64,000 bases of DNA from Armatimonadota bacterium (GTDB lineage: Bacteria > Armatimonadota > Fimbriimonadia > Fimbriimonadales > Fimbriimonadaceae), in NCBI GenBank assembly GCA_037138755.1, contig JBAXHT010000002.1:124001-188000 (forward strand), read 5' to 3'. The position numbers were made by a program, and so were the translations under genes. Positions 1 to 64,000 of the stretch are shown here, in pieces (position 1 is the first letter of the stretch; the number at the start of each line of letters is the position of its first letter). The notes below the pieces were generated by a model. It saw only the letters and a list, made by a program, of their open reading frames with translations. It was not told the DNA's origin and made no database searches.

Positions 1-260
1 GGAGTTATGACCAGCCAACCCGGCAAATATGGCTGGATTCGTTGGCAAGACCCGGCGTTGGCACGCTTGCCAATCGGCTGAAAGGGACGACTTTTTTTGG
101 AAAAACTGGCACACTTGACATGGTGAGTGCGCTGAGTGGTTATGTACAGTGCAAGGACGGTTCACTTAAGATCGTTTCCGTGATCGTCAACCACTACGGT
201 TGCTCGGCAGGCGAGGCTCAGAGTTGCATTGATAGGTTTATTGAAAATGTTAGGGGATAG
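1..260 (+). CDS. D-alanyl-D-alanine carboxypeptidase/endopeptidase, PBP4 (S13) type, 3' end only
   Basis: Only the C-terminal ~85 residues are in the window; the reading frame is open from position 3 and stops with TAG at 258-260. The segment contains a glycine-rich GVGTLANRL stretch followed by GKTGTLDMVSALSGYV, which matches the KTG box and downstream strand of the S13 penicillin-binding peptidases (DacB/PBP4). These periplasmic enzymes trim or cleave peptidoglycan cross-links. The N-terminal catalytic SxxK and SxN boxes lie upstream of the window and cannot be checked. Its position ahead of an M61 peptidase, a sugar kinase and murQ fits a cell-wall turnover neighbourhood, although the intervening genes break any simple operon. 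Confidence 0.8.
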   Translation, partial: SYDQPTRQIWLDSLARPGVGTLANRLKGTTFFGKTGTLDMVSALSGYVQCKDGSLKIVSVIVNHYGCSAGEAQSCIDRFIENVRG

Positions 261-297
261 CACACAATCGGCATGGGGTTTGCGTTTAAGGAGCGTT

Positions 298-600
298 ATG
301 ACAGTCGCGTTCCCGACCAAGAGCGTATTTCTCCTGATGAGCATCGGTTTGATTGATTTGGTTTCAACCGCCGTTCTTCACTCACAGGGAAAGATCGTTG
401 AGCTAAACCCGCTCATGCGGGTGTTCATTACGCAGTCTGAATGGCTGTTTGCCTTCGTGAAGGGTCTTACGATCGGTATTGCTTGGGCGACCATGGCTTG
501 GTACGCCAAGCAGAACAAGGATTTTGTGAACAAAGCTTGCACCGTGGGTTCGGCGATGTATGTGCTGATCTGGTGTACTTGGTTCTTTGGGGCGGCTTAG
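298..600 (+). CDS. DUF5658-type small membrane protein
   Basis: A 100-residue protein with three hydrophobic segments (about residues 9-27, 44-63 and 80-98). The pattern of a helix ending in DLVSTAVL, then an ELNPLMR motif, then an F-x-x-K-containing helix, is characteristic of DUF5658 membrane proteins, whose function is unknown. The start was set at ATG 298 because AAGGAG lies just upstream (about 286-291); a longer reading from 229 would overlap the preceding peptidase gene. The stop overlaps by a few bases the stop of the convergent gene on the minus strand. Confidence 0.75.
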   Translation: MTVAFPTKSVFLLMSIGLIDLVSTAVLHSQGKIVELNPLMRVFITQSEWLFAFVKGLTIGIAWATMAWYAKQNKDFVNKACTVGSAMYVLIWCTWFFGAA

Positions 601-932
601 GGTTTCTGCGTGGAGACCACTTGGTAGATAAGGTTTCCCGACTTTGACTCGATTCCAATGTATTTGAAGGAGGCTTCGTACCCGTTCAAAGTCTTGAATT
701 TTTCGCCTTTTGGCACAGAAAAGGTCTCTTCATTAGAAACTTGGGAATAGTCGCCCTTGGCGAAAATCACGATCACGCACCCGGGTTCCCGTGAAGGGTA
801 TTCGAACGGCGGTCGGGTGATGGTGGAAGGAATCTCCGTCTTCGGGGAAGTTGGCGCTGGCAGGGAGTTTTGTTGCGAGGCTCCGACCGCAAACAGGCAT
901 AAGGCTAACGGCAACCAACTAATTCTGGTCAT
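597..932 (-). CDS. Small secreted protein of unknown function
   Basis: 111 residues with an N-terminal hydrophobic stretch (about residues 5-20) that looks like a signal peptide, followed by a Pro/Ser/Thr-rich linker (residues 20-50) and a compact C-terminal part rich in beta-type sequence. I do not recognise a family. It is convergent with the DUF5658 gene (stops overlap) and divergent from the M61 peptidase gene. No lipobox is evident: the only early Cys sits inside the hydrophobic core. Probably periplasmic. Confidence 0.55.
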   Translation of the reverse strand: MTRISWLPLALCLFAVGASQQNSLPAPTSPKTEIPSTITRPPFEYPSREPGCVIVIFAKGDYSQVSNEETFSVPKGEKFKTLNGYEASFKYIGIESKSGNLIYQVVSTQKP

Positions 933-1027
933 TTCATTACCACGGACGCATCACGAAGGATCTTGGGTTCACAGAGTTTTTATCAAGAAGAACTATTTGA
1001 GTCTCCATTCGTCAAAATGATGTTCTC

Positions 1028-2716
1028 GTGCAACGCCTTTTGACTTCCCTATCCCTCCTCGGTGCGCTCGCTTCGCTTGGCTTCGCGGACGTGAAGTACA
1101 ACGTTCGCGTTAATCCTGCCGCCAAGAACTTAACTGTCCGAATGCAAATCGACGGCGCAAAGGAAATCGAGACGGTGCGGATTCCGGCGTGGTGTCCGGG
1201 CTTTTACTTCTTATTGGACTACGAAAAGGCCCTGTTTGACGTCAATGTCGTCAACTTAGCCGGCAAGAAGCTGGCGACCAAGAAACTCGATTCTCGAGCG
1301 ATTCAGATTTCAAACCCAAGCCGTGAGCCCGTTGTTGTCACCTACCGAATCCAAGGGCTAGATACGGGTCTTGGGTTTTTCCGGACTCACGTCCGTGCTA
1401 CGAGCGCGTTCATCAACGGTCCCTCCGCGTTTCTTTACGCCGACGATCACATGACCGAGAAGCACTCGGTGAAATTCAATGTTCCGACTGGTTGGGACAT
1501 CGGGACGGCGATGGATCACGACGGACAAGGGACTTATTCGGCCGGCGGGTACGACGAGCTTGTCGACCACCCGATCCAGCTTGGTCGATTTGTTCGACGT
1601 TCTTTCAAGGTCGAAGGGGTTCCATTTGAGGCGATTTGGGTTGGCGATCCCGCGCCGCGATGCGACGTTGATGCGGAGACCGAACGGCTGCGCCGGGGAA
1701 GCATTCCTGCGATGCGGATGATGAAGAAGGTGCCGTTCAAGAAGTACGTCTATCTCATCCACCTCGAAGTCGGCGACTTCGCCGGGGGTTTGGAGCACCG
1801 AGCTTCGACGACGATTGCCACCGGAAACGGGCAAACGGTGCACCTCGACGAACTTGCCACCCACGAGTTCTACCATTCATGGAACGTGAAGCAGATTCGC
1901 CCTAAGATTCTGGGGCCATTCGATTACACCAAGCCACAGCGGACAGTGAACCTGTGGTTCTCCGAAGGAGTCACGGACTACTATTCCAAGCTCCATGCCT
2001 ACCAGGCGGGGCTGATCGGTGAATCACAACTTCTGGACGGGCTCCGCGATGAGATTCGCACGTTGGAACGCAGCGAAACTCGAAAGAAGATGACGCTAGA
2101 ACAGGTGTGCTTCCAAACCTGGGAAGACTCCGGATTCGGTGGATTTGGAGACCTCAGCTTCTACAACATGGGCCTAGTTTCCGGTTTTATCTTTGATGCA
2201 ACCATCCGTCAGGAGACCGGCGGTAAGAGGTCGCTTGATGACGTAATGCGACTTGCCTATGACCGCTACGCACTTCCAAACCCAGGCTTTGAAGAAGGTG
2301 CGCTGCGCGATCTCATGGTTGAAGTCGGCGGTGAAAAGCTTGGCCCGATCTACGATACGCTGATTCGCTCGGCCGGGAAAGAGCTACCCTATTCCCAGCT
2401 CGAAAATCTTGGGTTGCGACTGACGACGCCAGGAAAAGAGTACGTTGACGCTCCTTTTGTAGTAAACGAGGCGGGCACGATCACAAAGGTTCTGGGCAGT
2501 GATACCGGGCTACTTGATGGCGATCAGATTGTTCTCGTTGAGCTGGGCGGAACGGACTCGTTGAAGGTCACCGTCACTCGATCAGGAGCAGAGAAACAAG
2601 TTGTAGTGAAAGCCAGGAAGTTTAAGGCAAACGATATGCGCCTCACTCGCAATCTGCTCGCGACGCCAACCCAATCGGCGCGGCGCGCAGAATGGCTGAA
2701 GGGTTCGGGCGGGTAA
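1028..2716 (+). CDS. M61-family metallopeptidase with C-terminal PDZ-like domain
   Basis: 562 residues, starting at GTG 1028 and followed directly by a signal peptide (about residues 1-20). The N-terminal half is the beta-rich M61 domain; the zinc site is HEFYH (residues ~279-283) followed by the family's SWNVKQIRP continuation, and the third ligand Glu lies in FSEGVTDYY (~313). Residues ~450-545 resemble a PDZ domain, as is usual in M61 enzymes. The family are exported aminopeptidases with preference for N-terminal Gly/Ala. The two ATGs just upstream (1017, 1020) are out of frame. The sugar kinase gene starts 12 bases downstream, so they are probably co-transcribed. Confidence 0.9.
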   Translation: MQRLLTSLSLLGALASLGFADVKYNVRVNPAAKNLTVRMQIDGAKEIETVRIPAWCPGFYFLLDYEKALFDVNVVNLAGKKLATKKLDSRAIQISNPSREPVVVTYRIQGLDTGLGFFRTHVRATSAFINGPSAFLYADDHMTEKHSVKFNVPTGWDIGTAMDHDGQGTYSAGGYDELVDHPIQLGRFVRRSFKVEGVPFEAIWVGDPAPRCDVDAETERLRRGSIPAMRMMKKVPFKKYVYLIHLEVGDFAGGLEHRASTTIATGNGQTVHLDELATHEFYHSWNVKQIRPKILGPFDYTKPQRTVNLWFSEGVTDYYSKLHAYQAGLIGESQLLDGLRDEIRTLERSETRKKMTLEQVCFQTWEDSGFGGFGDLSFYNMGLVSGFIFDATIRQETGGKRSLDDVMRLAYDRYALPNPGFEEGALRDLMVEVGGEKLGPIYDTLIRSAGKELPYSQLENLGLRLTTPGKEYVDAPFVVNEAGTITKVLGSDTGLLDGDQIVLVELGGTDSLKVTVTRSGAEKQVVVKARKFKANDMRLTRNLLATPTQSARRAEWLKGSGG

Positions 2717-2728
2717 TCTAGTAGAGAA

Positions 2729-3625
2729 ATGAGCGTTTACGTCGGCCTCGATTGCGGAGGTTCTTCGAGCCGCGTCTTGGCGATGGACGACGACGGAAAC
2801 ATCCTTTTCCAGGGTCAGAGCGGAGCCGCAAACCTCGTATCAACTCCCGAAGGTCGGCTACGCCGGAACCTCACAAACGCTGCGAAAGGGTGCCCGAAAC
2901 CCGACTTTGTGTGCGGCTGTTTTGCCGGTTTGATCAGCCCACAGACTCGCGAGCGCGGAATTGGGATTCTCGAGGACACGTTTGGAGTTCCGGCAACGTT
3001 TCGCGCTGAACCCGATTACACTGCCGCTCTTTACGCCTCACCGGAAGCTGATATCTGTGTGATCTCCGGTACGGGTTCGCTGGTGTGCTCCCGTAATAAC
3101 GGCAAGATTGTGAAGAGTGGAGGACGAGGATACATTCTTGGAGACGAAGGGTCTGGCTTCTCGTTCGGACGCGACGCGTTGATGCACTATCTTGTGAATC
3201 CCGAGCAGTCTACGAAGTATTTGCGGGATCAAATAGAAGACGTCTTCGGTTCGCTTGATGAGTCGGTCTTGGTCACCGGTGTTTACAAAGCGCCTTCTCC
3301 GGCGACGATTCTCGCTCGACTTGTTAAAGCCGTTGGGCACGACGCGGCAGACGGCCAGGAGTACGCGACAATAAGTGTGCAGAAGCACATGGGTGACCTA
3401 GCACGACTCGTGGCGAGCCATGCCAGACAACACCACGCGGAAGCGAAATCGCTTTCGATCTCACTCGCGGGTGGAGTGTGGAAAGCCTCGGCACAATTTA
3501 AGGAAGCATTTTTGCTTCACCTTGGCAACGAACTCCCGAATGTGGAGTGGGAAATGCATAGACTTCTTCGTCCTCCGCTCTACGGCGCTGTAGAGCTAGC
3601 AAAAGAACTAAATCATGGGAACTGA
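2729..3625 (+). CDS. BadF/BadG-type ATPase, N-acetylglucosamine/N-acetylmuramic acid kinase-like
   Basis: 298 residues of the actin-like (ASKHA) sugar kinase fold: phosphate-1 loop GLDCGGSSSR near the N-terminus, phosphate-2 motif ISGTGS (~residue 113) and the family signature GGRGYILGDEGSG (~131-143). Family members phosphorylate GlcNAc, and some (MurK-like) also MurNAc. Its 3' end overlaps the start of murQ by 11 bases, so the two are translationally coupled; together they can turn recovered amino sugars into GlcNAc-6-phosphate. Which sugar is preferred cannot be read from the sequence. No AnmK-type kinase or PTS is in the window. Confidence 0.87.
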   Translation: MSVYVGLDCGGSSSRVLAMDDDGNILFQGQSGAANLVSTPEGRLRRNLTNAAKGCPKPDFVCGCFAGLISPQTRERGIGILEDTFGVPATFRAEPDYTAALYASPEADICVISGTGSLVCSRNNGKIVKSGGRGYILGDEGSGFSFGRDALMHYLVNPEQSTKYLRDQIEDVFGSLDESVLVTGVYKAPSPATILARLVKAVGHDAADGQEYATISVQKHMGDLARLVASHARQHHAEAKSLSISLAGGVWKASAQFKEAFLLHLGNELPNVEWEMHRLLRPPLYGAVELAKELNHGN

Positions 3626-4421
3626 ATCTCGCAACCCCAGGTCGTACGGCCTCGACAAGATGAATGCGCGCGAAGTTGTGCGCTTGATGAACGAGGAAGA
3701 GCACACCGTTTTTCGGGTGATGACCGCCGCCGAAGAGGCGATTGCGGTCGCGATTGAGCACGCTGCGAGAGCGTTTCGCGAGGGTGGCAGGGTCTTCTAC
3801 ATCGGATCGGGAACTAGCGGACGGATCGCAACCGCCGACGCAGCCGAGATGCCTCCGACCTTCGGAATCGACCCCGAGCATTTTGTCGCCGTCGTTTCCG
3901 GCGGTTCGGTCGCAACGAATCAGGCGGTAGAGGATGCCGAAGATGATCCGGCGGCTTCGATTCAAGCTCTGAACCTCATGGGTTTGAATCCGAAGGACAT
4001 CGTCATTGGGATTGCCGCCAGCGGTACGACCCCGTTTGTTCTGAGCGCGATCAAACATGCGCGGCAAAAAGGCGTTTGGACTTGCGGAATAGCCAACAAC
4101 AAGGCGACTCCAGTGCTGGCGGAAGCCGAGCACGCGATTTTGCTAGACACCGGCCCGGAAATCTTGACCGGTTCGACCCGTCTCAAGGCGGGAACTGCGC
4201 AGAAGATGTGTCTCAACCGAATTTCGACCGGCGCAATGGTCCTGAACGGAAAGGTGATTGAGAACTTGATGGTGGACGTTAAGGCCAAAAACATCAAGCT
4301 TCGAGACCGGTGCGTTCGAATTGTTTGCGAGCTTTCCACCGCCACGCGCGATGAGGCTCAAGAAGCTCTCGAGGAGAGCGAGTGGAGCATTCGCAGAGCG
4401 CTGGATCGCCTGCGCCAATAG
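3615..4421 (+). CDS. murQ: N-acetylmuramic acid 6-phosphate etherase
   Basis: 268 residues with a sugar isomerase (SIS) fold. The substrate loop IGSGTSGRIATADAAEMPPT (~55-75) and the second acidic segment QAVEDAEDD (~100) carry the family's expected catalytic glutamates. The enzyme cleaves the lactyl ether of MurNAc-6-P to give GlcNAc-6-P and D-lactate in peptidoglycan recycling. The protein is slightly short relative to the ~300-residue norm but reaches the C-terminal helical segment typical of MurQ. It overlaps the upstream kinase by 11 bases, which strongly suggests a shared function. Confidence 0.92.
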   Translation: MGTESRNPRSYGLDKMNAREVVRLMNEEEHTVFRVMTAAEEAIAVAIEHAARAFREGGRVFYIGSGTSGRIATADAAEMPPTFGIDPEHFVAVVSGGSVATNQAVEDAEDDPAASIQALNLMGLNPKDIVIGIAASGTTPFVLSAIKHARQKGVWTCGIANNKATPVLAEAEHAILLDTGPEILTGSTRLKAGTAQKMCLNRISTGAMVLNGKVIENLMVDVKAKNIKLRDRCVRIVCELSTATRDEAQEALEESEWSIRRALDRLRQ

Positions 4422-4447
4422 GCTCTGCCAGGTACCCTAGAGCAATC

Positions 4448-5629
4448 ATGCACGACGTTGTGATTGTCTCGGTTGCCCGTACCCCAGTCGCCTCCTTCCA
4501 GGGCGCTTTGTCCGACTTTTCAGCTCCTCGCTTGGGAGCTTTGGCTATTGCCGGGGCATTGGCTCGGGCTGGGCTATCGGGATCGGATGTGGACGAGGTG
4601 ATCATGGGGAACGTGCTGACTGGCGGGCTCGGGCAGGCTCCGGCGCGGCAGGCGGCGATTTACGGTGGAGTTCCGGATTCGGTGCCTTGTTTGACAATCA
4701 ACAAAGTCTGTGGCTCAGGAATGAAGGCCATCATGCTCGCGGCTCAGGCGATTGCGCTGGGCGATTCTTCTGTCGTGGTTGCCGGAGGGATGGAGTCGAT
4801 GACCAATGCACCATACGTTCTGGATAAAGCTCGAGCGGGATACCGCATGGGGAACGGTGTGTTGGTTGACACCATGATCAACGACGGTCTTTGGGATCCG
4901 TATAACAATTGCCACATGGGTAACTGCGGCGATTCCACGGCGGCGGAGCTGGGATACTCCCGAGAGCGATTGGATGAGTTTGCGGCGGAGTCGTTCGCGC
5001 GGGCCAAGGCGGCTCAGGCTGCGGGGCGGTTTGACGATGAGATCGTTCCCGTTTCAATCCCTCAGCGCAAGGGCGATCCGATTTCCTTTGCGATGGATGA
5101 GCAGCCAGCGAAGGGCGGCGACCCGGCAAAGTTGGCTACTCTTCGGCCTGCGTTCAGTAAAGACGGAGTGACCACCGCTGGGAACGCGAGCTCGATCAAC
5201 GACGGAGCGGGTGCTTTGGTGATGATGTCCGCTGAAGAAGCCGCGAAGCGGGAATTGAAGCCACTGGGTCGAATTGCTGGGTACGCGACTCACGCTCAGG
5301 AGCCAACGAAGTTCACGACCGCTCCGGCAGCGGCGATCGAGAAGCTGGTCTCCAAAGCGGGGATTTCGCTAGGAGACGTCGATTTGTTTGAGATTAACGA
5401 AGCGTTCGCAGTGGTGGCCCTGGGCTGCGCCGAGAAGGTCGGGGTTCCACTGGATAAGTTGAACGTTAATGGTGGGGCGGTTGCGCTTGGTCACCCAATT
5501 GGTATGACTGGCGCAAGGCTCGTGATGACTTCCCTGCTCGAGCTTCGGCGGCGAGGTGGGAAGTACGCTATTTCCACGCCTTGTATCGGCGGCGGCGAAG
5601 CGACTGCCGTATTGGTTGAGGCTTTGTAG
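4448..5629 (+). CDS. Acetyl-CoA C-acetyltransferase (thiolase)
   Basis: 393 residues, full-length type II thiolase. Catalytic Cys in NKVCGSGMKA (~residue 90), His in NGGAVALGHPIGMTGAR (~350) and second Cys in STPCIGGGEA (~380). It condenses two acetyl-CoA to acetoacetyl-CoA or runs the reverse reaction; the last step of beta-oxidation or the first of ketone/PHB metabolism. The ATG at 4448 was chosen because the family begins with a VIVSVARTP strand immediately after it; a longer in-frame reading from 4382 would run into murQ. A TANNNT motif (4433-4438) precedes the ATG by about 9 bases, so a leaderless transcript is possible. No other fatty-acid genes are adjacent. Confidence 0.93.
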   Translation: MHDVVIVSVARTPVASFQGALSDFSAPRLGALAIAGALARAGLSGSDVDEVIMGNVLTGGLGQAPARQAAIYGGVPDSVPCLTINKVCGSGMKAIMLAAQAIALGDSSVVVAGGMESMTNAPYVLDKARAGYRMGNGVLVDTMINDGLWDPYNNCHMGNCGDSTAAELGYSRERLDEFAAESFARAKAAQAAGRFDDEIVPVSIPQRKGDPISFAMDEQPAKGGDPAKLATLRPAFSKDGVTTAGNASSINDGAGALVMMSAEEAAKRELKPLGRIAGYATHAQEPTKFTTAPAAAIEKLVSKAGISLGDVDLFEINEAFAVVALGCAEKVGVPLDKLNVNGGAVALGHPIGMTGARLVMTSLLELRRRGGKYAISTPCIGGGEATAVLVEAL

Positions 5630-5631
5630 TC

Positions 5632-6189
5632 TTGCAGTTCGAGGGGCTTCCGGAGGTCGATTGGGCGGGGATTCGGCACGCGCACGGGGCGGCGACGGAT
5701 GTACCGGACATGCTGGAACGCCTCTGCTCAGCAGACCCGGCGGTTCGCGGCGAAGCTTGCGGCGAGCTCTTCGAGACGGTCTGGCACCAGGGCACGATTT
5801 ACTCCGCTTCTGCGGAGATCCTGCCGTTTCTGTTTCAGATTGTCGCCCAGCGAAACAAGTTCAGCCCCGGAGAGGTTGACGGTCAGTCCATTCCTTCGTC
5901 GGACGAGATAGCCGTCGGCCTGATCTGTAGCATTGCCACGGGTGAGACGTGGTTGCGCGATGCTGTCAGAATCGATGGGCTTGAAGTCGTGCAAGCCCGC
6001 TTAGAACAGCAAGGGCGGTCGCTCCCCGAGGAGCAGGAGTTGGAAAGACAAACCCTTGAACGGATCAAGGAATTTCTTCTAGGGAATGCTGGCTCTCTTG
6101 AAGCATATCGCACGACTCCGGAGGGGCTGGGTGAGATTGTCGAAGAGGCATTGGAGAGGATCGAATCTCAGATGCGTTCCAGACCGTAG
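5632..6189 (+). CDS. HEAT-like repeat protein of unknown function
   Basis: 185 residues starting at TTG 5632, two bases after the thiolase stop. The opening pattern (VDWAGIRHAHGAATDVP, then a short helix pair, then HQGTIYSASAEILPFL) matches a family of small helical, HEAT-like proteins known mainly from Actinobacteria, often annotated simply as HEAT repeat-containing. The rest is predicted alpha-helical with an acidic, Glu-rich C-terminal half. Function unknown. The start codon is weak and no clear Shine-Dalgarno is seen, but translational coupling to the thiolase could explain this. Its end overlaps the convergent MarR gene by about 22 bases. Confidence 0.6.
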   Translation: MQFEGLPEVDWAGIRHAHGAATDVPDMLERLCSADPAVRGEACGELFETVWHQGTIYSASAEILPFLFQIVAQRNKFSPGEVDGQSIPSSDEIAVGLICSIATGETWLRDAVRIDGLEVVQARLEQQGRSLPEEQELERQTLERIKEFLLGNAGSLEAYRTTPEGLGEIVEEALERIESQMRSRP

Positions 6190-6590
6190 ATCAATTTCTT
6201 CAGTACCTTTGCGGTTGAGGTCACTTCCCGATCCATCAGGCGAGCGGTGACTTCGGCTTCAGCCTCTTCGAGACGCTTCATGACGGCGTTGACTTTTTGG
6301 TGGCCTTTGCCAGTGAGGACGAGGGTGACGGCGCGGCCGTCTTCTGCGGAAGGTTTTCGGAGGATCAGCTCTTGGGCGACGAGGGCGGTAACGGCTTCGC
6401 TGACGGTGGCTCGGCTGAGGCCGAGGCGGCGGCCGATTTCGGCTTGGGTCTCGCGGCCGTCGGCGGCCTTGACGGAGCTGAGGATGGCGAATGAGGCGCT
6501 GGTGATGCCTTGCTCGTCCAGCGCAGGGCGCAGGGCGACGGAGATCAGATCGTTGATCTGGCAGGCAAGACTAATCAGCGACTCACTCAT
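6168..6590 (-). CDS. MarR-family transcriptional regulator
   Basis: 140 residues with the MarR winged-helix layout: N-terminal dimerisation helix, helix-turn-helix QAEIGRRLGLSRATVSEAVTAL (split here: QAEIGRRLGLS then RATVSEAVTAL, ~50-70), wing with the signature DGRAVTLVLTGKG (~83-95), and a C-terminal helix. Such regulators usually repress nearby genes and respond to small phenolic or oxidative ligands. It lies 24 bases downstream of the aldo/keto reductase gene on the same strand, so it is likely to be in that operon and may control it. Confidence 0.88.
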   Translation of the reverse strand: MSESLISLACQINDLISVALRPALDEQGITSASFAILSSVKAADGRETQAEIGRRLGLSRATVSEAVTALVAQELILRKPSAEDGRAVTLVLTGKGHQKVNAVMKRLEEAEAEVTARLMDREVTSTAKVLKKLIYGLERI

Positions 6591-6614
6591 TCGGGAACCG
6601 AATTATATCTCAAT

Positions 6615-7592
6615 TCATGCCAGAGCTTCCCTGATGAAGTTCATATCTGCTTCGCTCAGTTCCCGGGTGACGCCAGCGAGGTTGGCTTTCACCTGGCGCT
6701 CGTTACGGAAACCGGGGATGGCGCAGGCGACGTTGGGCATGTTGAGGACGTAGCGGAGAGCGACTCCGGCGAGGTCTTCGACCGAATCTCCGAATCGCTC
6801 TTTGAGCTTGGCGAGCTTGGGTTTGAGGGCAAGAAGGTTCTCAGTCTCGAATCCGGAGCGACCACGGCGGTTGTCGCCTTCCTCGAACTGGGGAGGGTTG
6901 TATGGATCGAATTTGTCGAGCAGGAGGCCCTGGGAGAGGGGGCTGAAGGCGACGAAGGTCATTCCCTTTTCGGCCATGAGGTTGGCGACTCGGGAGCCGG
7001 GGAGGATGAACTGGTCGTCCAGGGCGTGGGCCCAGCTTTGGAGGCACTCGGGTTGGACTTTGGGGGTGACTCGCTCGAAGTCGTCGGCGGAGTAGGCGGA
7101 TTGGCCTTTGACGCGGACTTTGCCTTCTTCGACGAGGCGGTTCATGGTTTCGACGGCGTCATCGAGGTAGAAATCGCCGTCGCCGAAGGAGCCGTGGTGG
7201 AAGTAGTAGACGTCGATGTAGTCGCGCTTGAGGTTGATGAGAGACTGCTCGCATTGGTGGCGGATGTGGGCGGGCTCGTAGGCGTGGGCAGCGGTTCCGG
7301 GGAAGTGGCCGAGCTTGGTGGCGACGATGAAATCGTTGGTGTTTAGGCCGAGTTTGTCGAAAGCTCGGGCGAGCATTTGCTCGGCTTTTCCATTGCCGTA
7401 TACGTCGGCGTTATCGAAGTGGTTGACTCCGGCATCGATCCCGGCTTTGATGGCAGCGATGACTTCGACTTCGTCGACGTTTGCCCAGCCGTTGGGGTTT
7501 CCGTTGACCCAGTTAAGGCCGCCCATAGTCCAACAGCCGAGGCTGATTTCTGATACTTTGACGCCACTTTTGCCGAGTTCTCGATACTGCAC
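6615..7592 (-). CDS. Aldo/keto reductase
   Basis: 325 residues, complete AKR TIM barrel. Catalytic tetrad residues are visible as Asp and Tyr in NHFDNADVYGNGKAE (~55-69), Lys in VATKLGHFP (~90) and His in YYFHHGS (~128). NADPH-dependent reduction of aldehydes/ketones is expected; the physiological substrate is unknown. It resembles the YajO/Tas-type oxidoreductases with a near N-terminal YRELGKSGVKVSEISLGC strand. It is followed by a MarR regulator and preceded by a gap of only 9 bases from an unknown helical protein, all on the minus strand. Confidence 0.9.
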   Translation of the reverse strand: MQYRELGKSGVKVSEISLGCWTMGGLNWVNGNPNGWANVDEVEVIAAIKAGIDAGVNHFDNADVYGNGKAEQMLARAFDKLGLNTNDFIVATKLGHFPGTAAHAYEPAHIRHQCEQSLINLKRDYIDVYYFHHGSFGDGDFYLDDAVETMNRLVEEGKVRVKGQSAYSADDFERVTPKVQPECLQSWAHALDDQFILPGSRVANLMAEKGMTFVAFSPLSQGLLLDKFDPYNPPQFEEGDNRRGRSGFETENLLALKPKLAKLKERFGDSVEDLAGVALRYVLNMPNVACAIPGFRNERQVKANLAGVTRELSEADMNFIREALA

Positions 7593-7601
7593 GTGCCGAG
7601 T

Positions 7602-8027
7602 TTATTCGATTTCAAGAGACCCGAACCGCTTCTCGGTGGAATCGACATTTTTGCTTAGGATCGCAAACGCCTTTTCGATTCGGCGCCGCTCGCGGTCGGC
7701 AATTGACTTTTTGGCGGGATTGTCCTTGGCGAACTCGTTGATTCGGCCGAGGAACTTCTCGTGTTGGGTTTTGACGAGCGGATATTTGGCGTCCTTGTCG
7801 AGGCCGAGGATCAGGCGCGCTTCGTCCTCGCTCATTTCGCTGAGTTCTTTGCGGAGTTGTTTTTCGTCGTTGTTCGCTTCGATTTGGGCGACGACGGCGG
7901 GGTTGTTGAGGGCGTCGTCGAGCTCCTTGGTGGCGACGTCGTCAGCCGAGGCTCCGCCGAGGATGGCATCTTTGGCCCGGTCGAAGTAGCCCCGACCGAT
8001 ATTGAACGCGCGATCAAACTCTGACAT
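7602..8027 (-). CDS. Small alpha-helical protein, possibly with a degenerate J-like domain
   Basis: 141 residues, entirely helical by composition and very rich in charged residues. I do not recognise a confirmed family. The segment DEARLILGLDKDA followed by a long basic/acidic helix and a terminal IEKAFAIL helix resembles the helix arrangement of DnaJ domains, but the HPD tripeptide that defines a functional J domain is absent. It begins 13 bases after the VapC-like toxin gene and ends 9 bases before the aldo/keto reductase gene, all on the minus strand, so it may be co-transcribed with either. Soluble, cytoplasmic. Confidence 0.5.
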   Translation of the reverse strand: MSEFDRAFNIGRGYFDRAKDAILGGASADDVATKELDDALNNPAVVAQIEANNDEKQLRKELSEMSEDEARLILGLDKDAKYPLVKTQHEKFLGRINEFAKDNPAKKSIADRERRRIEKAFAILSKNVDSTEKRFGSLEIE

Positions 8028-8040
8028 CTATGGTGATAGT

Positions 8041-8427
8041 CTACTGGATCGTCTGGAGCCAGGGGAGGTTTTGGAGCAGGGGGTCTGCGGTCGCAAGGGG
8101 AACTCCGAGAACATGAGCGGTAGCTGCAATGAACCGATCGGCTGGGTCTTCGTGACGGAATTCTAGAGTTCGAGCAGAAACCGCCATCGCCGGAGTCAGT
8201 TCGATGAACTTGAAACCTGGCGCAGTGACCATTCGAAAAACACCTTCCTTCAGGTCAGCAAATTTCAACCCCAAGCGTCCTTTTTGATGCGCCAGACATA
8301 TCTCCCAGATACAGACCGCCGAGACATATACGTTTTCGGGGTTTGCTTCCATCTGGGATCTCAACTCGGTACTAAGTCTCGGATCGTCCGTTATGAACCA
8401 TATGAGAATATGAGTATCTAGAACCAA
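8041..8427 (-). CDS. VapC-like PIN-domain ribonuclease toxin
   Basis: 128 residues with the PIN-domain pattern: VLDTHILIW at the N-terminus (first acidic metal ligand), WEICL (~44-48, second acidic ligand) and DPADRFIAATA (~95-105, further acidic ligands). PIN toxins of type II systems are Mg-dependent RNases that cleave tRNA or rRNA. The gene overlaps the upstream antitoxin gene by 10 bases, the classic antitoxin-then-toxin order. The acidic active-site residues appear intact, so the toxin is probably functional. Confidence 0.88.
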   Translation of the reverse strand: MVLDTHILIWFITDDPRLSTELRSQMEANPENVYVSAVCIWEICLAHQKGRLGLKFADLKEGVFRMVTAPGFKFIELTPAMAVSARTLEFRHEDPADRFIAATAHVLGVPLATADPLLQNLPWLQTIQ

Positions 8428-8660
8428 GTATCAACCTGTTCCCACTCTTCGGTAAACGGCTCCATGATGTCGCCGAGAATAGTTACCTGATCCTTCATAA
8501 ACCCTGCCTTTGCTCGAGGTTTGTCTTCGCAGACCGAAGGGATAATTGTGACGAGTCGCTTGCCATGCTTAGTCACGGTGACCGGCTCACCACTAGCACT
8601 GACCTCCTCGATGAGTTGAAGAAACTTAGCCTTACACTCTGTTGCGTTCATTGTAATCAT
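8418..8660 (-). CDS. Phd/YefM-family antitoxin partner of the PIN toxin
   Basis: About 80 residues. The N-terminal fold begins with MNATECKAKFLQLIEEVSAS and continues VTVTKHGKRLVTIIP, the Phd/YefM DNA-binding domain; the acidic C-terminal tail (TEEWEQVDTWF) is the usual toxin-neutralising segment. Starts are possible at ATG 8681, 8660 or 8651; I favour 8660 or 8651 because the 8681 ATG lies inside the TGACTAGTCA palindrome that probably is the operator. The complex with toxin should bind this operator and autoregulate the pair. Confidence 0.82.
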   Translation of the reverse strand: MITMNATECKAKFLQLIEEVSASGEPVTVTKHGKRLVTIIPSVCEDKPRAKAGFMKDQVTILGDIMEPFTEEWEQVDTWF

Positions 8661-8670
8661 GTTTCTATTA

Positions 8671-8693
8671 TGACTAGTCATTCTGACTAGTTA
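8671..8693. promoter_or_regulatory. Putative operator repeats of the toxin-antitoxin operon
   Basis: A perfect 10-base palindrome TGACTAGTCA (8671-8680) is followed by a near copy TGACTAGTTA (8684-8693), centres 13 bases apart, immediately upstream of the antitoxin gene. On the minus strand a CATAAT -10-like hexamer abuts the first palindrome. Paired palindromes at this place are typical Phd/antitoxin binding sites. Occupancy is inferred, not shown. Confidence 0.6.
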
Positions 8694-8701
8694 GTTCCAT
8701 A

Positions 8702-9391
8702 CTATCGCAATTTACAAGCCCACTTGATTCCGCCGAGCAGGTGCTGTAGGTAAAGCGGCTCGCTGTAGGCTTCTTTGAAGTGGCCCATCTCGGTGTACCA
8801 GGCCCTTCCCTTCTTGGCCGGATTGCACCAGGTGATCGGGTGGTCTTCGGGTGGGGATTTCTTGTAGGTGGACTCGTCGGCGGAGATGAGGACGTGGACT
8901 TTAGAGCGAGGGTTGGCTTTCCAGTCATACCATTCGTCGGCGCGGCTCCAGGGTGATGGGATGCCTTTCATCGAAGGATGCTTGGGATCCTCGACGGTGA
9001 GCTTGACGGTTTGTCCTCCGGGCGGGTGGCTCTTGAAGTAGGCTCCGACGAGATCGGCGTACCAGGGCCAGTCGTATTCGGTGTCGCTGGCGCTGTGGAT
9101 TCCAACCCAGCCTCCGCCGGATTCTACAAACTGCTGCATCGAGTTTTGCTGATCGGCGTTTAGGATGTCGCCGGTCGTCATTGCGAAAATGATTCCCCGG
9201 TACTGCTTCAAGTTGTCTTTGGTGAAGACCGTCGCGTTTTCAGTGGCGTCGATTTCAAAATTGTTTGCTTTGCCAAGAGTCCGGATAGCTTCGACAGCAG
9301 CGGGAATGGAATCGTGTCGGAAGCCGGTAGTCTTGGAGAAGATAAGAAGTTTCGGGACTGCGGCAGTAGTCAGCAGTACGGCGAGGAGCAT
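8702..9391 (-). CDS. ThuA-like domain protein, secreted
   Basis: 229 residues with a short hydrophobic N-terminus (likely signal peptide) and a complete ThuA-like class I glutamine amidotransferase-type fold: LIFSKTTGFRHDSIPAA at the start, GGGWVGIHSASD in the middle (~97-108) and EWYDWKANPRSKV (~155). ThuA proteins are linked to trehalose and other carbohydrate utilisation in proteobacteria and are often secreted and expanded in Planctomycetes and Armatimonadota-like genomes; the biochemical activity is not settled. It lies upstream of, and co-directional with, the toxin-antitoxin pair, but with the operator between them. Confidence 0.85.
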   Translation of the reverse strand: MLLAVLLTTAAVPKLLIFSKTTGFRHDSIPAAVEAIRTLGKANNFEIDATENATVFTKDNLKQYRGIIFAMTTGDILNADQQNSMQQFVESGGGWVGIHSASDTEYDWPWYADLVGAYFKSHPPGGQTVKLTVEDPKHPSMKGIPSPWSRADEWYDWKANPRSKVHVLISADESTYKKSPPEDHPITWCNPAKKGRAWYTEMGHFKEAYSEPLYLQHLLGGIKWACKLR

Positions 9392-9443
9392 GGGTTTACT
9401 TTACTACAGGTTGACGCTGTAGAGAATATGTCACAGTTATAGC

Positions 9444-10388
9444 TTGCAAAACGCTAACCCGCCTAAGCACGTCTTTGGGATTGTTGTCCTGCTGAATGTG
9501 CTTTGGACGCCGGTGAACTTTATGGTTTCTGCGGCGACAGATCGGGGGTTTTCGGGGGCCGGGGTTGGGCTGGTTCGGTGGACGGCGTTATCGCTGATGA
9601 TGCTGGTCTTGCTCCGCAGCGACTGGTTTCGCAAGGTGACCGGGCACGTCTCGCTTTCAAAATCCGATTGGTGGAAGTGCTTCGGGATCGGATTCTTCCT
9701 CTTTGGCCCTTCGCACATGATGTTCTATCTGTCGATGGGGATGGTGAAGCAGGGGCTTGCTAGTGAATTGGAAGGGACGGTCATCCTTGCCATGGCGCCG
9801 ATTTTCACCGGACTGCTGTCCTATTTCTTCCTTCATGAGCGGCTCCCAGCCAGGCGCGTTGCGGCAATCGCTCTTTCTTGTATCGGCGGATATATTGTTA
9901 CCATCGGGTTTGCGTTTCCGTCACTTTTGGGCCATGCCAAGGGCAACCTCATTTTTGGCCTGGGTGTGGTCACTGAATGCCTCATGGGAGTGATCGCGGC
10001 GCGAATCAGCCGTCGATCAAGCGGCGTGGCCGTTCTGTCGGCTCAGATGCTGGGGGGTGGAGTTTCGTTCTGGGTCATTCCCTTGCTCCTACCGTCAGTA
10101 TTGCCCCTTTCTTTTGGGTCCACTTTTGTTTCCTGGCTGCCGCTTCTTTATCTCATCTTCCTCTCTGGGCTGGTGACGTTTACCATTTGGTATCGGATCG
10201 TCGAATCCGCCCCGCTGACCCAGTTGGTCGTCGGCATCGCTTTACAGCCTCCGCTCGCGGCGTTGATTGGATGGCTGTTTAAAAACGAAATTCCGAAACA
10301 GAATGCGGTGATCGGTGGTTGCGTGATTTTGGTCGCGCTGGCGCTGGGGTTCCTAGGGAAGACGGAGAAGGTTGAGGCAGTCGACTAG
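9444..10388 (+). CDS. EamA/DMT-family transporter
   Basis: 314 residues with about ten hydrophobic helices arranged as two five-helix EamA halves; the internal repeat is seen as ...APIFTGLLSYFFLHERLPARR (first half end, split at ~115-135) and ...QPPLAALIGWLFKNEIP (second half end). DMT carriers export amino acids, metabolites or drugs; substrate unknown. The start is TTG 9444 because no in-frame ATG precedes the first helix. A TTGACG hexamer at 9411 is a possible -35 box but the spacing to an AT-rich -10 is long. The stop overlaps the convergent hydrolase gene by 4 bases. Confidence 0.85.
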   Translation: MQNANPPKHVFGIVVLLNVLWTPVNFMVSAATDRGFSGAGVGLVRWTALSLMMLVLLRSDWFRKVTGHVSLSKSDWWKCFGIGFFLFGPSHMMFYLSMGMVKQGLASELEGTVILAMAPIFTGLLSYFFLHERLPARRVAAIALSCIGGYIVTIGFAFPSLLGHAKGNLIFGLGVVTECLMGVIAARISRRSSGVAVLSAQMLGGGVSFWVIPLLLPSVLPLSFGSTFVSWLPLLYLIFLSGLVTFTIWYRIVESAPLTQLVVGIALQPPLAALIGWLFKNEIPKQNAVIGGCVILVALALGFLGKTEKVEAVD

Positions 10389-12046
10389 CTCCGTGGGGAC
10401 ACGCGTTTGAAGAGAATGTTGCTCGCGCCTTGGGTCGATACTCTCAGGCCAGAAATCCGCCCTTTGCGGTCTCTTGTCGGGATGACCTTTCCAAAAAAGT
10501 AGGAGCTGCCGTGGTACCAGTCGCGCTGAATGGGCATGAGGGTGATATCTTCATTTCGTCGATGTGCGGCGATCAGTTGTCCTTTGACGATACTTAGAGT
10601 GTATTCGTCGCGCAACTCCGGCGAGTAGTAGGTTCCGACAAGTTCTTTCAGGTTTGCTTGGGCCGGTTTGAACGGTTTGAGATTGATTCGGGTTCCGCCG
10701 TATGGAATGTCAAAGAGTTGCCATTTGAAGTTCCCGGACTTGCCAAATGTGAACCTGCTGTGCGTGAAAACAGGGTAGTCGAACTCATCTTCCCCAACCT
10801 GGGGCAGTTCCATCTTGTTGGGATCTCCGTAGGGCTGGAGGTAGAGCTTTCCTTTTTCGGTGGTCAGGTGGACAATGTTGCCAGGGAAGATTTCATAGTC
10901 GCCGACAAACTTGGCTAGGAGTTTTGGGTCGAAGGTTGGCTTCGGTTTTTCGGGCGCAGGCCCGTTAAAGAGGAAGGTGTCGAGAGCACTATACGCCAAG
11001 TCAAGCGGGAAGAACTCGCGCGAGTTGCCGAGCACGACAACAGTCAGTTTCTTCTCTGGAACACGAATGAGATAGGAACGGTACCCCGCATCGCCGCCAC
11101 CGTGGAAGACGACGTTGACCCCTCGGTAGTTTTTGAACTCTTGCCCAAGAGCGTAGCCGAGCTGGGTGCCGTCGGTTAGCTTCATTCGCTCGCTCATGCG
11201 CTGGAATATCCTCTGGTTGCCGACTTTGGGATTCTCGAAGTTCTGCGACCAGCGGACGAGGTCATCGGCGGTGGAGTTGATGCCGGTTGAGCCGACGTTG
11301 ACCGGGCCCAGGAGGCGTTTGTAAAGGACTCCGCCCTGGGTGTAGTAAGAGTAGGCGCGATTCGGGATGATGAGTTCGGGGTCGTCAACGAGCTGGGTAT
11401 TGTTCATGCCAAGCGGAGTGAAGACTCTCTCGTTCAAGAACTCTCGGAGGGGTTTTTTGGCGACTCGCGATACGACTTCGCCGAGGAGGGTGAAGCTGGA
11501 GTTGCCGTACTCGAATTTGGTTCCGGGTTTGAAGTTGAGCTTCTTTTGCTGGACGAGGAGCTTGAGGATTTGACTGTTGTAGGAGACATCCGCCTCGGTG
11601 AAGCCCACCATGGCGTTGAGGGCGTAGAAGTCGCGGAGGCCGCTGGTGTGGGTTGCGAGGTTGCGAAGGGTGATTTTTGTGCCGTAGTTCGGGAGTTCAG
11701 GGAGGTACTTGCGGACGTCGTCGTCCATGTTGAGCTTCCCTCCTTGCTCCAACAGGCAAGCGGCGAAGGCGGTGAACTGTTTGGAGACCGAGGCGATGTG
11801 GAAGATCGATTCTTTCGTGATGGGGATGCCGTACTCGACGTTCGCCATGCCTGCGGTCCGGCGGTAGAGCTCCTTGCCGTCTTGGACGACGAAAATCTCG
11901 ACTCCGGGACCGGTTTTGGAGTCGTACTTGGCGACGATTTGGTCAAGCTTGTCGGTGGGGGCTTGCGACCCGGCGAGGGTAGTAGCCGATGCAAGAACCA
12001 GCAGTGCCGCGCAGTAAGTTTGTTTAGTTGTTTCTCCCCAGAACAT
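10385..12046 (-). CDS. Class C beta-lactamase-like serine hydrolase (periplasmic)
   Basis: 553 residues with a signal peptide (about 1-28). The beta-lactamase class C/DD-peptidase fold shows SVSK (SxxK, ~residue 88), YGNS (YxN, ~180) and an HGGG motif (~315) in place of KTG, as in AmpC-related esterases and peptidases. The ~200-residue C-terminal extension is beta-rich and resembles the lipocalin-like domain common in this group. Likely a peptidase or esterase acting on wall peptides or D-amino acid compounds rather than a true resistance enzyme. It is convergent with the DMT transporter. Confidence 0.88.
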   Translation of the reverse strand: MFWGETTKQTYCAALLVLASATTLAGSQAPTDKLDQIVAKYDSKTGPGVEIFVVQDGKELYRRTAGMANVEYGIPITKESIFHIASVSKQFTAFAACLLEQGGKLNMDDDVRKYLPELPNYGTKITLRNLATHTSGLRDFYALNAMVGFTEADVSYNSQILKLLVQQKKLNFKPGTKFEYGNSSFTLLGEVVSRVAKKPLREFLNERVFTPLGMNNTQLVDDPELIIPNRAYSYYTQGGVLYKRLLGPVNVGSTGINSTADDLVRWSQNFENPKVGNQRIFQRMSERMKLTDGTQLGYALGQEFKNYRGVNVVFHGGGDAGYRSYLIRVPEKKLTVVVLGNSREFFPLDLAYSALDTFLFNGPAPEKPKPTFDPKLLAKFVGDYEIFPGNIVHLTTEKGKLYLQPYGDPNKMELPQVGEDEFDYPVFTHSRFTFGKSGNFKWQLFDIPYGGTRINLKPFKPAQANLKELVGTYYSPELRDEYTLSIVKGQLIAAHRRNEDITLMPIQRDWYHGSSYFFGKVIPTRDRKGRISGLRVSTQGASNILFKRVSPRS

Positions 12047-12124
12047 GGAGAGAGCTTACGAACTCCGCCTGCCGGCGGTTCAGATCAAGGCGAGAATGCG
12101 CCGTAGTGCCCAGCGATCGGCAGT

Positions 12125-12433
12125 TCAGCGCACGAAGTGGACTTTGGGGTCGCTCATGTTGTCTAGGAGCATCAGTGCCGTGACGGGCATGGGGCGCTCT
12201 TTGGCTACTTCGCGGGCTTCGTCGAAAGAAAGCTGCATGATGGTGAGGCCGTCGAGGTCGATGAACTCGCCGAAGTTCACGGCTCCGCCTTGAGAGCTGA
12301 AGCAGGCCAAACCGTGGACGCCCTGGTGGCAATAGCAGCCGTAGCGTTTGGTGGGCGAGTGGTGCAACACGTAAACGCTGTCGGGGAACTCGGTGTCGAG
12401 TCCTAGCAGGGGCATGACGAGTGTTTGGGACAT
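12125..12433 (-). CDS. Conserved-looking small protein of unknown function
   Basis: 102 residues, no signal peptide or membrane segment. It contains a Cys/His-containing stretch (YGCYCHQGVHGLACF, ~31-45) and a C-terminal alpha/beta segment with SFDEAREVAKERPMP. The layout is vaguely like small SseB/DUF3110-type alpha-beta domains, but I do not claim membership. It lies 78 bases upstream of the class C hydrolase gene on the same strand. Codon use is like that of the neighbours and the antisense frames look poor, which supports it as real. Confidence 0.5.
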   Translation of the reverse strand: MSQTLVMPLLGLDTEFPDSVYVLHHSPTKRYGCYCHQGVHGLACFSSQGGAVNFGEFIDLDGLTIMQLSFDEAREVAKERPMPVTALMLLDNMSDPKVHFVR

Positions 12434-12559
12434 CTTTTTTGAAACCTCTTGTATGGTTGTTATCGGTAGGTTAAGCCTCGTCTTTAGAGATTCTCTGGTA
12501 GTTGTGCTGGGGAACAGTTTTGGGGCAGGTTCTGCCGTAAACTTGACGGCTTGGAATCA

Positions 12560-13717
12560 ATGGTTCGGATTGGGGAACGAGAGGCGGTTTCGACCCGGCT
12601 GGGTTTTTTGATTCTTGGTCTGGCTGCGTCGACGTGGGCACCGCTGGTTCCGCTGGTGAAAGCTCGGCTGGGCTTGAGCGATTCTGTGCTGGGTGTTTTG
12701 ATTCTTTTGATCGGAATCGGGTCGGTGTTGACGATGCCCTTCGCGGGTTCTTTGGCGCATCGGTACGGGTGTCGCCGGGTTCTAATTGTGTCCTGTTTGG
12801 TGTTGTTGCTGAGCGTTCCACTGATTCCGCTTTCGCCGTCCTTGTGGGCTTTGGGAGTCGTCTTGACGGTGTACGGAGGCGTGTTGGGATCGTTGGATGT
12901 CGTCATTAACCTGCACGGAGTTCAGGTGGAGAAGACCTTGGGGCGACCTCTAATGTCCGGGTTTCATGGGTTTTATAGCCTGGGTGGGATCATTGGTGCG
13001 GGGGCGGCGACGTTGTCGTTGTCCGCGGGCGCGTCTTCGTTTGGAGCTACTTTGGTGGCTTTTGTTGGCGGGCTTTGTGTTTTGGCGTATGCGATTCCTG
13101 GATTCTTGTCGGACGCGGGGGAGGGGGATCGGCTGGTGTTTCAGGTTCCTCGGGGAGTGGTCTTAGTGATTGGGATTTTGGCGGGGACGGTGTTTTGCGC
13201 GGAGGGGTCGGTGACGGATTGGAGCGCGTTGTTGCTGACTCGCGAGTATCTGCTTTCGGCCGGAGCGGCGGGGTTTGGGTATGTGGGGTTTGCGTTTTGT
13301 ATGACACTGGGTCGGTTGACGGGGGACAGAATTGTAGCTTCGTTAGGGCCACTGCGGGTGCTACTTGTTGGTGGGTTGATTTGTGTGTTGGGGTTCTGGA
13401 TGGCGGGGCTTGGGAGACTTCCCTTTCTTGGCTTGGTCGGGTTCGGGCTCGTGGGGTTGGGAGCTTCTAACATTGTTCCGGTTCTGTTTTCTGCGGTCGG
13501 GCGTCAGCATGCGATGCCGGCTCCGGTGGCGTTGTCGATCGTCACGATCATGGGTTATGCGGGATTTTTGCTTGGTCCGGCGGCGATTGGATCGGCGTCT
13601 CAGCATTTGGGGATTCGGGTTGCTATGGGGTTGATTGGAGTGGCGGTGTTGCTTGTTCCACTGTTTTCTAAGTGGATAGTTGGTCAGACCTCAGATTCCG
13701 GTATGGTATCATCTTAG
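12560..13717 (+). CDS. Major facilitator superfamily transporter
   Basis: 385 residues, about twelve hydrophobic helices. The loop between helices 2 and 3 carries the MFS signature-like GSLAHRYGCRRVL (~65-77). The overall pattern (first helix with ASTWAPLVPLVKARLGLSD, and a weakly conserved centre) resembles the YbjJ-type sugar/drug MFS carriers. Substrate unknown. ATG 12560 was preferred over TTG 12551. The gene is strikingly G/T-rich. Its last codons appear to contain the -10 element of the following tRNA gene, whose mature 5' end is 7 bases after the stop. Confidence 0.85.
   Translation: MVRIGEREAVSTRLGFLILGLAASTWAPLVPLVKARLGLSDSVLGVLILLIGIGSVLTMPFAGSLAHRYGCRRVLIVSCLVLLLSVPLIPLSPSLWALGVVLTVYGGVLGSLDVVINLHGVQVEKTLGRPLMSGFHGFYSLGGIIGAGAATLSLSAGASSFGATLVAFVGGLCVLAYAIPGFLSDAGEGDRLVFQVPRGVVLVIGILAGTVFCAEGSVTDWSALLLTREYLLSAGAAGFGYVGFAFCMTLGRLTGDRIVASLGPLRVLLVGGLICVLGFWMAGLGRLPFLGLVGFGLVGLGASNIVPVLFSAVGRQHAMPAPVALSIVTIMGYAGFLLGPAAIGSASQHLGIRVAMGLIGVAVLLVPLFSKWIVGQTSDSGMVSS
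13704..13712 (+). promoter_or_regulatory. Extended -10 promoter for tRNA-Arg
   Basis: TGGTATCAT: a TGn extension directly joined to TATCAT (5 of 6 matches to TATAAT). It lies inside the last codons of the MFS transporter gene and predicts a start near 13719, six bases before the mature tRNA. No good -35 is visible, which is compatible with extended -10 promoters. Confidence 0.5.
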
Positions 13718-13724
13718 TCCGCGC

Positions 13725-13800
13725 CCGGACGTAGCTCAATGGATAGAGCATCAGTCTTCGGAACTGAGGGTTGGGGGTTCGAATCCCTTCGTCCGGGCCA
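13725..13800 (+). tRNA. tRNA-Arg (anticodon TCG)
   Basis: 76 bases forming a full cloverleaf: acceptor CCGGACG/CGTCCGG, T8 A9, D stem GCTC/GAGC, anticodon stem TCAGT/ACTGA with loop CTTCGGA (anticodon TCG, reading CGA and probably CGG), T arm with TTCGAAT loop closed by GGGGG/CCCTT (two G-T pairs), discriminator G and an encoded CCA. It lies between an MFS gene and a convergent DUF6941 gene. Confidence 0.95.
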
Positions 13801-13837
13801 ATTCTTTTGGAAGCCTCCAGGCGTCCGTAGTCTTCCG

Positions 13838-14224
13838 TCAGCTAACTTCTAAGCGGAGTTGTCCCAGTACTTGGTCATTCCAGACCATGTCGAAGCGGTA
13901 GGTGCCGCGTTTCTCGATCTCCTTTCTGACCTCGATTGTCTCGGCCATGTAGAGGTAACTGGGGGAGAGGTCGGGGCGGCGTTTGAACTGGCCGATGAGG
14001 TGGTCTTCGAAGAAGATGTTGCCGTCTTCGTCGACAAATCTGAGGGAGAAATGGTGCTCGCCGGCTTCGTGAGGTTCGGCTTCGATTTCGAGGGCGAGCC
14101 AGAATGGGGCAAGGCGGGCGGGGAGGGTTTCGGTGGTGATTCCTCGGAAGATTCCGCAGAGGATGGGGGAGCCGTTGGCTTGTTGCGTGGCGTACTCGCA
14201 CATCACCATGAAATTGACTTTCAT
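13838..14224 (-). CDS. DUF6941-family protein
   Basis: 128 residues, no membrane segment. The opening MKVNFMVMCEYATQQ..GSPILCGIFRGI (interrupted here) and the beta-sandwich-like middle (LRFVDEDGNIFFED) match the DUF6941 family, whose members recur as short orphan proteins with an N-terminal 'viCD-A-...-gKl-i-G-F' pattern. Function unknown. Its start overlaps the stop of the ACT-domain gene by 4 bases, so it is the last gene of the metX-ACT transcription unit on the minus strand. Confidence 0.72.
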   Translation of the reverse strand: MKVNFMVMCEYATQQANGSPILCGIFRGITTETLPARLAPFWLALEIEAEPHEAGEHHFSLRFVDEDGNIFFEDHLIGQFKRRPDLSPSYLYMAETIEVRKEIEKRGTYRFDMVWNDQVLGQLRLEVS

Positions 14225-14556
14225 TCTTCGATGACTCCAAGCCCCGCCGATCTCAAGGCTTCGACGGCTTTTTGTAAGTTTGAAGTCTTCACGAAAACGA
14301 AATCTGTGTGGTAGGCAGAAAGGGTCATGATTGGCACTTCGGCATCCGCGAGCGGTTCTAAGATTTGGAGCAAAATTCCAACTTCATCGAATCCAAACTC
14401 ACCGTCTATACGGAAGCTCCTCCAGTTCCCGTAGTCGCGCTTCTCAACAATGCTCCAGCCATCCCCGCCGTTTATCACTGCAAAATAGCTCTGGTCTTCT
14501 GGAGGTGCATCGGATCGCCAGAACATGAAGCGGTCTTTGGAGAGGATGAGGTTCAC
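14221..14556 (-). CDS. ACT-domain protein (amino-acid-binding regulatory type)
   Basis: 111 residues. The second half, GFDEVGILLQILEPLADAEV followed by IMTLSAYHTDFVFVK and a helix KAVEALRSAGL, is the ACT_7-type/aspartokinase-like ACT pattern found in stand-alone ACT proteins. Such domains bind amino acids and act as allosteric sensors. It lies directly downstream of metX with a 4-base overlap, so a role in sensing an amino acid of the aspartate/methionine pathway is a reasonable inference, not shown. Confidence 0.75.
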   Translation of the reverse strand: MNLILSKDRFMFWRSDAPPEDQSYFAVINGGDGWSIVEKRDYGNWRSFRIDGEFGFDEVGILLQILEPLADAEVPIMTLSAYHTDFVFVKTSNLQKAVEALRSAGLGVIEE

Positions 14557-15632
14557 GATTGAAGGAACTCGATGATGAGTTTAGCTTGGTGCTCGCCGTC
14601 GAGGAGGAAGGCGTCGTGGCCGTAGGGGAGGTCGATTTCGTGCCTGGTGACGTTTTTGTTCGCGGCTTTGAGTTGGGATTCTAGGGCGACCGATTGGGAA
14701 GTTGGATAGATCCAGTCGCTGGTGTACGAGATGACGAGGTAGTCGGCTTCGGCTCGCTCGGCGTTTTGGAATTCGTAGTAGTCGATGGCGCGGGTGAGGT
14801 GGAGGAGGGAGTTAGCGTCGAAGCGCTTGGTGAACTTGTCGCCTTGGTAGCTGAGGTAGCTTTCGACCTCGAACTCGACGCCGAAGTTCATGTCGGGCTT
14901 CTCTTTGCCTTGCAGTCTCCTTCCGAACTTTGCTTGGAATGCTTCTTGGCTGAGGAAGCTGAGGTGGCCGAGCATGCGGGCAACACTCAGGCCGTTGCTG
15001 GGTGGCTTCTTCTCGTAGTAGTCGCCGTCATTAAAGTTCGGGTCCCGAAGGATTGCTTGTCGTCCGGCTTCGTTGAATCCAATCTGCATTGCGCTGTGAG
15101 CACCGCAAGTGGCAGTGAGGACACATTTTCGGACTCGGTTCGGAAACCGAACTGTCCATTCGAGTGCTTGCATGCCGCCCATGGAGCCACCGGCTACGGC
15201 CAAGAGCTGCTGGATGCCCAGATAATCTAGCAGGCGAGCTTGAACTTCGACCATGTCGCCGACGGTGATCATCGGAAACTGGGAGCCATAGAAGTAGTTG
15301 TCTGGTCCCGTTGAAGAAGGTCCGGTCGTGCCTTGGCATCCGCCGAGGGCGTTGGAGCAGATGACGAAGTAGCGATCGGTGTCGAACGCTTTTCCGGGGC
15401 CGACGAGGCGATCCCACCAACCGATTGCGTGGGCGTCGCCGCTGAGTGCGTGAAAGAGGAAGATGGCATTGGACTTCTCGTTGTTCAGCGTTCCCCAGGT
15501 TTCATATGCGACGGTTACTGATTCCAGCCGCTTACCGCACTCACAGTCAAGGGCTCCAACTTCAACATATTTGCGCTCGTCAACCACGGACGCGGTGCGT
15601 TCGTTCTCTTGAAACAGGGCAGGGTCGATCAT
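14553..15632 (-). CDS. metX: Homoserine O-acetyltransferase (or O-succinyltransferase), MetX type
   Basis: 359 residues, alpha/beta hydrolase fold. Nucleophile elbow GGSMGGMQ (~150), acidic residue in YTSDWIYPTS (~305) and His in LPYGHDAFLLD (~340) form the triad; the oxyanion region LFHALSGDAHA (~60) is typical of MetX. It activates homoserine for methionine synthesis. The choice of acetyl versus succinyl donor cannot be made by eye with certainty. Start ATG overlaps the stop of the PilT-like gene upstream by 4 bases, so no independent leader or riboswitch can precede it. ACT-domain and DUF6941 genes follow. Confidence 0.92.
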   Translation of the reverse strand: MIDPALFQENERTASVVDERKYVEVGALDCECGKRLESVTVAYETWGTLNNEKSNAIFLFHALSGDAHAIGWWDRLVGPGKAFDTDRYFVICSNALGGCQGTTGPSSTGPDNYFYGSQFPMITVGDMVEVQARLLDYLGIQQLLAVAGGSMGGMQALEWTVRFPNRVRKCVLTATCGAHSAMQIGFNEAGRQAILRDPNFNDGDYYEKKPPSNGLSVARMLGHLSFLSQEAFQAKFGRRLQGKEKPDMNFGVEFEVESYLSYQGDKFTKRFDANSLLHLTRAIDYYEFQNAERAEADYLVISYTSDWIYPTSQSVALESQLKAANKNVTRHEIDLPYGHDAFLLDGEHQAKLIIEFLQS

Positions 15633-16858
15633 TTCGACTGGTATCCGGGTCTAAACTGTGCGCCGCGGATAGGAGGTGTTGGCGACGCTGCAGGCGCTGT
15701 TGGAGGTGTCTGAGTCGATTCGGCAGAGGTCGTTTGAATCGGAGTGACCGCAGGAGCGGACTGGATTGGAGTCGGAGTGCTCGGCGACGCGCTCTTTCCG
15801 AGATTGACCAGTCGCTCGAACTCACCGGGATCTTTGGCGCGAGCCTTTGCGTCTTCGTGGGCGACGACGCCCATGTCGACGAGCTTAGCCATGCATTGAT
15901 CCAGGGATTGCATCTTGGCGCGGCTTCCCGTTTGAATCAGGGAGCTGATTTGGAATGTCTTGTTTTCGCGGATGAGGTTGCGTACGGCTCCAGTGGCAAC
16001 GAGGGTCTCGTAGGCGGCAACTCGTCCGCGCCCATCTTTTCGGCGTAGCAGGGTTTGCGAAATGACTCCGACTAGGTTGACGGAGAGCTGCATTCTCACC
16101 TGTTGCTGTTGGTGAGTTGGAAAGACGTCAACGATTCGGTCGACGGTTTGCACGGCATCAACGGTATGCAACGTGCCAAACACGAGGTGCCCGGTTTCAG
16201 CGGCCGTAATCGCAAGGTGGATCGTTTCAAGGTCTCGCATTTCGCCGACAAGAATCACGTCAGGGTCTTGGCGCAGGACGTACTTGAGGGCGTTTGCGAA
16301 TGAGTCCGTATCGACGCCAAGCTCACGTTGGTTAATCAAAGCGTGTTGGTCCGAGTGAACGAACTCGATCGGGTCCTCGACCGTCATGATGTGAACCGGC
16401 TGAGTGCGGTTCACACGGTCAATCATTGCGGCTAACGACGTGGACTTTCCGGAGCCGGCAGGGCCGGTGACCAATACAAGACCACGAGGGCGATTGATAA
16501 AGTCATAACAAGCGGCCGGGAGTTGGAGATCCTCCATTGTCTGGATCTCGTAGGGGATGACGCGGAAGGCGGCCTGAGTGAACCCTCGCTGCTGGTAGAC
16601 GTTGCCCCGGAAACGGGAGACGCCCTTGATTTCGACAGCAAAGTCAAGCTCAAGCTCCTCTTCGTAGTAGGTCACCTGATCCTCGCGGAGCATTTTGAAG
16701 AGCTCGACACGGAACTCGCGATTGTGGAAAGGGTCCGCTTCGACGAGTTGCAGGTCTCCGTTGACGCGGATGTAAACGTGGCCAGAGTCGGTTTTGAAGT
16801 GGACGTCGGAGCCGCCGACCTCGACGCAGCGCCTTAGGTAGAACTCTATGGACTGCAT
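15629..16858 (-). CDS. PilT-family twitching motility ATPase with Pro/Thr-rich tail (paralogue 1)
   Basis: 409 residues. PilT core: N-terminal PAS-like domain beginning near SDVHFKTDSGHVY, Walker A GPAGSGKST (~133-141), Asp box, Walker B VILVGEMRD (~200) and the HLVFGTLHT histidine box (~222). The ~65 C-terminal residues are a disordered Pro/Thr/Ser-rich tail not seen in the other two copies. PilT ATPases power type IV pilus retraction. It overlaps its upstream paralogue by 1 base and metX downstream by 4 bases. More like PilU/accessory PilT than the main retraction motor, but that is inference. Confidence 0.9.
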   Translation of the reverse strand: MQSIEFYLRRCVEVGGSDVHFKTDSGHVYIRVNGDLQLVEADPFHNREFRVELFKMLREDQVTYYEEELELDFAVEIKGVSRFRGNVYQQRGFTQAAFRVIPYEIQTMEDLQLPAACYDFINRPRGLVLVTGPAGSGKSTSLAAMIDRVNRTQPVHIMTVEDPIEFVHSDQHALINQRELGVDTDSFANALKYVLRQDPDVILVGEMRDLETIHLAITAAETGHLVFGTLHTVDAVQTVDRIVDVFPTHQQQQVRMQLSVNLVGVISQTLLRRKDGRGRVAAYETLVATGAVRNLIRENKTFQISSLIQTGSRAKMQSLDQCMAKLVDMGVVAHEDAKARAKDPGEFERLVNLGKSASPSTPTPIQSAPAVTPIQTTSAESTQTPPTAPAASPTPPIRGAQFRPGYQSK

Positions 16859-17946
16859 TAAGCGGGCACTCCTCCGATCAGGCCGTGGGTCGCTGCGCGG
16901 TGTTGGAACTCGTTGACGTTCGAGGATTTAGCGAGAGCGTCTTCATATTCGATCTCGCCCTGCTCAACGAGTTTGAGCAGGTGACCGTCGAGCGATTGCA
17001 TGCCGAACGACTGGCCGGTCTGAATATCGGTGGGAATCTGGTGCGTCTTTCCGTCACGGATGAGGTTGCGGATTGCGGGGGTTGCCAGCATGACTTCAAA
17101 AGCGGCGACCCGGCCAGGCTTCCCCTTGCGCGGGATGAGGGTTTGCGAGATAACTGCTTGAAGAGTCACCGAAAGCTGAGTGCGAACCTGCGCTTGCTGT
17201 TCAGGGTCGAAGACGTCGACGATTCGGTCAATTGTTTGAGCGGCATCCACTGTGTGGAGCGTGCTGAAGACAAGGTGACCGGTTTCGGCGGCGGTAATTG
17301 CGAGTTGGATTGTCTCCAGGTCGCGCATTTCGCCGACGAGGATGACGTCGGGATTCTGCCGAAGAACGTGCTTCAGGGCGTGCGAGAATGAATGAGTATC
17401 GGTCGCAAGCTCACGCTGATTGATGATTGAGGTCTGGTCTTTGTGAACGTACTCGATCGGATCCTCGATCGTCATGATGTGACATCGACGCTCGTGGTTG
17501 ATGTGGTTGATGATCGCAGCAAGCGAAGTCGATTTTCCAGATCCAGTTGGTCCGGTAACCAAGACGAGTCCTCTGGCGAGACCAGCAATCTTTTTGCTGA
17601 CCTGCGGGAGATTTAGCTCGTCGATTGTGCGTATCTGGAATGGAATGACTCTGAAAACAGCCCCCAGGTTGCCTCGCTGCCAGAACATATTGACTCTGAA
17701 CCGCGCGAGACCTGGGACGTTATAGCTGAGATCGACTTCCTTAAAGGTCTCCAGCTTGTGACGACGTTCGTCGTTGAGGATACTGAAAAGCCGCTCATTG
17801 TGGGCTTCTGTGCTGAGGGCAGGAACGTCAAGACGAACGAGGTCGCCTCGGATTCGCATGCATGGGGCAACTCCGGCCTTCAGGTGCAAGTCCGATGCGT
17901 CTCGCTCGACGAGCAGGCGCAAAAGATCGTCAATCGGTAACGACAA
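16858..17946 (-). CDS. PilT-family twitching motility ATPase (paralogue 2)
   Basis: 362 residues. Walker A GPTGSGKST (~134-142), Asp box, Walker B VILVGEMRD, His box HLVFSTLHTVDA and the downstream RMVAFE-like AAFEVMLATPAIRNLIRDGK segment of PilT are all present. The family hexamers retract type IV pili. The start is TTG 17946, preceded at short distance by GAGGGGAG; no better in-frame start exists before the SDLHLKAG domain start. It overlaps paralogue 1 by a single base (TAATG-type junction), and lies 63 bases downstream of paralogue 3. Confidence 0.92.
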   Translation of the reverse strand: MSLPIDDLLRLLVERDASDLHLKAGVAPCMRIRGDLVRLDVPALSTEAHNERLFSILNDERRHKLETFKEVDLSYNVPGLARFRVNMFWQRGNLGAVFRVIPFQIRTIDELNLPQVSKKIAGLARGLVLVTGPTGSGKSTSLAAIINHINHERRCHIMTIEDPIEYVHKDQTSIINQRELATDTHSFSHALKHVLRQNPDVILVGEMRDLETIQLAITAAETGHLVFSTLHTVDAAQTIDRIVDVFDPEQQAQVRTQLSVTLQAVISQTLIPRKGKPGRVAAFEVMLATPAIRNLIRDGKTHQIPTDIQTGQSFGMQSLDGHLLKLVEQGEIEYEDALAKSSNVNEFQHRAATHGLIGGVPA

Positions 17947-18009
17947 TTACTCCCCTCATATCCATTTCGAGACGCCTCTCATACCTTCCTTGTTCCAGGT
18001 TTGACCTGT

Positions 18010-19089
18010 TTAGCGGCGTAGCATTTGCTTAAGTTCTGAAGCAACACCCGCGTATTGGATCGCAACTTGTTCACTAATCAATCCTGCGCGGACATACTTC
18101 AGCAAGCTCTGGTTCATCGTTTGCATGCCCCAGTACGTGCCGTCATTCATGTGCTGATAAAGGTCGCTGAAGTGTCCGTCTTCGATCGCCTTGGTGACCG
18201 TCGGAGTACAGATGAGGATCTCAGAGGCGCAGACTCGGCCCTTTCCGTCCACGGTTGGCACGAGCTTTTGGGCAACGATTGCGCGAAGCGAGTTCGCCAT
18301 TCGTTGGCAGAGGTACATCTTCTCGTGGGGCGGGAACATGTTCATGATTCGATCCATGGTCTCGTAGGCCGAGGACGTGTGAACCGTTGAGAAGACGAGG
18401 TGGCCGGTTTCACCAGCCTGGAGCGATGCGCCCATGGTGGTGACGTCGCGCATTTCACCAACAAGAATGACGTCCGGAGCTTCGCGGAGGGCAGCACGAA
18501 GGGCGGGCTGGAAGTCAAGAGTGTCGATTCCAACTTCGCGCTGACTAACGTATGCGGTCTTATCGGGGTGAACGTACTCGAGTGGGTCTTCAATGGTGAC
18601 CAAGTGGCAGGCTCGCTCGCGGTTGATGATGTCGAGCATTGCCGCCAGGGTCGTGGTCTTTCCGGAGCCGGTGGGTCCAGTGACCAGGATGAGACCGGTC
18701 TTGTGCTTCGTCAGCTCGCCGAGGACGGAGGGCATTCCTAGCTCTTCGAGCGAGCGAATTTTGAACGGAATTGTTCGAGCAACAATGGCGCATTCGCCCT
18801 TAGCACGGTAGATGTTCGCACGAACGCGACACTTGCCGGGAACTTCGAACGCAAGGTCCATCTCGAAGGTCTCATCGAAGATCCGCTTCATGCGGTCGTT
18901 CATGAGGGCGGTAATCATTCGCTCGGCGTTAGCGGAATCGATGAAAGGAAGAGAGTCGTCGATTTCATGGACGGCGCTGTGGATTTTCATCTTCGGGCGA
19001 CAATTGCCTTTTACCATGACGTCCGAAGATCCACGGTCAAAAGCCATCTCACAAAGTTGCGCCATCGTCAGAGTATTGACATCGATCAT
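18010..19089 (-). CDS. PilT-family twitching motility ATPase (paralogue 3)
   Basis: 359 residues from ATG 19089, chosen because GGAG lies about 9 bases upstream and the family domain starts right after; a longer in-frame reading to 19173 would overlap the upstream membrane-protein gene. Walker A GPTGSGKTT (~126-134), Walker B VILVGEMRDVTTM and HLVFSTVHTSSAYETMDRI are intact. It is the most divergent of the three (for example VHTSSAYE versus LHTVDA), suggesting a distinct partner or regulatory role. Part of a seven-gene co-directional run on the minus strand. Confidence 0.92.
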   Translation of the reverse strand: MIDVNTLTMAQLCEMAFDRGSSDVMVKGNCRPKMKIHSAVHEIDDSLPFIDSANAERMITALMNDRMKRIFDETFEMDLAFEVPGKCRVRANIYRAKGECAIVARTIPFKIRSLEELGMPSVLGELTKHKTGLILVTGPTGSGKTTTLAAMLDIINRERACHLVTIEDPLEYVHPDKTAYVSQREVGIDTLDFQPALRAALREAPDVILVGEMRDVTTMGASLQAGETGHLVFSTVHTSSAYETMDRIMNMFPPHEKMYLCQRMANSLRAIVAQKLVPTVDGKGRVCASEILICTPTVTKAIEDGHFSDLYQHMNDGTYWGMQTMNQSLLKYVRAGLISEQVAIQYAGVASELKQMLRR

Positions 19090-19120
19090 TTCTGCTTCTC
19101 CATCCCCTCGAAATCGCCCG

Positions 19121-19798
19121 TCATTTTGACTTGCGTTGACCCCGAATAAAGGCGGAGTATACCAACACACCAATCGAAATCGCGGCTACCACAATCGCGC
19201 CAATTAGGACAATGTCAGGCTTTTTTTGTTCTTCCCGAGTTTCTTTGTTTTTCTTCTCGGTTGCAGGACCGGGCAAAACGACTTCTGCTGGGTTTTTGGT
19301 GTTGACCTTTACTCGATACTCAATGCAGAGCGGCGACTTCATTCCGACGCCTTCCATCATCCAAGCATCCTTCGGAGCGAACCAGTACGCAGGTGTTTTG
19401 GCATCGGGCACCATGTCCATAAACATGACGCTGAGCTGAGTAAGTGGTGCGTCACCGAAGGCAAACGCTCGCGCGATTGCAGGCAGATTGAACTTTGGCT
19501 CCTTGTTCTGGATCAGACCCGGCACGGCAAAGGTGGCTTTAACAAAAGAATCTCCCACGACTCCGATGCTGACTCCGCGAGGGTCCATCCCGACTTCCTT
19601 GCCCAGCGCGACGATGTGCTTCTGAAGGGCGTCTTGCGGATACTTCGCTCCAAGCACGGTGACCTCAACCAGGTCTGCTCCCATGGGGTGCTGTTTGATC
19701 ACAACGGATGCTTGAGGGGTGACTGAAGAGAAAAACTTGGTTTGTCCGAGCGATAGCGCGGTCAAAAGACCCACGAGAACCAACCAAAAAGCCTTCAT
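19121..19798 (-). CDS. Single-pass membrane protein of unknown function upstream of the pilT genes
   Basis: 225 residues. An N-terminal signal peptide (about 1-18), an extracytoplasmic domain of ~165 residues with mixed alpha/beta pattern, a Lys/Glu-rich linker (TEKKNKETREEQKKP, ~180) and a C-terminal transmembrane helix (~195-215) ending in a basic RGQRKSK tail: a type I membrane topology. No known domain recognised. The gap to paralogue 3 of pilT is 31 bases on the same strand, so it is likely transcribed with the PilT ATPases and may couple to pilus function. Confidence 0.6.
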   Translation of the reverse strand: MKAFWLVLVGLLTALSLGQTKFFSSVTPQASVVIKQHPMGADLVEVTVLGAKYPQDALQKHIVALGKEVGMDPRGVSIGVVGDSFVKATFAVPGLIQNKEPKFNLPAIARAFAFGDAPLTQLSVMFMDMVPDAKTPAYWFAPKDAWMMEGVGMKSPLCIEYRVKVNTKNPAEVVLPGPATEKKNKETREEQKKPDIVLIGAIVVAAISIGVLVYSAFIRGQRKSK

Positions 19799-19916
19799 AT
19801 CCTGTTATTGTCCTTCATTCAGTGATCGTGCCGTATGAAAACTCTCTTTTGTTGGGAAATGTTGCCGATTATGAACGTCTAAGACAGATAGATCGTATAT
19901 CTACCGGAGGATCAGC

Positions 19917-19922
19917 TATAAT
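19917..19922 (+). promoter_or_regulatory. Promoter -10 of greA
   Basis: A perfect TATAAT at 19917-19922 predicts transcription from about 19929, giving a ~20-base leader that includes AAGGA (near 19938) ahead of the GTG start at 19950. The -35 region (around 19894) is poor. Confidence 0.5.
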
Positions 19923-19949
19923 GCTCCCTCCCCACCAAGGATTTGACTC

Positions 19950-20453
19950 GTGAATCAACCCGAAATCGCAATGGAACATGGCACGCTGACTCCGCTCACC
20001 CCGGACGGTCACGCTGCGCTTACCGCTGAGTTGCAGCGGTTAACAATTGAGGTTCGGGCAGACATCGCCGAACGCATCCGAGAGAGCCAACAGCACGGCG
20101 AGTTTAGCGAGGATAACAGCGAGCTTGATCAGGTGAAAACCGAGCAAGCTTTTGTTGAAAACCGAATCGCTGAGCTTCGCTCCACTTTGAGCCACTGCTA
20201 CATCTTGGAGATGGATGCGATTTCGACGGATACCGTCGGAATTGGTGCTCTAGTCTTGATTGAAGACGTCGAATTTGCCGACAAGTTTGAAGTCCGAATC
20301 GTTTCTTCTGCGGAAGCCAATCCGGATCGAGATTACATCTCGGCCGAATCTCCGATGGGTTCTGCGATTTATGGCCAATCGAAAGGCGAGGTTGTGACCT
20401 TCGAGGCACCTGATGGTCCAAAGAAGATCAAAATCCACGCAATCGGACGTTAA
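19950..20453 (+). CDS. greA: Transcript cleavage factor GreA/GreB family
   Basis: 167 residues, starting at GTG 19950 with AAGGA about 8 bases upstream. N-terminal antiparallel coiled coil with the acidic tip region GEFSEDNSELDQVK (~50-63), then the C-terminal FKBP-like domain ending in SPMGSAIYGQSKGEVVTFEAP. Gre factors bind in the RNA polymerase secondary channel and stimulate cleavage of backtracked RNA. The tip sequence differs from the usual GDLSENAEY motif but keeps acidic residues. It is followed by secE-nusG, so a transcription-related cluster is formed. Confidence 0.9.
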   Translation: MNQPEIAMEHGTLTPLTPDGHAALTAELQRLTIEVRADIAERIRESQQHGEFSEDNSELDQVKTEQAFVENRIAELRSTLSHCYILEMDAISTDTVGIGALVLIEDVEFADKFEVRIVSSAEANPDRDYISAESPMGSAIYGQSKGEVVTFEAPDGPKKIKIHAIGR

Positions 20454-20517
20454 GATTTGGCGTCATTAACGGTACACTTCGGGTTCCCCCTCAAAAGTGA
20501 GCCGGGCAAAACTGTCT

Positions 20518-20757
20518 ATGTCTGAAAAGCAGCCTTCAAAAATTTCGCTTCCAAATGTCAAGCGCGGCATCAAGCCGTTCTTTGCTGGCGTCAAGCGGGA
20601 ACTGAAAAAGGTCTCCTGGCCGACTTACAAGGAAACGAACCGATTGTTCGGGGTTGTTGTTTCCGTTTGCATTTTGCTCATCGTGGTTATGGGAGTTCTT
20701 GGATTCACGTTCGAGACTCTGATCCACATCATCACTAGAACAGGGACTGGAGCGTAA
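20518..20757 (+). CDS. secE: Preprotein translocase subunit SecE
   Basis: 79 residues. Amphipathic helix FFAGVKRELKKVSWPTYKE followed by one transmembrane helix (~43-65): the minimal single-TM SecE. KKVSWPT is the family's hallmark. SecE clamps SecY in the Sec translocon. ATG 20518 was chosen; a GTG at 20497 in frame would add seven residues. It is followed 3 bases later by nusG, the classical secE-nusG pair, although rplK does not follow as in most bacteria. Confidence 0.93.
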   Translation: MSEKQPSKISLPNVKRGIKPFFAGVKRELKKVSWPTYKETNRLFGVVVSVCILLIVVMGVLGFTFETLIHIITRTGTGA

Positions 20758-20760
20758 GAG

Positions 20761-21288
20761 ATGCCAAAAGCCTGGTACGCAGTACACACAATTTCGGGTC
20801 ACGAAAACAAGGTTCGTGACGTTCTCACTCGCCGCGCCCAAGTCGAAGGGCTTTGGGACTACGATATCTTCGAGATCCTGATTCCAACCGAAAAGGAGCT
20901 TCAGACTCGGAACGGCAAGCGAGTTGAGAAAGACAAGAAGGTCTTCCCTGGATACATCCTGGTCAACATGATGCTGAGCGACGACTCGTTCAAGCTAGTG
21001 AAATCCACCTCTGGAGTCACCGGTTTCGTCCAGTCTGGCAACAAGCCAATTCCTCTTGAGGAATATGAAGTACGCCGCATCATGACCAACCTCGAAGCAA
21101 GCCAAGAAGCTCCCAAGGTCATGTGGAACAAGGGCGAAGCGATTCGCGTCGTTGCCGGACCGTTCAGCGACTTCAGCGGAAAGATCGAAGAAGTCATGGT
21201 CGAGAAGGAGATGCTCAAGGTTCTTATCAATATCTTTGGTCGCGATACTCCAGTTGAGCTCGAATTCGATCAAGTCGAAAAGATGTAG
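20761..21288 (+). CDS. nusG: Transcription termination/antitermination protein NusG
   Basis: 175 residues. NGN domain starting PKAWYAVHTISGHENKV, with VFPGYILVNM (~61-70) and the conserved GVTGFVQSGNKPIPL (~87-101); KOW domain with VAGPFSDFSGKIEEV (~131-145) and a C-terminal INIFGRDTPVELEFDQVEK. NusG binds RNA polymerase and couples to Rho or ribosomal protein S10 (a separate rpsJ gene lies at 59.4-59.7 kb). Canonical and complete; two strong hairpins follow it. Confidence 0.96.
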   Translation: MPKAWYAVHTISGHENKVRDVLTRRAQVEGLWDYDIFEILIPTEKELQTRNGKRVEKDKKVFPGYILVNMMLSDDSFKLVKSTSGVTGFVQSGNKPIPLEEYEVRRIMTNLEASQEAPKVMWNKGEAIRVVAGPFSDFSGKIEEVMVEKEMLKVLINIFGRDTPVELEFDQVEKM

Positions 21289-21296
21289 TTCCACTT

Positions 21297-21327
21297 TGCC
21301 CTGGCACGTTTGCCAGGGCATCGTTTT
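21297..21327 (+). terminator. Rho-independent terminator of secE-nusG
   Basis: A perfect 10-base stem TGCCCTGGCA/TGCCAGGGCA (21297-21306 with 21311-21320), CGTT loop, followed by TCGTTTT. It begins 8 bases after the nusG stop. Confidence 0.75.
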
Positions 21328-21351
21328 CCCGGCAGATGCCGGGTTCGTTTT
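21328..21351 (+). terminator. Second hairpin in tandem, in the recJ leader
   Basis: CCCGGC/GCCGGG (21328-21333 with 21338-21343), loop AGAT, followed by TTCGTTTT and then the recJ ATG at 21352. Could be a backup terminator or a structure that occludes the recJ ribosome-binding region. Confidence 0.5.
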
Positions 21352-23082
21352 ATGTCAACGCTTCAGCTATCACTTACCGGAAAACGATGGCTGGTTTCGG
21401 CACCTGATCCTGCGGCGACGGATCGTCTGTCAGCAGAGTTAGGAGTTTCTCCGTCGACTGCAGAGGTTTTAATCCAACGTGGCTACTCGTCTCCTGAGCA
21501 GGCCCAGAAATTTCTCAATCCTTCGTTTGACGACCTGGGGGACCCTTACCTCTTGCCGGATTTCTCGGTGGCTCGCGATGAGATTCTTGGGGCAAAAGAA
21601 CGCGGCGAGCAAATCTATGTTCATGGCGACTACGACGTCGACGGAGTCACCTCCGCAGCGATCTTTGATCGATATCTGAAGAAGATTGGATGCGATGTTC
21701 ACACCCACGTTCCGCACCGGATCAACGAAGGCTACGGCATCAACCTTTCTGCAGTTGATGCGGCGCATGAGCGAGGGGCCAAGCTCTTTCTGACGTGCGA
21801 CTGCGGAATCTCGGCTCATGCTCAGGTTTTGAGAGCTCGTGAGCTCGGCATGAGGGTGGTGGTGACCGATCATCACGAGCTTAAGGACACCTTGCCCGAA
21901 GCTCAGGCGGTTGTGAATCCGCACCGCAAGGACTCGAAGTACCCGTTCTCGCACCTTTCGGGGGCGGGAGTTGTTTATCGATTGTGCGAAGGGCTGACCC
22001 GGACTCTTGACGAGAAAGGAGTTGACTCGTATCGACGAAACTTTGTTGACCTTGCTGCGCTCGGCACAATCGCCGATGTGATGCCGTTGAACAGCGACAA
22101 CCGAATTATTGCCCGATTCGGCTTGGAGAAGTTGACGGACACCAAGAAGAAGGGGCTGGTTGCGCTTAAGGAGGTTTCCGAGATTCGCGGGAAGGTGATG
22201 TCATATGATGTCGGCTTCAAGCTTGGGCCGCGGTTGAACGCGGCTGGGCGCATCGACGATGCAGCACTTTCCCTCCGCTTACTGCTCACTGAAGATGCCG
22301 CCGAGGCAAGAGAAGTCGCGCTTGAGCTGGATCGGCACAATCAGGACCGACGCGAGATGCAGGATCAGATGTTTGAGGAAGCTTTTGCTCAGGCCGAAGC
22401 ACAAGGCGGGAAAGATCAGCACATGATCATGGTGTTCAATCCATCCTGGCACCCCGGAATTGTGGGGCTGCTCGCGGGCAAGCTTAAGGAGCACTATGCG
22501 AGACCGGTTTTCGCCGGGACGATTGACCCCGAAACGGGCAAGGGCAAGGCAAGTGGCCGCTCGATTCCTGGCCTTAGCTTGGCAGAACTCATTTCGGCTC
22601 ACCCTGCGCTAGTCCAAGGCGGCGGACACGCTATGGCCGCGGGTATTGGATTCCCCGAAGCACATCTCGAAGAGATTCGGGCAACGTTCAACTCCTACGC
22701 CCTGGCGACTTTAAGTCCGGAAGATCTGTTCCCGGCGATTGAAATCGCGGCGTTTGTAGATCCCGCAAAGGTTGATCGGAGTTCCATCGACGAGTTTTCG
22801 GCCTTGGAGCCGTTCGGAATGATGAATCCCAAGCCCATCTTTGGCGCGCAAAGCATGGAAGTGCTTTACATTAAGTCAATGGGGCAAGAGCGACAACATA
22901 TCGCATTGACCCTCAAGCACTCTGGTGGCACCGTTCGTTGCGTCGGATGGGGCATGTTTGCGGCTTTGGCTGAACTACGCGCAGGTGATCGAGTTGATGT
23001 CGCGTTTGAGCCTCAGCTCAATACCTATCAGGGCCAAGAGTCGCTTCAATGGAAGCTGGCCGATGTTCGGCGAGCTGTGTAG
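21352..23082 (+). CDS. recJ: Single-stranded-DNA-specific exonuclease RecJ
   Basis: 576 residues. DHH-family motifs: HGDYDVDGVTSA (~86-97), TCDCGI (~148), VTDHHEL (~172) and PRLNAAGRIDDA (~290); DHHA1 domain with GGGHAMAAG (~426); C-terminal OB domain with IALTLKHSGGTVRCVGW. Degrades ssDNA 5'-3' in RecF repair and mismatch repair. ATG 21352 follows two hairpins and has no obvious Shine-Dalgarno; a longer reading from 21310 would run through the terminator. The end overlaps the convergent PDZ-protein gene by about 65 bases. Confidence 0.95.
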   Translation: MSTLQLSLTGKRWLVSAPDPAATDRLSAELGVSPSTAEVLIQRGYSSPEQAQKFLNPSFDDLGDPYLLPDFSVARDEILGAKERGEQIYVHGDYDVDGVTSAAIFDRYLKKIGCDVHTHVPHRINEGYGINLSAVDAAHERGAKLFLTCDCGISAHAQVLRARELGMRVVVTDHHELKDTLPEAQAVVNPHRKDSKYPFSHLSGAGVVYRLCEGLTRTLDEKGVDSYRRNFVDLAALGTIADVMPLNSDNRIIARFGLEKLTDTKKKGLVALKEVSEIRGKVMSYDVGFKLGPRLNAAGRIDDAALSLRLLLTEDAAEAREVALELDRHNQDRREMQDQMFEEAFAQAEAQGGKDQHMIMVFNPSWHPGIVGLLAGKLKEHYARPVFAGTIDPETGKGKASGRSIPGLSLAELISAHPALVQGGGHAMAAGIGFPEAHLEEIRATFNSYALATLSPEDLFPAIEIAAFVDPAKVDRSSIDEFSALEPFGMMNPKPIFGAQSMEVLYIKSMGQERQHIALTLKHSGGTVRCVGWGMFAALAELRAGDRVDVAFEPQLNTYQGQESLQWKLADVRRAV

Positions 23083-24073
23083 TTTGGGCTCCTAGAGTCG
23101 CCTCCAGAGTTAGCTTTTGGTTTCCGCGTTGGAGTTGGATGGCAACTTTGTCGCCCGGTCGGAAGTCGTAGGTCATTCGCGCAAAGTCGATCTGGTCGCG
23201 AATCTTCTTTCCGCCAATATCCGAGATCACGTCGCCAACGAGGATTCCGGCGTTAGCGGCGGGTGAATCCACGTCCACTTGCTGGACGCTCACTCCGCCT
23301 AGGGAGTTGACGATGAGGACGCCGAGCAATGCCGTTGGCGCTTTGTGGCTCGGGGTCAGGAATCCAGCGAGGGCTCGTTTGGTGACTTCCCAAGTGGGTG
23401 TGTAGCCGACAACGAGGCCAGCAGGTCCCGGAGCCGTCGCGGAACGGACAGCCAGGCCGGCTGGGCCCGCATTGTTTTGTAGGCCCGCTTGCCGAGAACT
23501 ATCCTGCGCAACCACTCCTTGCGTAACCGCGAGGGTTGCGGCGATTGAACCGATGAGGCGGCCTTTGCCGCTGAAAAGTAATGCTCCTCCGATGGCGGCC
23601 GGGGTTTGCTCGATCCGAACTTCGTTCATCGGCACCGCGCGGCGGCTGCGGTCATCAACGCCGATTCGTTCGGACGAGGTGATTTCAGCGCGGACGGTTC
23701 CGGTGGGGAGGACGGCGAGAATCATTCCGCGACCTCCGTCAGTGTCGTCCGCCCAGGTGACCGTCTCGACCTTTGTTGGCGCTTTTGAAGTTTTGATGAG
23801 GACCAGCTGCGAAGGAGTGTCTTTGTAAACAGTCGTGAAACTGAGTTTCTCACCAGTTCCGGTGACGAGTTCTTTTGCGCCCGAGCCGAGGCTGAGCTGG
23901 TGGGTGATGGCGTAGCCATCCTTAGTGATAAAGGCGGCGGCACCCGAGTTGAGAGCGCCCAGCTTGATGTATGCCAGGGCGGGCCGGAGGTTGTTGATTG
24001 TGACAACCTCGGGTTGTGTGAACTGCGTTCGCACCCCGAGTGCGCACGCCAAGTTAGCCGCCGATAGCAACAT
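23018..24073 (-). CDS. Degenerate HtrA-like (trypsin fold) protein with C-terminal PDZ domain
   Basis: 351 residues from ATG 24073 (a longer in-frame reading to 24133 overlaps more deeply with the anti-sigma gene). Signal-peptide-like N-terminus. The trypsin-like half has the HtrA cues ITKDGYAITHQ and TPAAIGGALLFSGKGRLIG, but at the His, Asp and Ser positions the usual residues are shifted or missing (no GNSGG box). The last ~90 residues form a PDZ domain (LLGVLIVN..SPAANAGILVGDVISDIGG..). Probably a secreted or periplasmic binding/sensor protein rather than a protease. It overlaps the anti-sigma gene by 20 bases, within a sigma operon. Confidence 0.75.
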   Translation of the reverse strand: MLLSAANLACALGVRTQFTQPEVVTINNLRPALAYIKLGALNSGAAAFITKDGYAITHQLSLGSGAKELVTGTGEKLSFTTVYKDTPSQLVLIKTSKAPTKVETVTWADDTDGGRGMILAVLPTGTVRAEITSSERIGVDDRSRRAVPMNEVRIEQTPAAIGGALLFSGKGRLIGSIAATLAVTQGVVAQDSSRQAGLQNNAGPAGLAVRSATAPGPAGLVVGYTPTWEVTKRALAGFLTPSHKAPTALLGVLIVNSLGGVSVQQVDVDSPAANAGILVGDVISDIGGKKIRDQIDFARMTYDFRPGDKVAIQLQRGNQKLTLEATLGAQTTQLAEHRPASIEATLGPDRY

Positions 24074-24839
24074 TGCTTGGGTTGCTGACCTCCGTTGCGG
24101 TCGGTGCACCAACCCCAGAGTCGGTGTTGGCATCGATGAGGATGATCGGTGCGGCTTCTGTGCTTGCGAGGGTGATCGCGGCAGGGGGAGCTATAGTCGC
24201 CGAATCAGATGCTTTCAACGCAGCACTCGACCCAGAGTTGACATCGCGAAGATCAGGCTTCGGATCTTCCCTTCGGGCAACCAGAACTGCCGAGTTCACT
24301 CGAGTTCGGATGCGTTTCTTAGAAGGTCCCTTCTTCCGTTCAACACGAACTTCAGTCGGACCTGACTCATCAATGCGCAAGTTCGAAGGAGGGATCGTGA
24401 GTGATGCAACGCGATCTTCTTTCAGCCCAGCTGGGACTTTGATCTCAACGTCGGGCAAAACGTTTTCGACTGCTGGCTTTGTGTTGTTCGCAACGAAAAC
24501 AGTCTCCTTCGGGCCGGAACCTTTGGTCATCACAAACGCGAGTGCCGCGACGCTGGCGAGTGCTGCGGGGCCGAGCACCCAATTCAGCCATGGGAACGCT
24601 GGGCGGGCCGGCTTGCCGGACGAGAGGATCGCCTGGCGGAGTCGCTCGTTGCTGAACTGCATTTCCGGAATGTCGTCTCGGATGGCGATCATATCGGATC
24701 GCAAAGTTCGGAGAAGATCAAGCTCTTTTTGCGCGGAATAATCACCCAAGAGCTTCGCTTCAAGTGCCTGTGAGTCACGGTCGCTCAGCTCGCCAAAGGC
24801 GAGATTTAGCAATTCGTCGTCGTTCTTCCAGTTCTTCAT
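24054..24839 (-). CDS. Putative anti-sigma factor, single-pass membrane protein
   Basis: 261 residues. N-terminal ~80-residue helical cytoplasmic domain (DDELLNLAFGELSDRDSQALEAKLL) resembling the sigma-binding domain of anti-sigma factors, without the Cys/His zinc motif; one transmembrane helix (~84-104, WVLGPAALASVAALAFVM); long low-complexity Thr/Ala/Val-rich periplasmic part. Start overlaps the sigma gene stop by 4 bases. By context it should hold the ECF sigma factor at the membrane; the PDZ protein gene follows directly. Confidence 0.7.
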   Translation of the reverse strand: MKNWKNDDELLNLAFGELSDRDSQALEAKLLGDYSAQKELDLLRTLRSDMIAIRDDIPEMQFSNERLRQAILSSGKPARPAFPWLNWVLGPAALASVAALAFVMTKGSGPKETVFVANNTKPAVENVLPDVEIKVPAGLKEDRVASLTIPPSNLRIDESGPTEVRVERKKGPSKKRIRTRVNSAVLVARREDPKPDLRDVNSGSSAALKASDSATIAPPAAITLASTEAAPIILIDANTDSGVGAPTATEVSNPSNVAIGG

Positions 24840-25453
24840 AGCTCTCCTAACATGGGGGCAACCCGGTCCCGAAGTGCGCGTCGGGCTCGCAACACGCGGA
24901 GCTTGGCTCCGCCTACACTACACTTACAAATCTCGGCGATCTCGTCGTATTCCTTCTCTTCCAAATCGCGCATGATGATCATTTGCCGGTGGTGATCAGG
25001 CAACGCCAGGATTGCTTTTCGGAGGATGTTCTGCCGCGATTCTTGTTCCAAGTTCGCGATCGGGTTCTCAAAATTGCCCACGGTCATCCAGTCCAGAGCA
25101 CCTTGGGCTTCTTTTTGCTCAAGGTTGTTGCGCCGTGTGCTCATTCGCGCCTGATCGGTGCCGAGATTGCTGACAATGCGGAGAAGCCAGGTGGTGAACT
25201 TGGCTTCGTCACGGTAGCGATGCAAATTTTGGTAGGCGCGAACAAAGGCTTCTTGAACCAGATCCTCGGCGTCGTCGCGCTTGTGGGTCATCTGATACGA
25301 GAACCGATAGACCATGAGGCGGTGCCGCTCGAAAAGCTGCTCGAAAGCGGCGTAATCTCCGTCACGAGCACGTTTGACAAGCGCCTCGTCGGAGTCGCTG
25401 TCGATCTTCGTGCTGATCGCGGTTCTAAGGCTCATTGCTAGGGTTCGTGCCAT
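24836..25453 (-). CDS. ECF-type RNA polymerase sigma factor
   Basis: 205 residues. Region 2 with DYAAFEQLFERHRLMVYRF and DAEDLVQEAFVRAYQNLHRY (~60-80), linker, region 4 with LPDHHRQMIIMRDLEEKEYDEIAEI and the helix CSVGGAKLRVLRARRALRD: a RpoE-like ECF factor. ATG 25453 is used; ATG 25435 is an alternative. It heads a three-gene unit with the anti-sigma and HtrA-PDZ genes. An AAGGA lies about 12 bases upstream of the start. Such modules respond to envelope stress in other bacteria. Confidence 0.93.
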   Translation of the reverse strand: MARTLAMSLRTAISTKIDSDSDEALVKRARDGDYAAFEQLFERHRLMVYRFSYQMTHKRDDAEDLVQEAFVRAYQNLHRYRDEAKFTTWLLRIVSNLGTDQARMSTRRNNLEQKEAQGALDWMTVGNFENPIANLEQESRQNILRKAILALPDHHRQMIIMRDLEEKEYDEIAEICKCSVGGAKLRVLRARRALRDRVAPMLGEL

Positions 25454-25513
25454 CTTTGGTCCGTCCTTGTTTTGTATAGGAATGGACGTACAGAGTTGGC
25501 TGGCGTTTCGGTT

Positions 25514-25969
25514 TTATGCGGCGTCTACATCTAGGATAACCGTAACCGGTCCGTCATTGATGAGTGAGACCTGCATATCTGCACCAAATGTGCCAGTTTG
25601 GGTTGAGATTCCTTGGTTTTTGAGTTCGCCGACGAAGACATTGAAGAGTTCTTCACCTTGCGCATACGGGGCGGAATTGGTGAAGCTTGGGCGGTTGGAC
25701 TTCTTGGCGTCGCCGTAGACGGTGAAGTTGCTGACAGCGAGGACGTCGTAGGGTTCGTCTTTGAAGTCTTGAAGGCTAAGGTTCAGTTTGCCTTCGTGAT
25801 CGTTGAAGATTCTGAGTTTGGTGATCTTTTCCGCGAGCTTCTTAGATTCCTTTTCCGTGTCGGTAGTGTGGACTCCGATGAGGAGCATCAGTCCGCGACC
25901 GCACCGACCAACTTCCCTTCCGTCGACTTGAACGGTTGCGGCGGAGACTCGCTGGATGATGGCTCGCAT
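25514..25969 (-). CDS. dtd: D-aminoacyl-tRNA deacylase
   Basis: 151 residues, full-length DTD. Key motifs: MRAIIQRVSAATVQVDG at the N-terminus, SNFTVYGDAKKSNRPSF (~80-97, carrying the usual S/N-Q/F-T-L-Y motif with Asn for Gln) and LINDGPVT (~139-146, equivalent of the NxPVT motif). It removes D-amino acids and Gly mischarged on tRNA. It lies 60 bases upstream of the sigma gene on the same strand. Confidence 0.93.
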   Translation of the reverse strand: MRAIIQRVSAATVQVDGREVGRCGRGLMLLIGVHTTDTEKESKKLAEKITKLRIFNDHEGKLNLSLQDFKDEPYDVLAVSNFTVYGDAKKSNRPSFTNSAPYAQGEELFNVFVGELKNQGISTQTGTFGADMQVSLINDGPVTVILDVDAA

Positions 25970-26069
25970 TTTGAGTTGGCAGTTAGCAGTTTGCAGATAG
26001 CGACTAAGAACCTGGATAGTTTAGCAAATTGGCGAATCGGTCACACGTTGGTGCGCGTCAGTAACCCAG

Positions 26070-26732
26070 ATGATTCTCGCGCTTCTTCTGCAGCAGCCCA
26101 CTATTCTTCATGACAAGGTCGAAAACAAGTGGGAGGTAACGGCGACGATTCCGGCGTTCGCGGGGAAGGATCGGTTGTCGGTGCTTGCCCAGAAAACGAT
26201 TACCGCGAAGATGACCAAGGACTTCAACGACTTCTTGAAGGAGACTAAGAAGGATTGGGTGAAGGGTTACGAGAGTGCGCCGTACGGACTGGATTCAAGT
26301 GCCACCCGCCAGCTGGGCGACACCCAGGCTCAGTCTTACACAGTTTCCACATTCCGTTTTCTTGGCGGAGCGCACGGAGTTGGGGTGACGGAGTGCATGA
26401 ACTTTGCCTTGGTCAAGGGCCGGGCAAAACAACTTGGAATCTGGGATGTGTTTCGGCGTGACAAACGGGCCGCGCTGGAGAAGATGATTCTGGCAAAAGC
26501 GAAAAAGGATCCCAACACCGACTGGCTCCAAGATCCCGAGATGCACAAGAAACTGGAGCCGACCGAGCTCGCCAATTTCTGGGTGAAGGGCAAGGCGGGT
26601 TGCACCTGGGAGTTTGACCCGTACGTTTTGGGGAGCTACGCTTCGGGGCCGTTCAGCTTTTCGTACAGTTGGGCAGAACTTAAGCCCTTCCTGCGGAGCC
26701 CGAATCCGCTCAAAAAGTTTATCGCCCCTTGA
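26070..26732 (+). CDS. DUF3298/DUF4163-type secreted protein
   Basis: 220 residues with a short hydrophobic N-terminus. The DUF3298 domain is recognised by FRFLGGAHGVGVTECMNFAL (~97-116), a glycine-rich GxW turn, and the C-terminal WEFDPYVLGSYASGPFSFSYSW pattern (split: WEFDPYVLGSYASG then PFSFSYSWAEL). The same fold occurs at the C-terminus of RsiV and PdaC. Function probably ligand or lysozyme/peptidoglycan binding, but not defined here. Next gene has its own promoter. Confidence 0.75.
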   Translation: MILALLLQQPTILHDKVENKWEVTATIPAFAGKDRLSVLAQKTITAKMTKDFNDFLKETKKDWVKGYESAPYGLDSSATRQLGDTQAQSYTVSTFRFLGGAHGVGVTECMNFALVKGRAKQLGIWDVFRRDKRAALEKMILAKAKKDPNTDWLQDPEMHKKLEPTELANFWVKGKAGCTWEFDPYVLGSYASGPFSFSYSWAELKPFLRSPNPLKKFIAP

Positions 26733-26757
26733 TTCTGAGCGTCATACCCGCTAATAT
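26729..26757 (+). promoter_or_regulatory. Promoter for the membrane-protein gene at 26766
   Basis: TTGATT (26729-26734), 17-base spacer, TAATAT (26752-26757). The predicted start is near 26764, two bases before ATG 26766, so the transcript would be leaderless. Confidence 0.6.
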
Positions 26758-26765
26758 ACGGGGAG

Positions 26766-27500
26766 ATGGAAACTCCTCCAATGTCAAATTATCCCCGAGG
26801 CGGCGGCCCCGGGGGCGGTGGGAACTACGCGACTCCTCTTAGGACCCCAGGAATCTACTTCGACGATATCGGACGGGCCTGGACGATGATCACCAAAAAC
26901 CCGTCCGTGTACATCGTTGGCGGAATCGTTATTCTTCTAGCGGCAGCGGTTGTAGTAGTTCCGCTCTCCATACTCAGCAACATCCTCATGTATGGCACTG
27001 CAGTGCCTGGCCCCGACGCAAAGATGAACCTCGGCATGTATCCGGCGATGCTCGCGCTCAATATGGTGGCCGGAGGCTTCAACGCTGCATTGATGTCAGG
27101 GATTGCGCTGGCGGCCATTGAAGAAGCCGACACCGGCTCAACCCGATTTGAAACCCTGTTCTCAGGGTTCCGAAACTTTGGCAACCTGATCGTTGGGTCC
27201 ATTGCCTACTCCATTGCGGTCACCGTCGGAGCGATTTGCTGCATCGTGCCAGGAATATACTTGGCTGGAGCCTTGGCATTCACAAACCTCGCGGTTATCC
27301 TTTTCGGACTACCTGGCATCGAAGGACTCAAGAAGTCCTACGAGATGCTCAAACCCTATGCGTGGTCGATGTTTGCCCTATTGCTGGTTTCGGGTTGCGT
27401 GTCGGGGCTTGGACTGATTCTCTGCTGCTTCGGAATTTTCGTGACTTGGCCGATTCAGCAAGTCGTGCTCGGCCTCCATTTCCGCGACTTTCGCGGTTAA
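26766..27500 (+). CDS. Integral membrane protein, DUF975/glycerophosphoryl-membrane-domain-like
   Basis: 244 residues. A Gly/Pro-rich cytoplasmic head (~1-30: GGGPGGGGN) and six hydrophobic segments. The short FDDIGRAWTMITKNPSVY run and the fold of paired hairpin helices resemble the membrane domain found in DUF975 and GDPD-membrane families. Function unknown. ATG 26766 is adjacent to GGGGAG, too close for a normal Shine-Dalgarno, but matches the leaderless promoter; ATG 26781 is the alternative. A strong terminator follows. Confidence 0.7.
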   Translation: METPPMSNYPRGGGPGGGGNYATPLRTPGIYFDDIGRAWTMITKNPSVYIVGGIVILLAAAVVVVPLSILSNILMYGTAVPGPDAKMNLGMYPAMLALNMVAGGFNAALMSGIALAAIEEADTGSTRFETLFSGFRNFGNLIVGSIAYSIAVTVGAICCIVPGIYLAGALAFTNLAVILFGLPGIEGLKKSYEMLKPYAWSMFALLLVSGCVSGLGLILCCFGIFVTWPIQQVVLGLHFRDFRG

Positions 27501-27515
27501 TCTCATTCGACTCGT

Positions 27516-27540
27516 CCCCTCGATTTTGAGGGGATTTTTT
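27516..27540 (+). terminator. Rho-independent terminator
   Basis: CCCCTC/GAGGGG stem (27516-27521 with 27528-27533) with GATTTT loop, then ATTTTTT. It closes the upstream membrane-protein gene and insulates the capsid operon. Confidence 0.85.
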
Positions 27541-27550
27541 ATGCATTAGG

Positions 27551-27578
27551 TTGACAATAGCGCACATACGTCTACTAT
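27551..27578 (+). promoter_or_regulatory. Promoter of the capsid operon
   Basis: A consensus TTGACA (27551-27556), 16-base spacer and TACTAT (27573-27578). Predicted start near 27585, three bases before ATG 27588, i.e. essentially leaderless. Strength of the -35 is unusual among promoters in this window. Confidence 0.7.
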
Positions 27579-27587
27579 ATAGTGACC

Positions 27588-28487
27588 ATGATCGCAAACG
27601 ACACAACGATCGCCGAAGCGCGACTCGACCTCTTGCGGCGGGCTGCCCTTGCGGGACCTGGATACCGGGGAACTAGGAATGAAGTCAGCGAGGCCACCCG
27701 CCTTGCATTGGTGGCTGAGTTCCGAGACCAAGGACTCCAGGCTCCGGCGTACCTCACTCATCCAACCAGTTGGGTCGAGCGGCGCGCCAAGCTCTTCGAG
27801 GCCGGCGACTACCCCGATAAGGGAGTCTCCGTCTCGACCGAGAATCTGCAAGCCATTGCCACCAACTTCGACCTCCCCGTCCCGGTGCTCATCGAGCACG
27901 GCGACTCGCCTCTCCACCTCGGCTTCCTCATCGCGGTTGATGCGGATGGGGCTAACCTCACGGGCCTAATCGCCCTCACCAGCGAAGCCGATCAGCTCCT
28001 CATCCAGAGCGGTGCTCAGAGCCTTTCGGTGGGTCTCGAACGAGACCTTGAGCACATTCGCGAAGTTAGCGTCGTCCGAAACCCTCGGATAGAGAGTGCG
28101 CGACTGTTTGACACGCGCCCCCTGTTCAGCAGTGGCTTTGCGGATGTTGACTACGCAAAGCTTGCTCACCAGGCCCAAGTTGAAAGCCGGAAGCGGGAAG
28201 CAGGGAGTCGGGTTGAAGAGTTCGTCAATCGCGGCCAGCTTGCGCCCCGCCAGGCAAAGATTGCAACGCTGCTCTTTGCCTGCGATGCGGAAGTCAACGG
28301 GCAGCCGGTCGCCGATCTTGTGAACCAGCTCCTCGAGGATTTCCCAAAATCGAACATCTTCAGCCAGCAGGCTCCGGCCGCCGCCGACCACGAGTCGGCA
28401 CTTAACCTACTTCTCCCCGAAGAGTCGGCGTTTTACCGCCGTCACTTCCCCGGAGTTGACCTCAGCGAAATCGCCAAACGGCGCTAA
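27588..28487 (+). CDS. Mu I-like head maturation protease/scaffold
   Basis: 299 residues from ATG 27588 (a GTG two codons upstream is unlikely). The N-terminal half has the Mu-I-type prohead protease layout: PVPVLIEHGDSPLHLGFL (~98-115) with a candidate catalytic His and AQSLSVGLERDLEHIREVSVV (split: AQSLSVGL then ERDLEHIREVSVV) with a candidate Ser (~146). The C-terminal half is helical with GQLAPRQAKIATLLF, resembling the scaffold tail of protein I/Z. Such enzymes process the scaffold during prohead assembly. First gene of the capsid operon. Confidence 0.68.
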   Translation: MIANDTTIAEARLDLLRRAALAGPGYRGTRNEVSEATRLALVAEFRDQGLQAPAYLTHPTSWVERRAKLFEAGDYPDKGVSVSTENLQAIATNFDLPVPVLIEHGDSPLHLGFLIAVDADGANLTGLIALTSEADQLLIQSGAQSLSVGLERDLEHIREVSVVRNPRIESARLFDTRPLFSSGFADVDYAKLAHQAQVESRKREAGSRVEEFVNRGQLAPRQAKIATLLFACDAEVNGQPVADLVNQLLEDFPKSNIFSQQAPAAADHESALNLLLPEESAFYRRHFPGVDLSEIAKRR

Positions 28488-28493
28488 CCAACC

Positions 28494-28919
28494 ATGCCAG
28501 CACTTACCAAACCTTACGAAACATACGAAAAGCCGGGGATCGTTGTGAGCTACAACGTCGGCACGAACACCACCATCTACAAGGGTGCCCTAGTCGGCGT
28601 CAATGCATCGGGCAACATCGTTTCCATGACCCACGTAACCGCCAACCTCAAGTTCGTCGGCGTGGCCAACGAGACAGTCGTAACCACAGCGGCGACCAAG
28701 CGAATCACCATCACCAAGTCGGGAACGTTTGTCTTCCCGACTCCCTCCCCGAATACTAACAAGACCGGAGGCGATGCCTGGGCTAAGTTCGATGGCGAGG
28801 TCCAAGACGCCGCAACTGGCCTGACCAACGCATACATCGTCGGCACCATCGTCGGAGTTGAATCAACCTCCGACGGCCTCGGCGGCTACCGAGTCCGCAT
28901 CGACAACCACACAAAATAA
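28494..28919 (+). CDS. Small decoration-like (DUF2190-like) capsid protein
   Basis: 141 residues, beta-rich and Thr/Val-rich, beginning MPALTKPYETYEKPGIVVSY. The size, the Ala/Thr/Gly-rich segments and the position between the protease and the major capsid gene fit DUF2190-type decoration/stabilising proteins (Mu gene 33 position). Gap to the preceding stop is 6 bases and to the following start 2 bases. Family membership is by context and overall pattern, not a clear motif. Confidence 0.6.
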   Translation: MPALTKPYETYEKPGIVVSYNVGTNTTIYKGALVGVNASGNIVSMTHVTANLKFVGVANETVVTTAATKRITITKSGTFVFPTPSPNTNKTGGDAWAKFDGEVQDAATGLTNAYIVGTIVGVESTSDGLGGYRVRIDNHTK

Positions 28920-28921
28920 CC

Positions 28922-29827
28922 ATGGCACTTACCAAATCAGATATCCCCGATCTTCTTCTCCCTGGCCTCAGGGCCGAATTCGCGCTTGCTTATCGCAATG
29001 AGCAGCAAGCCGACGTCGTCTCGCAACTCGCGACCGTCATTCAGACAACTCAGCCGATTCAGCGGTACCCGCTTTTAGACAACGCTCCCGCTATGCGAGA
29101 GTTTGTTGATGAGCGGCGGGCGTCTGGCCTCACGGCTCAAGCGATCAGCATCGAGGACAAGGTCTTTGAATCAACCATCGCGGTCGACCGAAAGGCTCTT
29201 GAGGACGATCAGCTCGACCTGATCCGCCTGCGGATCCGCGACCTCGCAAACCGAGTTGTCCACCACCGGCACGAGTTGGTGGTTAATACCCTCACCGGCG
29301 GCACAGACATCATTGGTTACGATGGTGCGGCTCTGCTCTCGGCAAACCACCCGGAGGCGGGCGGAACGGCTTCTAACGTCAGTGCTGAGTCTCTCGGGGC
29401 CGTGGGGCTTCGGGCGGCTTGCTCGGAGATGATCTCGCGACGCGACAACGAAGGAGTTCCGCTCGGCATTAGTCCAAACGTGCTGCTCGTCGGTCCGCAG
29501 AACATGTGGACAGCAATCGAGCTGGTCGACAGCAAAGGCACTTCCCAATCATCTGGCGTTGTGAACGTGTTCAACGGACTTCTCAAGGTCGTAGTCTCGC
29601 CGTTTGTGACCGATGAGAGTTGGTATCTGCTCGATACAACTCGACCGATGCGAGGAGTTATTCTGCAGCAGCGAAGCGACGTACCGGTTGAGTTTGCCGC
29701 CTTGGAATCCGCCAAAGGGTCGGATTCGGCGTTCTTCAGCGACAGGTTCTACTACGGCGTTAGGGCTCGCTACAATGCCGGGCCGGGAATGTGGCAGACG
29801 GTGTTCGGCGGGGGCATCGAACTCTGA
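28922..29827 (+). CDS. Major capsid protein, Mu gpT-like (HK97 fold)
   Basis: 301 residues. Recognisable gpT features: FVDERRASGLTAQAISIEDK (~50-74), TIAVDRKALEDDQLDL (~79-95), the loop GGTASNVSAESLG, VLLVGPQNMWTAIELV and the C-terminal FFSDRFYYGVRARYNAG (~270-290). The family forms the icosahedral head shell of Mu-like and related phages. No portal or terminase gene is in the flanks. The stop TGA overlaps the next ATG (TGATG), so translation is coupled. Confidence 0.85.
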   Translation: MALTKSDIPDLLLPGLRAEFALAYRNEQQADVVSQLATVIQTTQPIQRYPLLDNAPAMREFVDERRASGLTAQAISIEDKVFESTIAVDRKALEDDQLDLIRLRIRDLANRVVHHRHELVVNTLTGGTDIIGYDGAALLSANHPEAGGTASNVSAESLGAVGLRAACSEMISRRDNEGVPLGISPNVLLVGPQNMWTAIELVDSKGTSQSSGVVNVFNGLLKVVVSPFVTDESWYLLDTTRPMRGVILQQRSDVPVEFAALESAKGSDSAFFSDRFYYGVRARYNAGPGMWQTVFGGGIEL

Positions 29828-30069
29828 TGGACTGGCTCCAGATCGCTTCTAGTCTGGGGCTGGGAGGAGCTGTGGGCGCCATTGTAGGCGTCCTCGCCGC
29901 CACCCAGAACGCCAAACAGAGGTTCGACGAGTTGAACGAGGCGGTCATCAAAGTCGCTCCGGAGGCTCGATCAAAGATTCAGACCCAGTTCGAGGAGTTC
30001 AAAGCGGCGTTTGATCGACTCAAGGTCGCCCTCGACCTTTTAAGGAGGGCAATGAAACGAAATACATGA
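29827..30069 (+). CDS. Single-TM coiled-coil microprotein of the capsid operon
   Basis: 80 residues: a transmembrane helix (~9-27, GLGGAVGAIVGVLAA) and an amphipathic, Lys/Glu/Phe-rich coiled-coil tail (~33-75). No lytic or holin domain can be assigned with confidence, though the layout resembles small phage holin-like proteins. It overlaps the major capsid stop by 1 base and the next gene by 4, so it is tightly integrated in the operon. Confidence 0.65.
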   Translation: MDWLQIASSLGLGGAVGAIVGVLAATQNAKQRFDELNEAVIKVAPEARSKIQTQFEEFKAAFDRLKVALDLLRRAMKRNT

Positions 30070-30311
30070 TGGAAACACAGAGTTTAGGCGTGATTGGCCT
30101 GTTCATCGTTGCGATGGCGGGCCTTCTTCGTTTTGGGATGATGCAACATCGGCGGCTTGCCGACCAGTTTGTCCAGTTCCTTGAGCGCTCGTTTGAGCAG
30201 CGCGAGGGGCTGACGAATCGCATGATGACGACGCTTGAGTCGCTCTCGGCGAATGTTGGTGAGAACTCAAACCTTTTGCACCGGATCATGAACCAGTTGA
30301 GGGTGGCTTAG
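30066..30311 (+). CDS. Second single-TM coiled-coil microprotein of the capsid operon
   Basis: 81 residues: N-terminal transmembrane helix (~6-22, GVIGLFIVAMAGLLRFG) followed by a cytoplasmic or periplasmic helix (QFVQFLERSFEQREGLTNRM, ~35-54). Similar architecture to its neighbour but no sequence identity by eye. Could be a BhlA/holin-like protein, yet no endolysin gene is near. Overlaps both neighbours. Confidence 0.62.
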   Translation: MMETQSLGVIGLFIVAMAGLLRFGMMQHRRLADQFVQFLERSFEQREGLTNRMMTTLESLSANVGENSNLLHRIMNQLRVA

Positions 30312-30703
30312 TGCCAATCTCGCTGCCGACCGACCGCATCTTGGAACGATGCGGTTTGGCGGGAACGGGGACGGTTTACTCGTCGCGAGTGTCGAACTTG
30401 GCCGGGGAGTTTGCGGCGGCGTTTAATGCGATGCTGCTTCCTTCTGCGCTTGAAGACGAGTCGCTGACCTGGGCGGTGTCTCAGGGAGTAATCGACTTGG
30501 TCGCGGCGGACTTCGTCGAGATTCTGCGGAGAGAACCTGGCTCGACGGACGTCATTACGATTGGAGACCTTCGGATCGAACCCTCACCTTATAGCACAGC
30601 CGAGCAGATGCGTCAGCGCGGCTGGGCGCGGCTGATGCCGTTTATGAAACGCGACATGATTCCAGAGGACCCCCGCGTGCTTGGCTCGGGAGACCGAGGA
30701 TGA
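30311..30703 (+). CDS. Head-tail connector-like protein
   Basis: 130 residues starting at GTG 30311 (the base overlaps the previous TAG). Helical N-terminal half (ILERCGLAGTGTVYSSRVSNL), then TWAVSQGVIDLVAADFVEILRREPG, a pattern like small connector/adaptor proteins of phage heads (the gp35-36 position of Mu-type heads). Assignment rests on position and general fold; no family motif is sharp. Overlaps the next gene by 4 bases. Confidence 0.5.
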   Translation: MPISLPTDRILERCGLAGTGTVYSSRVSNLAGEFAAAFNAMLLPSALEDESLTWAVSQGVIDLVAADFVEILRREPGSTDVITIGDLRIEPSPYSTAEQMRQRGWARLMPFMKRDMIPEDPRVLGSGDRG

Positions 30704-31026
30704 GCTTGAGGCTGGATCGGATCGCCAGGGCAATCCAACGCTTTGGGTCGGTGGTGACGGTAGACGGGGTTAGTCTGCTAGCTGTCATGAGACCCATTGC
30801 AATCGGGCAGTTGCAGACCTACGTAAGTAGCGGGGGCTTTGCCAGTTGGGAGCGACCCGTTTACGTTGGCCTCTTCCTGCCTTCTGCGCCATTGGCCGAG
30901 GAGGATGACTTTCTGGGGCCAGACTTCGAGGGCAAGGTCAAGCAGATTACGCCGATTCGAGTTATGAGTGAGCTGGTCGCAAGACAGGCGATCATCCAAG
31001 TGATCACGCCTCCCGTGGCTCCTTAA
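30700..31026 (+). CDS. Small phage neck/tail-joining-like protein
   Basis: 108 residues, beta-rich: RLDRIARAIQRFGSVVTVDG, then LLAVMRPIAIGQLQTYVSSG and VKQITPIRVMSELVARQAI. Size, position at the end of the head module and beta pattern fit a head-closure or tail-completion protein, but I do not recognise a family. It is the last gene before a hairpin. Overlaps the preceding gene by 4 bases. Confidence 0.48.
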   Translation: MSLRLDRIARAIQRFGSVVTVDGVSLLAVMRPIAIGQLQTYVSSGGFASWERPVYVGLFLPSAPLAEEDDFLGPDFEGKVKQITPIRVMSELVARQAIIQVITPPVAP

Positions 31027-31062
31027 AACAAAAACACCCCATTGCCCGTAGCAATGGGGTGT
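31024..31062 (-). terminator. Hairpin between the capsid operon and the Lys/Asp-rich gene
   Basis: A 12-base perfect stem ACACCCCATTGC/GCAATGGGGTGT (31034-31045 with 31051-31062) with CCGTA loop. On the minus strand it is followed by TTTTTGTTTT, so it is a proper terminator for the Lys/Asp-rich gene; on the plus strand the U-run is lacking, but the hairpin directly follows the capsid operon. Confidence 0.75.
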
Positions 31063-31082
31063 ACGCGTTGACACTTCGGAGC

Positions 31083-31868
31083 TTAGTTGCCGCCGCTCTT
31101 CTTATCGTCTTTCTTCTCGTCCTTCTTATCGTCTTTTTTTGACTTGGTGTCCTTCTTTGACTTGCTGGACTTCTTGGTGTCGTCCTTCTTATCGTCGGTC
31201 TTCTTAACTTCGTCCTTCTTGGACTTAGTTGACTTCATAGACTTGTCGTCAGCTTTCATCTCGTCAGCCTTCTTCTCGTCCTTCTTGCCACGGGTCGACT
31301 TAGAATCCTTCTTCTCGTCAGTCTTCATGGTCTCACCCTTCTTGTCGTCTTTCTTACTTCGAGTTGATTTGGTATCCTTCTTCTCGTCTGGCTTCATCGC
31401 CTCGCCCTTCTTGTCGTCTTTCTTCAAGAACCGACCGGTCTTAGCATCGCGACCACTAGCGGTAGGCTTTGTTTCGACCTTCTTGTCATCCTTCTTAGTT
31501 GACTTAGCATCAGGCTTCTTCTCGTCCTTTTTGACGTCTTTCTTGTCATCTTTCTTTGCGGCACCCTCTGCTCGGGAGTAAGTGACCAGAACTTGAGAAG
31601 CTTTAATGGTTTTTCCGGAGAGCTTTCCGGTGACCGAAACCATGGTTCCACCCACGATTTTGGAAACTTCGAATCGGCGTCCATCGTAGCTGACCTTGGC
31701 ACTGCTGCAGTCAACGGTGAACTCCCCCTTTCGCGAACCGAGGGTGAACTTGGTAGCGGAGGGGGTTCCCTTCGCGATTCCCGATACACTAAACGTTTCG
31801 TCTTGTTTGGCGTTAACTGCACCAACGGCGAGGGCAAAAACTAGAGTAGGTAAGATTTTTTTCAGCAT
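31083..31868 (-). CDS. Secreted OB-like (DUF5666-type) protein with a long Lys/Asp-rich tail
   Basis: 261 residues from ATG 31868 (AAGGAG about 11 bases upstream; a longer reading to 31967 would cross the divergent promoter). Signal peptide ~1-19, then an ~80-residue beta domain (FSVSGIAKGTPSATKFTLGS.., GTMVSVTGKLSGKTIKASQV) like DUF5666 OB domains. The last ~155 residues are a low-complexity tail of repeating KKDDKK, KSTK and EKK blocks, perfectly in frame and without stops. Function unknown; a polyampholyte surface or nucleic-acid/metal-binding tail is plausible. Confidence 0.72.
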   Translation of the reverse strand: MLKKILPTLVFALAVGAVNAKQDETFSVSGIAKGTPSATKFTLGSRKGEFTVDCSSAKVSYDGRRFEVSKIVGGTMVSVTGKLSGKTIKASQVLVTYSRAEGAAKKDDKKDVKKDEKKPDAKSTKKDDKKVETKPTASGRDAKTGRFLKKDDKKGEAMKPDEKKDTKSTRSKKDDKKGETMKTDEKKDSKSTRGKKDEKKADEMKADDKSMKSTKSKKDEVKKTDDKKDDTKKSSKSKKDTKSKKDDKKDEKKDDKKSGGN

Positions 31869-31965
31869 CAATGCTATTCTCCTTGGGAGACTCTGCCTAA
31901 TTGTACAACCAAACTCCGAATCGGGGTAGGTATTTCTACCGGGCGGGCTCGTACCAGATAGATTC

Positions 31966-32337
31966 ATGGATAAAACCCTTCAACACTATCGAATCTACTG
32001 CTACTTGAACATGGCCTGGTACGCCTTTCTTTGTTTTCTGGGTTTCGCCGGCTTGTTTCTGTCTCGAACCGCTGATCCGGAAGTGCTGCCACCTGAGAAT
32101 CGCGGAGTGTTCCAAATAGCGTCTTTCGCACTGGTCGTCATGGGGGTGGTGTTTGGACTTACCAATCTCTCGCTGATGCGACAGCCCAGAAGCCCGAAAG
32201 CGCACTTGGCGCATTTCGTCAACATTTGCCTGGGAATTTCGACGTGCCTTCTCGCCCCATACTGCATCTGGCTCGCCATGCGTTGGCAGCAGCCAGATTT
32301 GAAGGCTTACTTCGACCAACAAGACTTCAAGCTCTGA
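31966..32337 (+). CDS. Small membrane protein of unknown function
   Basis: 123 residues with three hydrophobic segments (~12-31, 49-68, 82-102) and short charged loops. No recognised family; the short acidic-to-basic C-tail LKAYFDQQDFKL is cytosolic by the positive-inside rule if the helix count is odd. It is divergent from the Lys/Asp-rich protein gene and convergent with the esterase gene, whose 3' end it overlaps by 11 bases. Confidence 0.58.
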   Translation: MDKTLQHYRIYCYLNMAWYAFLCFLGFAGLFLSRTADPEVLPPENRGVFQIASFALVVMGVVFGLTNLSLMRQPRSPKAHLAHFVNICLGISTCLLAPYCIWLAMRWQQPDLKAYFDQQDFKL

Positions 32338-32914
32338 GCCAGGCGTTTAGGTCATCGATTTCTTCTTGGCAAATCGAATGCCCCATCTCGTAGGCGTGAA
32401 ACTGGTGGCGGTCACCCATTACCGTGAGATCGGATCGAAGCTGATCTCCCTCGCGAAAGGAAACAACATCATCAAGCAACCCGTGGGCCTGGAAAGCTCG
32501 ACCGGGGAAGCTCCCTGAAGCCGGGTCGACGGCGCGTCCACTCATCAATACCGCGGACGCAAAGATATCCGGATGCCTGGCCATGAGCCCGGCGGTCATC
32601 ATCGAGCCTTGGCTGAATCCGCCGACGACGGTGGTCTGCGGGACCTCTTTTGTTACTAGCTCCGCGACTAGATCGACCGACGCCCAAAGTTGGTCTAAGT
32701 TTGCCTCTACACCAACCGAAGAAAAGGAAATCTCGAACCATGCAAATCCCGGCCCGTACTCCCAAGGGGCCCGAAGGCAGACTATATCGTAGCCGGGATC
32801 AAGGACCTGAGCGAGTCCGTACATATCCCGCTCGTCGCTTCCGAGACCGTGCATCAGGAAGAACTTTCCTTTGCTCGGTTGAGTTGAAGGGCGAGAAACT
32901 GAAATCAGAGACAC
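32327..32914 (-). CDS. Alpha/beta hydrolase, carboxylesterase/phospholipase-like
   Basis: About 195 residues from GTG 32914 (a GTG at 32947 would overlap the divergent gene). Elements: FFLMHGLGSDERDMYGLA at the N-terminus (oxyanion loop), GFSQGSMM (nucleophile elbow, ~98), GLLDDVV (acid) and EMGHSI (His): the YpfH/EstB-type carboxylesterase layout. Substrate unknown. It begins at a shared bidirectional promoter with the beta-lactamase-like gene. Confidence 0.86.
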   Translation of the reverse strand: MSLISVSRPSTQPSKGKFFLMHGLGSDERDMYGLAQVLDPGYDIVCLRAPWEYGPGFAWFEISFSSVGVEANLDQLWASVDLVAELVTKEVPQTTVVGGFSQGSMMTAGLMARHPDIFASAVLMSGRAVDPASGSFPGRAFQAHGLLDDVVSFREGDQLRSDLTVMGDRHQFHAYEMGHSICQEEIDDLNAWLRA

Positions 32915-32921
32915 GTCTATT

Positions 32922-32931
32922 AGTATAGAAT
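32922..32931. promoter_or_regulatory. Overlapping bidirectional -10 boxes
   Basis: AGTATAGAAT. Plus strand TAGAAT (32926-32931) predicts a start at about 32938, the GTG of the beta-lactamase-like gene; minus strand TATACT (32927-32922) predicts a start at about 32915, next to the GTG (32914) of the esterase. Both transcripts would be leaderless. Confidence 0.5.
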
Positions 32932-32937
32932 CTAAGA

Positions 32938-33777
32938 GTGGTCGCACTGGTCGCTCTCATGGCAATGACTCCTCAAACAGGCATCCCAACGGTGATGGAA
33001 GACATCGCAGTACGCGCCCAATCAGCCTTCCCCGGTCTGAAGCCCACTGACTTTGCGATAAGCTGGCGGAACTTAGAGACTGGCGCAGAGATGAACTACA
33101 ACGGTGGACTTTCGATGTACCCCGCGAGTGTTGTGAAGATGTTCTACCTAGCGTATGCGGAAGAGCTTTTGACGAGGAAAAAACTGGTCCGGAATCCCGA
33201 GTTTGATCGGGCCTTGGCGGATATGATCAAAGAATCTAACAACGACGCCACCGGGTTGATCTTGGATACGATCACGGGAACTACAGGTGGGCCTTCGCTC
33301 TCGGATGCCGAACTGAAGAAGTGGGTCGAAAAACGGCAGATGGTTAACAATTGGTTGATGACGCTGGGAATCAAAGGAATCAACGCGAGCCAGAAGACTT
33401 GGAACGAGGGTCCCTACGGACGCGAGCGCCAGGGCTATGGGCCGAACTTTGAGCACCGGAACTCACTCACTGCCGACTCGTGTGTTCAACTTATGTCGCT
33501 GATCGCTCAGAAGAAGCTGGCCGGATCTGACGAAATGCTGAGCTTGCTCAGCAGGAAGGCTGGTAGCAAGGATGGGCAAGTCGAAGGTTTCTTGGGTGAA
33601 CTGCTACCCGCCGATGCGAAGCTCTGGTCCAAAGCGGGTTGGACTTCGACGACACGCCACGATGTCGCATTCGTCGAGCTAGGCGGGCAGAAAAAAGTGT
33701 ACGCCGTCTTCACTCGATACCAAGTCGAGAACCCGAAGTTGCTCCAGTGGCTAGCGAACGAAATACTAAAGCTTTAG
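32938..33777 (+). CDS. Class A beta-lactamase-like serine hydrolase
   Basis: 279 residues starting at GTG 32938, with a very short N-terminal hydrophobic segment. SVVK (SxxK, ~residue 63), SNN in ESNNDA (SDN-loop equivalent, ~102) and WSKAGW (K-T/A-G box, ~223) place it in the class A beta-lactamase/D-Ala peptidase superfamily. KAG instead of KTG is a small deviation. Either a beta-lactamase or a wall-acting hydrolase; not distinguishable by eye. Convergent overlap (12 bases) with the DUF4380-like gene. Confidence 0.82.
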   Translation: MVALVALMAMTPQTGIPTVMEDIAVRAQSAFPGLKPTDFAISWRNLETGAEMNYNGGLSMYPASVVKMFYLAYAEELLTRKKLVRNPEFDRALADMIKESNNDATGLILDTITGTTGGPSLSDAELKKWVEKRQMVNNWLMTLGIKGINASQKTWNEGPYGRERQGYGPNFEHRNSLTADSCVQLMSLIAQKKLAGSDEMLSLLSRKAGSKDGQVEGFLGELLPADAKLWSKAGWTSTTRHDVAFVELGGQKKVYAVFTRYQVENPKLLQWLANEILKL

Positions 33778-34656
33778 GTTCGCAAACCACGCTCCGGCCG
33801 ATTCGTCGCTGGTTGGAACGTGTCCTTCGGCGATGAACCACTCCTCGGTGTGGACCGCAGTCGAGGCTCCTGCAGGGACGGACTGCAGCAACCCCAGGCT
33901 CTCGACTTCAAGCATCCCTTGTTTGGTGTAGCTCTCAAAATTGCAGCCCATGTCGATGTGGCTCGCACTCGCTGGGTGAACCGAGAAGCGCTTGACGAAC
34001 GTTTCGCGCTGGTTGGAATAGGCGGCGAGTCCCTGGTCGACATAGGTTCCGAACTTCGTCGGGTTGGGATCGTCCGTCGATCTCAGGCGCGCGACTTGGG
34101 TGCCCCATGTATATCTTGAGTCATCCATTCGAGCGTAGGCCCATAGCACGACAGGTTGGACAGGAAGGAGTCCATCACTTTGGGGTCGAACCGGGTGCAT
34201 CGGAACAACACACTCGCCTCCTGGAGCCATCACGGTAATGGCCCAAGGGCATAGGTCTGCGGAGTACGCTCCCTGATTCAGCAGCTGGTGTTCGATCCGG
34301 AAGCCGTTTGGAATCATCGAGACCCGGAACATTTTTTGGATATGAAACTCGTCAATGTGGGACAAGAATCGCACCGCTTCGTCTTCTTCCTGAATCTGAA
34401 CAGGAAACGAATCGGAAGTGTACGTCTTGGGCCTTTGCTCTGGACCTGTCCAGAGCCGATGGCCGCCGTAGGAGCGATATTCGCCACCGACTAGCCCTCG
34501 ATGTTCTTCGCGGACGAGGAGATGATTCGGGCCGTCTTCCTTGCCGAAAAACAAGATTCTTGGGCCGATCACAGTGGTGACAATCAGCTTGAGACCATCG
34601 TGCCGGAACACGGCGCAGTCAGAAAATCCGGCAAAGTCTTCGTACTCGAACAACAC
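33766..34656 (-). CDS. DUF4380-like (aldose-epimerase-like) protein
   Basis: 296 residues, beta-sandwich throughout. N-terminal YEDFAGFSDCAVFRHDGLKL, GGHRLWTGPEQRPKTY (~63-78) and the mid-domain HQLLNQGAYSADLCPWAITVMAPGGE pattern (split: HQLLNQGAYSADLCP and WAITVMAPGGE) match the DUF4380/galactose mutarotase-like superfamily. The acidic and His residues of true mutarotases are only partly evident, so the enzymatic role is unsure. No signal peptide. 9 bases downstream of the giant repetitive protein gene. Confidence 0.72.
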   Translation of the reverse strand: MLFEYEDFAGFSDCAVFRHDGLKLIVTTVIGPRILFFGKEDGPNHLLVREEHRGLVGGEYRSYGGHRLWTGPEQRPKTYTSDSFPVQIQEEDEAVRFLSHIDEFHIQKMFRVSMIPNGFRIEHQLLNQGAYSADLCPWAITVMAPGGECVVPMHPVRPQSDGLLPVQPVVLWAYARMDDSRYTWGTQVARLRSTDDPNPTKFGTYVDQGLAAYSNQRETFVKRFSVHPASASHIDMGCNFESYTKQGMLEVESLGLLQSVPAGASTAVHTEEWFIAEGHVPTSDESAGAWFANLKL

Positions 34657-34665
34657 CGTTCAAGC

Positions 34666-37600
34666 TTACTTAAAGCGCCACTGATAGTTGAGTCGGCCAA
34701 CCCAATCGTTTTGGTTTGCCAGACTAGCATTGGCGTTGTTGAGCCAGCCTTGGTTCGTTAGAGCCAAGCTGAACACCTGGTTCGCCGAGGCTTTTTGCTC
34801 AAAGGTGAGTCCAAACCGAACGTAGTCCTGGCGGTTACCGGCCAGATCGCTCTGTTCCATGCCATAGAAGAAACTAATTGGCGAGCCGGAGCGCTGATTC
34901 AAAGTCAGGTTAAAACCGGCGGTGCGGCGGATGCTTCTGACAGCATCGTCAATCAGCTCATCGAACTGACCACCAAGCGTGAAGTCTTTGTTCGCCGTGT
35001 AGTCCATTCGCCAGGTATTGCGGCGTTGAGCAAGCGGCTGGGTCCCGAGGACGATATTGGGATTGACAGGGCCTTCCGGATTCGTCTGAATCTGGTTTGA
35101 AAGGGTGAATCCCTTGATTCCCTTGTAATCCACCTTGTAGTCGCGAATCGCGAACTCTTGATTGGTAGGCAAAACGCGTTGCTTGTAGCTCATCGACGCG
35201 GCAAGCGGAGCTTTGCCGGTGGTGTCGGTATTCAACTTATACGTGCGGTCAATAGCCCGGCTACCGGTCTGGTCGACTTGACCCCGGTAGTTCATTCCCA
35301 CACCGTACTTGCCAATTTTGGACTCGAACGACGACATGATATCCTCGCGCAACCAGCGCGAGTTGTCGGACGCCATATAGCTGTTGAGGCTAAACTTCGA
35401 CTCTTTGAGGAATCCAAGCGAAAATGGCTTGGTCGTTTGAAGAGTCGCGCTACTGAAAGCTTGAGCCCGGCCGTTTTGCTCGTCCCAGGTATTCGTTCCG
35501 TTCTGGAAGCCAAGCGTGGTTCCGTTGACGTTCGCACCGCCAACCCCGCCGATCGCCTGGTTCGCCGCGATTCGATTTGCGTCCTGTCCGAAGGATAATG
35601 AGGACGATCCGAACCCAGCCGCGTCTCCGTTCAGGTGCCGGACATGGCCGTAAGAAGCTCTAACGCCCTTTCCGAAGTCGAACCAAACGCCATAGTCACG
35701 CTTGACTTCGTTTCGATCTGAAGAGCCACGGTCGATGTTTGTATCAGTCACGCTAACACCGACATTCTTGGCGATCTTGGTTGAGATGGAATTGCTGTTA
35801 ACGTCCTCTTTGCCGCCATCGTTGAAGGCTGTTCGAGATTGCTCGGTGCGGAAACTGGTACTGCCGGAAAGTTTAGTTTCTACCGCGACCGTCGTTCGGT
35901 TAGAATCTGGCGCTCCATTGTTGGAACCATCGTTCTGGATCTTCTCGTTTGTGATGCTAAGGTTCTGGTTTCCGAAGCGCTTGTTCAGGCTCACACGCTC
36001 CATGTTTGCCGCAAACAGCGTGCTCGTAGATTGCTTGTTCAGCTGGCTCGCTTTGGCGTAGTCGACTTGCAAAGTCGGATCGAGAGCCATTGAGAACATA
36101 AGCGCGTCGCTCGCCCGGAGCTCTTCATTCGTGTCGCGATATGCACTGGAAGCCGAGTATTCGAACTGGATGTTCTTGAGCGCACTGAACTTGATCCGGC
36201 TGTCCTTTTGAGAGAATCCGGTGAGCGAGTTCATCAAATCTCGTTGCGAATCAACGAGGCCCATCACACTGAAACCAGTGTCAACTCGACGCTGGTTGTA
36301 GTCGACTTCGAGTCCTTGGCCCCGGTAAGCGAGGTTGGTGCGTCCGGCACCAGTGCCGTTGACATCAGCCGCCATGGACGAATACGAGAATGTCTGCCCC
36401 TTGCTCATTTGCATTGCAAGGTTCAGGTCCGTCCGGCTGATCCCGCTTATCAGGCCGATCTGCTGCTGTTCGTAAGGCATCAGCCGTGAAATCTCATTGA
36501 ACGCCGTGCCGGTGTTCAGCTTTCGCATGCTGAACTGGAGATTCTTGCCGGCGATGTTCGCCGTGTGGATAGCTGCGCCACCCTTCTCTCCAGCGATTTT
36601 GACCTGATTGACGTTCAGGGTTCCGCCCTTGATGTTCGACTTAAAGTTTGCGCCATCGCGCTGGATCCCAGCGGAACCAATGAATGCCTGTCGATCCGCC
36701 GGTTGTACTGCAGCATTGGGGCCGTACATCCCCGCAACTGCGCGCATGTGGCTATCGATCTCACCAGGTTGCATTGAACCCAGTCGATTAAATCCCTTGT
36801 CTGATCCTCTCGAACCCATGTTGAGAGCCCAGGTCTTTCCTGAAATGGCGATATCACTCGCATCAAACGTCCCGACTCCGTTATCAACGGAACTCTTCGA
36901 GAACGTCAGGTTCAGCCCTTTGCCGATAACTCCCTTAGTAAGCGCCGCCGACTGTCGTTTCAGTCCGGCTTCGAGGCCAAACGCCCCGCGCTCGGCTTCA
37001 AAACGGTTGAAACCAGCATCCACGGACTGCGAACCCAGTTCAAGGGCCCAGTTCTTGGAATCCAGAATGACTTTTTGCTTTTGGATGCCTTTATCTCGTT
37101 CGAAATCTTGAACTCGAGAGCTCTCATAGCCTAACGAGAGAAACTTTGACTTGAAGCCTGCCGTCTCGGCGGTTTTGTTGATTCCCTGGGAGACTTGCAG
37201 CCTCTGCCAGTCGGCAACCCCGAGATCTTTGAACCGGTTGAAGCCGCGCTCGACGTTTTCTTTGTTTTGGGAATAAGAGAATCCGCCGGTTCCTACAGCA
37301 TAGGAGCTAACGGAAATACCTTTGTCCTCATCTTTGACAAGCTTTTGACTTCCGCTAAAGTTGAGCGATCCGAACTTGAGAGCCTCGGCCCCGAAGCCAG
37401 TTCGCTTCAGACCGCGCTCCCTTGCGAAAGCGGCGACTTGTTGTTCGGAGTAACCAGAGTCCTTGACCGCATTGAATCCGGTGAAGTTCTTGCTGACATC
37501 TTGAAGGTCAGCGGTGAGGGACCCTCCGGCTAGGCTAGATCTGAACGACTGAACGAGGAACGAAGACTTGCCGGTTTCGGAAGAAAGGTTTCCGCCTTTC

Positions 37601-38199
37601 GCGCCGTCGAATGAGAAGCCTGCTCCAACGCCTTCCTCTGAGCGAGAACCAGCAAAGTAGGCTCCCGACAGCCCTAGACCGCCACCGGTGAAGGAATTCT
37701 TGGTTCCGTAAATGTTTGTTCGGAGTACTTTTCCGTCTGCAGTTCGCTCTAGTTGCCCAAGACCAAGCCGAAGCGGCATCGAGTTCCCAAGAAGATTGAA
37801 CTTCATGGGAGCGACTCCCATTGCCGAAGAACCTGAGTCGACTTTCTTCTTGCCGTCGTAGCGATAAGAAACACTGAGAGAATCGCCCTCTCTGACCGCG
37901 CGACTGACGTAGACCACGCCAACCGAATAGTCGAACGAATAGTCCGCACCGGGCCTCAATCGAACCCCATTTAGGGTGACTACTTCGGTTCCTTTCAGAA
38001 CAGACCCGAATCGGAGCGGCGCGCCTAGACCGCCGCTGTCGAGCCTAATAATATCAACCGCAGGCGTGCCGCCTATCTCGGAAGTGGAATTAGAAACGTT
38101 CGCCTTTTCGTTGAAAGTCAGAGGCGCAACGACTTGCCCTACCGTGGTAAGCGGAATCGCCATCGTGGCGAATGCAATTGTCCTCCGTGCGTTTTTCAT
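34666..38199 (-). CDS. Large repetitive outer-membrane barrel-like protein
   Basis: 1177 residues. Signal peptide (1-21), then a domain with TEVVTLNGVRLRPGADYSFDYSVGVVYVSR (split: TEVVTLNGVRLRPG and ADYSFDYSVGVVYVSR; ~70-100). The body (~120-1177) is built of repeated alternating beta-strand units, e.g. WALELGSQSVDAGFNRF, WALNMGSRGSDKGFNRL and LQFSMRKLNTGTAFNEI, giving five or more imperfect repeats. The extreme C-terminus LNYQWRFK ends in an aromatic beta-signal-like strand. This looks like a big outer-membrane beta-barrel; function unknown. SD GGAG and a perfect -10 precede it. Confidence 0.68.
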   Translation of the reverse strand: MKNARRTIAFATMAIPLTTVGQVVAPLTFNEKANVSNSTSEIGGTPAVDIIRLDSGGLGAPLRFGSVLKGTEVVTLNGVRLRPGADYSFDYSVGVVYVSRAVREGDSLSVSYRYDGKKKVDSGSSAMGVAPMKFNLLGNSMPLRLGLGQLERTADGKVLRTNIYGTKNSFTGGGLGLSGAYFAGSRSEEGVGAGFSFDGAKGGNLSSETGKSSFLVQSFRSSLAGGSLTADLQDVSKNFTGFNAVKDSGYSEQQVAAFARERGLKRTGFGAEALKFGSLNFSGSQKLVKDEDKGISVSSYAVGTGGFSYSQNKENVERGFNRFKDLGVADWQRLQVSQGINKTAETAGFKSKFLSLGYESSRVQDFERDKGIQKQKVILDSKNWALELGSQSVDAGFNRFEAERGAFGLEAGLKRQSAALTKGVIGKGLNLTFSKSSVDNGVGTFDASDIAISGKTWALNMGSRGSDKGFNRLGSMQPGEIDSHMRAVAGMYGPNAAVQPADRQAFIGSAGIQRDGANFKSNIKGGTLNVNQVKIAGEKGGAAIHTANIAGKNLQFSMRKLNTGTAFNEISRLMPYEQQQIGLISGISRTDLNLAMQMSKGQTFSYSSMAADVNGTGAGRTNLAYRGQGLEVDYNQRRVDTGFSVMGLVDSQRDLMNSLTGFSQKDSRIKFSALKNIQFEYSASSAYRDTNEELRASDALMFSMALDPTLQVDYAKASQLNKQSTSTLFAANMERVSLNKRFGNQNLSITNEKIQNDGSNNGAPDSNRTTVAVETKLSGSTSFRTEQSRTAFNDGGKEDVNSNSISTKIAKNVGVSVTDTNIDRGSSDRNEVKRDYGVWFDFGKGVRASYGHVRHLNGDAAGFGSSSLSFGQDANRIAANQAIGGVGGANVNGTTLGFQNGTNTWDEQNGRAQAFSSATLQTTKPFSLGFLKESKFSLNSYMASDNSRWLREDIMSSFESKIGKYGVGMNYRGQVDQTGSRAIDRTYKLNTDTTGKAPLAASMSYKQRVLPTNQEFAIRDYKVDYKGIKGFTLSNQIQTNPEGPVNPNIVLGTQPLAQRRNTWRMDYTANKDFTLGGQFDELIDDAVRSIRRTAGFNLTLNQRSGSPISFFYGMEQSDLAGNRQDYVRFGLTFEQKASANQVFSLALTNQGWLNNANASLANQNDWVGRLNYQWRFK

Positions 38200-38249
38200 C
38201 TGGACGTCTCCAAGATGAGTCTCCTCTGCGGCGAGTTTCCTCTCTCTAA

Positions 38250-38255
38250 ATTATA
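38250..38255 (-). promoter_or_regulatory. Promoter -10 of the repetitive barrel-like gene
   Basis: A perfect TATAAT on the minus strand (38255-38250) predicts a start near 38243 and a ~44-base leader carrying GGAG before ATG 38199. No recognisable -35 box. Confidence 0.5.
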
Positions 38256-38401
38256 GCGGGTTCCACCTGACTCTCTAGTCTAAACGTCCATACAATTAAC
38301 AGGTTTCACCCGTTTTTGTGTGATTTTGCTGAACTTGGCACATTGTTGTGGAAAAAACTAGCCGGAGGGAGGTTTTGGGCGCAAGTCTAAACCACTGAGA
38401 G

Positions 38402-38575
38402 ATGGCGGCAAACGGCACAGTTCAATTGGTTTTAACGCACGATGAAGCGACGGATTTGTTTTTCCGATGCCTTCGGTCGCCGGACGAAGACAATCCCTTA
38501 TCCGAACTCGTTTTGAGCAAGCTGGCCAGAGCGATTGCTGAGTCGTCTGAAGACGATCTTAGGATGTCAGCCTAG
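38402..38575 (+). CDS. 57-residue microprotein of unknown function
   Basis: ATG 38402 to TAG 38573-38575, 57 codons, no internal stops, with coding-like composition: hydrophobic-charged helix (VQLVLTHDEATDLFFRCL) and an acidic-amphipathic helix (LSELVLSKLARAIAESS). It sits in the ~370-base space between the barrel-like gene and RmuC, overlapping the RmuC stop by 4 bases. No family is recognised. Possibly a cytosolic adaptor or regulator. Confidence 0.5.
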   Translation: MAANGTVQLVLTHDEATDLFFRCLRSPDEDNPLSELVLSKLARAIAESSEDDLRMSA

Positions 38576-40056
38576 AAAAGAGCTCCAGGCTCATCTTTGG
38601 CCTCAACGACCGGCAACGCAGATGGCCGGATCACGGCGTTTAAGATTTCTGGCTCATCCAACTCCTTGGTCCCTTTCGCGCCGAGCTCGCGCATCCTCCT
38701 AGCCTTGCTGAGGACATTACGCTCGACAGAGCCGACCATTTGGTTGTAACTGTTGGCCGCTTGACCAATGTTTTTGCCGACTTTTACAAAGTGCTCAGTC
38801 ATGACGCCAACGGCATCGTGGAGTTCGCCACCCAGCTTCGCAATTTGGAGGGCGTTTTCGTAGGCTTTCTGCTGCTGCATACCGCTGGCTACGGTTCTTA
38901 GCAGGGCCACAAGAGTCATCGGATTAGCAAGAATCACCTTCTTATTAAAGGCCTCTTCGAGCAGGCTTGGATCTTGTTCAATCGCGCCTTGATACAGCGC
39001 TTCGCTTGGCACGAACATTACCACAAAGTCGGCTGAGTCGGCGTATATTCCTTGATACTGTTTGCTGGAGAGCTGCTGAATGTGTTTTCGCACCTGAGCG
39101 GCGTGCTCCTTGAGTTTCAACGTCTTTTCGCCGGAGTCTTCGGCATGGATTGCGGCGAGATAGGCGTCGAGCGGCACTTTTGAGTCGACGACGATTGTCT
39201 TTCCGTTTGGCAGTTTGACGACCATGTCTGGGCGTAAACGCCCATCATCGGTGTTTGATGAAACTTGCATCTCAAAGTCGTTGCCTTCCACCAGCCCTGC
39301 CGCCTCAGCCGCCCGCTTGAGGGTGAGTTCTCCCCACGAGCCTCTCACCTCTGGCCTTTTGAGCGCATTCGAAAGTTGATTGGTGGAGGACAACAGGCTC
39401 CTGACTTGCTGCGAAAGCTCTGCGTAGGAGTGGGTTCGTTTTTCTTCCAGTTCGCGGGTGTGTTCTTTGAGCTGGCCCAAGGTCTCCTTCATCGGAGAGA
39501 GTAGCTGGTCAATCTCTTTTTGGGATACTTGGCGAGCGTCCTTGAACTTGCTTTCAGCAACTTCGAGGAAGCTCTGTTGGGCTTGTGCAAGTGCTTGTTT
39601 CGACAAGGATGCAAAAGAGTCTTCGAGTTGTTTCTTATCTTCCGCAAACTGCTTTCGCTGACGTTCCAGGGCGTCTTCTCGCTCACGAATCAGCGCTTCT
39701 TGGCTCTGGCTCTTGAGCTCGAACCCCTGAATTTCCAGGCTCGCTTGCTCGTGCTCTTCTCGAAGTGCATTCAGTTCAGTTTCAAGGTTTGTGAGCGTCA
39801 ACTTTAAACTCGCCAACGATTCACGCAAGGTTGAAACTTCGCCCTCCAGCGGGAGAACTTCATTCAGTTTGGCCTGGATGGAGTTTCGGTCCGCGAGTGC
39901 TCGGTCGAGGTTCGCTTTTGCATCCGCTAGACGGTCTGCGGATGACGACACGACGCCATCAAGACGTGATTTCGACACGAAATACGCTGCGGCGAACCCT
40001 ACGATGGCCGCCAAAAAAGCAACCACTAACAGCATCAAAGACCCATCTTTTGGCAT
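38572..40056 (-). CDS. rmuC: DNA recombination protein RmuC
   Basis: 494 residues. N-terminal membrane helix (~7-27), a long coiled coil (~30-210) and the RmuC core with RGSWGELTLKRAAEAAGLVEGNDFE (split across ~240-262), RPDMVVKLPNGKTIVVDSKVPLDAYLAA (split) and FVPSEALYQGAIEQDPSLLEEAF (split). RmuC limits inversions at short repeats in E. coli and is nuclease-like. The catalytic-type D-x-K (VDSKVP) is intact. Confidence 0.93.
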   Translation of the reverse strand: MPKDGSLMLLVVAFLAAIVGFAAAYFVSKSRLDGVVSSSADRLADAKANLDRALADRNSIQAKLNEVLPLEGEVSTLRESLASLKLTLTNLETELNALREEHEQASLEIQGFELKSQSQEALIREREDALERQRKQFAEDKKQLEDSFASLSKQALAQAQQSFLEVAESKFKDARQVSQKEIDQLLSPMKETLGQLKEHTRELEEKRTHSYAELSQQVRSLLSSTNQLSNALKRPEVRGSWGELTLKRAAEAAGLVEGNDFEMQVSSNTDDGRLRPDMVVKLPNGKTIVVDSKVPLDAYLAAIHAEDSGEKTLKLKEHAAQVRKHIQQLSSKQYQGIYADSADFVVMFVPSEALYQGAIEQDPSLLEEAFNKKVILANPMTLVALLRTVASGMQQQKAYENALQIAKLGGELHDAVGVMTEHFVKVGKNIGQAANSYNQMVGSVERNVLSKARRMRELGAKGTKELDEPEILNAVIRPSALPVVEAKDEPGALF

Positions 40057-40065
40057 AGAACACGT

Positions 40066-41256
40066 TTACGGACGTCTAGTAATCTCCAAAAGATGCGCCT
40101 CAAGTCGATCAGTCGCCGCCGCAAGCCCCCATTGTGCGTGGATTCCTGGGATCTTTGCCAGGGCTTTCTGCTTTGCCTCCGCCGGATCAGCGAGAACCCG
40201 GCAAATCTGCTGGGCTATAGACTCCGGTGTTGGGTCCGCGAGGTATCCAATCTCGGTCATCGTCTCCCGCAGGCCACCTTCGCGTACGGTTACGACCGAG
40301 GCTCCGCATGCAGCGGCTTCCAGTGGGACATAGCCAAAGGGCTCCAAACGAGGAACATACAAGACGCAAACCGCCCGCTGCATCAGGCCTACTAGCTCCA
40401 AGTCAGAGATCAAGAATCTCCATTCCAGTTCGACTCCTTGCTCGTGAGCAAGAACATCGAGCGAGGCCTTGTAGGTTTCGTCGGTATAGTTCCCAACCCA
40501 GATGAGCTTTGGGCGTGAGGCAGGCATTGCCCCAATGGCGCGAATCGCGAGTTCAAGCCGCTTCGGTGTCGCAATCGCTCCTACCCCCAACACAAACGAC
40601 TCGCGAGAATTCGGACTCGGCGTGAACTTGTCCAGGTCGATGCCAAGGTAGCAAACTTGGGAATTCAATCCGTAAACCTTTGAGACTGATTCCGCCGAGA
40701 AGTAGCTGTTCACCAGAATTCGGTCGAATGATTTCGCATTCTCCAACTCAGCCGCTGCCTGCCTCCGTAGCGCAACCATGTCAAAAACTCCTCTCAGCCG
40801 TCTTCGCCAAGATACTCCGGCTTCGGGTCCAAGCCAAGCAAGCCGAGGCAGCGCCTCATAGAGAAATCGATTGGGCTCTTGTAAGTACAACAGCTTTGGA
40901 CCCTTGAAATAGCGACCGATGAACGGCGAGTGGTACTGGCAACAGGTATTGGCAAAAAGGACATCAAACCCCTCCATCTGCCCAGCGCAAATCTGGGAGT
41001 GACGTTCCATCGTTTGTATCGCCAAGGTGGGCCGGACGATGTGCTTGATGACCCTCTTTAAGTAGGAGTTCTCATCGCCGATGATGCCCGCGGGTACTTC
41101 ATGCTCTTTGCACGGCATCCTCATCCAATCTGGATTTGGAACTGGTGGCCGCCAATGCTCCACCTCATGGCCTTTGCCAACCAACCCGGTCAGGTGGTCA
41201 TGCAGCGCTCGCCTTGCGCCCCCCGTGGGCAAGTTTGACCACACCGCGATTTTCAT
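40066..41256 (-). CDS. Glycosyltransferase family 4 protein (minus-strand copy)
   Basis: 396 residues from ATG 41256 (ATG 41271 would leave only six bases to the divergent gene). GT-B fold: N-terminal KIAVWSNLPTGGARRALHDHL, and C-terminal nucleotide-sugar site with VGAIATPKRLELAIRAIGAM (~180-200 region), PRLEPFGYVPLEAAACGASVV (E-x7-E) and LADPTPESIAQQI. Probably adds a sugar to a surface polysaccharide; substrate not known. Divergent from the second glycosyltransferase; intergenic space of ~21 bases. Confidence 0.88.
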   Translation of the reverse strand: MKIAVWSNLPTGGARRALHDHLTGLVGKGHEVEHWRPPVPNPDWMRMPCKEHEVPAGIIGDENSYLKRVIKHIVRPTLAIQTMERHSQICAGQMEGFDVLFANTCCQYHSPFIGRYFKGPKLLYLQEPNRFLYEALPRLAWLGPEAGVSWRRRLRGVFDMVALRRQAAAELENAKSFDRILVNSYFSAESVSKVYGLNSQVCYLGIDLDKFTPSPNSRESFVLGVGAIATPKRLELAIRAIGAMPASRPKLIWVGNYTDETYKASLDVLAHEQGVELEWRFLISDLELVGLMQRAVCVLYVPRLEPFGYVPLEAAACGASVVTVREGGLRETMTEIGYLADPTPESIAQQICRVLADPAEAKQKALAKIPGIHAQWGLAAATDRLEAHLLEITRRP

Positions 41257-41277
41257 TTTCTGTGCCAACATTACCTC

Positions 41278-42507
41278 GTGGAAACGTTCCGAGTTGGTAT
41301 CGACTTTCGCGGTGCCCAGAGCGGAGGAGGAAGCGGCCAGCGGGGCATTGGCAGGTACACGACTGAGTTAGTTCTTGGACTACTCGAATACGGTCGACCG
41401 TATTTGCAACAGCAAACTGGAAAGCTGGTCGAGATCGTCCTGTTTCATGCAGAGGGAGTCCCGATTCCGGCTGAGATCAACGGGTTGGTTACAACCGCTC
41501 CGGTTAAGGCGCCAACATGGAGCGATGGCAAAAAGCCTTTGTGGCTGCGCTTACCAAAAATTCGGTCTCAAAAGCGGTTTCATGAAATGCGCTTTAACAA
41601 CTCTGTGAAGAGCCAGAAACGGGAGATGGAAAGGCAGTTGGCTAAAGTCAAGCTTGACGTGCTGCACATTCCATCAGCCCTGGACGTAGGCAGCTATCCC
41701 ATCTACTCGTACCCGTGCCCTGTCGTGATGACCTTCCTCGATGCCATCGTGGTCGAACTCCGTGAGGACGTCCTAGATTCCTATCCCTGGTTCCTCCAGG
41801 ACTACTACTTTCTTCAAGCTAAAAACTTGGAAAGCGCAGATCGGATTGTGGCAATCTCCGAGGCTTCCAAGTCAGACGCGAGCAGAGTGTTTGGTTTGGC
41901 CGAAGACAAGATCAATGTCGTCTATCCTGCTGTCTCGAAGGTTTACGACCACCCACCCGAACCGTCCCTAAGAAGTCGGCCCTACTTCCTCTTCTGCAGT
42001 GTCCCAGACCCTCACAAGAATCCTCGACGGGTGATGGAGGCGTTTTCCAGAATGCCGGATAGCCACGACCTTGTGTTTATATCGCCTCACGATCAGCTCT
42101 ACATGCCAAGCCTTATGGCCTACGCCCAAGAGCTTGGAATTCACAAGCGATTCTTCATGACAGGTTTCATCCCTGAGCGAGAGCTGATCAACCTATTCCA
42201 AAATGCCGAAGCCCTTGTCAGCCCCTCTAAGATGGAAGGCTTTGGGCTCCCGGTCGCTCAGGCACTGAGGGCAGGAATTCCCGTGATCACCAGCAACGTT
42301 TCTGCGCAAGCCGAAATTGCCGAGGGAGTCGGACTCCTCGTTGATCCATATTCCGTGGATCAAATCGCTCACGCGATGTCGAGCATCCTGAGCAACTATG
42401 ATCGCGACTTGGCACGACAACTCGGGCGTCAGAGGGCATGTTGGTTTGATGCTGAAAAAGTCACTCGCGAACTTGCCGACGTATATTTATCCGTTGCTCG
42501 GAAATAG
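41278..42507 (+). CDS. Glycosyltransferase family 4 protein (plus-strand copy)
   Basis: 409 residues from GTG 41278. GT-B pattern: VGIDFRGAQSGGGSGQRGIGRYTTELV at the N-terminus (split; the GIGRY motif is typical of mannosyl/glycosyl GT4), C-terminal EGFGLPVAQALRAGIPVITS (E-x7-E, ~320) and VGLLVDPYSVDQIAHAM. A surface polysaccharide or glycolipid enzyme. It pairs with the minus-strand GT4 gene, from which it is only 21 bases apart. Convergent overlap of ~21 bases with the FkbM-like methyltransferase gene. Confidence 0.88.
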   Translation: METFRVGIDFRGAQSGGGSGQRGIGRYTTELVLGLLEYGRPYLQQQTGKLVEIVLFHAEGVPIPAEINGLVTTAPVKAPTWSDGKKPLWLRLPKIRSQKRFHEMRFNNSVKSQKREMERQLAKVKLDVLHIPSALDVGSYPIYSYPCPVVMTFLDAIVVELREDVLDSYPWFLQDYYFLQAKNLESADRIVAISEASKSDASRVFGLAEDKINVVYPAVSKVYDHPPEPSLRSRPYFLFCSVPDPHKNPRRVMEAFSRMPDSHDLVFISPHDQLYMPSLMAYAQELGIHKRFFMTGFIPERELINLFQNAEALVSPSKMEGFGLPVAQALRAGIPVITSNVSAQAEIAEGVGLLVDPYSVDQIAHAMSSILSNYDRDLARQLGRQRACWFDAEKVTRELADVYLSVARK

Positions 42508-43464
42508 TTCGCAAACGGTCGTTTCCTTCCCGGCTTCAAGGTCGATGATCTTGCCGTCCGCCATGTTGCTTATTCTTGCCTGAACAGTCGAGAGGAACTC
42601 ATTCACTCCGTTCGGCGAGAGCGCTTCCTTGATGTTCCAATTCCGCCAGCACTCTTGCGGGGTCCGCCGCTTGAGATCACCCAAGCAGTCTTTTCTGACA
42701 AAGAACGCATTCGGCCCATCCGAAGTCTCGACCAGGCAATATCCTTTGCTCTCGCCGAGTGCAACCAACGCAGAGAGCGAAGCTCCATAGCATGTGCTAG
42801 AAAAGTGGTGCTCCTTCCGCTCAAAGTCGTCTCGGTAAGGAACGACTACTTTGTGCTCCTTGCCGAACAACGGATTAAACTCAATGACAACGATTCTTGG
42901 TTGCTGAGATACGATTGCCTGCCAGAGGTAGTAGTCCATGCCGTCGACATCAATACTCAGCACGTCGACTTCGGCAAACGAAGCATTCACCATCGCGTCC
43001 GCGTTACCCTTCGTCACAAAACTCTTAATATGGGCAATGTCGTGAAAGAACTCGAGCTTGGAACTGCGCAACCATTTTGCTGCCGCATCGCCCGCGTCGA
43101 CGGTTCTTCCGCTCCAGGCGAGATGCTCGAGCAGAAAGCGCGTGTTCGATTCGCGATAATCCTCAACCCCGATTTCGACAAATGTTTTGTTAGGGCATCC
43201 TACGACCCGAACGAGGTAATCAAGAATTCCATCCTCGTTGAATTGTGAAAAACCTTTGAAACCAGCCGCGTAGGGCCGATCGAATTCCTGTCCTCGGTTG
43301 ATCCGAGCCAAAACCTTGGCTGATTCAAACCGGACCAGCTCCTCAACCGACTTCCACTTATGCTGCTCGCCCTGGACAGGAAACCCATGGCTTACCAGCG
43401 CGTTTTTGACTGCCGCCTCTACGATGAGTCGGAATCGCTCTTTGAATTTTTGAATTGCGGCCAC
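42487..43464 (-). CDS. FkbM-like methyltransferase
   Basis: About 325 residues from GTG 43464. SAM-binding fold with TFVEIGVEDYRESNTRFLLEH (~93-113, split), VDVLSIDVDGMDYYLWQAI (~167-185) and VVIEFNP: the FkbM-type methyltransferase pattern common among surface-glycan modifying enzymes. A longer in-frame reading to ATG 43521 would start inside the tRNA terminator hairpin (codons from the U-run read LFF), so the GTG is more likely; TAAACT just upstream of it could be its own -10. Neighbouring glycosyltransferases support a glycan role. Confidence 0.75.
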   Translation of the reverse strand: MAAIQKFKERFRLIVEAAVKNALVSHGFPVQGEQHKWKSVEELVRFESAKVLARINRGQEFDRPYAAGFKGFSQFNEDGILDYLVRVVGCPNKTFVEIGVEDYRESNTRFLLEHLAWSGRTVDAGDAAAKWLRSSKLEFFHDIAHIKSFVTKGNADAMVNASFAEVDVLSIDVDGMDYYLWQAIVSQQPRIVVIEFNPLFGKEHKVVVPYRDDFERKEHHFSSTCYGASLSALVALGESKGYCLVETSDGPNAFFVRKDCLGDLKRRTPQECWRNWNIKEALSPNGVNEFLSTVQARISNMADGKIIDLEAGKETTVCELFPSNG

Positions 43465-43500
43465 AGTCGCTGAGTTTAACTCGGGGCGGTATCGAGAAAC

Positions 43501-43536
43501 AAAAAAAAGTCTCGAATTCATACTGAATTCGAGACT

Positions 43537-43537
<1 letters not shown>
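43501..43537 (-). terminator. Terminator of tRNA-fMet
   Basis: A 13-base perfect stem AAGTCTCGAATTC/GAATTCGAGACTT (43507-43519 with 43525-43537) with loop ATACT, followed on the minus strand by a run of eight T (43508-43501 region). It begins at the 3' end of the tRNA. Confidence 0.9.
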
Positions 43538-43613
<76 letters not shown>

Positions 43614-43626
43614 GTGACAGTCTATG

Positions 43627-43655
43627 ATTATGACAGCGTTAAGGCTCAAAGTCAA
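43627..43655 (-). promoter_or_regulatory. Promoter of initiator tRNA
   Basis: TTGACT (43655-43650), exactly 17 bases spacer, CATAAT (43632-43627) preceded by TGT (extended -10). Predicted start near 43620, seven bases before the tRNA. One of the best promoters in the window. Confidence 0.85.
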
Positions 43656-43660
43656 GCAGG

Positions 43661-44482
43661 TTAGCGACCTTTGTTCAACAAAGGCTCGCGCCACTTGCCT
43701 GCTAGGCTGTACTTCGTGCGGTCATACTCGGTTTGGGCGTCTTCAGATTTGAGGAGGAGCAGACCTCGGTTGACCGAGATTGCGTGGACCAGGAACCCGT
43801 GGCGGCCATCTGCCTGGGTGAAGTTCTCTTTGGCAGTCTTCTTAAAGGCTAGCCGTGTCATCGCAATCGTCGACTCGTCCGGTGCCTCGTTGCTGTTGTT
43901 CCAGCCGATCAGGAATCCATCCTGCTTGCCGGAGAACGGTTTTGGGTTGAATGTCTCAGATGCTCCGGCGTTGGCCGTTTCCGCAACCAAAACAATATTG
44001 TCCGCGTTCTCGACTTCTTTAGTTGGACTGCTGGAGTACGCGGCGTACATGCCGTAAGTCGATGGTATTGGATCTCCGCCAGTCGGACTGGCCGAATATG
44101 CGTATTCGGAGGGATCTGCACTCGGGCAGACGAACGTGGCCCGAATGCTCATCAACGGTTGAATATCGCTGACCCAGGTGTAAGGATATCCGGCTGGACC
44201 GATTGCGGGTTCGCCGTTCTGTCCTACTTCATAAACGGGCGGGAATCGATCGTCGTGCTGATCTGCATAAAGTTGGAGGGCCTCGCCGATTTTGCTCAGA
44301 TTCTTTTTACAAGTCGTCGCATAGGCCTTGTCTCGCATCGAAATGTAGACTGGAACCATGCCTAGGAGTACCCCTGCAGTTGCCAGAAGAATCCACTTGA
44401 CATCCTTGCGGGTCATATACTGCGCACCGGGAGATTTTGCTCCCTCTGGCGCGTCAATGTCGTAGGCCGAATTCTCGCTCAT
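43661..44482 (-). CDS. Membrane-anchored pseudopilin-like (DUF1559-type) protein
   Basis: 273 residues. A cytoplasmic N-tail of ~28 residues, one transmembrane helix (~31-50), then an extracytoplasmic domain beginning CKKNLSKIGEALQLYADQHDDRFPP, the pattern after the pilin helix in type II secretion-like pseudopilins and DUF1559 proteins. There is no G/F-TLxE prepilin peptidase site, so it is not a processed pilin. Such proteins are expanded in Planctomycetes and Armatimonadota. It overlaps the LCP gene by 4 bases. Confidence 0.68.
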   Translation of the reverse strand: MSENSAYDIDAPEGAKSPGAQYMTRKDVKWILLATAGVLLGMVPVYISMRDKAYATTCKKNLSKIGEALQLYADQHDDRFPPVYEVGQNGEPAIGPAGYPYTWVSDIQPLMSIRATFVCPSADPSEYAYSASPTGGDPIPSTYGMYAAYSSSPTKEVENADNIVLVAETANAGASETFNPKPFSGKQDGFLIGWNNSNEAPDESTIAMTRLAFKKTAKENFTQADGRHGFLVHAISVNRGLLLLKSEDAQTEYDRTKYSLAGKWREPLLNKGR

Positions 44483-45546
44483 TGGTTTGCATCCTCCTCT
44501 TTACTCACGGCTCCAGCAGGAATGAATCCATACTGCTTGAACATCTTGGTCGCCGCTGGCCGGTCAATCTCTTCGAACGTTCCCCGTCCTGGTTTGGTCG
44601 GCATCCGAAGCATCTTCACGTTCTTCTGACCAACCTTTTTCTGGAAGGTTGCCAAAGCAGCAATTTCCTTGGTTGTCAAAGCGCCGCCGAGAACTGCGAC
44701 ACCCTTCTCAACAATCTCGGGGAGTGCCGTGATGTGTTTCAGGACTGCACCTTGGAACGCCAGTAGCAGTTGGCGCTGACGCTCTGTGCGCACAAAATCG
44801 CCTTCGGCTTTCGGATCACCCTCTCCGCCTTTAGGATACAGCGCGCTCTTTGGGGTGGTCTTTCGGTAGCGAACGTAGCACATGGCATCGTAACCGTCTA
44901 GGAGTTTTCTGCCGGGCCTAAAATCAACGAAGAGCCCACCGGCCTTATCCACATAGTCCATTCGGTACTTGATCATTACCTCGACTCCGCCAACTGAATC
45001 GATCAGTTCTTGGAACGCGGTGTAGTCGATTTGAACCGTGCGGTCTACTTTGACGCCAGTGAGAGTTTCAACGGCTTTCTGCTGAAACTCGTTCGCCTTC
45101 TCCCGTTTGGCAAGGTTGTGATACGCGTTTACCTTGTGATCTGGACCTCCTTTAAGGCGGACCCGAGTATCGCGAGGAACAGATATGCCCGTAATCGTTT
45201 GGTTCTTGAAGTCAAGTCTCGCCAGTAGGATCATGTCGGCGCGACCGGCAGACTTTAGGACTTGTTGGCCGCCTGGAGCCAGATCTTCATCGCATCCGAG
45301 GAGGAGAAGATTTACGGCGTCTTGCCGGAACGTTTCTTTGGGGTCCGCAGTCAAGCCTTGGATACTGTCGACCATGACCTTACTTCGGCCAAGCCAGCCG
45401 GCAACTGTCCCACCGAAAAGGAAAAGTGCTATCCATAGCACCCAAAGGATGTTGCCCCAGATCGGTTTGCGCTTGCGCAAAGAAGCCCGTTGGCGCACGG
45501 GTACTCGTGCGTTGTTTGTTTCACTTGGTTCGATGATCGGTTTCAA
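44479..45546 (-). CDS. LytR-CpsA-Psr (LCP) family protein
   Basis: 355 residues. Membrane anchor (~31-50), then the LCP domain: VNLLLLGCDED (~75-86), RADMILLARLD (~100), ISVPRDTRVRL with the conserved Asp/Arg pair, and YVRYRKT (~220). LCP proteins transfer teichoic acid or capsular polymers onto peptidoglycan in Gram-positives; in diderm bacteria some attach glycans to lipids or proteins. The pseudopilin-like gene is translationally coupled after it. Confidence 0.9.
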   Translation of the reverse strand: MKPIIEPSETNNARVPVRQRASLRKRKPIWGNILWVLWIALFLFGGTVAGWLGRSKVMVDSIQGLTADPKETFRQDAVNLLLLGCDEDLAPGGQQVLKSAGRADMILLARLDFKNQTITGISVPRDTRVRLKGGPDHKVNAYHNLAKREKANEFQQKAVETLTGVKVDRTVQIDYTAFQELIDSVGGVEVMIKYRMDYVDKAGGLFVDFRPGRKLLDGYDAMCYVRYRKTTPKSALYPKGGEGDPKAEGDFVRTERQRQLLLAFQGAVLKHITALPEIVEKGVAVLGGALTTKEIAALATFQKKVGQKNVKMLRMPTKPGRGTFEEIDRPAATKMFKQYGFIPAGAVSKEEDANQ

Positions 45547-45562
45547 CGACTAATGCCCTTCC

Positions 45563-46864
45563 CTAGTTCCCTTCCGCCGCAACTGGGCAGTGAGGAAAAC
45601 GAACTCTAAAGGTGCTTCCGTGCCCCGGTTCGCTTTCTATTTCTACTTTACCGTCATGGCTATTTGCTAGTTCCAAGACGATTTTGGTCCCCCAGCCACT
45701 ACCGCCCGCCTTTGACCACTGGCTACGCGCATTTCCGCTCAGGATTCTTCGTGCCACTTCGGGCGGCATACCTGGACCTGAATCCACGACTTCGAACCAG
45801 TGCTCGGTCTCCTTGAACGTGTATCGAACCGTCACTGAGCCCAAAAACTCTTCTTCTTCCGCAGCCGCCAGAGTTTCCTCTTCGATCGTTTCGAAAACCG
45901 CCTTGATCGAATTCCCGACCAGGTTTTGGACGATCCGAAAAACGTAAAGGTCGTCGTATGCGGACTCGGGGGCGTTGTTCTCAATGTCGTAAATCATCTT
46001 AACATGCTTCGACCTGGCTTCGGATTCCAGGTAGGAGGCACCGTTTTCGATGGTTCGCGCCATGCTGCTGACCTGAAAGTTTGGTCGTAGCGACCGACCG
46101 GCCGACATGTCGCTGATGAGCCGAGAGTAGCCGACGATTCGATCAACGGATTGCCGAAGATCCCCGACAAGAGGATCCAGTGATTCCAAATTTTCTTGCG
46201 CCTCTTCGGGAACGCTAGCTGGTTCGAGCGTACGCTTCAGCTCGCCAATTGCCATTTCGCCAAAGCTCAGCGAAGCGTAGAGCGAAGCAGCCAGGTTTCC
46301 GATGTCATGAGACACCTTGCCCATTCCCAGCAAAGTCGATGCTCGCGTCGACTCTTCTTGAAGTCGAAAGTTGAGATACGCCATTGTTGCGACGGAAGCA
46401 ATTGTATCAAGCACCGCGCCATCCGTATCGTTGAACGCCTCGTCCTGTTTGTTGAGGAGTTGAACGACTCCAATTGGTTGCTCGTCCTCCATCATGAGAG
46501 GCGTCGCGACCATGCTTCGAACGACAATTCCGGTCGCCCTCTCAAACGGATTGAGCTCGCTCTCAGGCTTCTCCGGAATCTCTTTGAGAAGCGTTTTCTG
46601 GCTCTGAAAAGCTGCCCCGGCCATGCCGAAGTCGTCGGCGATATCCTTCATCGGCAGCAGAGGCTCTACTTCGGCGGGAAGCACGTGTTGGAAAACGAGG
46701 CGGTTCGTCGCCGGATCATGGAGGTAAATCGTTCCGCCTTGTGCCCCTACCGCTTCGACGCAGATTTTCAAGACGTCCCGCAGAAGTGTATCGAACTCGC
46801 CGTGAGAGGACAGCTTATGCGTCGCCGACTGTACCGCTCGTATCAGCCGACCATTGACATCCAT
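45563..46864 (-). CDS. GAF-domain sensor histidine kinase
   Basis: 433 residues. GAF domain (~15-175: FDTLLRDVLKICVEAVGAQGGTIYL, split; IGVVQLLNKQDEAFNDTDG), dimerisation/H-box KVSHDIGNLAAS (~190), N-box NLVGNSIKAV (~325), G-boxes DSGPGMP (~375) and GGSGWGTKI (~400). Soluble cytosolic kinase, no receiver domain or response regulator gene next to it, so an orphan kinase. The signal is probably a small cytosolic ligand via GAF. Confidence 0.9.
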   Translation of the reverse strand: MDVNGRLIRAVQSATHKLSSHGEFDTLLRDVLKICVEAVGAQGGTIYLHDPATNRLVFQHVLPAEVEPLLPMKDIADDFGMAGAAFQSQKTLLKEIPEKPESELNPFERATGIVVRSMVATPLMMEDEQPIGVVQLLNKQDEAFNDTDGAVLDTIASVATMAYLNFRLQEESTRASTLLGMGKVSHDIGNLAASLYASLSFGEMAIGELKRTLEPASVPEEAQENLESLDPLVGDLRQSVDRIVGYSRLISDMSAGRSLRPNFQVSSMARTIENGASYLESEARSKHVKMIYDIENNAPESAYDDLYVFRIVQNLVGNSIKAVFETIEEETLAAAEEEEFLGSVTVRYTFKETEHWFEVVDSGPGMPPEVARRILSGNARSQWSKAGGSGWGTKIVLELANSHDGKVEIESEPGHGSTFRVRFPHCPVAAEGN

Positions 46865-46874
46865 TCCGTCTAGT

Positions 46875-49184
46875 TTACTTGACAGCCCCAGCTGGAAGAA
46901 TTTGGAACTTGAACACAGCCGGACTCGAAGGTGAGCTCATCAAGGTATTCCTCTGCTTGAAAATCTTTATCGCAGTGGCAAGGGGCTCCATGCCACCTAG
47001 ATTCCTTGCCGCAGCTGGAAAATTCTCGCTCTTCAGCCTAAATGCCAATCGGTGTCCCTTTTTGACTAGATGAGCTGCGTCCCACATCATTAACTTTGCG
47101 CGATATGTCTTCCCTGCCAATAGAGCTCTCGGCTGATCCATGCCGTTGACATACGCCGCTCGAAGTTTTCCTCCTCGGAAAGCCGGGTATGCCTTATTGT
47201 TGGCGTCCATATCCCAGACCTCGGCAAAGAAGTCGGTGTCCTTCGCGTCGCTCTTGAAATCGAACTCGACGGACATCGGACCGGTGATAGTAGTGTCTTC
47301 TTTCATCGGCTCTGACTCGAGGTAGATCGGAGCCAAAGCCAGAGTCTTTTTCGATGCAAACATCGAGCCCGCTTGCGATCCGATATCAAGCGTATCGATC
47401 TCGAACTTCGTTGTCGAGGGATCATAGATGTACGTCTTACTCGAAGGTTTGGAAACCTTGCTGACCATCTTCCCAGACGCAAAGTCAAATTGGAGAGATT
47501 GGGTGGTACTGCCCGACATTGGCCAATCGCTGGTTTCGATCCACTGGTTCTTGCCGGTGACGAAGAACTTCGCCTTGGGCACTTTTTCGATTCCAACTTG
47601 CTTCTCCTTGAGCCAGGTGTCGAACCAGCGGAGGTAGAGCGAGTCGAGTTCCAGGATCGCGTGATCACCAAAGTTAACGTCTTGGAGTGACGAGGTCGTG
47701 TTGAAGAAGTGATTCCAGGGTCCATAGATGAGCCACTGATTCTTTTTCCCGGCCGACCTACCGAACATCCAGTTACGCTGTGTGCCAATCTCGTCCCCAT
47801 CGAACCAGCCACTAATATGCAAGACCGGAATCTCGACTTTCCCGATCAAGTTCTCGAAGTCGACAGTCGGCCAGCTCTTGGAGCCTTCCTTTGTCAGCCA
47901 GCGGTCGTAAATCTTGCTGTTGAAGCCCAGCAGTTTGTCGTCAATTTTATTGAGCGGCAAGATGTTCAAGGCCCGCAGGTTCTTCATCGTGTCCATGGCT
48001 CCTAGAGCGCCGTTGCCGTTTGGATTGTCAACGATTCGCATCCACCACAGATCGCTCATCAGAAGCAGGGTTCCTGCGTCGTAAGGCAAGTTCCACATGG
48101 CGCTCCCCGGAGGCGATACTTGCGGAACCATGCATTTGAGCGATGGGTGATTTTCTACTGCGGCGGCCCATTGGACGAACCCACCATAAGATGCACCAAT
48201 CATTCCGACTCGACCGTTGCACCAAACTTGGTTGTCAATCCAGTCGATGGTGTCATACCCATCCGCTCGCTCTGACTCCATCGGCAGGAACACACCTTTG
48301 GAGTCGCCCGTTCCTCGGACGTCTTGGGAGACGAACACATAGCCACGGCTCGCAAAGAAGTTTGCGGTTGGCGACTGCTTGCGACCGTAAGGGGTGCGAG
48401 TGAGAATTACCGGATAACGACCCTCGGCCTTCGGCCGGTAGACAGTCGCCTTTGTCGTAACTCCGTCGCGCATCGGGATGTCGACTTCGGCTGTCGTCGT
48501 TTCCATCGATGCCTGGCTCAGTTCTGGGTACTTCGCGATCGGATCAACGAACAGCCCACCTGTTCCTTTCAGTTCGAAGCCAATCTTTTGCGAAGGAATG
48601 TTCCACCCAAGAAACTCGCCACTTTTATCGAATGCTGCAGAACCTTGAACGGTGACTACCTTCATCGGATATACGCTTGCCTCCATCGATTTCCCGTCAC
48701 GGGTGATTTGGCGGGAAAGCGGGGAATCAAAGGTGAAACCTGCTTTGCTTAGGCTTTCGAGCATAAACATCTTCTTCAGGGTTAGCTTTGAGATGCCGGA
48801 CAAATCCAGTTTCTTCAATAGTCCAGGGTGGAAATTGGCAAAAATGGGTAGGGTTGGTTCGATCGGCGCGACCGTCGGGGTGCCACCTCTCTTGGTCGTG
48901 AATGTTGCTTTGCCATCCTCGAACCGGATCGACGAAACCTGCACCTCTTTCGTTCCGGCAAGCATCTTCTCATCAAACTCAAACTGGGTGACTTTGTCAT
49001 CCGAGCTTTGGATGGAGAGCTTCGACGACACATGATAGCCGGCCAAGTCAATCTCAGTGAGCGACTCAGCTTTGCCATTGCCGAACTCTCTGTAAACGCT
49101 TGAACCCGACTCTTTTCCGTCGTATCGGAAAATGAACTCCTTGGTCGAAACTTGAACTGAAAGTGCGAAGAGAAGAGGCGACAT
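46875..49184 (-). CDS. CocE/NonD-family hydrolase (X-Pro dipeptidyl-peptidase-like)
   Basis: 769 residues with a short signal peptide. Core: RTPYGRKQSPTANFFASRGY, QDVRGTGDSKGVF, YDTIDWIDNQVWCNGRVGMIGASYGG (nucleophile Ser in GASYGG, ~345; split here), HISGWFDGDE (Asp) and GPWNHF (His). C-terminal beta-sandwich domain (X-Pro DPP C-term). The ~250-residue N-terminal part is extra. Likely a secreted or periplasmic acylpeptide/ester hydrolase. Confidence 0.86.
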   Translation of the reverse strand: MSPLLFALSVQVSTKEFIFRYDGKESGSSVYREFGNGKAESLTEIDLAGYHVSSKLSIQSSDDKVTQFEFDEKMLAGTKEVQVSSIRFEDGKATFTTKRGGTPTVAPIEPTLPIFANFHPGLLKKLDLSGISKLTLKKMFMLESLSKAGFTFDSPLSRQITRDGKSMEASVYPMKVVTVQGSAAFDKSGEFLGWNIPSQKIGFELKGTGGLFVDPIAKYPELSQASMETTTAEVDIPMRDGVTTKATVYRPKAEGRYPVILTRTPYGRKQSPTANFFASRGYVFVSQDVRGTGDSKGVFLPMESERADGYDTIDWIDNQVWCNGRVGMIGASYGGFVQWAAAVENHPSLKCMVPQVSPPGSAMWNLPYDAGTLLLMSDLWWMRIVDNPNGNGALGAMDTMKNLRALNILPLNKIDDKLLGFNSKIYDRWLTKEGSKSWPTVDFENLIGKVEIPVLHISGWFDGDEIGTQRNWMFGRSAGKKNQWLIYGPWNHFFNTTSSLQDVNFGDHAILELDSLYLRWFDTWLKEKQVGIEKVPKAKFFVTGKNQWIETSDWPMSGSTTQSLQFDFASGKMVSKVSKPSSKTYIYDPSTTKFEIDTLDIGSQAGSMFASKKTLALAPIYLESEPMKEDTTITGPMSVEFDFKSDAKDTDFFAEVWDMDANNKAYPAFRGGKLRAAYVNGMDQPRALLAGKTYRAKLMMWDAAHLVKKGHRLAFRLKSENFPAAARNLGGMEPLATAIKIFKQRNTLMSSPSSPAVFKFQILPAGAVK

Positions 49185-49232
49185 CTTGCCTCAATGTTAC
49201 GCGATCTGCCCAATTCAAGTTTCGATGATGAT

Positions 49233-50207
49233 CTAAATAAATCGGATTGGAACTCGTTTTTGCTTCTCGTCCTCTTGGAGCTCTTTTGGCTTGAAGATCA
49301 TCGGCCGGCTCAATTCGTCTTCCGGAATAACTTCGCCGTTCAAACGCCTCAACATAAAGGCGAGCGGAGTGTCGCCGGGAAAATGCTCTAGTCCCTCAAG
49401 CACGATTCTCCGCTCCTCATCTTTCTTGCCCAGTTCTCGAAGAGTCACAGCAAGCCGACGGTAGTTCGTCTGACTAGCCTCGATTTCATCTTCCGACAAA
49501 TGGCCCCAGTTCTCGTGGGCGATGACGCTTGCCCTTTGCAAGAACGGGAGTGCTTGGGCGAAGTCTCGCTTACCTTCAAACTCTTTGAGATGGCAGAAGG
49601 CGATCTGAGAGAGTATATCGATACTCTTCGGGTTGTGCTGGAGTCCTTCGTTAAGATAAACCAGCGCCTTTCGGAATCCCTCTCGGTCCTTTTCCCACAG
49701 CATAATGTTTGCCCCGGTCGTCCAGCCAGAGACGAACTGCGGATCCAAGAAAGTCATCAACCGAAACAGAGGGAGCGAGTCCTTGGGAGTGTTATGACTG
49801 TGGCCAGTCATGTCCTTGTAGCTTGTGGTTGCTCGTTCAATGTCGCCAAAGATGCCTCGGAAGTCGATCTTCTCTGAGGGGATGACCGTGACGATCTTTG
49901 AGTCGTCATGAATCTTTTCCTCTTTTGAGTCGCCGCCAACTCCCTTGCGACCGTTTTTGATTTCCGCATCCGTGAGCGGTCGCATTTCAACTCCGTTATG
50001 GAGATACAAATCTGCGTGGAGAAACAGCCAAGACGATGCACTGGTACGGAATTGACCGAGCAAGGACGCCGCAGCGTGAGAATCCTGGGCTTCGAGCCCA
50101 ACTGGCTTGATCGCAGGGTTGACGCTCTCCTTGATCGAGCTCGTGTTGGCTCCTACAAGAGCGGCGACAAGCACGGAGCATCCAACAACTACAGAGGCGA
50201 CTTTCAC
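49233..50207 (-). CDS. Membrane-anchored TPR protein
   Basis: 324 residues from GTG 50207; N-terminal signal/anchor (~1-20), linker, and TPR-like helical repeats in the C-terminal two thirds (FRKALVYLNEGLQHNPKSIDILSQIAF; split; FAQALPFLQRASVIAHENW; RRIVLEGLEHFPGDTPLAF). An intermediate charged segment (GRKGVGGDSKEEKIHDD) is low-complexity. Two bases downstream of the ABC-2 permease gene on the minus strand, so part of that operon; it may assist the exporter. Confidence 0.75.
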   Translation of the reverse strand: MKVASVVVGCSVLVAALVGANTSSIKESVNPAIKPVGLEAQDSHAAASLLGQFRTSASSWLFLHADLYLHNGVEMRPLTDAEIKNGRKGVGGDSKEEKIHDDSKIVTVIPSEKIDFRGIFGDIERATTSYKDMTGHSHNTPKDSLPLFRLMTFLDPQFVSGWTTGANIMLWEKDREGFRKALVYLNEGLQHNPKSIDILSQIAFCHLKEFEGKRDFAQALPFLQRASVIAHENWGHLSEDEIEASQTNYRRLAVTLRELGKKDEERRIVLEGLEHFPGDTPLAFMLRRLNGEVIPEDELSRPMIFKPKELQEDEKQKRVPIRFI

Positions 50208-50210
50208 GAG

Positions 50211-50984
50211 TTAAACCGCCTGCCTTCGGAACTTGGCCCAGCTTAGAGCAAGCGTTGCGCCGGAGTAGGCAAAACCATAGGCGAACAGGAATCCCATGAC
50301 CCAGAGAGGGACCATTGTCCAACCAATGTAAACGGCTCGCCCGCCAAGGTCGAACAGACCGGTCTGCGGAAGAAGGCTATTGATCACCGCACAAACCGGC
50401 TTGACAGCTGGATTCTCGGCGGAAGCCATCACCAGCCCCCGTGCGATCATTGGCGAGCCGAAAGCGAAGATGAACGACATCGTTGCTGCGGCGCTCGGCG
50501 TCATATACGTGCTAAGCATCATGGCAAAGGAGCAGACAACAACCAAGCCGAGCATCTTAGCAACCAGGTACTGAACCATGATCAACTCAAACTTAACATG
50601 AAAGATCATCAGCGCAAGGGCAGTGAGGGCGGCAAGCAGCAGGAACGAAATCCAAGTTACGATCACTGCACCAATCAGTTTTCCAACCAATAGGTCGAGT
50701 CGAGAAATTGGTCTGGCGAGGAGCGGATAAAGCGTTCGGTTTTTGATCTCATCCGGGATCAGTCGCGACGAGGTAAGGACGGCGATGATCGTTGAGAACA
50801 TTCCGAGTACGGTGACCGCCATGTCCTTTGCAAAGATCTCAAGGCCACTAAATCCGAAGAACCCAAGGGTGCTACTCGCGAGCAGGATCACAAAGCCAAG
50901 GATGGCGACTACCCAAAGATCTTTTCGCCGAAGCGACTCCAAAACAACACAGCGCGCCAGAGCGCGATAGGCGGAAAAGTTCAT
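50211..50984 (-). CDS. ABC-2 type transporter permease
   Basis: 257 residues, six predicted membrane helices with characteristic SSRLIPDEIKNRTLYPLLARPISRLDLLVGKLIGA (split; the ABC-2 coupling-helix region ~70-105) and a long central hydrophobic block. Typical of NosY/CcmA-partner exporters. Overlaps the ATPase gene by 4 bases upstream and abuts the TPR gene downstream. Substrate unknown. Confidence 0.88.
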   Translation of the reverse strand: MNFSAYRALARCVVLESLRRKDLWVVAILGFVILLASSTLGFFGFSGLEIFAKDMAVTVLGMFSTIIAVLTSSRLIPDEIKNRTLYPLLARPISRLDLLVGKLIGAVIVTWISFLLLAALTALALMIFHVKFELIMVQYLVAKMLGLVVVCSFAMMLSTYMTPSAAATMSFIFAFGSPMIARGLVMASAENPAVKPVCAVINSLLPQTGLFDLGGRAVYIGWTMVPLWVMGFLFAYGFAYSGATLALSWAKFRRQAV

Positions 50985-51892
50985 GCTGCTGCCTCCACGG
51001 TATCGATGAAATAGTCTTCCAGGGAGCCTTCTTGGCTCACGACGTCGAGAATCTGGCCGCCCTTGTCTTGCAATCGAGTGATTGCTTGAACCAGGCAGTC
51101 TTTGGCTTCAAAACGAGCGGTTTTGCTGCCGTCGGTGTTTTCGTTCCAAGCTTCCGTTAGCCCAAGCATGGACACATCACCTCGATAGGTGACATAGAAA
51201 TTGCGTAGTGTCGCCTTGAGTTCGCTCATATCACGCTCTTCGACAAACTTGCCTTTGTGGATCAGCAGGATTCGGTCGCAGAGCATGTCGACTTCGGCGA
51301 GTTCATGACTGCTAAAGAAGAGGGTCGTTCCCTGCTCTTGTCGGCTCTTCAGAAGATTTCGCAGCTCTTTTCTGCCGACCGGGTCGAGGCCACTGGTGAC
51401 TTCATCGAGTACAAGCAATTCGGGGTTGCCGAGGAGAGACTGTGCGATACCGACTCGCTGCAGCATCCCTTTACTCATGCTTCGATTCAGTTTGTTCTTG
51501 GCTTGTGCGATGCCGACGACCTCGAGTAAGTCTTCGATTTCGTTTCTCAGGAGTTTGCCCTTCATTCCCTGGAGCTCGCCGTACATCGTCAGCGTTTCCA
51601 TCGGAGTCAGGAACGGATAGTACATTGCAACTTCGGGAAGGTAGCCGATTCTTTTTCGGGCTGCTGGAGTGCCAGCGGTTTCGCCGAATACTCTCGCTTG
51701 ACCGGATTTGGCTTCAACAAATCCCATTAAGGATTTGAGTGTGGAGGACTTGCCAGCACCATTCGGCCCCAAGAAACCGACAATCTCGCCTTGTTTGACT
51801 TCAAAAGTCAGACCCTGGACGGCGTCCAGCTTCTCACCTTTTTTCGTCTTATATTGAACGTAAAGGTCGTTCACCTCGATCGCAAAACTCAT
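50981..51892 (-). CDS. ABC transporter ATP-binding protein
   Basis: 303 residues. Walker A GPNGAGKSS (~42-50), Q-loop, signature-type MSKGMLQRVGIAQ (~140-152), Walker B LLVLDEVTSGLD (~162) and H-loop SSHELAEVD. NosF/CcmA/DrrA-type ABC-2 export ATPase with a C-terminal ~70-residue extension. Partner of the adjacent permease; TPR protein completes the three-gene unit. Confidence 0.94.
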   Translation of the reverse strand: MSFAIEVNDLYVQYKTKKGEKLDAVQGLTFEVKQGEIVGFLGPNGAGKSSTLKSLMGFVEAKSGQARVFGETAGTPAARKRIGYLPEVAMYYPFLTPMETLTMYGELQGMKGKLLRNEIEDLLEVVGIAQAKNKLNRSMSKGMLQRVGIAQSLLGNPELLVLDEVTSGLDPVGRKELRNLLKSRQEQGTTLFFSSHELAEVDMLCDRILLIHKGKFVEERDMSELKATLRNFYVTYRGDVSMLGLTEAWNENTDGSKTARFEAKDCLVQAITRLQDKGGQILDVVSQEGSLEDYFIDTVEAAA

Positions 51893-51997
51893 AGCTCAAT
51901 TCCTATCTCGGCTTGTCAGCTTTTTTCGACAGGTTTTCATGCAGCGTTTTTGCTGAAAGTCGTCTCAATGGAACTGTTTTGCTATATCCTTACGTTT

Positions 51998-52003
51998 TGT
52001 AAT
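51998..52003 (+). promoter_or_regulatory. Candidate -10 for subtilase 1
   Basis: TGTAAT (5 of 6) at 51998-52003 would start transcription at about 52010, at ATG 52009. No clear -35. Confidence 0.35.
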
Positions 52004-52008
52004 ACGCC

Positions 52009-53679
52009 ATGAATCGTCTTAGCTTTGTCCCCGCAACGTTACTCGTCCTTGGTCTCGCTTCGGTGGGCCTCGGCCAAACCCCCCAAATGTCCAAAACCGC
52101 ACCGAACGAGATTATCGTTCGCACACGTGGCGGCCAGGCTCCCTCGATTCTAAAAATTGCTTTAGGCGCAACCGAGACGATCATTGACCGGCGACTCGGT
52201 CTGTCAAAGCTCACAATCTCCAAGTCGAGTGTTCGAGACGGAATTTCGCTGCTCGCTCGTTCGCGCGACGTGGTGTACGCGGAACCACGATACATCCCGG
52301 AACTCGACCACGTGCCGAACGACCCTCAGTATCCAAATCAATACGGACACAAGATGGTCAAGTCGGAGCAAGCTTGGGATCTCTTCAAAGGTCGCTCAAC
52401 GATGGTTGTGGCTGTGCTAGATACTGGACTGCGAACCACCCACGAAGACATCGTTGGCAGGATTGCACCAGGTGGATTTGATTTCGGTGATAACGACGCC
52501 GACGTGACCGATACCGACGGACACGGAAGCCACTGTATTGGAATTGTCGGAGCGAATACGAATAACGGAAAAGGCGTTGCAAGCGTTGCATACAACACTC
52601 GAATTCTTCCGATGAAGGTATTCGGCAGTAACCCTAGCGGCGACCCAGTTGTGCAAGGCATCATGGCGGCGGCAGATCGAGGCGCAAAGATCATCTCCAT
52701 GTCGTTTGGCACCTACACCTTCCCGCAGGCTTGGCAGGATGCTGTGAACTACGCTTGGGGCAAAGGTTGCCTTCTGTTTGCAACCGCTGGTAACGACAAC
52801 ATCAATATGAAGCGCTATCCGGGCGCATGCGACAATGTCATCACGATGGGTTCGACTGATCAGAATGATCAGAAGTCTGGCTTCTCCAACTGGGGAGACT
52901 GGGTCAAACTTGCTGCACCCGGAACTCAAATTCGGTCGTTCGGCATTGCCTCGGACACAAGCTATGTTGACCTCAGTGGAACCTCAATGGCCTGCCCGTT
53001 CGCCGCAAGTGTTGGGGCATTGGTTTGGGGTCGGAATCCTTTCCTCACCAACTCACAAGTTCGTGACATTCTGCTGACCACCGCCGACCCCGTCGGATCG
53101 TGGCTCAAAGGTGGACGAGTAAATGCGCTCAAGGCTGTAAACGCGGCGGCTCCGCTCGTTGATTTCAGCTCAACGACGCTGCTGAACCAAGTCGGCGTTG
53201 TCGGAACCGTAACTGAGGGAACGATTGTCAATGGCTTCGGTTCGATCAGTGCCGCTGCAGCTTCGACGAATGTCACGGACGCTGGTCGATTCATTCTGCG
53301 GTCGCGAGACTCCAACTCGCTCGGCTCAGTTGCCAGTATCGAATCCATTGTGAGAGTGTCTGCTCCGCTGTCTGCGATTCGTTCGGCAAAGGTGGAAATC
53401 GTGAGCAATGCGCCACTCCCGGTGACTTCTTTCACCTACGTATATAACTACTCAACCGGCAAATTCGAACTGATTGGATCGACAGGCAACGCTGGTATCG
53501 AGAAAGGTCAAAGCCTATCGCTGGACATGACGCGCCTTGGACAGTTCGTGAACAGCTCAGGACACGTCCGCCTCCTCGTTCGCTCCGTCAGCCCTCAGCG
53601 GGCTGGAACAGGCTCATGGAACATCGAGTTCAATCGAATTTCAGTGACGGGTGGCTTCGATCCTAACATGGTTCCCTAG
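52009..53679 (+). CDS. Secreted subtilase (S8) 1
   Basis: 556 residues. Signal peptide (~1-23), I9-like pro-segment (~30-105), S8 catalytic domain: Asp in VAVLDTGLRTTHEDI (~140), His in DTDGHGSHCIGIVG (~172), oxyanion Asn in ATAGNDN and Ser in SGTSMACPFAASVGALVWG (~325). C-terminal ~180 residues: a beta domain that is repeated in its neighbour. Likely an extracellular protease. No Shine-Dalgarno is evident. Paralogue of the next gene. Confidence 0.93.
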   Translation: MNRLSFVPATLLVLGLASVGLGQTPQMSKTAPNEIIVRTRGGQAPSILKIALGATETIIDRRLGLSKLTISKSSVRDGISLLARSRDVVYAEPRYIPELDHVPNDPQYPNQYGHKMVKSEQAWDLFKGRSTMVVAVLDTGLRTTHEDIVGRIAPGGFDFGDNDADVTDTDGHGSHCIGIVGANTNNGKGVASVAYNTRILPMKVFGSNPSGDPVVQGIMAAADRGAKIISMSFGTYTFPQAWQDAVNYAWGKGCLLFATAGNDNINMKRYPGACDNVITMGSTDQNDQKSGFSNWGDWVKLAAPGTQIRSFGIASDTSYVDLSGTSMACPFAASVGALVWGRNPFLTNSQVRDILLTTADPVGSWLKGGRVNALKAVNAAAPLVDFSSTTLLNQVGVVGTVTEGTIVNGFGSISAAAASTNVTDAGRFILRSRDSNSLGSVASIESIVRVSAPLSAIRSAKVEIVSNAPLPVTSFTYVYNYSTGKFELIGSTGNAGIEKGQSLSLDMTRLGQFVNSSGHVRLLVRSVSPQRAGTGSWNIEFNRISVTGGFDPNMVP

Positions 53680-53686
53680 CCAATTG

Positions 53687-53730
53687 TCGTGTCCATAGTT
53701 GGGGACCATGCCTGACTATGGACACGATTT
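53687..53730 (+). terminator. Hairpin between the two subtilase genes
   Basis: A 13-base perfect stem TCGTGTCCATAGT/ACTATGGACACGA (53687-53699 with 53715-53727), 15-base loop and only TTT after it. It begins 7 bases after the first subtilase stop. The weak T-run makes efficiency uncertain. Confidence 0.55.
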
Positions 53731-53772
53731 CACTTATCGCTCAACGGTGGTCGCGGCAAACGAATTATGTTG

Positions 53773-53778
53773 TATAGT
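53773..53778 (+). promoter_or_regulatory. Candidate -10 for subtilase 2
   Basis: TATAGT (4-5 of 6) with TG just upstream; predicted start about 53785, two bases before ATG 53787. Confidence 0.4.
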
Positions 53779-53786
53779 TCAACTTG

Positions 53787-55436
53787 ATGAAGTTCAAAGT
53801 TGCAGTCGCAGCAAGTCTAGCAGGATTCCTGTGTGCAAGTTCATTTGCACAGACTTACGCGCCAGATCGGATCATCGTCCGGACACGTAATGGCGTCATT
53901 CCACCCTTGGCCAGAATGGCTCTGAAGGCGACAGAGACCAGGTTTATGCCTGACATGGGGATCTCGATCCTTACGATCGGTGCCGGAACCGTCGAAGACG
54001 GAATCGCGATTCTTCGACGCTCGCAGAATGTCATCTACGCGGAAAAGGATCTCAAAGCGGAACTCTTCCACGTTCCAAACGATCCGCTCTACAGCCAACA
54101 GTACGGTCACAAGCAAGTCAGAGATGAAGCCGCCTGGGATATCTTTAAAGGTAACCCGAAGATGGTGGTAGCTGTCTTGGACACTGGTCTGATTATGAAC
54201 CACGAGGACATCGTGGGACGAATCGCTCCGGGCGGATACGATTACTCTGACAACGACTCAGACCCTAGCGACTCCGATGGTCACGGATCACACTGCGGCG
54301 GCATCGTTGCCGCAAACACGAACAACGGAATTGGTGTTGCGAGTTCGGCATACAACGCCCGACTTCTGCCACTCAAAGTGTTCCCGAACTCCTTTGCGAC
54401 GACAGTAGCAGCGGGCATTCGAGGCGCAGCTGATAAAGGAGCCAAGATTCTCTCGCTCTCCCTAGGATTTCCTTCCGAAAGCCAGGTGATGCAAGACGCC
54501 ATCAACTATGCGTGGGGCAAGGGATGCCTAGTCATTGCTGCAGCTGGAAACGCTGGCAACACGGTGAAAAACTATCCAGCCGCTGCACAGAATGTAATCG
54601 CAGTCGCGGCAACTAATCCTTCCGACACCAGGGCAAGTTTCTCCACATACGGAGACTGGGTGCACGTGGCCGCGCCTGGAGAGGACGTTATGTCTTTCGG
54701 CATCAGCTCCAATTCGTCTTATGTTAAGAACAGTGGAACCTCGATGGCGTGTCCATTTGTCGCAAGCGTAGCTGCACTTGTCTGGGGTCGAAACCCTGCA
54801 CTGACCAACGCTCAGGTGAGGGACATCATCTTTAGTACCTGCGATAACGTCGGACCGTTTGTCATCAAGGGTCGCGTCAATGCTCACAAAGCTGTGCTGA
54901 AAGCTGTGCCGCTCACCGACTACTCGTCGACTTCACTGCTATCGAGAGTCGGCGTCGTGGGAGGCGTGACTGAAGGAACTAACGTTAACCAATTCAGCTC
55001 CGACTTTGCAGCCGCAGCTTCAACGAATGCGACGGACGCAGGACGATTCATCATCCGGTCGACGTTCCTAAGTCGGTTGGGTGGAGTCGCTTCACTCGAT
55101 ACGATTGTTAGAGTAACCACACCTCTTGCGGCGATCAAGAGCGCACGCGTCGAGCTCGTGAGCAACGCGCCGGCTCCAGCGAGCACCTTTGTGTTTGCAT
55201 ACAATTACGCAACCGCTGCATTCGATCAAGTCGGGATTATCGGGAACTCCGGTACGGAGCGAACATCCACGATAGCGCTTGATGTAAACACCCTTGGTCG
55301 CTACTTGAACAGCTCGGGGCACGTCCGATTGCTCGTCCGATCGGTAAGCCCAGTGAGGGCGGGTCAGAATCCTTGGAACATTGAGTTCAACAGGGTCTCG
55401 GTAACAGGTGGGTACGACTCCACACTGATCCCTTAA
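53787..55436 (+). CDS. Secreted subtilase (S8) 2
   Basis: 549 residues from ATG 53787 (a TTG codon just upstream is in frame but less likely). Signal peptide ~1-21, I9-like propeptide, catalytic Asp VAVLDTGLIMNHEDI (~130), His DSDGHGSHCGGIVA (~163), AAAGNAGN oxyanion region and SGTSMACPFVASVAALVWG (~315). The C-terminal beta domain is clearly related to that of subtilase 1 (both end ...HVRLLVRSVSP.R.G..WNIEFNR.SVTGG.). Closely spaced tandem paralogues, separated by a hairpin and its own promoter. Confidence 0.94.
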   Translation: MKFKVAVAASLAGFLCASSFAQTYAPDRIIVRTRNGVIPPLARMALKATETRFMPDMGISILTIGAGTVEDGIAILRRSQNVIYAEKDLKAELFHVPNDPLYSQQYGHKQVRDEAAWDIFKGNPKMVVAVLDTGLIMNHEDIVGRIAPGGYDYSDNDSDPSDSDGHGSHCGGIVAANTNNGIGVASSAYNARLLPLKVFPNSFATTVAAGIRGAADKGAKILSLSLGFPSESQVMQDAINYAWGKGCLVIAAAGNAGNTVKNYPAAAQNVIAVAATNPSDTRASFSTYGDWVHVAAPGEDVMSFGISSNSSYVKNSGTSMACPFVASVAALVWGRNPALTNAQVRDIIFSTCDNVGPFVIKGRVNAHKAVLKAVPLTDYSSTSLLSRVGVVGGVTEGTNVNQFSSDFAAAASTNATDAGRFIIRSTFLSRLGGVASLDTIVRVTTPLAAIKSARVELVSNAPAPASTFVFAYNYATAAFDQVGIIGNSGTERTSTIALDVNTLGRYLNSSGHVRLLVRSVSPVRAGQNPWNIEFNRVSVTGGYDSTLIP

Positions 55437-55459
55437 TCCGACCGGATCACTGGAACGAC

Positions 55460-55496
55460 ACAAAGGGCACTCCGTTATGGAGTGCCCTTTGTTTTT
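55460..55496 (+). terminator. Rho-independent terminator of subtilase 2
   Basis: A 14-base perfect stem ACAAAGGGCACTCC/GGAGTGCCCTTTGT (55460-55473 with 55479-55492) with loop GTTAT and a TTTTT tail. Very strong. Confidence 0.92.
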
Positions 55497-55517
55497 CCCG
55501 GTAAACTTGCGGTTCAA

Positions 55518-56669
55518 ATGAAGCTCCACGAGTATCAATCGAAGGACTTGTTGGCAAAGTACGGGGTTCCCGTTGCCGCCGGAGATGTCACCTCCGATCC
55601 CGCCGAAGTGAAGGCCATCGCCGAAAAGCTCGGCGGAAACGTCGTTGTCAAGGCGCAGGTTTTGATGGGCGGCCGCGGGAAGGCAGGAGGCGTCAAGCTT
55701 TTCACGAACGCCAACGAAGCTTCGGTATTCGCCAAGGAACTGATCGGCAAGCGATTGATCAGCATCCAAAACCCAGACGGGATGGTTGTCGAGAAGGTCC
55801 TCGTCACGGAGACCATCGATATTGCTCAGGAGTACTACCTCTCCGTTCTTCTTGACCGTTCGCTACAGCGTAACGTGGTGATGATCTCCAAAGAAGGCGG
55901 GATGGAGATTGAAGAAGTTGCCGAGCACAATCCAGATGCCATCGTGAAGCTCGTGGTCGATCCTGCTTGGGGACTGTCAGACTTCGAAGTTCGAGCCGCA
56001 GTCAAGAAGGCAAACATCCCGAAAGAAGCCGCTGGACAGATGGTTCAGATGATCAAGAAGCTCGTCAAAGTTTACGAAGAGAACGATGCGGATATGATCG
56101 AGATCAATCCGTGCGCGCTAGACGCTAACGGCAAGCTGATCGCGGCAGATGCCAAGGTTTCCATCGACGACAACGCCCTGTTCCGACACCCTGGTTACAA
56201 CGAAACCTCTTCGGATTCCGCCGATCACCCTATCGAAGCCGAAGCAATGCGACGCGGGATCGCCTATGTCAATCTTGGCGGAGAGATCGGAATCATGGCA
56301 AACGGCGCTGGACTGACGATGCAGTCCCTCGATGAAATCAATGCCGCTGGCGGTCGACCGGCTAACTTCCTCGACGTCGGAGGCGGAGCAAACGCCGAGC
56401 GCGTTAAGACCTGCGTCGAACTCATCATGATGGATCCAAACGTCAAAGGGCTCTTGATCAATATATTCGGCGGAATCACAAAGGTTGACGAAGTCGCAAA
56501 GGGCGTTCTCACTGCGTTCGGTGAGATGAACGTATCAATTCCGGTTGTTGCTCGTATCGAAGGCACCAATGTCGAAGAGGGGCGAAAGATTCTTGAAGGT
56601 TCACAAGTCATCCCAGCGGCTACTGTGCAAGAAGCCGCGAAGATGATCGTCGAACTTGCTCACGCTTAA
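55518..56669 (+). CDS. sucC: Succinyl-CoA synthetase, beta subunit
   Basis: 383 residues from ATG 55518 (a longer reading from 55482 is inside the terminator). ATP-grasp start MKLHEYQSKDLLAKYGVP, MGGRGKAGGVKLF (~54-66), EINPCALDANG (~205) and C-terminal CoA-binding part with GGGANAERVKTC and LINIFGGITKVDEVAKG. Makes ATP or GTP from succinyl-CoA in the TCA cycle. The alpha subunit sucD is not adjacent, which is unusual. Confidence 0.94.
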   Translation: MKLHEYQSKDLLAKYGVPVAAGDVTSDPAEVKAIAEKLGGNVVVKAQVLMGGRGKAGGVKLFTNANEASVFAKELIGKRLISIQNPDGMVVEKVLVTETIDIAQEYYLSVLLDRSLQRNVVMISKEGGMEIEEVAEHNPDAIVKLVVDPAWGLSDFEVRAAVKKANIPKEAAGQMVQMIKKLVKVYEENDADMIEINPCALDANGKLIAADAKVSIDDNALFRHPGYNETSSDSADHPIEAEAMRRGIAYVNLGGEIGIMANGAGLTMQSLDEINAAGGRPANFLDVGGGANAERVKTCVELIMMDPNVKGLLINIFGGITKVDEVAKGVLTAFGEMNVSIPVVARIEGTNVEEGRKILEGSQVIPAATVQEAAKMIVELAHA

Positions 56670-56683
56670 ACTAACCCGAACAC

Positions 56684-56720
56684 AAAAAAGCCCCGACCAA
56701 TATTAGTCGGGGCTTTTCTT
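56684..56720. terminator. Bidirectional terminator between sucC and the OmpA gene
   Basis: A 12-base stem AAAAGCCCCGAC/GTCGGGGCTTTT (56686-56697 with 56706-56717), loop CAATATTA, with T-runs on both strands, between convergent genes. Confidence 0.9.
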
Positions 56721-56733
56721 TGTGTTTGTGCTT

Positions 56734-58185
56734 CTACTTTGCCGTGACTCGAACGTCGATTCGCCGGTTCTTCTCGCGCCCTGCTTCGGTGGCGTTATCA
56801 GCAACCGGATGAGCCTTTCCATAGCCTTCATAGGCTAGGCGATCCGCCGCAACTCCCATCGTCGTCAGCTTTTCGTACGTTGTCTTCGCTCGCTCCGTTG
56901 ACAACTTCATGTTGAAGTCATCTGCTCCCTGGTTGTCGGTGTAGCCGCCAATCTTAAGCTTGACATTGGGAAACGCTTTCATGACTTCGACAATGTTCTG
57001 GAGTTGCTTCTGCGATTCGGGCTTGAGCGAAGCTTTGGCCGTATCAAAATAGAGCCGATCAAAGCTGAACCAGGTTTCTTTATCGACAGGTTTATCCGAC
57101 TTGATAAACTCCACGAGCTTGTATTCAATTCCGTTGGCCGCTGCGTCAAGCTGAACTCCGCCGTCCAACTCGACTTTAATGTCGCCCGTCTTTGAAGCTT
57201 CATCAGTGGGAGCCGGTGGCATGGCAGGTTCCTCGATTTTCGGCTCCGAAACCTTCACCTCTGGGGTGGCAGCACCCGAGTGAGTTTCCTCCGTGACAGG
57301 GGGTACTCCGGCGGGTACGGCATCACAGCCCTTCATGAGTAGAACAGTTCCGATGAGGCCAAAGCCGAGGATCGCAGCCACGCCGAACATGCTTCCTTTC
57401 GCCGCAGGAGAAGTAACGACCGGGACTTGCCCAGTCACGGCTGCGATTTTATGGTCTTCTTCTGGAGTGATTTCCGCCACCGGGGCAGGAGGAGCAGGAG
57501 TTACGCTCGGTGTAGCGGCAACCGAAGCGACAACCGCTTCCTTCACTTGATCGGTATCACCGACTGTTATCCGCTTTGGCGTCTTCTTGACTTGAGGAGC
57601 TGGGGCCTCGCCGTCCTGAGTTCCCGCTGCGGCCACCGCCGACGCGCCTGCTAGACCCGCAAGAGCCGCAATTCCAGCCTTAACATCGAAAGGTAGGCCC
57701 AACGATCCCGCCTTGTCGGCGATGGAATCTTTACTCGCCTCCAGTAGGCCAGCGAGTCCGGCTGTCGTGACTCCTCCACCCAGGGAGGAAGCCAAAGTTC
57801 CCAACAGGGCCGGTGCAGTAAGGTTGAGGGCCTTTCGTGCCTCATGATCTGTCGTCCCCGCCGCCTTGGCTACCGCCGCAACCGACTCCTTCGCTCGGTC
57901 ACCAAACAAGGTGCTAACAATCGGATGACCCTGTTCAACCAGGCTTACTAACCCACCCGCTGGGTTCCAAATCTTCCCAAAGTCAAACCCATCTCCTACA
58001 AATGTCTTGATCAGATCCAGAATATCGCCATCCCCGGCTCTCTGGGTGACTGCGCCAAGCAGTGCGGGGATAACCGCATCTGCAATCTTGTTCGCTTTTT
58101 CCCCGTCAACTCCCAGGAAAGGTCCCAGTCGCTCAACCAAATCGTCGGTGAAATGCCCTTTGACCAAATCAATTAAACTCGCCAT
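56734..58185 (-). CDS. DUF937-OmpA fusion protein
   Basis: 483 residues. N-terminal ~190 residues are a DUF937-type helical domain (IADAVIPALLGAVTQRAGDGDILDLIK; split; NLTAPALLGTLASSLGGG), then a low-complexity Pro/Ala/Val linker, one transmembrane helix (~265-285: VAAILGFGLIGTVLLMKG), and a C-terminal OmpA-like peptidoglycan-binding domain with FDTAKASLKPESQKQLQNI and GYTDNQGADDFNMKLSTERA (~405-440) and GREKNRRIDVRV. Links a cytosolic domain to the cell wall. No signal peptide for outer membrane export. Confidence 0.8.
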   Translation of the reverse strand: MASLIDLVKGHFTDDLVERLGPFLGVDGEKANKIADAVIPALLGAVTQRAGDGDILDLIKTFVGDGFDFGKIWNPAGGLVSLVEQGHPIVSTLFGDRAKESVAAVAKAAGTTDHEARKALNLTAPALLGTLASSLGGGVTTAGLAGLLEASKDSIADKAGSLGLPFDVKAGIAALAGLAGASAVAAAGTQDGEAPAPQVKKTPKRITVGDTDQVKEAVVASVAATPSVTPAPPAPVAEITPEEDHKIAAVTGQVPVVTSPAAKGSMFGVAAILGFGLIGTVLLMKGCDAVPAGVPPVTEETHSGAATPEVKVSEPKIEEPAMPPAPTDEASKTGDIKVELDGGVQLDAAANGIEYKLVEFIKSDKPVDKETWFSFDRLYFDTAKASLKPESQKQLQNIVEVMKAFPNVKLKIGGYTDNQGADDFNMKLSTERAKTTYEKLTTMGVAADRLAYEGYGKAHPVADNATEAGREKNRRIDVRVTAK

Positions 58186-58231
58186 GACGCGCTAAGCATA
58201 TCACCCTCCTAGCAAAGTTAACAGCAGCAGA

Positions 58232-58729
58232 CTACAGCCACTCGTCGCGTTTAACCAATAGGAAAGTGAAGGCACTCCCTTCCAGGAGGCTTGCGACCAA
58301 AACTCCGGTTGCAAGCGCAGGGTGGTAGACAACTCGGATCAGCTGGTAGCTTAGGAGCCCAACAACGTCGAACACAAGCCCAAAGCTTGCGAACCAAACG
58401 ATATTGTCTCGAATGAACTGGTTTCGAGTTGTCATGAAGTAGGCAAACGCTACCCAACCAATACCAAGGGTAAGTGTTCCCCAGCTAGGCGAGTTTCCGA
58501 GTCCAGTGCCAACCACGATTCGGATTACTCCCATGATCATCACCACTGCCGAACAGGCAAGGAAGATCTTCTCGTTGGCATTCATCGGCTTACCGTCATC
58601 AGAAACCGCCTGCGGAAGCCGCACGGTTGGATCCAGGAGCGCCTGGCAGAACTGACACCGCACTGCCGATGCGAAGACAACTTGGTTGCACTTTGGGCAC
58701 TGCCGAGTTGGCGGAACGTCCGTCTTCAC
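58232..58729 (-). CDS. Zinc-ribbon integral membrane protein 1
   Basis: 165 residues. N-terminal zinc ribbon CPKCNQVVFASAVRCQFC (~11-28, CxxC...CxxC), flexible linker, and four membrane helices. No known function. It is a paralogue-like neighbour of the next upstream gene, with a 4-base overlap, and follows the OmpA-DUF937 gene's promoter region on the same strand. Confidence 0.66.
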   Translation of the reverse strand: MKTDVPPTRQCPKCNQVVFASAVRCQFCQALLDPTVRLPQAVSDDGKPMNANEKIFLACSAVVMIMGVIRIVVGTGLGNSPSWGTLTLGIGWVAFAYFMTTRNQFIRDNIVWFASFGLVFDVVGLLSYQLIRVVYHPALATGVLVASLLEGSAFTFLLVKRDEWL

Positions 58730-59271
58730 TTTCGGTCCGTTTCGCCAATCAGGTAGATCATCATTGCGTTGGTAATCAGATCGAAGAGGACTCCGATGAA
58801 TCCCATGAAGCCCCAGAACCCGGTGGCAGTGAGTGCCAAAGCTGGCAATAGATTCATCAAACCAAATATGATCCGTACTCCGCAGACGTAGGTCGTCAAA
58901 TCTCTAACCCATTGAGCCTTGGTGAGAAGTGCAATTCCGAAAAGCACCTGGAGGGAGTAGATTCCTACTCCAATCCAAGTCAATGCGCCGGCGATGTCAC
59001 CTTCCTTGATCTTGCTGACGGCAACCAAGACTTGGATGATGTTGATCAACCCCATGACGATGAAGTATATGCAGACGACGTTATATGCCGGGTCAACCCA
59101 CTTGGGTTTGCCAAAGTAAGTTTGTGTATGTCCATCCTCGTAGGCGAACATTCCCTTTTTGTCTTGCATAGGCCTCGCGACTCCCGATAAGGAAGCCTGA
59201 CAAAACTGGCACTGACCAAAACCTGCGGGTACTTGCGCCTTGCAACCGGGGCAAATGATAAATCCGTCCAT
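58726..59271 (-). CDS. Zinc-ribbon integral membrane protein 2
   Basis: 181 residues. Zinc ribbon CPGCKAQVPAGFGQCQFC (~8-25), then an ~35-residue linker and four membrane helices. Similar architecture to protein 1, although the helices are not closely similar. SD GGAG about 7 bases before ATG 59271. The pair probably forms a membrane complex; role unknown. Confidence 0.68.
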   Translation of the reverse strand: MDGFIICPGCKAQVPAGFGQCQFCQASLSGVARPMQDKKGMFAYEDGHTQTYFGKPKWVDPAYNVVCIYFIVMGLINIIQVLVAVSKIKEGDIAGALTWIGVGIYSLQVLFGIALLTKAQWVRDLTTYVCGVRIIFGLMNLLPALALTATGFWGFMGFIGVLFDLITNAMMIYLIGETDRK

Positions 59272-59334
59272 CGTTCTCCATTAATTACCCGTTGGGGGGA
59301 GTTACACATTTTAGAGGATGCACGTTTCAAATGG

Positions 59335-59363
59335 CAACAAAAAAGTCCCCTCGAAAGGGGACT
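59335..59363 (-). terminator. Terminator of rpsJ
   Basis: An 8-base stem AGTCCCCT/AGGGGACT (59344-59351 with 59356-59363), loop CGAA; on the minus strand it is followed by a T-run (TTTTTTGTTG). Confidence 0.85.
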
Positions 59364-59389
59364 CTTAACACTTATCTTTCACCCAGAGG

Positions 59390-59698
59390 CTACATCTTGA
59401 TTTCGATATCAACGCCGCTCGGAAGGTCGAGCCGCATAAGGGCGTCGATCGTCTTGTTGTTCGGCTCGATGATATCGATGAGGCGGTTGTGGGTGCGAAG
59501 CTCGAAGTGCTCCATCGACTCCTTGTCGATGTGCGGCCCTCGGATGACGCAGAAGCGTCGGAGGTGAGTCGGGAGAGGCACTGGACCCTTGACTCGTGCG
59601 CCTGTGCGCTTCGCGGTTTCTACAATTTTCTCTGCGCTGGTGTCGATCGACCGGTGGTCGTACGAACGCAGTCTGATTCGGACTCGAATTCCTGCCAT
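59390..59698 (-). CDS. rpsJ: 30S ribosomal protein S10
   Basis: 102 residues, canonical S10: [21 protein letters not shown], the S10 signature region [26 protein letters not shown] (split) and [31 protein letters not shown] (split). AAGGA lies about 9 bases upstream of the ATG. S10 is both a ribosomal protein and a NusG partner (NusE). It stands alone here, with its own promoter and terminator, not in an S10 operon. Confidence 0.97.
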
Positions 59699-59771
59699 TT
59701 GATAGTTCCTTCACCCACCGTGAAAACATGCATGGCGGCAAAACCAGCACCAACCTCTCGGGGGTCGGAAG

Positions 59772-59777
59772 AGTATA
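59772..59777 (-). promoter_or_regulatory. Promoter -10 of rpsJ
   Basis: TATACT on the minus strand (59777-59772), predicted start near 59765, giving a ~65-base leader. The -35 region (59795-59801) is poor. Confidence 0.4.
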
Positions 59778-59798
59778 CCTAGGCTTGAGTAGGAAGTC

Positions 59799-59818
59799 GG
59801 AAGTTCCTCGGAACTTCC
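59799..59818 (-). terminator. Hairpin downstream of leuB
   Basis: GGAAGTTCC (59799-59807) and GGAACTTCC (59810-59818) form a 9-base inverted repeat with a 2-base spacer, right after the leuB stop. There is no T-run, so its role as terminator is uncertain; it could instead protect the mRNA 3' end or bind a regulator. Confidence 0.4.
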
Positions 59819-59822
59819 AACT

Positions 59823-60890
59823 TTACACAGCCGCTGCAATCGCGTCGCCGAGCTTGCTGGTATTCACCAACTGGCAACCTGGCTCAAAGATATCCGCAGT
59901 TCGCAAGCCGCTCTCCAGAACCCTGTTACAAGCATCTTCGATGCGCTTTGCTGCCTCAAGATTCTTGAACGTGTACTGCAACATCATTGCCGCGGACAAA
60001 ATCGTCGCCACCGGATTCGCTCTTCCTTGTCCAGCAATATCAGGAGCCGAGCCGTGGACAGGCTCGTACAGGCCGAAAGGAAGGTCGCCTTTAGGATCGC
60101 TTAGAGAAGCCGAAGGGAGCAAGCCAAGCGAGCCGGTGATCATGGACGCTTCGTCCGACAGAATATCGCCAAACATGTTCTCGGTGAGAATCACGTCAAA
60201 CTGCCGTGGGTCACGGATCAACTGCATGGCGCAGTTGTCGACAAGCATGTGCGTGACCTTTACGTCTGGATTCTTCGCCGCGAGATCGGTGACGACTTCA
60301 CGCCACAATCGCGATGTTTCCAAAACGTTCGCCTTGTCCACGCTCACAACTTCCCTTCGCCGCGCCCTCGCAACATCGAAGGCATTGAGCGTGATTCGCT
60401 CAATTTCTGCTCTGGAATAAGTGCAGGTATCCACCGCAACGGTCCCATTCTCGCGTCTCTCGCGAGGCTGGCCAAAGTAGATTCCACCGGTCAACTCGCG
60501 CACAACGCAAAGGTCGATCATCCCGTGGTCGCCCTTCAGCGGCGATGCAGTGAGCAACGCCTTCATCGTCTTTGCGGGGCGCACATTGGCGTAAAGGTTC
60601 AGCTCGGACCGGAGAGCTAACAAAGCTCCAACTTCAGGGCGCAAGGAGGTGGGCTGAATATTGTCCCACTTGGGACCGCCAACGGCACCCATCAGTGCTG
60701 CATCGGCTTTGTGGCAAAGCTCGAGCGTCTTCGCAGGCAGTGGATGTCCAGTCTGATCGTAAGCAATTCCCCCAATCAGAGCCTCTTCGAACTCAAAGTC
60801 CGATGAAACTGCGCGGACAACCTTGACCGCTTCAGCCACAACTTCGGGTCCGATTCCATCACCAGGCAAAACCGCAACTTTGAACGCCAT
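59823..60890 (-). CDS. leuB: 3-isopropylmalate dehydrogenase
   Basis: 355 residues. [21 protein letters not shown] at the N-terminus, YANVRPAK (~100-107), [32 protein letters not shown] (split; the NAD/metal site ~240) and [18 protein letters not shown] (~275-292). Oxidative decarboxylation of 3-isopropylmalate in leucine synthesis. leuA/C/D are not next to it. A near-perfect CATAAT is 10 bases upstream of the ATG, compatible with a near-leaderless transcript. Confidence 0.95.
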
Positions 60891-60906
60891 CGTGCCTGTG
60901 ATTATG

Positions 60907-60946
60907 AACGAAAAAGCCGCCCCGACGTTCTCGGGACGGCTTTTGA
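60907..60946 (-). terminator. Terminator of the DUF4382/DUF5666 lipoprotein gene
   Basis: A 14-base stem with one mismatch, AAAAGCCGCCCCGA/TCGGGACGGCTTTT (60912-60925 with 60931-60944), loop CGTTC, T-run on either strand; it separates the lipoprotein gene from leuB. Confidence 0.85.
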
Positions 60947-60956
60947 AAAGTCCGAC

Positions 60957-62372
60957 TTAGTTGTTTCCGCCGCCTAGCGACTTCAGTTCGACTTTGCCAG
61001 CGCTGAATACACCATCTCGGAAAATGCCCTCAATCTCTACCGTTCGACTTCCACCAGCCAGGACTTCGTAGAAGCTGGGCTTGTTCATCTCGGCCCCATT
61101 TGTGTTCTTGAACCTCGTTGCAGCACTCACGCGAACTAGAACCTGGCCGTTCTCCGGAACTGTGAATCCTTCGTGCTCCCGCACCGTAACCACAAAAGTT
61201 CCAGCATCCAGGTTAGGAAGCGACGTACTTCCGTCGGCCTCCGCTCCACCCAATTCTGTCTCGTTCTCGATATGCACACTCTTGGCTGTAATCGTGTTTG
61301 ATCCTGAATTGTAAGTGCCTTCGACTTCGATAACAGCGTTTGCTCCTGCCGCAACCACCGCCGAGTAAAACTGAGCGGAAGTGAGAGTAGAACCATGATT
61401 GCCTCGGAACCTAGTCGTCGTCGGATTCGTGACCACTCCAACCTTCTCACCCTGAGGAGCGAAACCTCGAGTGAATTTTGGCTTAACATCAAATGAGTTA
61501 GACGCCTCAACCACGTTCAACGGAGAGCCGATCGCCTTGGCTTCATTCTCAAACTGACTCTCAAGCTTAATTACCCTTGCGGCCACCGTCTTCGTTGTTG
61601 GGTTGAAGTCTCCATAGACTTCCGCCTTCAGTCCGTTAGCAAGTGCCGAAGCACCGTCACCAACGATCGAAGTGTTGGCATCTGTCACGACGCTAACCGA
61701 GCCACCTGAGCGTAGTCCGAGAACAAACGACTGCGTTGGAGCCGCTCCATTCAAGTCTCGGACAAGGCCCTTAAACTCAAACCGCTCGTGTCGAGCCGGA
61801 TCATCAAGCCCGGTTCCGGGGTGAACGCCAAGAACAGGAGTTACGATTCCACCTGCGAAAGTCCAGTTGCGAAGGTCAAAGTCAATCGCGACTCGAGTCG
61901 CTCCGGGAACCACGAGGGCAGGAGTGAGATTAATTTCCAACTTGCTTCGTCCAGCAACGGAGTCATCCATTCGCGCCGGGAAGTTGCCAGTTGACGAGGT
62001 TCCCGAAGGAGTCGCGACAAGCGTAACCGACTTATCCAACACAAACTCGATCTTGTTGTACGTGCCATCAGGCAACACGCCCGGAGCCAACAACAGGAAC
62101 CGAGAAGCTCCATCGTTGAGCTGCCTCAAGTTGACGGTCGTGCCTTCCGCACTGTCAAATAGAGTTGTGGAGGCGCCAGCAGAATTCTTGATTTGGGCTT
62201 TGTAGACCTTCACCCAGACCCCGCTGTAGCCAGCGTGAAGATCATCGGTGATGAACAGCTGGAAGTTTCCGGTACCGGATGTTGCGCTGCCTCCGCCGCA
62301 CCCCTGGGTTGCAAATAGCACCCCAAGTAGGGCGATCAAAGCCAAGATGTTCTGAATGAGTCTGGTTTTCAT
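60957..62372 (-). CDS. DUF4382/DUF5666-type lipoprotein
   Basis: 471 residues. Signal peptide with a lipobox-like FATQGCGGGSA (Cys ~25), so probably a lipoprotein. Residues ~35-175 match DUF4382 (FQLFITDDLHAGYSGVWVKV; TYNKIEFVLDKSVTLV). After a junction, repeated beta domains of DUF5666 OB type follow (~195-470, e.g. EFKGLVRDLNGAAPTQSFVLG; NAVIEVEGTYNSGSNTITA; SRTVEIEGIFRDGVFSAGKV). Surface or periplasmic; function unknown. Ends in GGGNN. Confidence 0.82.
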   Translation of the reverse strand: MKTRLIQNILALIALLGVLFATQGCGGGSATSGTGNFQLFITDDLHAGYSGVWVKVYKAQIKNSAGASTTLFDSAEGTTVNLRQLNDGASRFLLLAPGVLPDGTYNKIEFVLDKSVTLVATPSGTSSTGNFPARMDDSVAGRSKLEINLTPALVVPGATRVAIDFDLRNWTFAGGIVTPVLGVHPGTGLDDPARHERFEFKGLVRDLNGAAPTQSFVLGLRSGGSVSVVTDANTSIVGDGASALANGLKAEVYGDFNPTTKTVAARVIKLESQFENEAKAIGSPLNVVEASNSFDVKPKFTRGFAPQGEKVGVVTNPTTTRFRGNHGSTLTSAQFYSAVVAAGANAVIEVEGTYNSGSNTITAKSVHIENETELGGAEADGSTSLPNLDAGTFVVTVREHEGFTVPENGQVLVRVSAATRFKNTNGAEMNKPSFYEVLAGGSRTVEIEGIFRDGVFSAGKVELKSLGGGNN

Positions 62373-62577
62373 GATGTCGTTCTGTGCATTTTACGGTAAT
62401 CGATTGGTTTCCACTGCTCGATCCGGATTTCTCACTACCAAGGCTTTTTGCCACTAGGGATAAATGCCCACTGCCAGTAAAAGTGCGAGCTTCGTCCATT
62501 GGACAAAACTAAGATTTCCTCAAGGTCCTTCCGAACTCCAACCCGTGACCCCGGAGCAGCCGTTCGGACAGAAGGAA

Positions 62578-62583
62578 TATAAT
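62578..62583 (+). promoter_or_regulatory. -10 of the glycoside hydrolase-like gene
   Basis: A perfect TATAAT, whose predicted start (about 62590) is the A of the ATG at 62590, i.e. a leaderless arrangement. -35 region poor. Confidence 0.45.
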
Positions 62584-62589
62584 GCCGTT

Positions 62590-64000
62590 ATGCTCTCCGC
62601 CGCATTAGTGGCCGCGTCTGCGGCGGTGATAGTGTTTGTCGACACCCCTCGCCAGATTTGGCCCGGAACTGGTGTCAACATCCAGTTCACAACTCCGCGA
62701 AAAGGAGAGATGGAACTGCTTGCCAAGGGTGGATTCAAGTACACCCGCTCAGTTTTGCCTTGGGCGGAAACTGAAACTGCTCCGGGTAAGTACGATTTCT
62801 CCAAGTTCGAGGGACTTCTCCGCGACCTGAAGACTAAGGGAATTCGCCAAATCTTCTGCCTGTCCGGGTCAAACCCTGCTTACCAAGCAGGCGCCCCCAC
62901 GATGCCCGAAGCAAGGGCAGCCTTCGCCCGCTGGGCCGGACAAGCAGCATTGCAGTTTAAGGGAGAAGAGATTGTCTGGGAGGTGTGGAACGAACCTAAT
63001 GCAGAGCAGTCCTGGAAGCCGATCCCATCCCCAACCGACTACTCCAGTCTCGCAGTCGAAACAGCCAAAGCAATGCGGTTCATGGACCCCACTTGCCGAA
63101 TCATCGCCCCGGCCGGAGCTGGAGTTGATACCCAGTTCCTCAATTCATCGCTAACCGAAGAACTACTCAGCCTTGTCGACGGCATTTCGATTCACCCCAA
63201 CCGAATCGGCGGACCAGAGAGCCTGGTAGGTGAACTTCAGGCCATCCGAGACCTGATCGCTCGACGAGCACCAGCCGGAAGAAAGGAACTCCCGATCATC
63301 TGCACTGGCTGGGGGTACAGCACGGCCCGAGGAAAGAACACAGAAGGTCGTCAGGCAATGTACGTCACTCGGATGTGGCTACTGAACTCGGCGTTGAACA
63401 TCCCGATAACCGTTTACGACTCTTGGCAGGATAACGGTCCCAATCCCGATAATCCTGCTGACCGTCTAGGACTGGTTAGAGAAAACCTTGACCTCAAGCC
63501 ATCCTTCATCGCGGTAAAGGAAGTCATTGAAAAGTTTCGCGGCTGCACAAATTTCCGCTGGCTTCCGCAGAAAGACCCGTTGGATTGGGTCATCGTCGGA
63601 GCAGGTTCAAGCAAACTGGTCCAAGCACGTTGGTATCAGAAAGAAGCAGGTGTCAAGTTCTCGGATCTCTCCATGAAGGAGAAGAGATTCAAGACACTGT
63701 ACGCAAGTTTAACCGGCGGTCAAACCGTCGCAATTCCCAGGCCAGTAGCCACCGTCACGATTCCAAACAAGCCGATCGCCAGGTCGCTGGATGGATTGGA
63801 CTTCGCCTTTGCGCCACCGATCGACGAAGACGGCTGGTGCGTTCTTGTCCAAAAGTCAACAACCGAAACCGCCAAACTCGAATTCAAATATCAAAGATCG
63901 AACGGTGCCAACGTCACCTGTTACGCAAAGATTGACGGTCCACGAATTGTCGAACCCATCGCGACGACGGAGGAGTCACCAATGGTTTCCGTAGGAGTCA
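62590..64000 (+). CDS. Secreted glycoside hydrolase-like protein (GH5/GH39-like), 5' part
   Basis: Open from ATG 62590 to the window end (470 codons, no stop). Signal-like N-terminus (~1-18), then a TIM-barrel pattern: GEMELLAKGGFKYTRSVLPW, EEIVWEVWNEPNAEQSW (acid/base Glu in WNEPN, ~138), SLVDGISIHPNRI (~200) and KELPIICTGWGYST (~235), where the usual nucleophile Glu (TEWGYS) appears as Gly. A C-terminal beta region follows. Likely a secreted carbohydrate-active or carbohydrate-binding protein. Confidence 0.72.
   Translation, partial: MLSAALVAASAAVIVFVDTPRQIWPGTGVNIQFTTPRKGEMELLAKGGFKYTRSVLPWAETETAPGKYDFSKFEGLLRDLKTKGIRQIFCLSGSNPAYQAGAPTMPEARAAFARWAGQAALQFKGEEIVWEVWNEPNAEQSWKPIPSPTDYSSLAVETAKAMRFMDPTCRIIAPAGAGVDTQFLNSSLTEELLSLVDGISIHPNRIGGPESLVGELQAIRDLIARRAPAGRKELPIICTGWGYSTARGKNTEGRQAMYVTRMWLLNSALNIPITVYDSWQDNGPNPDNPADRLGLVRENLDLKPSFIAVKEVIEKFRGCTNFRWLPQKDPLDWVIVGAGSSKLVQARWYQKEAGVKFSDLSMKEKRFKTLYASLTGGQTVAIPRPVATVTIPNKPIARSLDGLDFAFAPPIDEDGWCVLVQKSTTETAKLEFKYQRSNGANVTCYAKIDGPRIVEPIATTEESPMVSVGV

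What the first reader, a model, noticed from the sequence alone, without database searches (positions are those of the whole stretch)
27551..31062. Self-contained phage-head operon without DNA-packaging, tail or integration genes
Seven tightly overlapping genes (protease/scaffold, decoration-like, Mu gpT-like capsid, two membrane microproteins, two connector-like proteins) sit between a strong terminator (27516) plus consensus promoter (27551) and a hairpin (31034-31062). Flanks are ordinary host genes. No terminase, portal, tail, lysis or integrase gene is seen, and the ORFs are intact rather than eroded. From knowledge of Mu heads, this is the I-33-T-neck slice of a head module. Intact reading frames suggest it is maintained for a function other than phage growth: a domesticated capsid, gene-transfer-like particle, nanocompartment or a satellite that borrows packaging genes.
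Basis: partly seen in the sequence, partly recalled or inferred. Interest (0 to 1): 0.8.

Follow-up and report, generated by a model that had tools for sequence, protein, structure and literature searches.

The report
Dispersed, apparently tail-less GTA-like phage head
The operon is one part of a former phage whose intact head-building and DNA-packing genes are now scattered around the chromosome, passed from parent to offspring across much of the bacterial phylum Armatimonadota without any recognisable tail genes; it probably makes DNA-filled particles that serve the bacterium, an apparently tail-less variant of a gene transfer agent.

Summary
In detail: a seven-gene operon (27588-31026) encodes a prohead protease, a decoration protein, a Mu gpT-type major capsid protein, two small membrane proteins, a neck adaptor-like protein and a head-closure (stopper) protein, under purifying selection. 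The partner terminase (ATPase and nuclease motifs intact) and Mu-type portal lie about 94 kb upstream. Across 61 relatives, capsid, portal and terminase are present or absent together although unlinked, and their trees recover host families. In deep-branching Armatimonadota the same genes form one cluster: TerS-TerL-portal-protease-decoration-capsid-(spike)-adaptor-stopper-membrane protein-endolysin. No tail or integrase gene was seen there. Five tail families searched genome-wide are absent from this genome; a phage with a related head carries its tail genes immediately after the neck genes. Best reading: a domesticated, vertically inherited GTA-like viriform that lost its tail and, in Fimbriimonadales, was dispersed over two or more loci. 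DNA content and transfer are untested; an unrecognised tail is not excluded. A satellite, nanocompartment or decaying prophage is disfavoured.

The parts
27514..27535 (+). intrinsic terminator of the upstream host gene
27551..27578 (+). sigma-70-type promoter TTGACA-16-TACTAT, conserved in two close relatives; transcript would be leaderless
   Evidence: a similar GGTTGACA element lies just upstream of the distant terL gene
27588..28487 (+). g1: prohead maturation protease / scaffold
   Evidence: phrog_976 6.1e-8; invariant His106/Ser149 (numbered from GTG 27582)
28494..28919 (+). g2: head decoration / virion structural protein
   Evidence: phrog_1731 6.4e-13
28922..29827 (+). g3: Mu gpT-type major capsid protein
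   Evidence: PF10124 1.7e-48, phrog_371 2.2e-52; at most one complete copy in each relative apart from a distant second homologue in G041
29827..30069 (+). g4: small protein, one N-terminal hydrophobic helix plus amphipathic helix; holin-like candidate
   Evidence: hydropathy; conserved; weak sub-threshold YtxH match
30066..30311 (+). g5: small protein, one N-terminal hydrophobic helix; holin-like candidate
   Evidence: hydropathy; 95-99% identical in close relatives, dN/dS 0.02-0.04
30311..30703 (+). g6: helical neck adaptor-like protein
   Evidence: AlphaFold pLDDT 83; best PDB matches mostly phage connectors but weak, E about 1
30700..31026 (+). g7: head-closure (stopper) protein
   Evidence: AlphaFold pLDDT 87; PDB matches T1 stopper, lambda, Pam3, SPP1 gp16, probability 1.00, best E 2.4e-3
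31034..31062 (-). 13-bp hairpin with T-run on the minus strand; terminator of the convergent gene, possibly shared

Best explanation
The operon is the head locus of a domesticated, vertically inherited phage remnant that works like a gene transfer agent. The capsid protein assembles with the protease/scaffold around a Mu-type portal encoded about 94 kb away. The terminase encoded next to the portal pumps DNA in; adaptor and stopper close the head, and the decoration protein stabilises it. Membrane proteins, and in the contiguous relatives an endolysin, would release the particles by lysis. The element appears to have lost the tail module that related phages carry right after the neck genes, so delivery would be by a tail-less route (for example a capsid-borne spike and uptake through the host competence machinery). 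SHOWN: gene identities, intact catalytic motifs, purifying selection, co-inheritance of unlinked parts, congruence with host families, the contiguous arrangement in deep branches, no hit for the tail families tested in this genome. INFERRED: particle formation, packaging of (mostly host) DNA, lysis, transfer, true absence of a tail.
For: Portal PF06074 E 5e-63 and terL in the same genome, contig C2. TerL Walker A (GRRWGKT), Walker B (DEAA) and the acidic nuclease residues are conserved in 13 homologues. Co-occurrence in 61 genomes: capsid/portal 38 both, 19 neither, 4 discordant, Fisher 1e-11; portal/terL 39 both, 20 neither, 2 discordant. Tree distances: MCP-portal r=0.92, MCP-terL 0.81, each with recA 0.60-0.72, Mantel p at most 0.0005; the order, f2, f5 and f1+f5 are clades in the MCP, portal, terL and protease trees, whereas the decoration tree and recA itself do not recover all groups. 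Capsid in 125 of 291 genomes searched from the phylum, usually one copy. Contiguous TerS-TerL-portal-g1-g2-MCP-spike-g6-g7-membrane-endolysin clusters in f31-f35; amidase_3, M15 and M23 endolysins and a TerS. Tail families PF10145, PF04865, PF13550, phrog_33 and phrog_8462 absent from this genome. Control: phage L156 with a related head has tape measure, Dit and tail genes right after the neck genes. dN/dS well below 1 in all nine genes.
Against: No particle, packaged DNA or transfer has been shown. Tails were excluded only by five profile families; a divergent tail elsewhere is possible, and keeping adaptor and stopper genes fits a tail joining. TerS and endolysin were not located in the window's own genome. 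The decoration-gene tree is not fully congruent. Many same-genus genomes (mostly the larger ones) lack the element, so it is dispensable. Congruence with recA is moderate, so some horizontal exchange is possible. MAG-based genomes may be incomplete.
Confidence: 0.6

Rival explanations
1. A tailed GTA: the same domesticated, dispersed element, but with tail genes in further loci too divergent for the profiles used.
For: The genes are demonstrably dispersed; adaptor and stopper are retained; described GTAs are tailed and often spread over multiple loci (PMC9662315).
Against: In the contiguous clusters of f31-f35 the position where the tail module sits in phage L156 is taken by membrane proteins and endolysin, then host genes. 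Five tail families are absent in this genome and sporadic in the others.
Confidence: 0.22
2. A head-only satellite that takes tails from a helper phage, like capsid-forming PICIs.
For: Same logic of gene content: own terminase, portal, capsid and connectors, no tail (general knowledge of cf-PICIs; background in PMC10803314).
Against: No integrase, AlpA or replication gene was seen in or next to the clusters examined; unlinked loci cannot excise as one element; vertical inheritance over a phylum; no tail-bearing helper prophage detected in this genome by five tail families.
Confidence: 0.06
3. A domesticated head-plus-lysis system whose benefit is not gene transfer: e.g. packaging and protecting DNA, releasing extracellular DNA or nutrients, or self-sacrificing lysis.
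For: No recognisable delivery apparatus; small membrane proteins and endolysins in the contiguous relatives.
Against: A complete DNA-packaging path (protease, portal, terminase, stopper) under purifying selection is more than lysis or eDNA release needs.
Confidence: 0.1
4. A decaying or ordinary prophage fragment.
For: Genes are of phage origin; ordinary Mu-like prophages do occur in some relatives.
Against: Intact ORFs, low dN/dS, co-inheritance of unlinked parts, host-congruent trees; the ordinary prophages have a different portal type and tail genes at other loci.
Confidence: 0.02

Closest known systems
Gene transfer agents (RcGTA, BaGTA, BhGTA; viriform families Rhodogtaviriformidae, Bartogtaviriformidae, Brachygtaviriformidae)
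   Same: Caudoviricete-derived head and packaging genes, fully chromosomal, in multiple loci, vertically inherited with the host (criteria in PMC9662315).
   Different: Mu gpT/Mu-portal head lineage; a host phylum for which no GTA paper was found in the searched library; no recognisable tail; distribution over many families of a phylum. DNA packaging and transfer not shown.
Bacteriophage Mu and Mu-type siphophages (head module)
   Same: Mu-type portal, gpT capsid, Terminase_6 family TerL, protease and decoration genes in the same order as in the viral contigs.
   Different: No transposase, integrase, tail, early or late regulators seen; portal and terminase separated from the capsid operon in Fimbriimonadales.
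Capsid-forming PICIs
   Same: Encode own capsid and packaging genes but no tail (general knowledge; background in PMC10803314).
   Different: No integrase, AlpA or replication genes seen; unlinked loci; vertical inheritance.
Encapsulin nanocompartments
   Same: Virus-derived HK97-fold shell used by the host (PMC8346489, abstract; HK97 fold of gpT is general knowledge).
   Different: Here with protease, portal, stopper and terminase, and no associated cargo enzyme identified.

Membership tests
Gene transfer agent (criteria of PMC9662315) | caudoviricete-derived proteins form the particle | tested here: met
   by sequence and fold; the particle itself was not seen
Gene transfer agent (criteria of PMC9662315) | genes fully endogenised, often in multiple loci | tested here: met
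   two loci about 94 kb apart in G000; in family f2 capsid, portal and terL mostly at three places, with one exception in which terL lies next to the head operon
Gene transfer agent (criteria of PMC9662315) | mostly vertical inheritance, co-diversification with host | tested here: met
   moderate congruence with recA, decoration tree only partly congruent
Gene transfer agent (criteria of PMC9662315) | encapsidates mostly random host DNA | not testable with these tools
   needs sequencing of nuclease-protected DNA
Gene transfer agent (criteria of PMC9662315) | own genes cannot all be packaged | tested here: inconclusive
   loci 94 kb apart make joint packaging unlikely, but head capacity is unknown
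Gene transfer agent (criteria of PMC9662315) | delivers DNA to other cells | not testable with these tools
   ComEC is present in 60 of 61 genomes, so uptake machinery exists but does not discriminate
Tailed GTA (the described GTA particles) | tail genes | tested here: not met
   five families absent in G000; unrecognisable tails not excluded
Capsid-forming PICI | integrase/AlpA/replication genes, excisable unit | tested here: not met
   none recognised among the genes next to the clusters inspected; not searched by profile genome-wide; the loci are unlinked in Fimbriimonadales
Encapsulin | shell plus cargo enzyme, no packaging motor | tested here: not met
   portal and terminase with intact motifs co-inherited
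Mu-like prophage | transposase, tail and regulators in one element | tested here: not met
   flanks are host genes; tail families absent in G000

The most novel reading that the evidence does not exclude
A truly tail-less gene transfer agent: a phage head, packaging and lysis system kept by vertical descent across many families of Armatimonadota, which ships host DNA without a phage tail, using a capsid-borne spike or the recipient's competence machinery for entry.
Probability: 0.35. Interest if true: 0.92.

Novelty: new variant of a known kind. Interest (0 to 1): 0.78.

Why it matters
Three GTA groups were formally evaluated and classified in 2022 (PMC9662315). A further, independently domesticated lineage, present in 125 of 291 Armatimonadota genomes searched here, with its genes still contiguous in deep branches and dispersed in Fimbriimonadales, would show how a GTA is built from a phage step by step, and would raise the testable question of whether DNA-filled capsids can transfer genes without a tail.

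Tried and rejected
Myovirus-type tail (baseplate J) and siphovirus-type tail (PF10145, PF13550, phrog_33, phrog_8462): none in G000. I looked for a distinguishing link with competence: ComEC is near-universal and uninformative. NCBIfam added nothing beyond prohead-protease/MCP fusions. Full-text searches for papers on GTAs or this capsid in Armatimonadota or Fimbriimonas found none relevant. Considered and rejected: nanocompartment, satellite borrowing packaging genes, decaying prophage (see rivals). The lone second TerL in G000 (L122) has no portal or head genes around it and was not taken as part of the element.

Full report
Observation. The seven ORFs reported at 27551-31062 are present and intact. 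Profiles identify g3 as a Mu gpT-type major capsid protein (PF10124 1.7e-48, phrog_371 2.2e-52), g1 as a head maturation protease (phrog_976) and g2 as a virion structural protein (phrog_1731); g4-g7 have no convincing family match. In 66 homologues of g1 a His and a Ser are invariant, as expected of a serine protease (the catalytic role is inference). AlphaFold models from alignments of 34 and 30 relatives give g6 as a helical protein (pLDDT 83) and g7 as a beta-rich fold (pLDDT 87). g7 matches head-closure proteins of T1, lambda, Pam3 and SPP1 with Foldseek probability 1.00 although E-values are only 2e-3 to 2e-2; g6 matches connectors weakly (E about 1). g4 and g5 each have one hydrophobic N-terminal segment; 'holin-like' is a guess from architecture. 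The promoter TTGACA-16-TACTAT at 27551 and the terminator at 27514-27535 are real sequence matches; one promoter match is expected by chance, but this one is conserved in two relatives. The hairpin at 31034-31062 has its T-run on the minus strand.

The missing parts. A genome search for the Mu portal family found one strong hit in this genome, C2:55597-56505, about 94 kb from the operon (window = C2:124001-188000), and hits in 47 of 61 relatives but in none of 14 control genomes. Next to it lies a 421-aa terminase large subunit (PF03237 4e-13, PF17289 3e-10) in which Walker A, Walker B and the acidic RNase-H residues are conserved in 13 homologues. Flanking genes there are ordinary host genes. 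In family f2 the terminase and portal are mostly alone at separate places; in one genome (G059) terL is next to the head operon, and in G034 portal and terL are within 4 kb of the capsid gene.

Co-inheritance. Counting strong matches in 61 genomes, capsid and portal agree in 57 (38 both, 19 neither), capsid and terL in 55, portal and terL in 59; Fisher p 1e-11, 6e-10 and 4e-14 (genomes are related, so these p-values overstate independence). Patristic distances of MCP and portal correlate at r=0.92, MCP and terL at 0.81, and each with recA at 0.60-0.72 (Mantel p at most 0.0005). With outgroup rooting, the order and the families f2 and f5, and f1+f5, are clades in the MCP, portal, terL and protease trees; f1 is too, though with negligible support in terL; the decoration tree does not recover the order, and recA itself does not recover f1. 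All nine genes evolve under purifying selection (dN/dS 0.02-0.26 where dS is finite; several comparisons are saturated). Flanks are conserved among close kin and, downstream, among G011, G014, G015 and G029. Within family f1, element-bearing genomes are smaller (median 3.0 versus 4.1 Mb).

Depth and ancestral form. A search of 291 genomes of the phylum found the capsid in 125, usually as one copy, with scores falling with taxonomic distance; the Mu portal family is in 144 (this count includes ordinary prophages). In families f31-f35 the genes are contiguous: TerS, TerL, portal, g1, g2, capsid, one or two variable proteins, g6, g7, small membrane proteins and, in several, an endolysin (amidase_3 in L180, M15 in L177, M23 in L193 by profile; others by sequence resemblance), then host genes. 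In f19 the portal lies just downstream of g7 and a 352-aa fibre-like protein sits between capsid and g6. So the two-locus form of the window's genome is most simply read as derived.

Tail. PF10145, PF04865, PF13550, phrog_33 and phrog_8462 have no match in this genome. Where they occur in relatives they are sporadic and, for PF13550, coincide with a second, different portal type, i.e. ordinary prophages. As a control, viral contig L156, with a capsid about 35% identical, has a connector, tape measure, Dit and minor tail genes directly after the capsid. The contiguous chromosomal clusters have membrane and endolysin genes at that point instead.

Interpretation. The simplest account is a domesticated head, packaging and lysis system inherited vertically. 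Of the six GTA criteria of Kogay et al. (PMC9662315), three are met by sequence evidence, one is inconclusive and two need experiments. Lack of a recognisable tail is the unusual feature. Delivery without a tail is speculation; ComEC is present in 60 of 61 genomes but that does not discriminate. Identity of the host: two relatives correspond by contig number and length to a Fimbriimonas sp. MAG and an uncultured Armatimonadetes MAG, so the window is most likely from Fimbriimonadales; this is inference.

Limits. Genomes are mostly MAGs; 'absent' may mean unassembled. TerS and endolysin were not looked for genome-wide in G000. Literature was searched only in the open-access library.

Noticed in passing
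G000 contig C1:1389759-1391033 (L122:9760-11034): A second, lone terL paralogue (about 57% identical) without portal or head genes nearby; G016 has one too (L123:84-1415).
   Followed up: partly
L192:14220-17990: In one deep-branching genome a ParB-like gene and a ComEC-like competence gene lie just downstream of the contiguous head/lysis cluster (identified by eye from sequence, no profile run).
   Followed up: no
L192:10510-11547: The variable protein between capsid and neck genes carries a DUF2961 domain (6e-12); in f19 and L179 unrelated 352- and 1005-aa proteins occupy the same slot, possibly exchangeable spikes.
   Followed up: partly
L182:4564-5619, L055:11378-12451: A 352-357-aa fibre-like protein between capsid and g6, found only in HRbin16-like genomes among the loci read, with no family match.
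   Followed up: partly
window 31083-31967 (-): Lysine/aspartate-rich low-complexity protein (KKDDKK repeats, 14 copies of a 41-nt repeat) directly downstream of the operon; no Pfam match.
   Followed up: no
G041:C1:668500-688499 (L070), G026, G029, G024 second portals: Ordinary Mu-like prophages with a different portal type coexist with the dispersed element in several relatives.
   Followed up: partly
G035: Has portal and terL but no capsid match, although 99% complete; a partial loss or an assembly gap.
   Followed up: no
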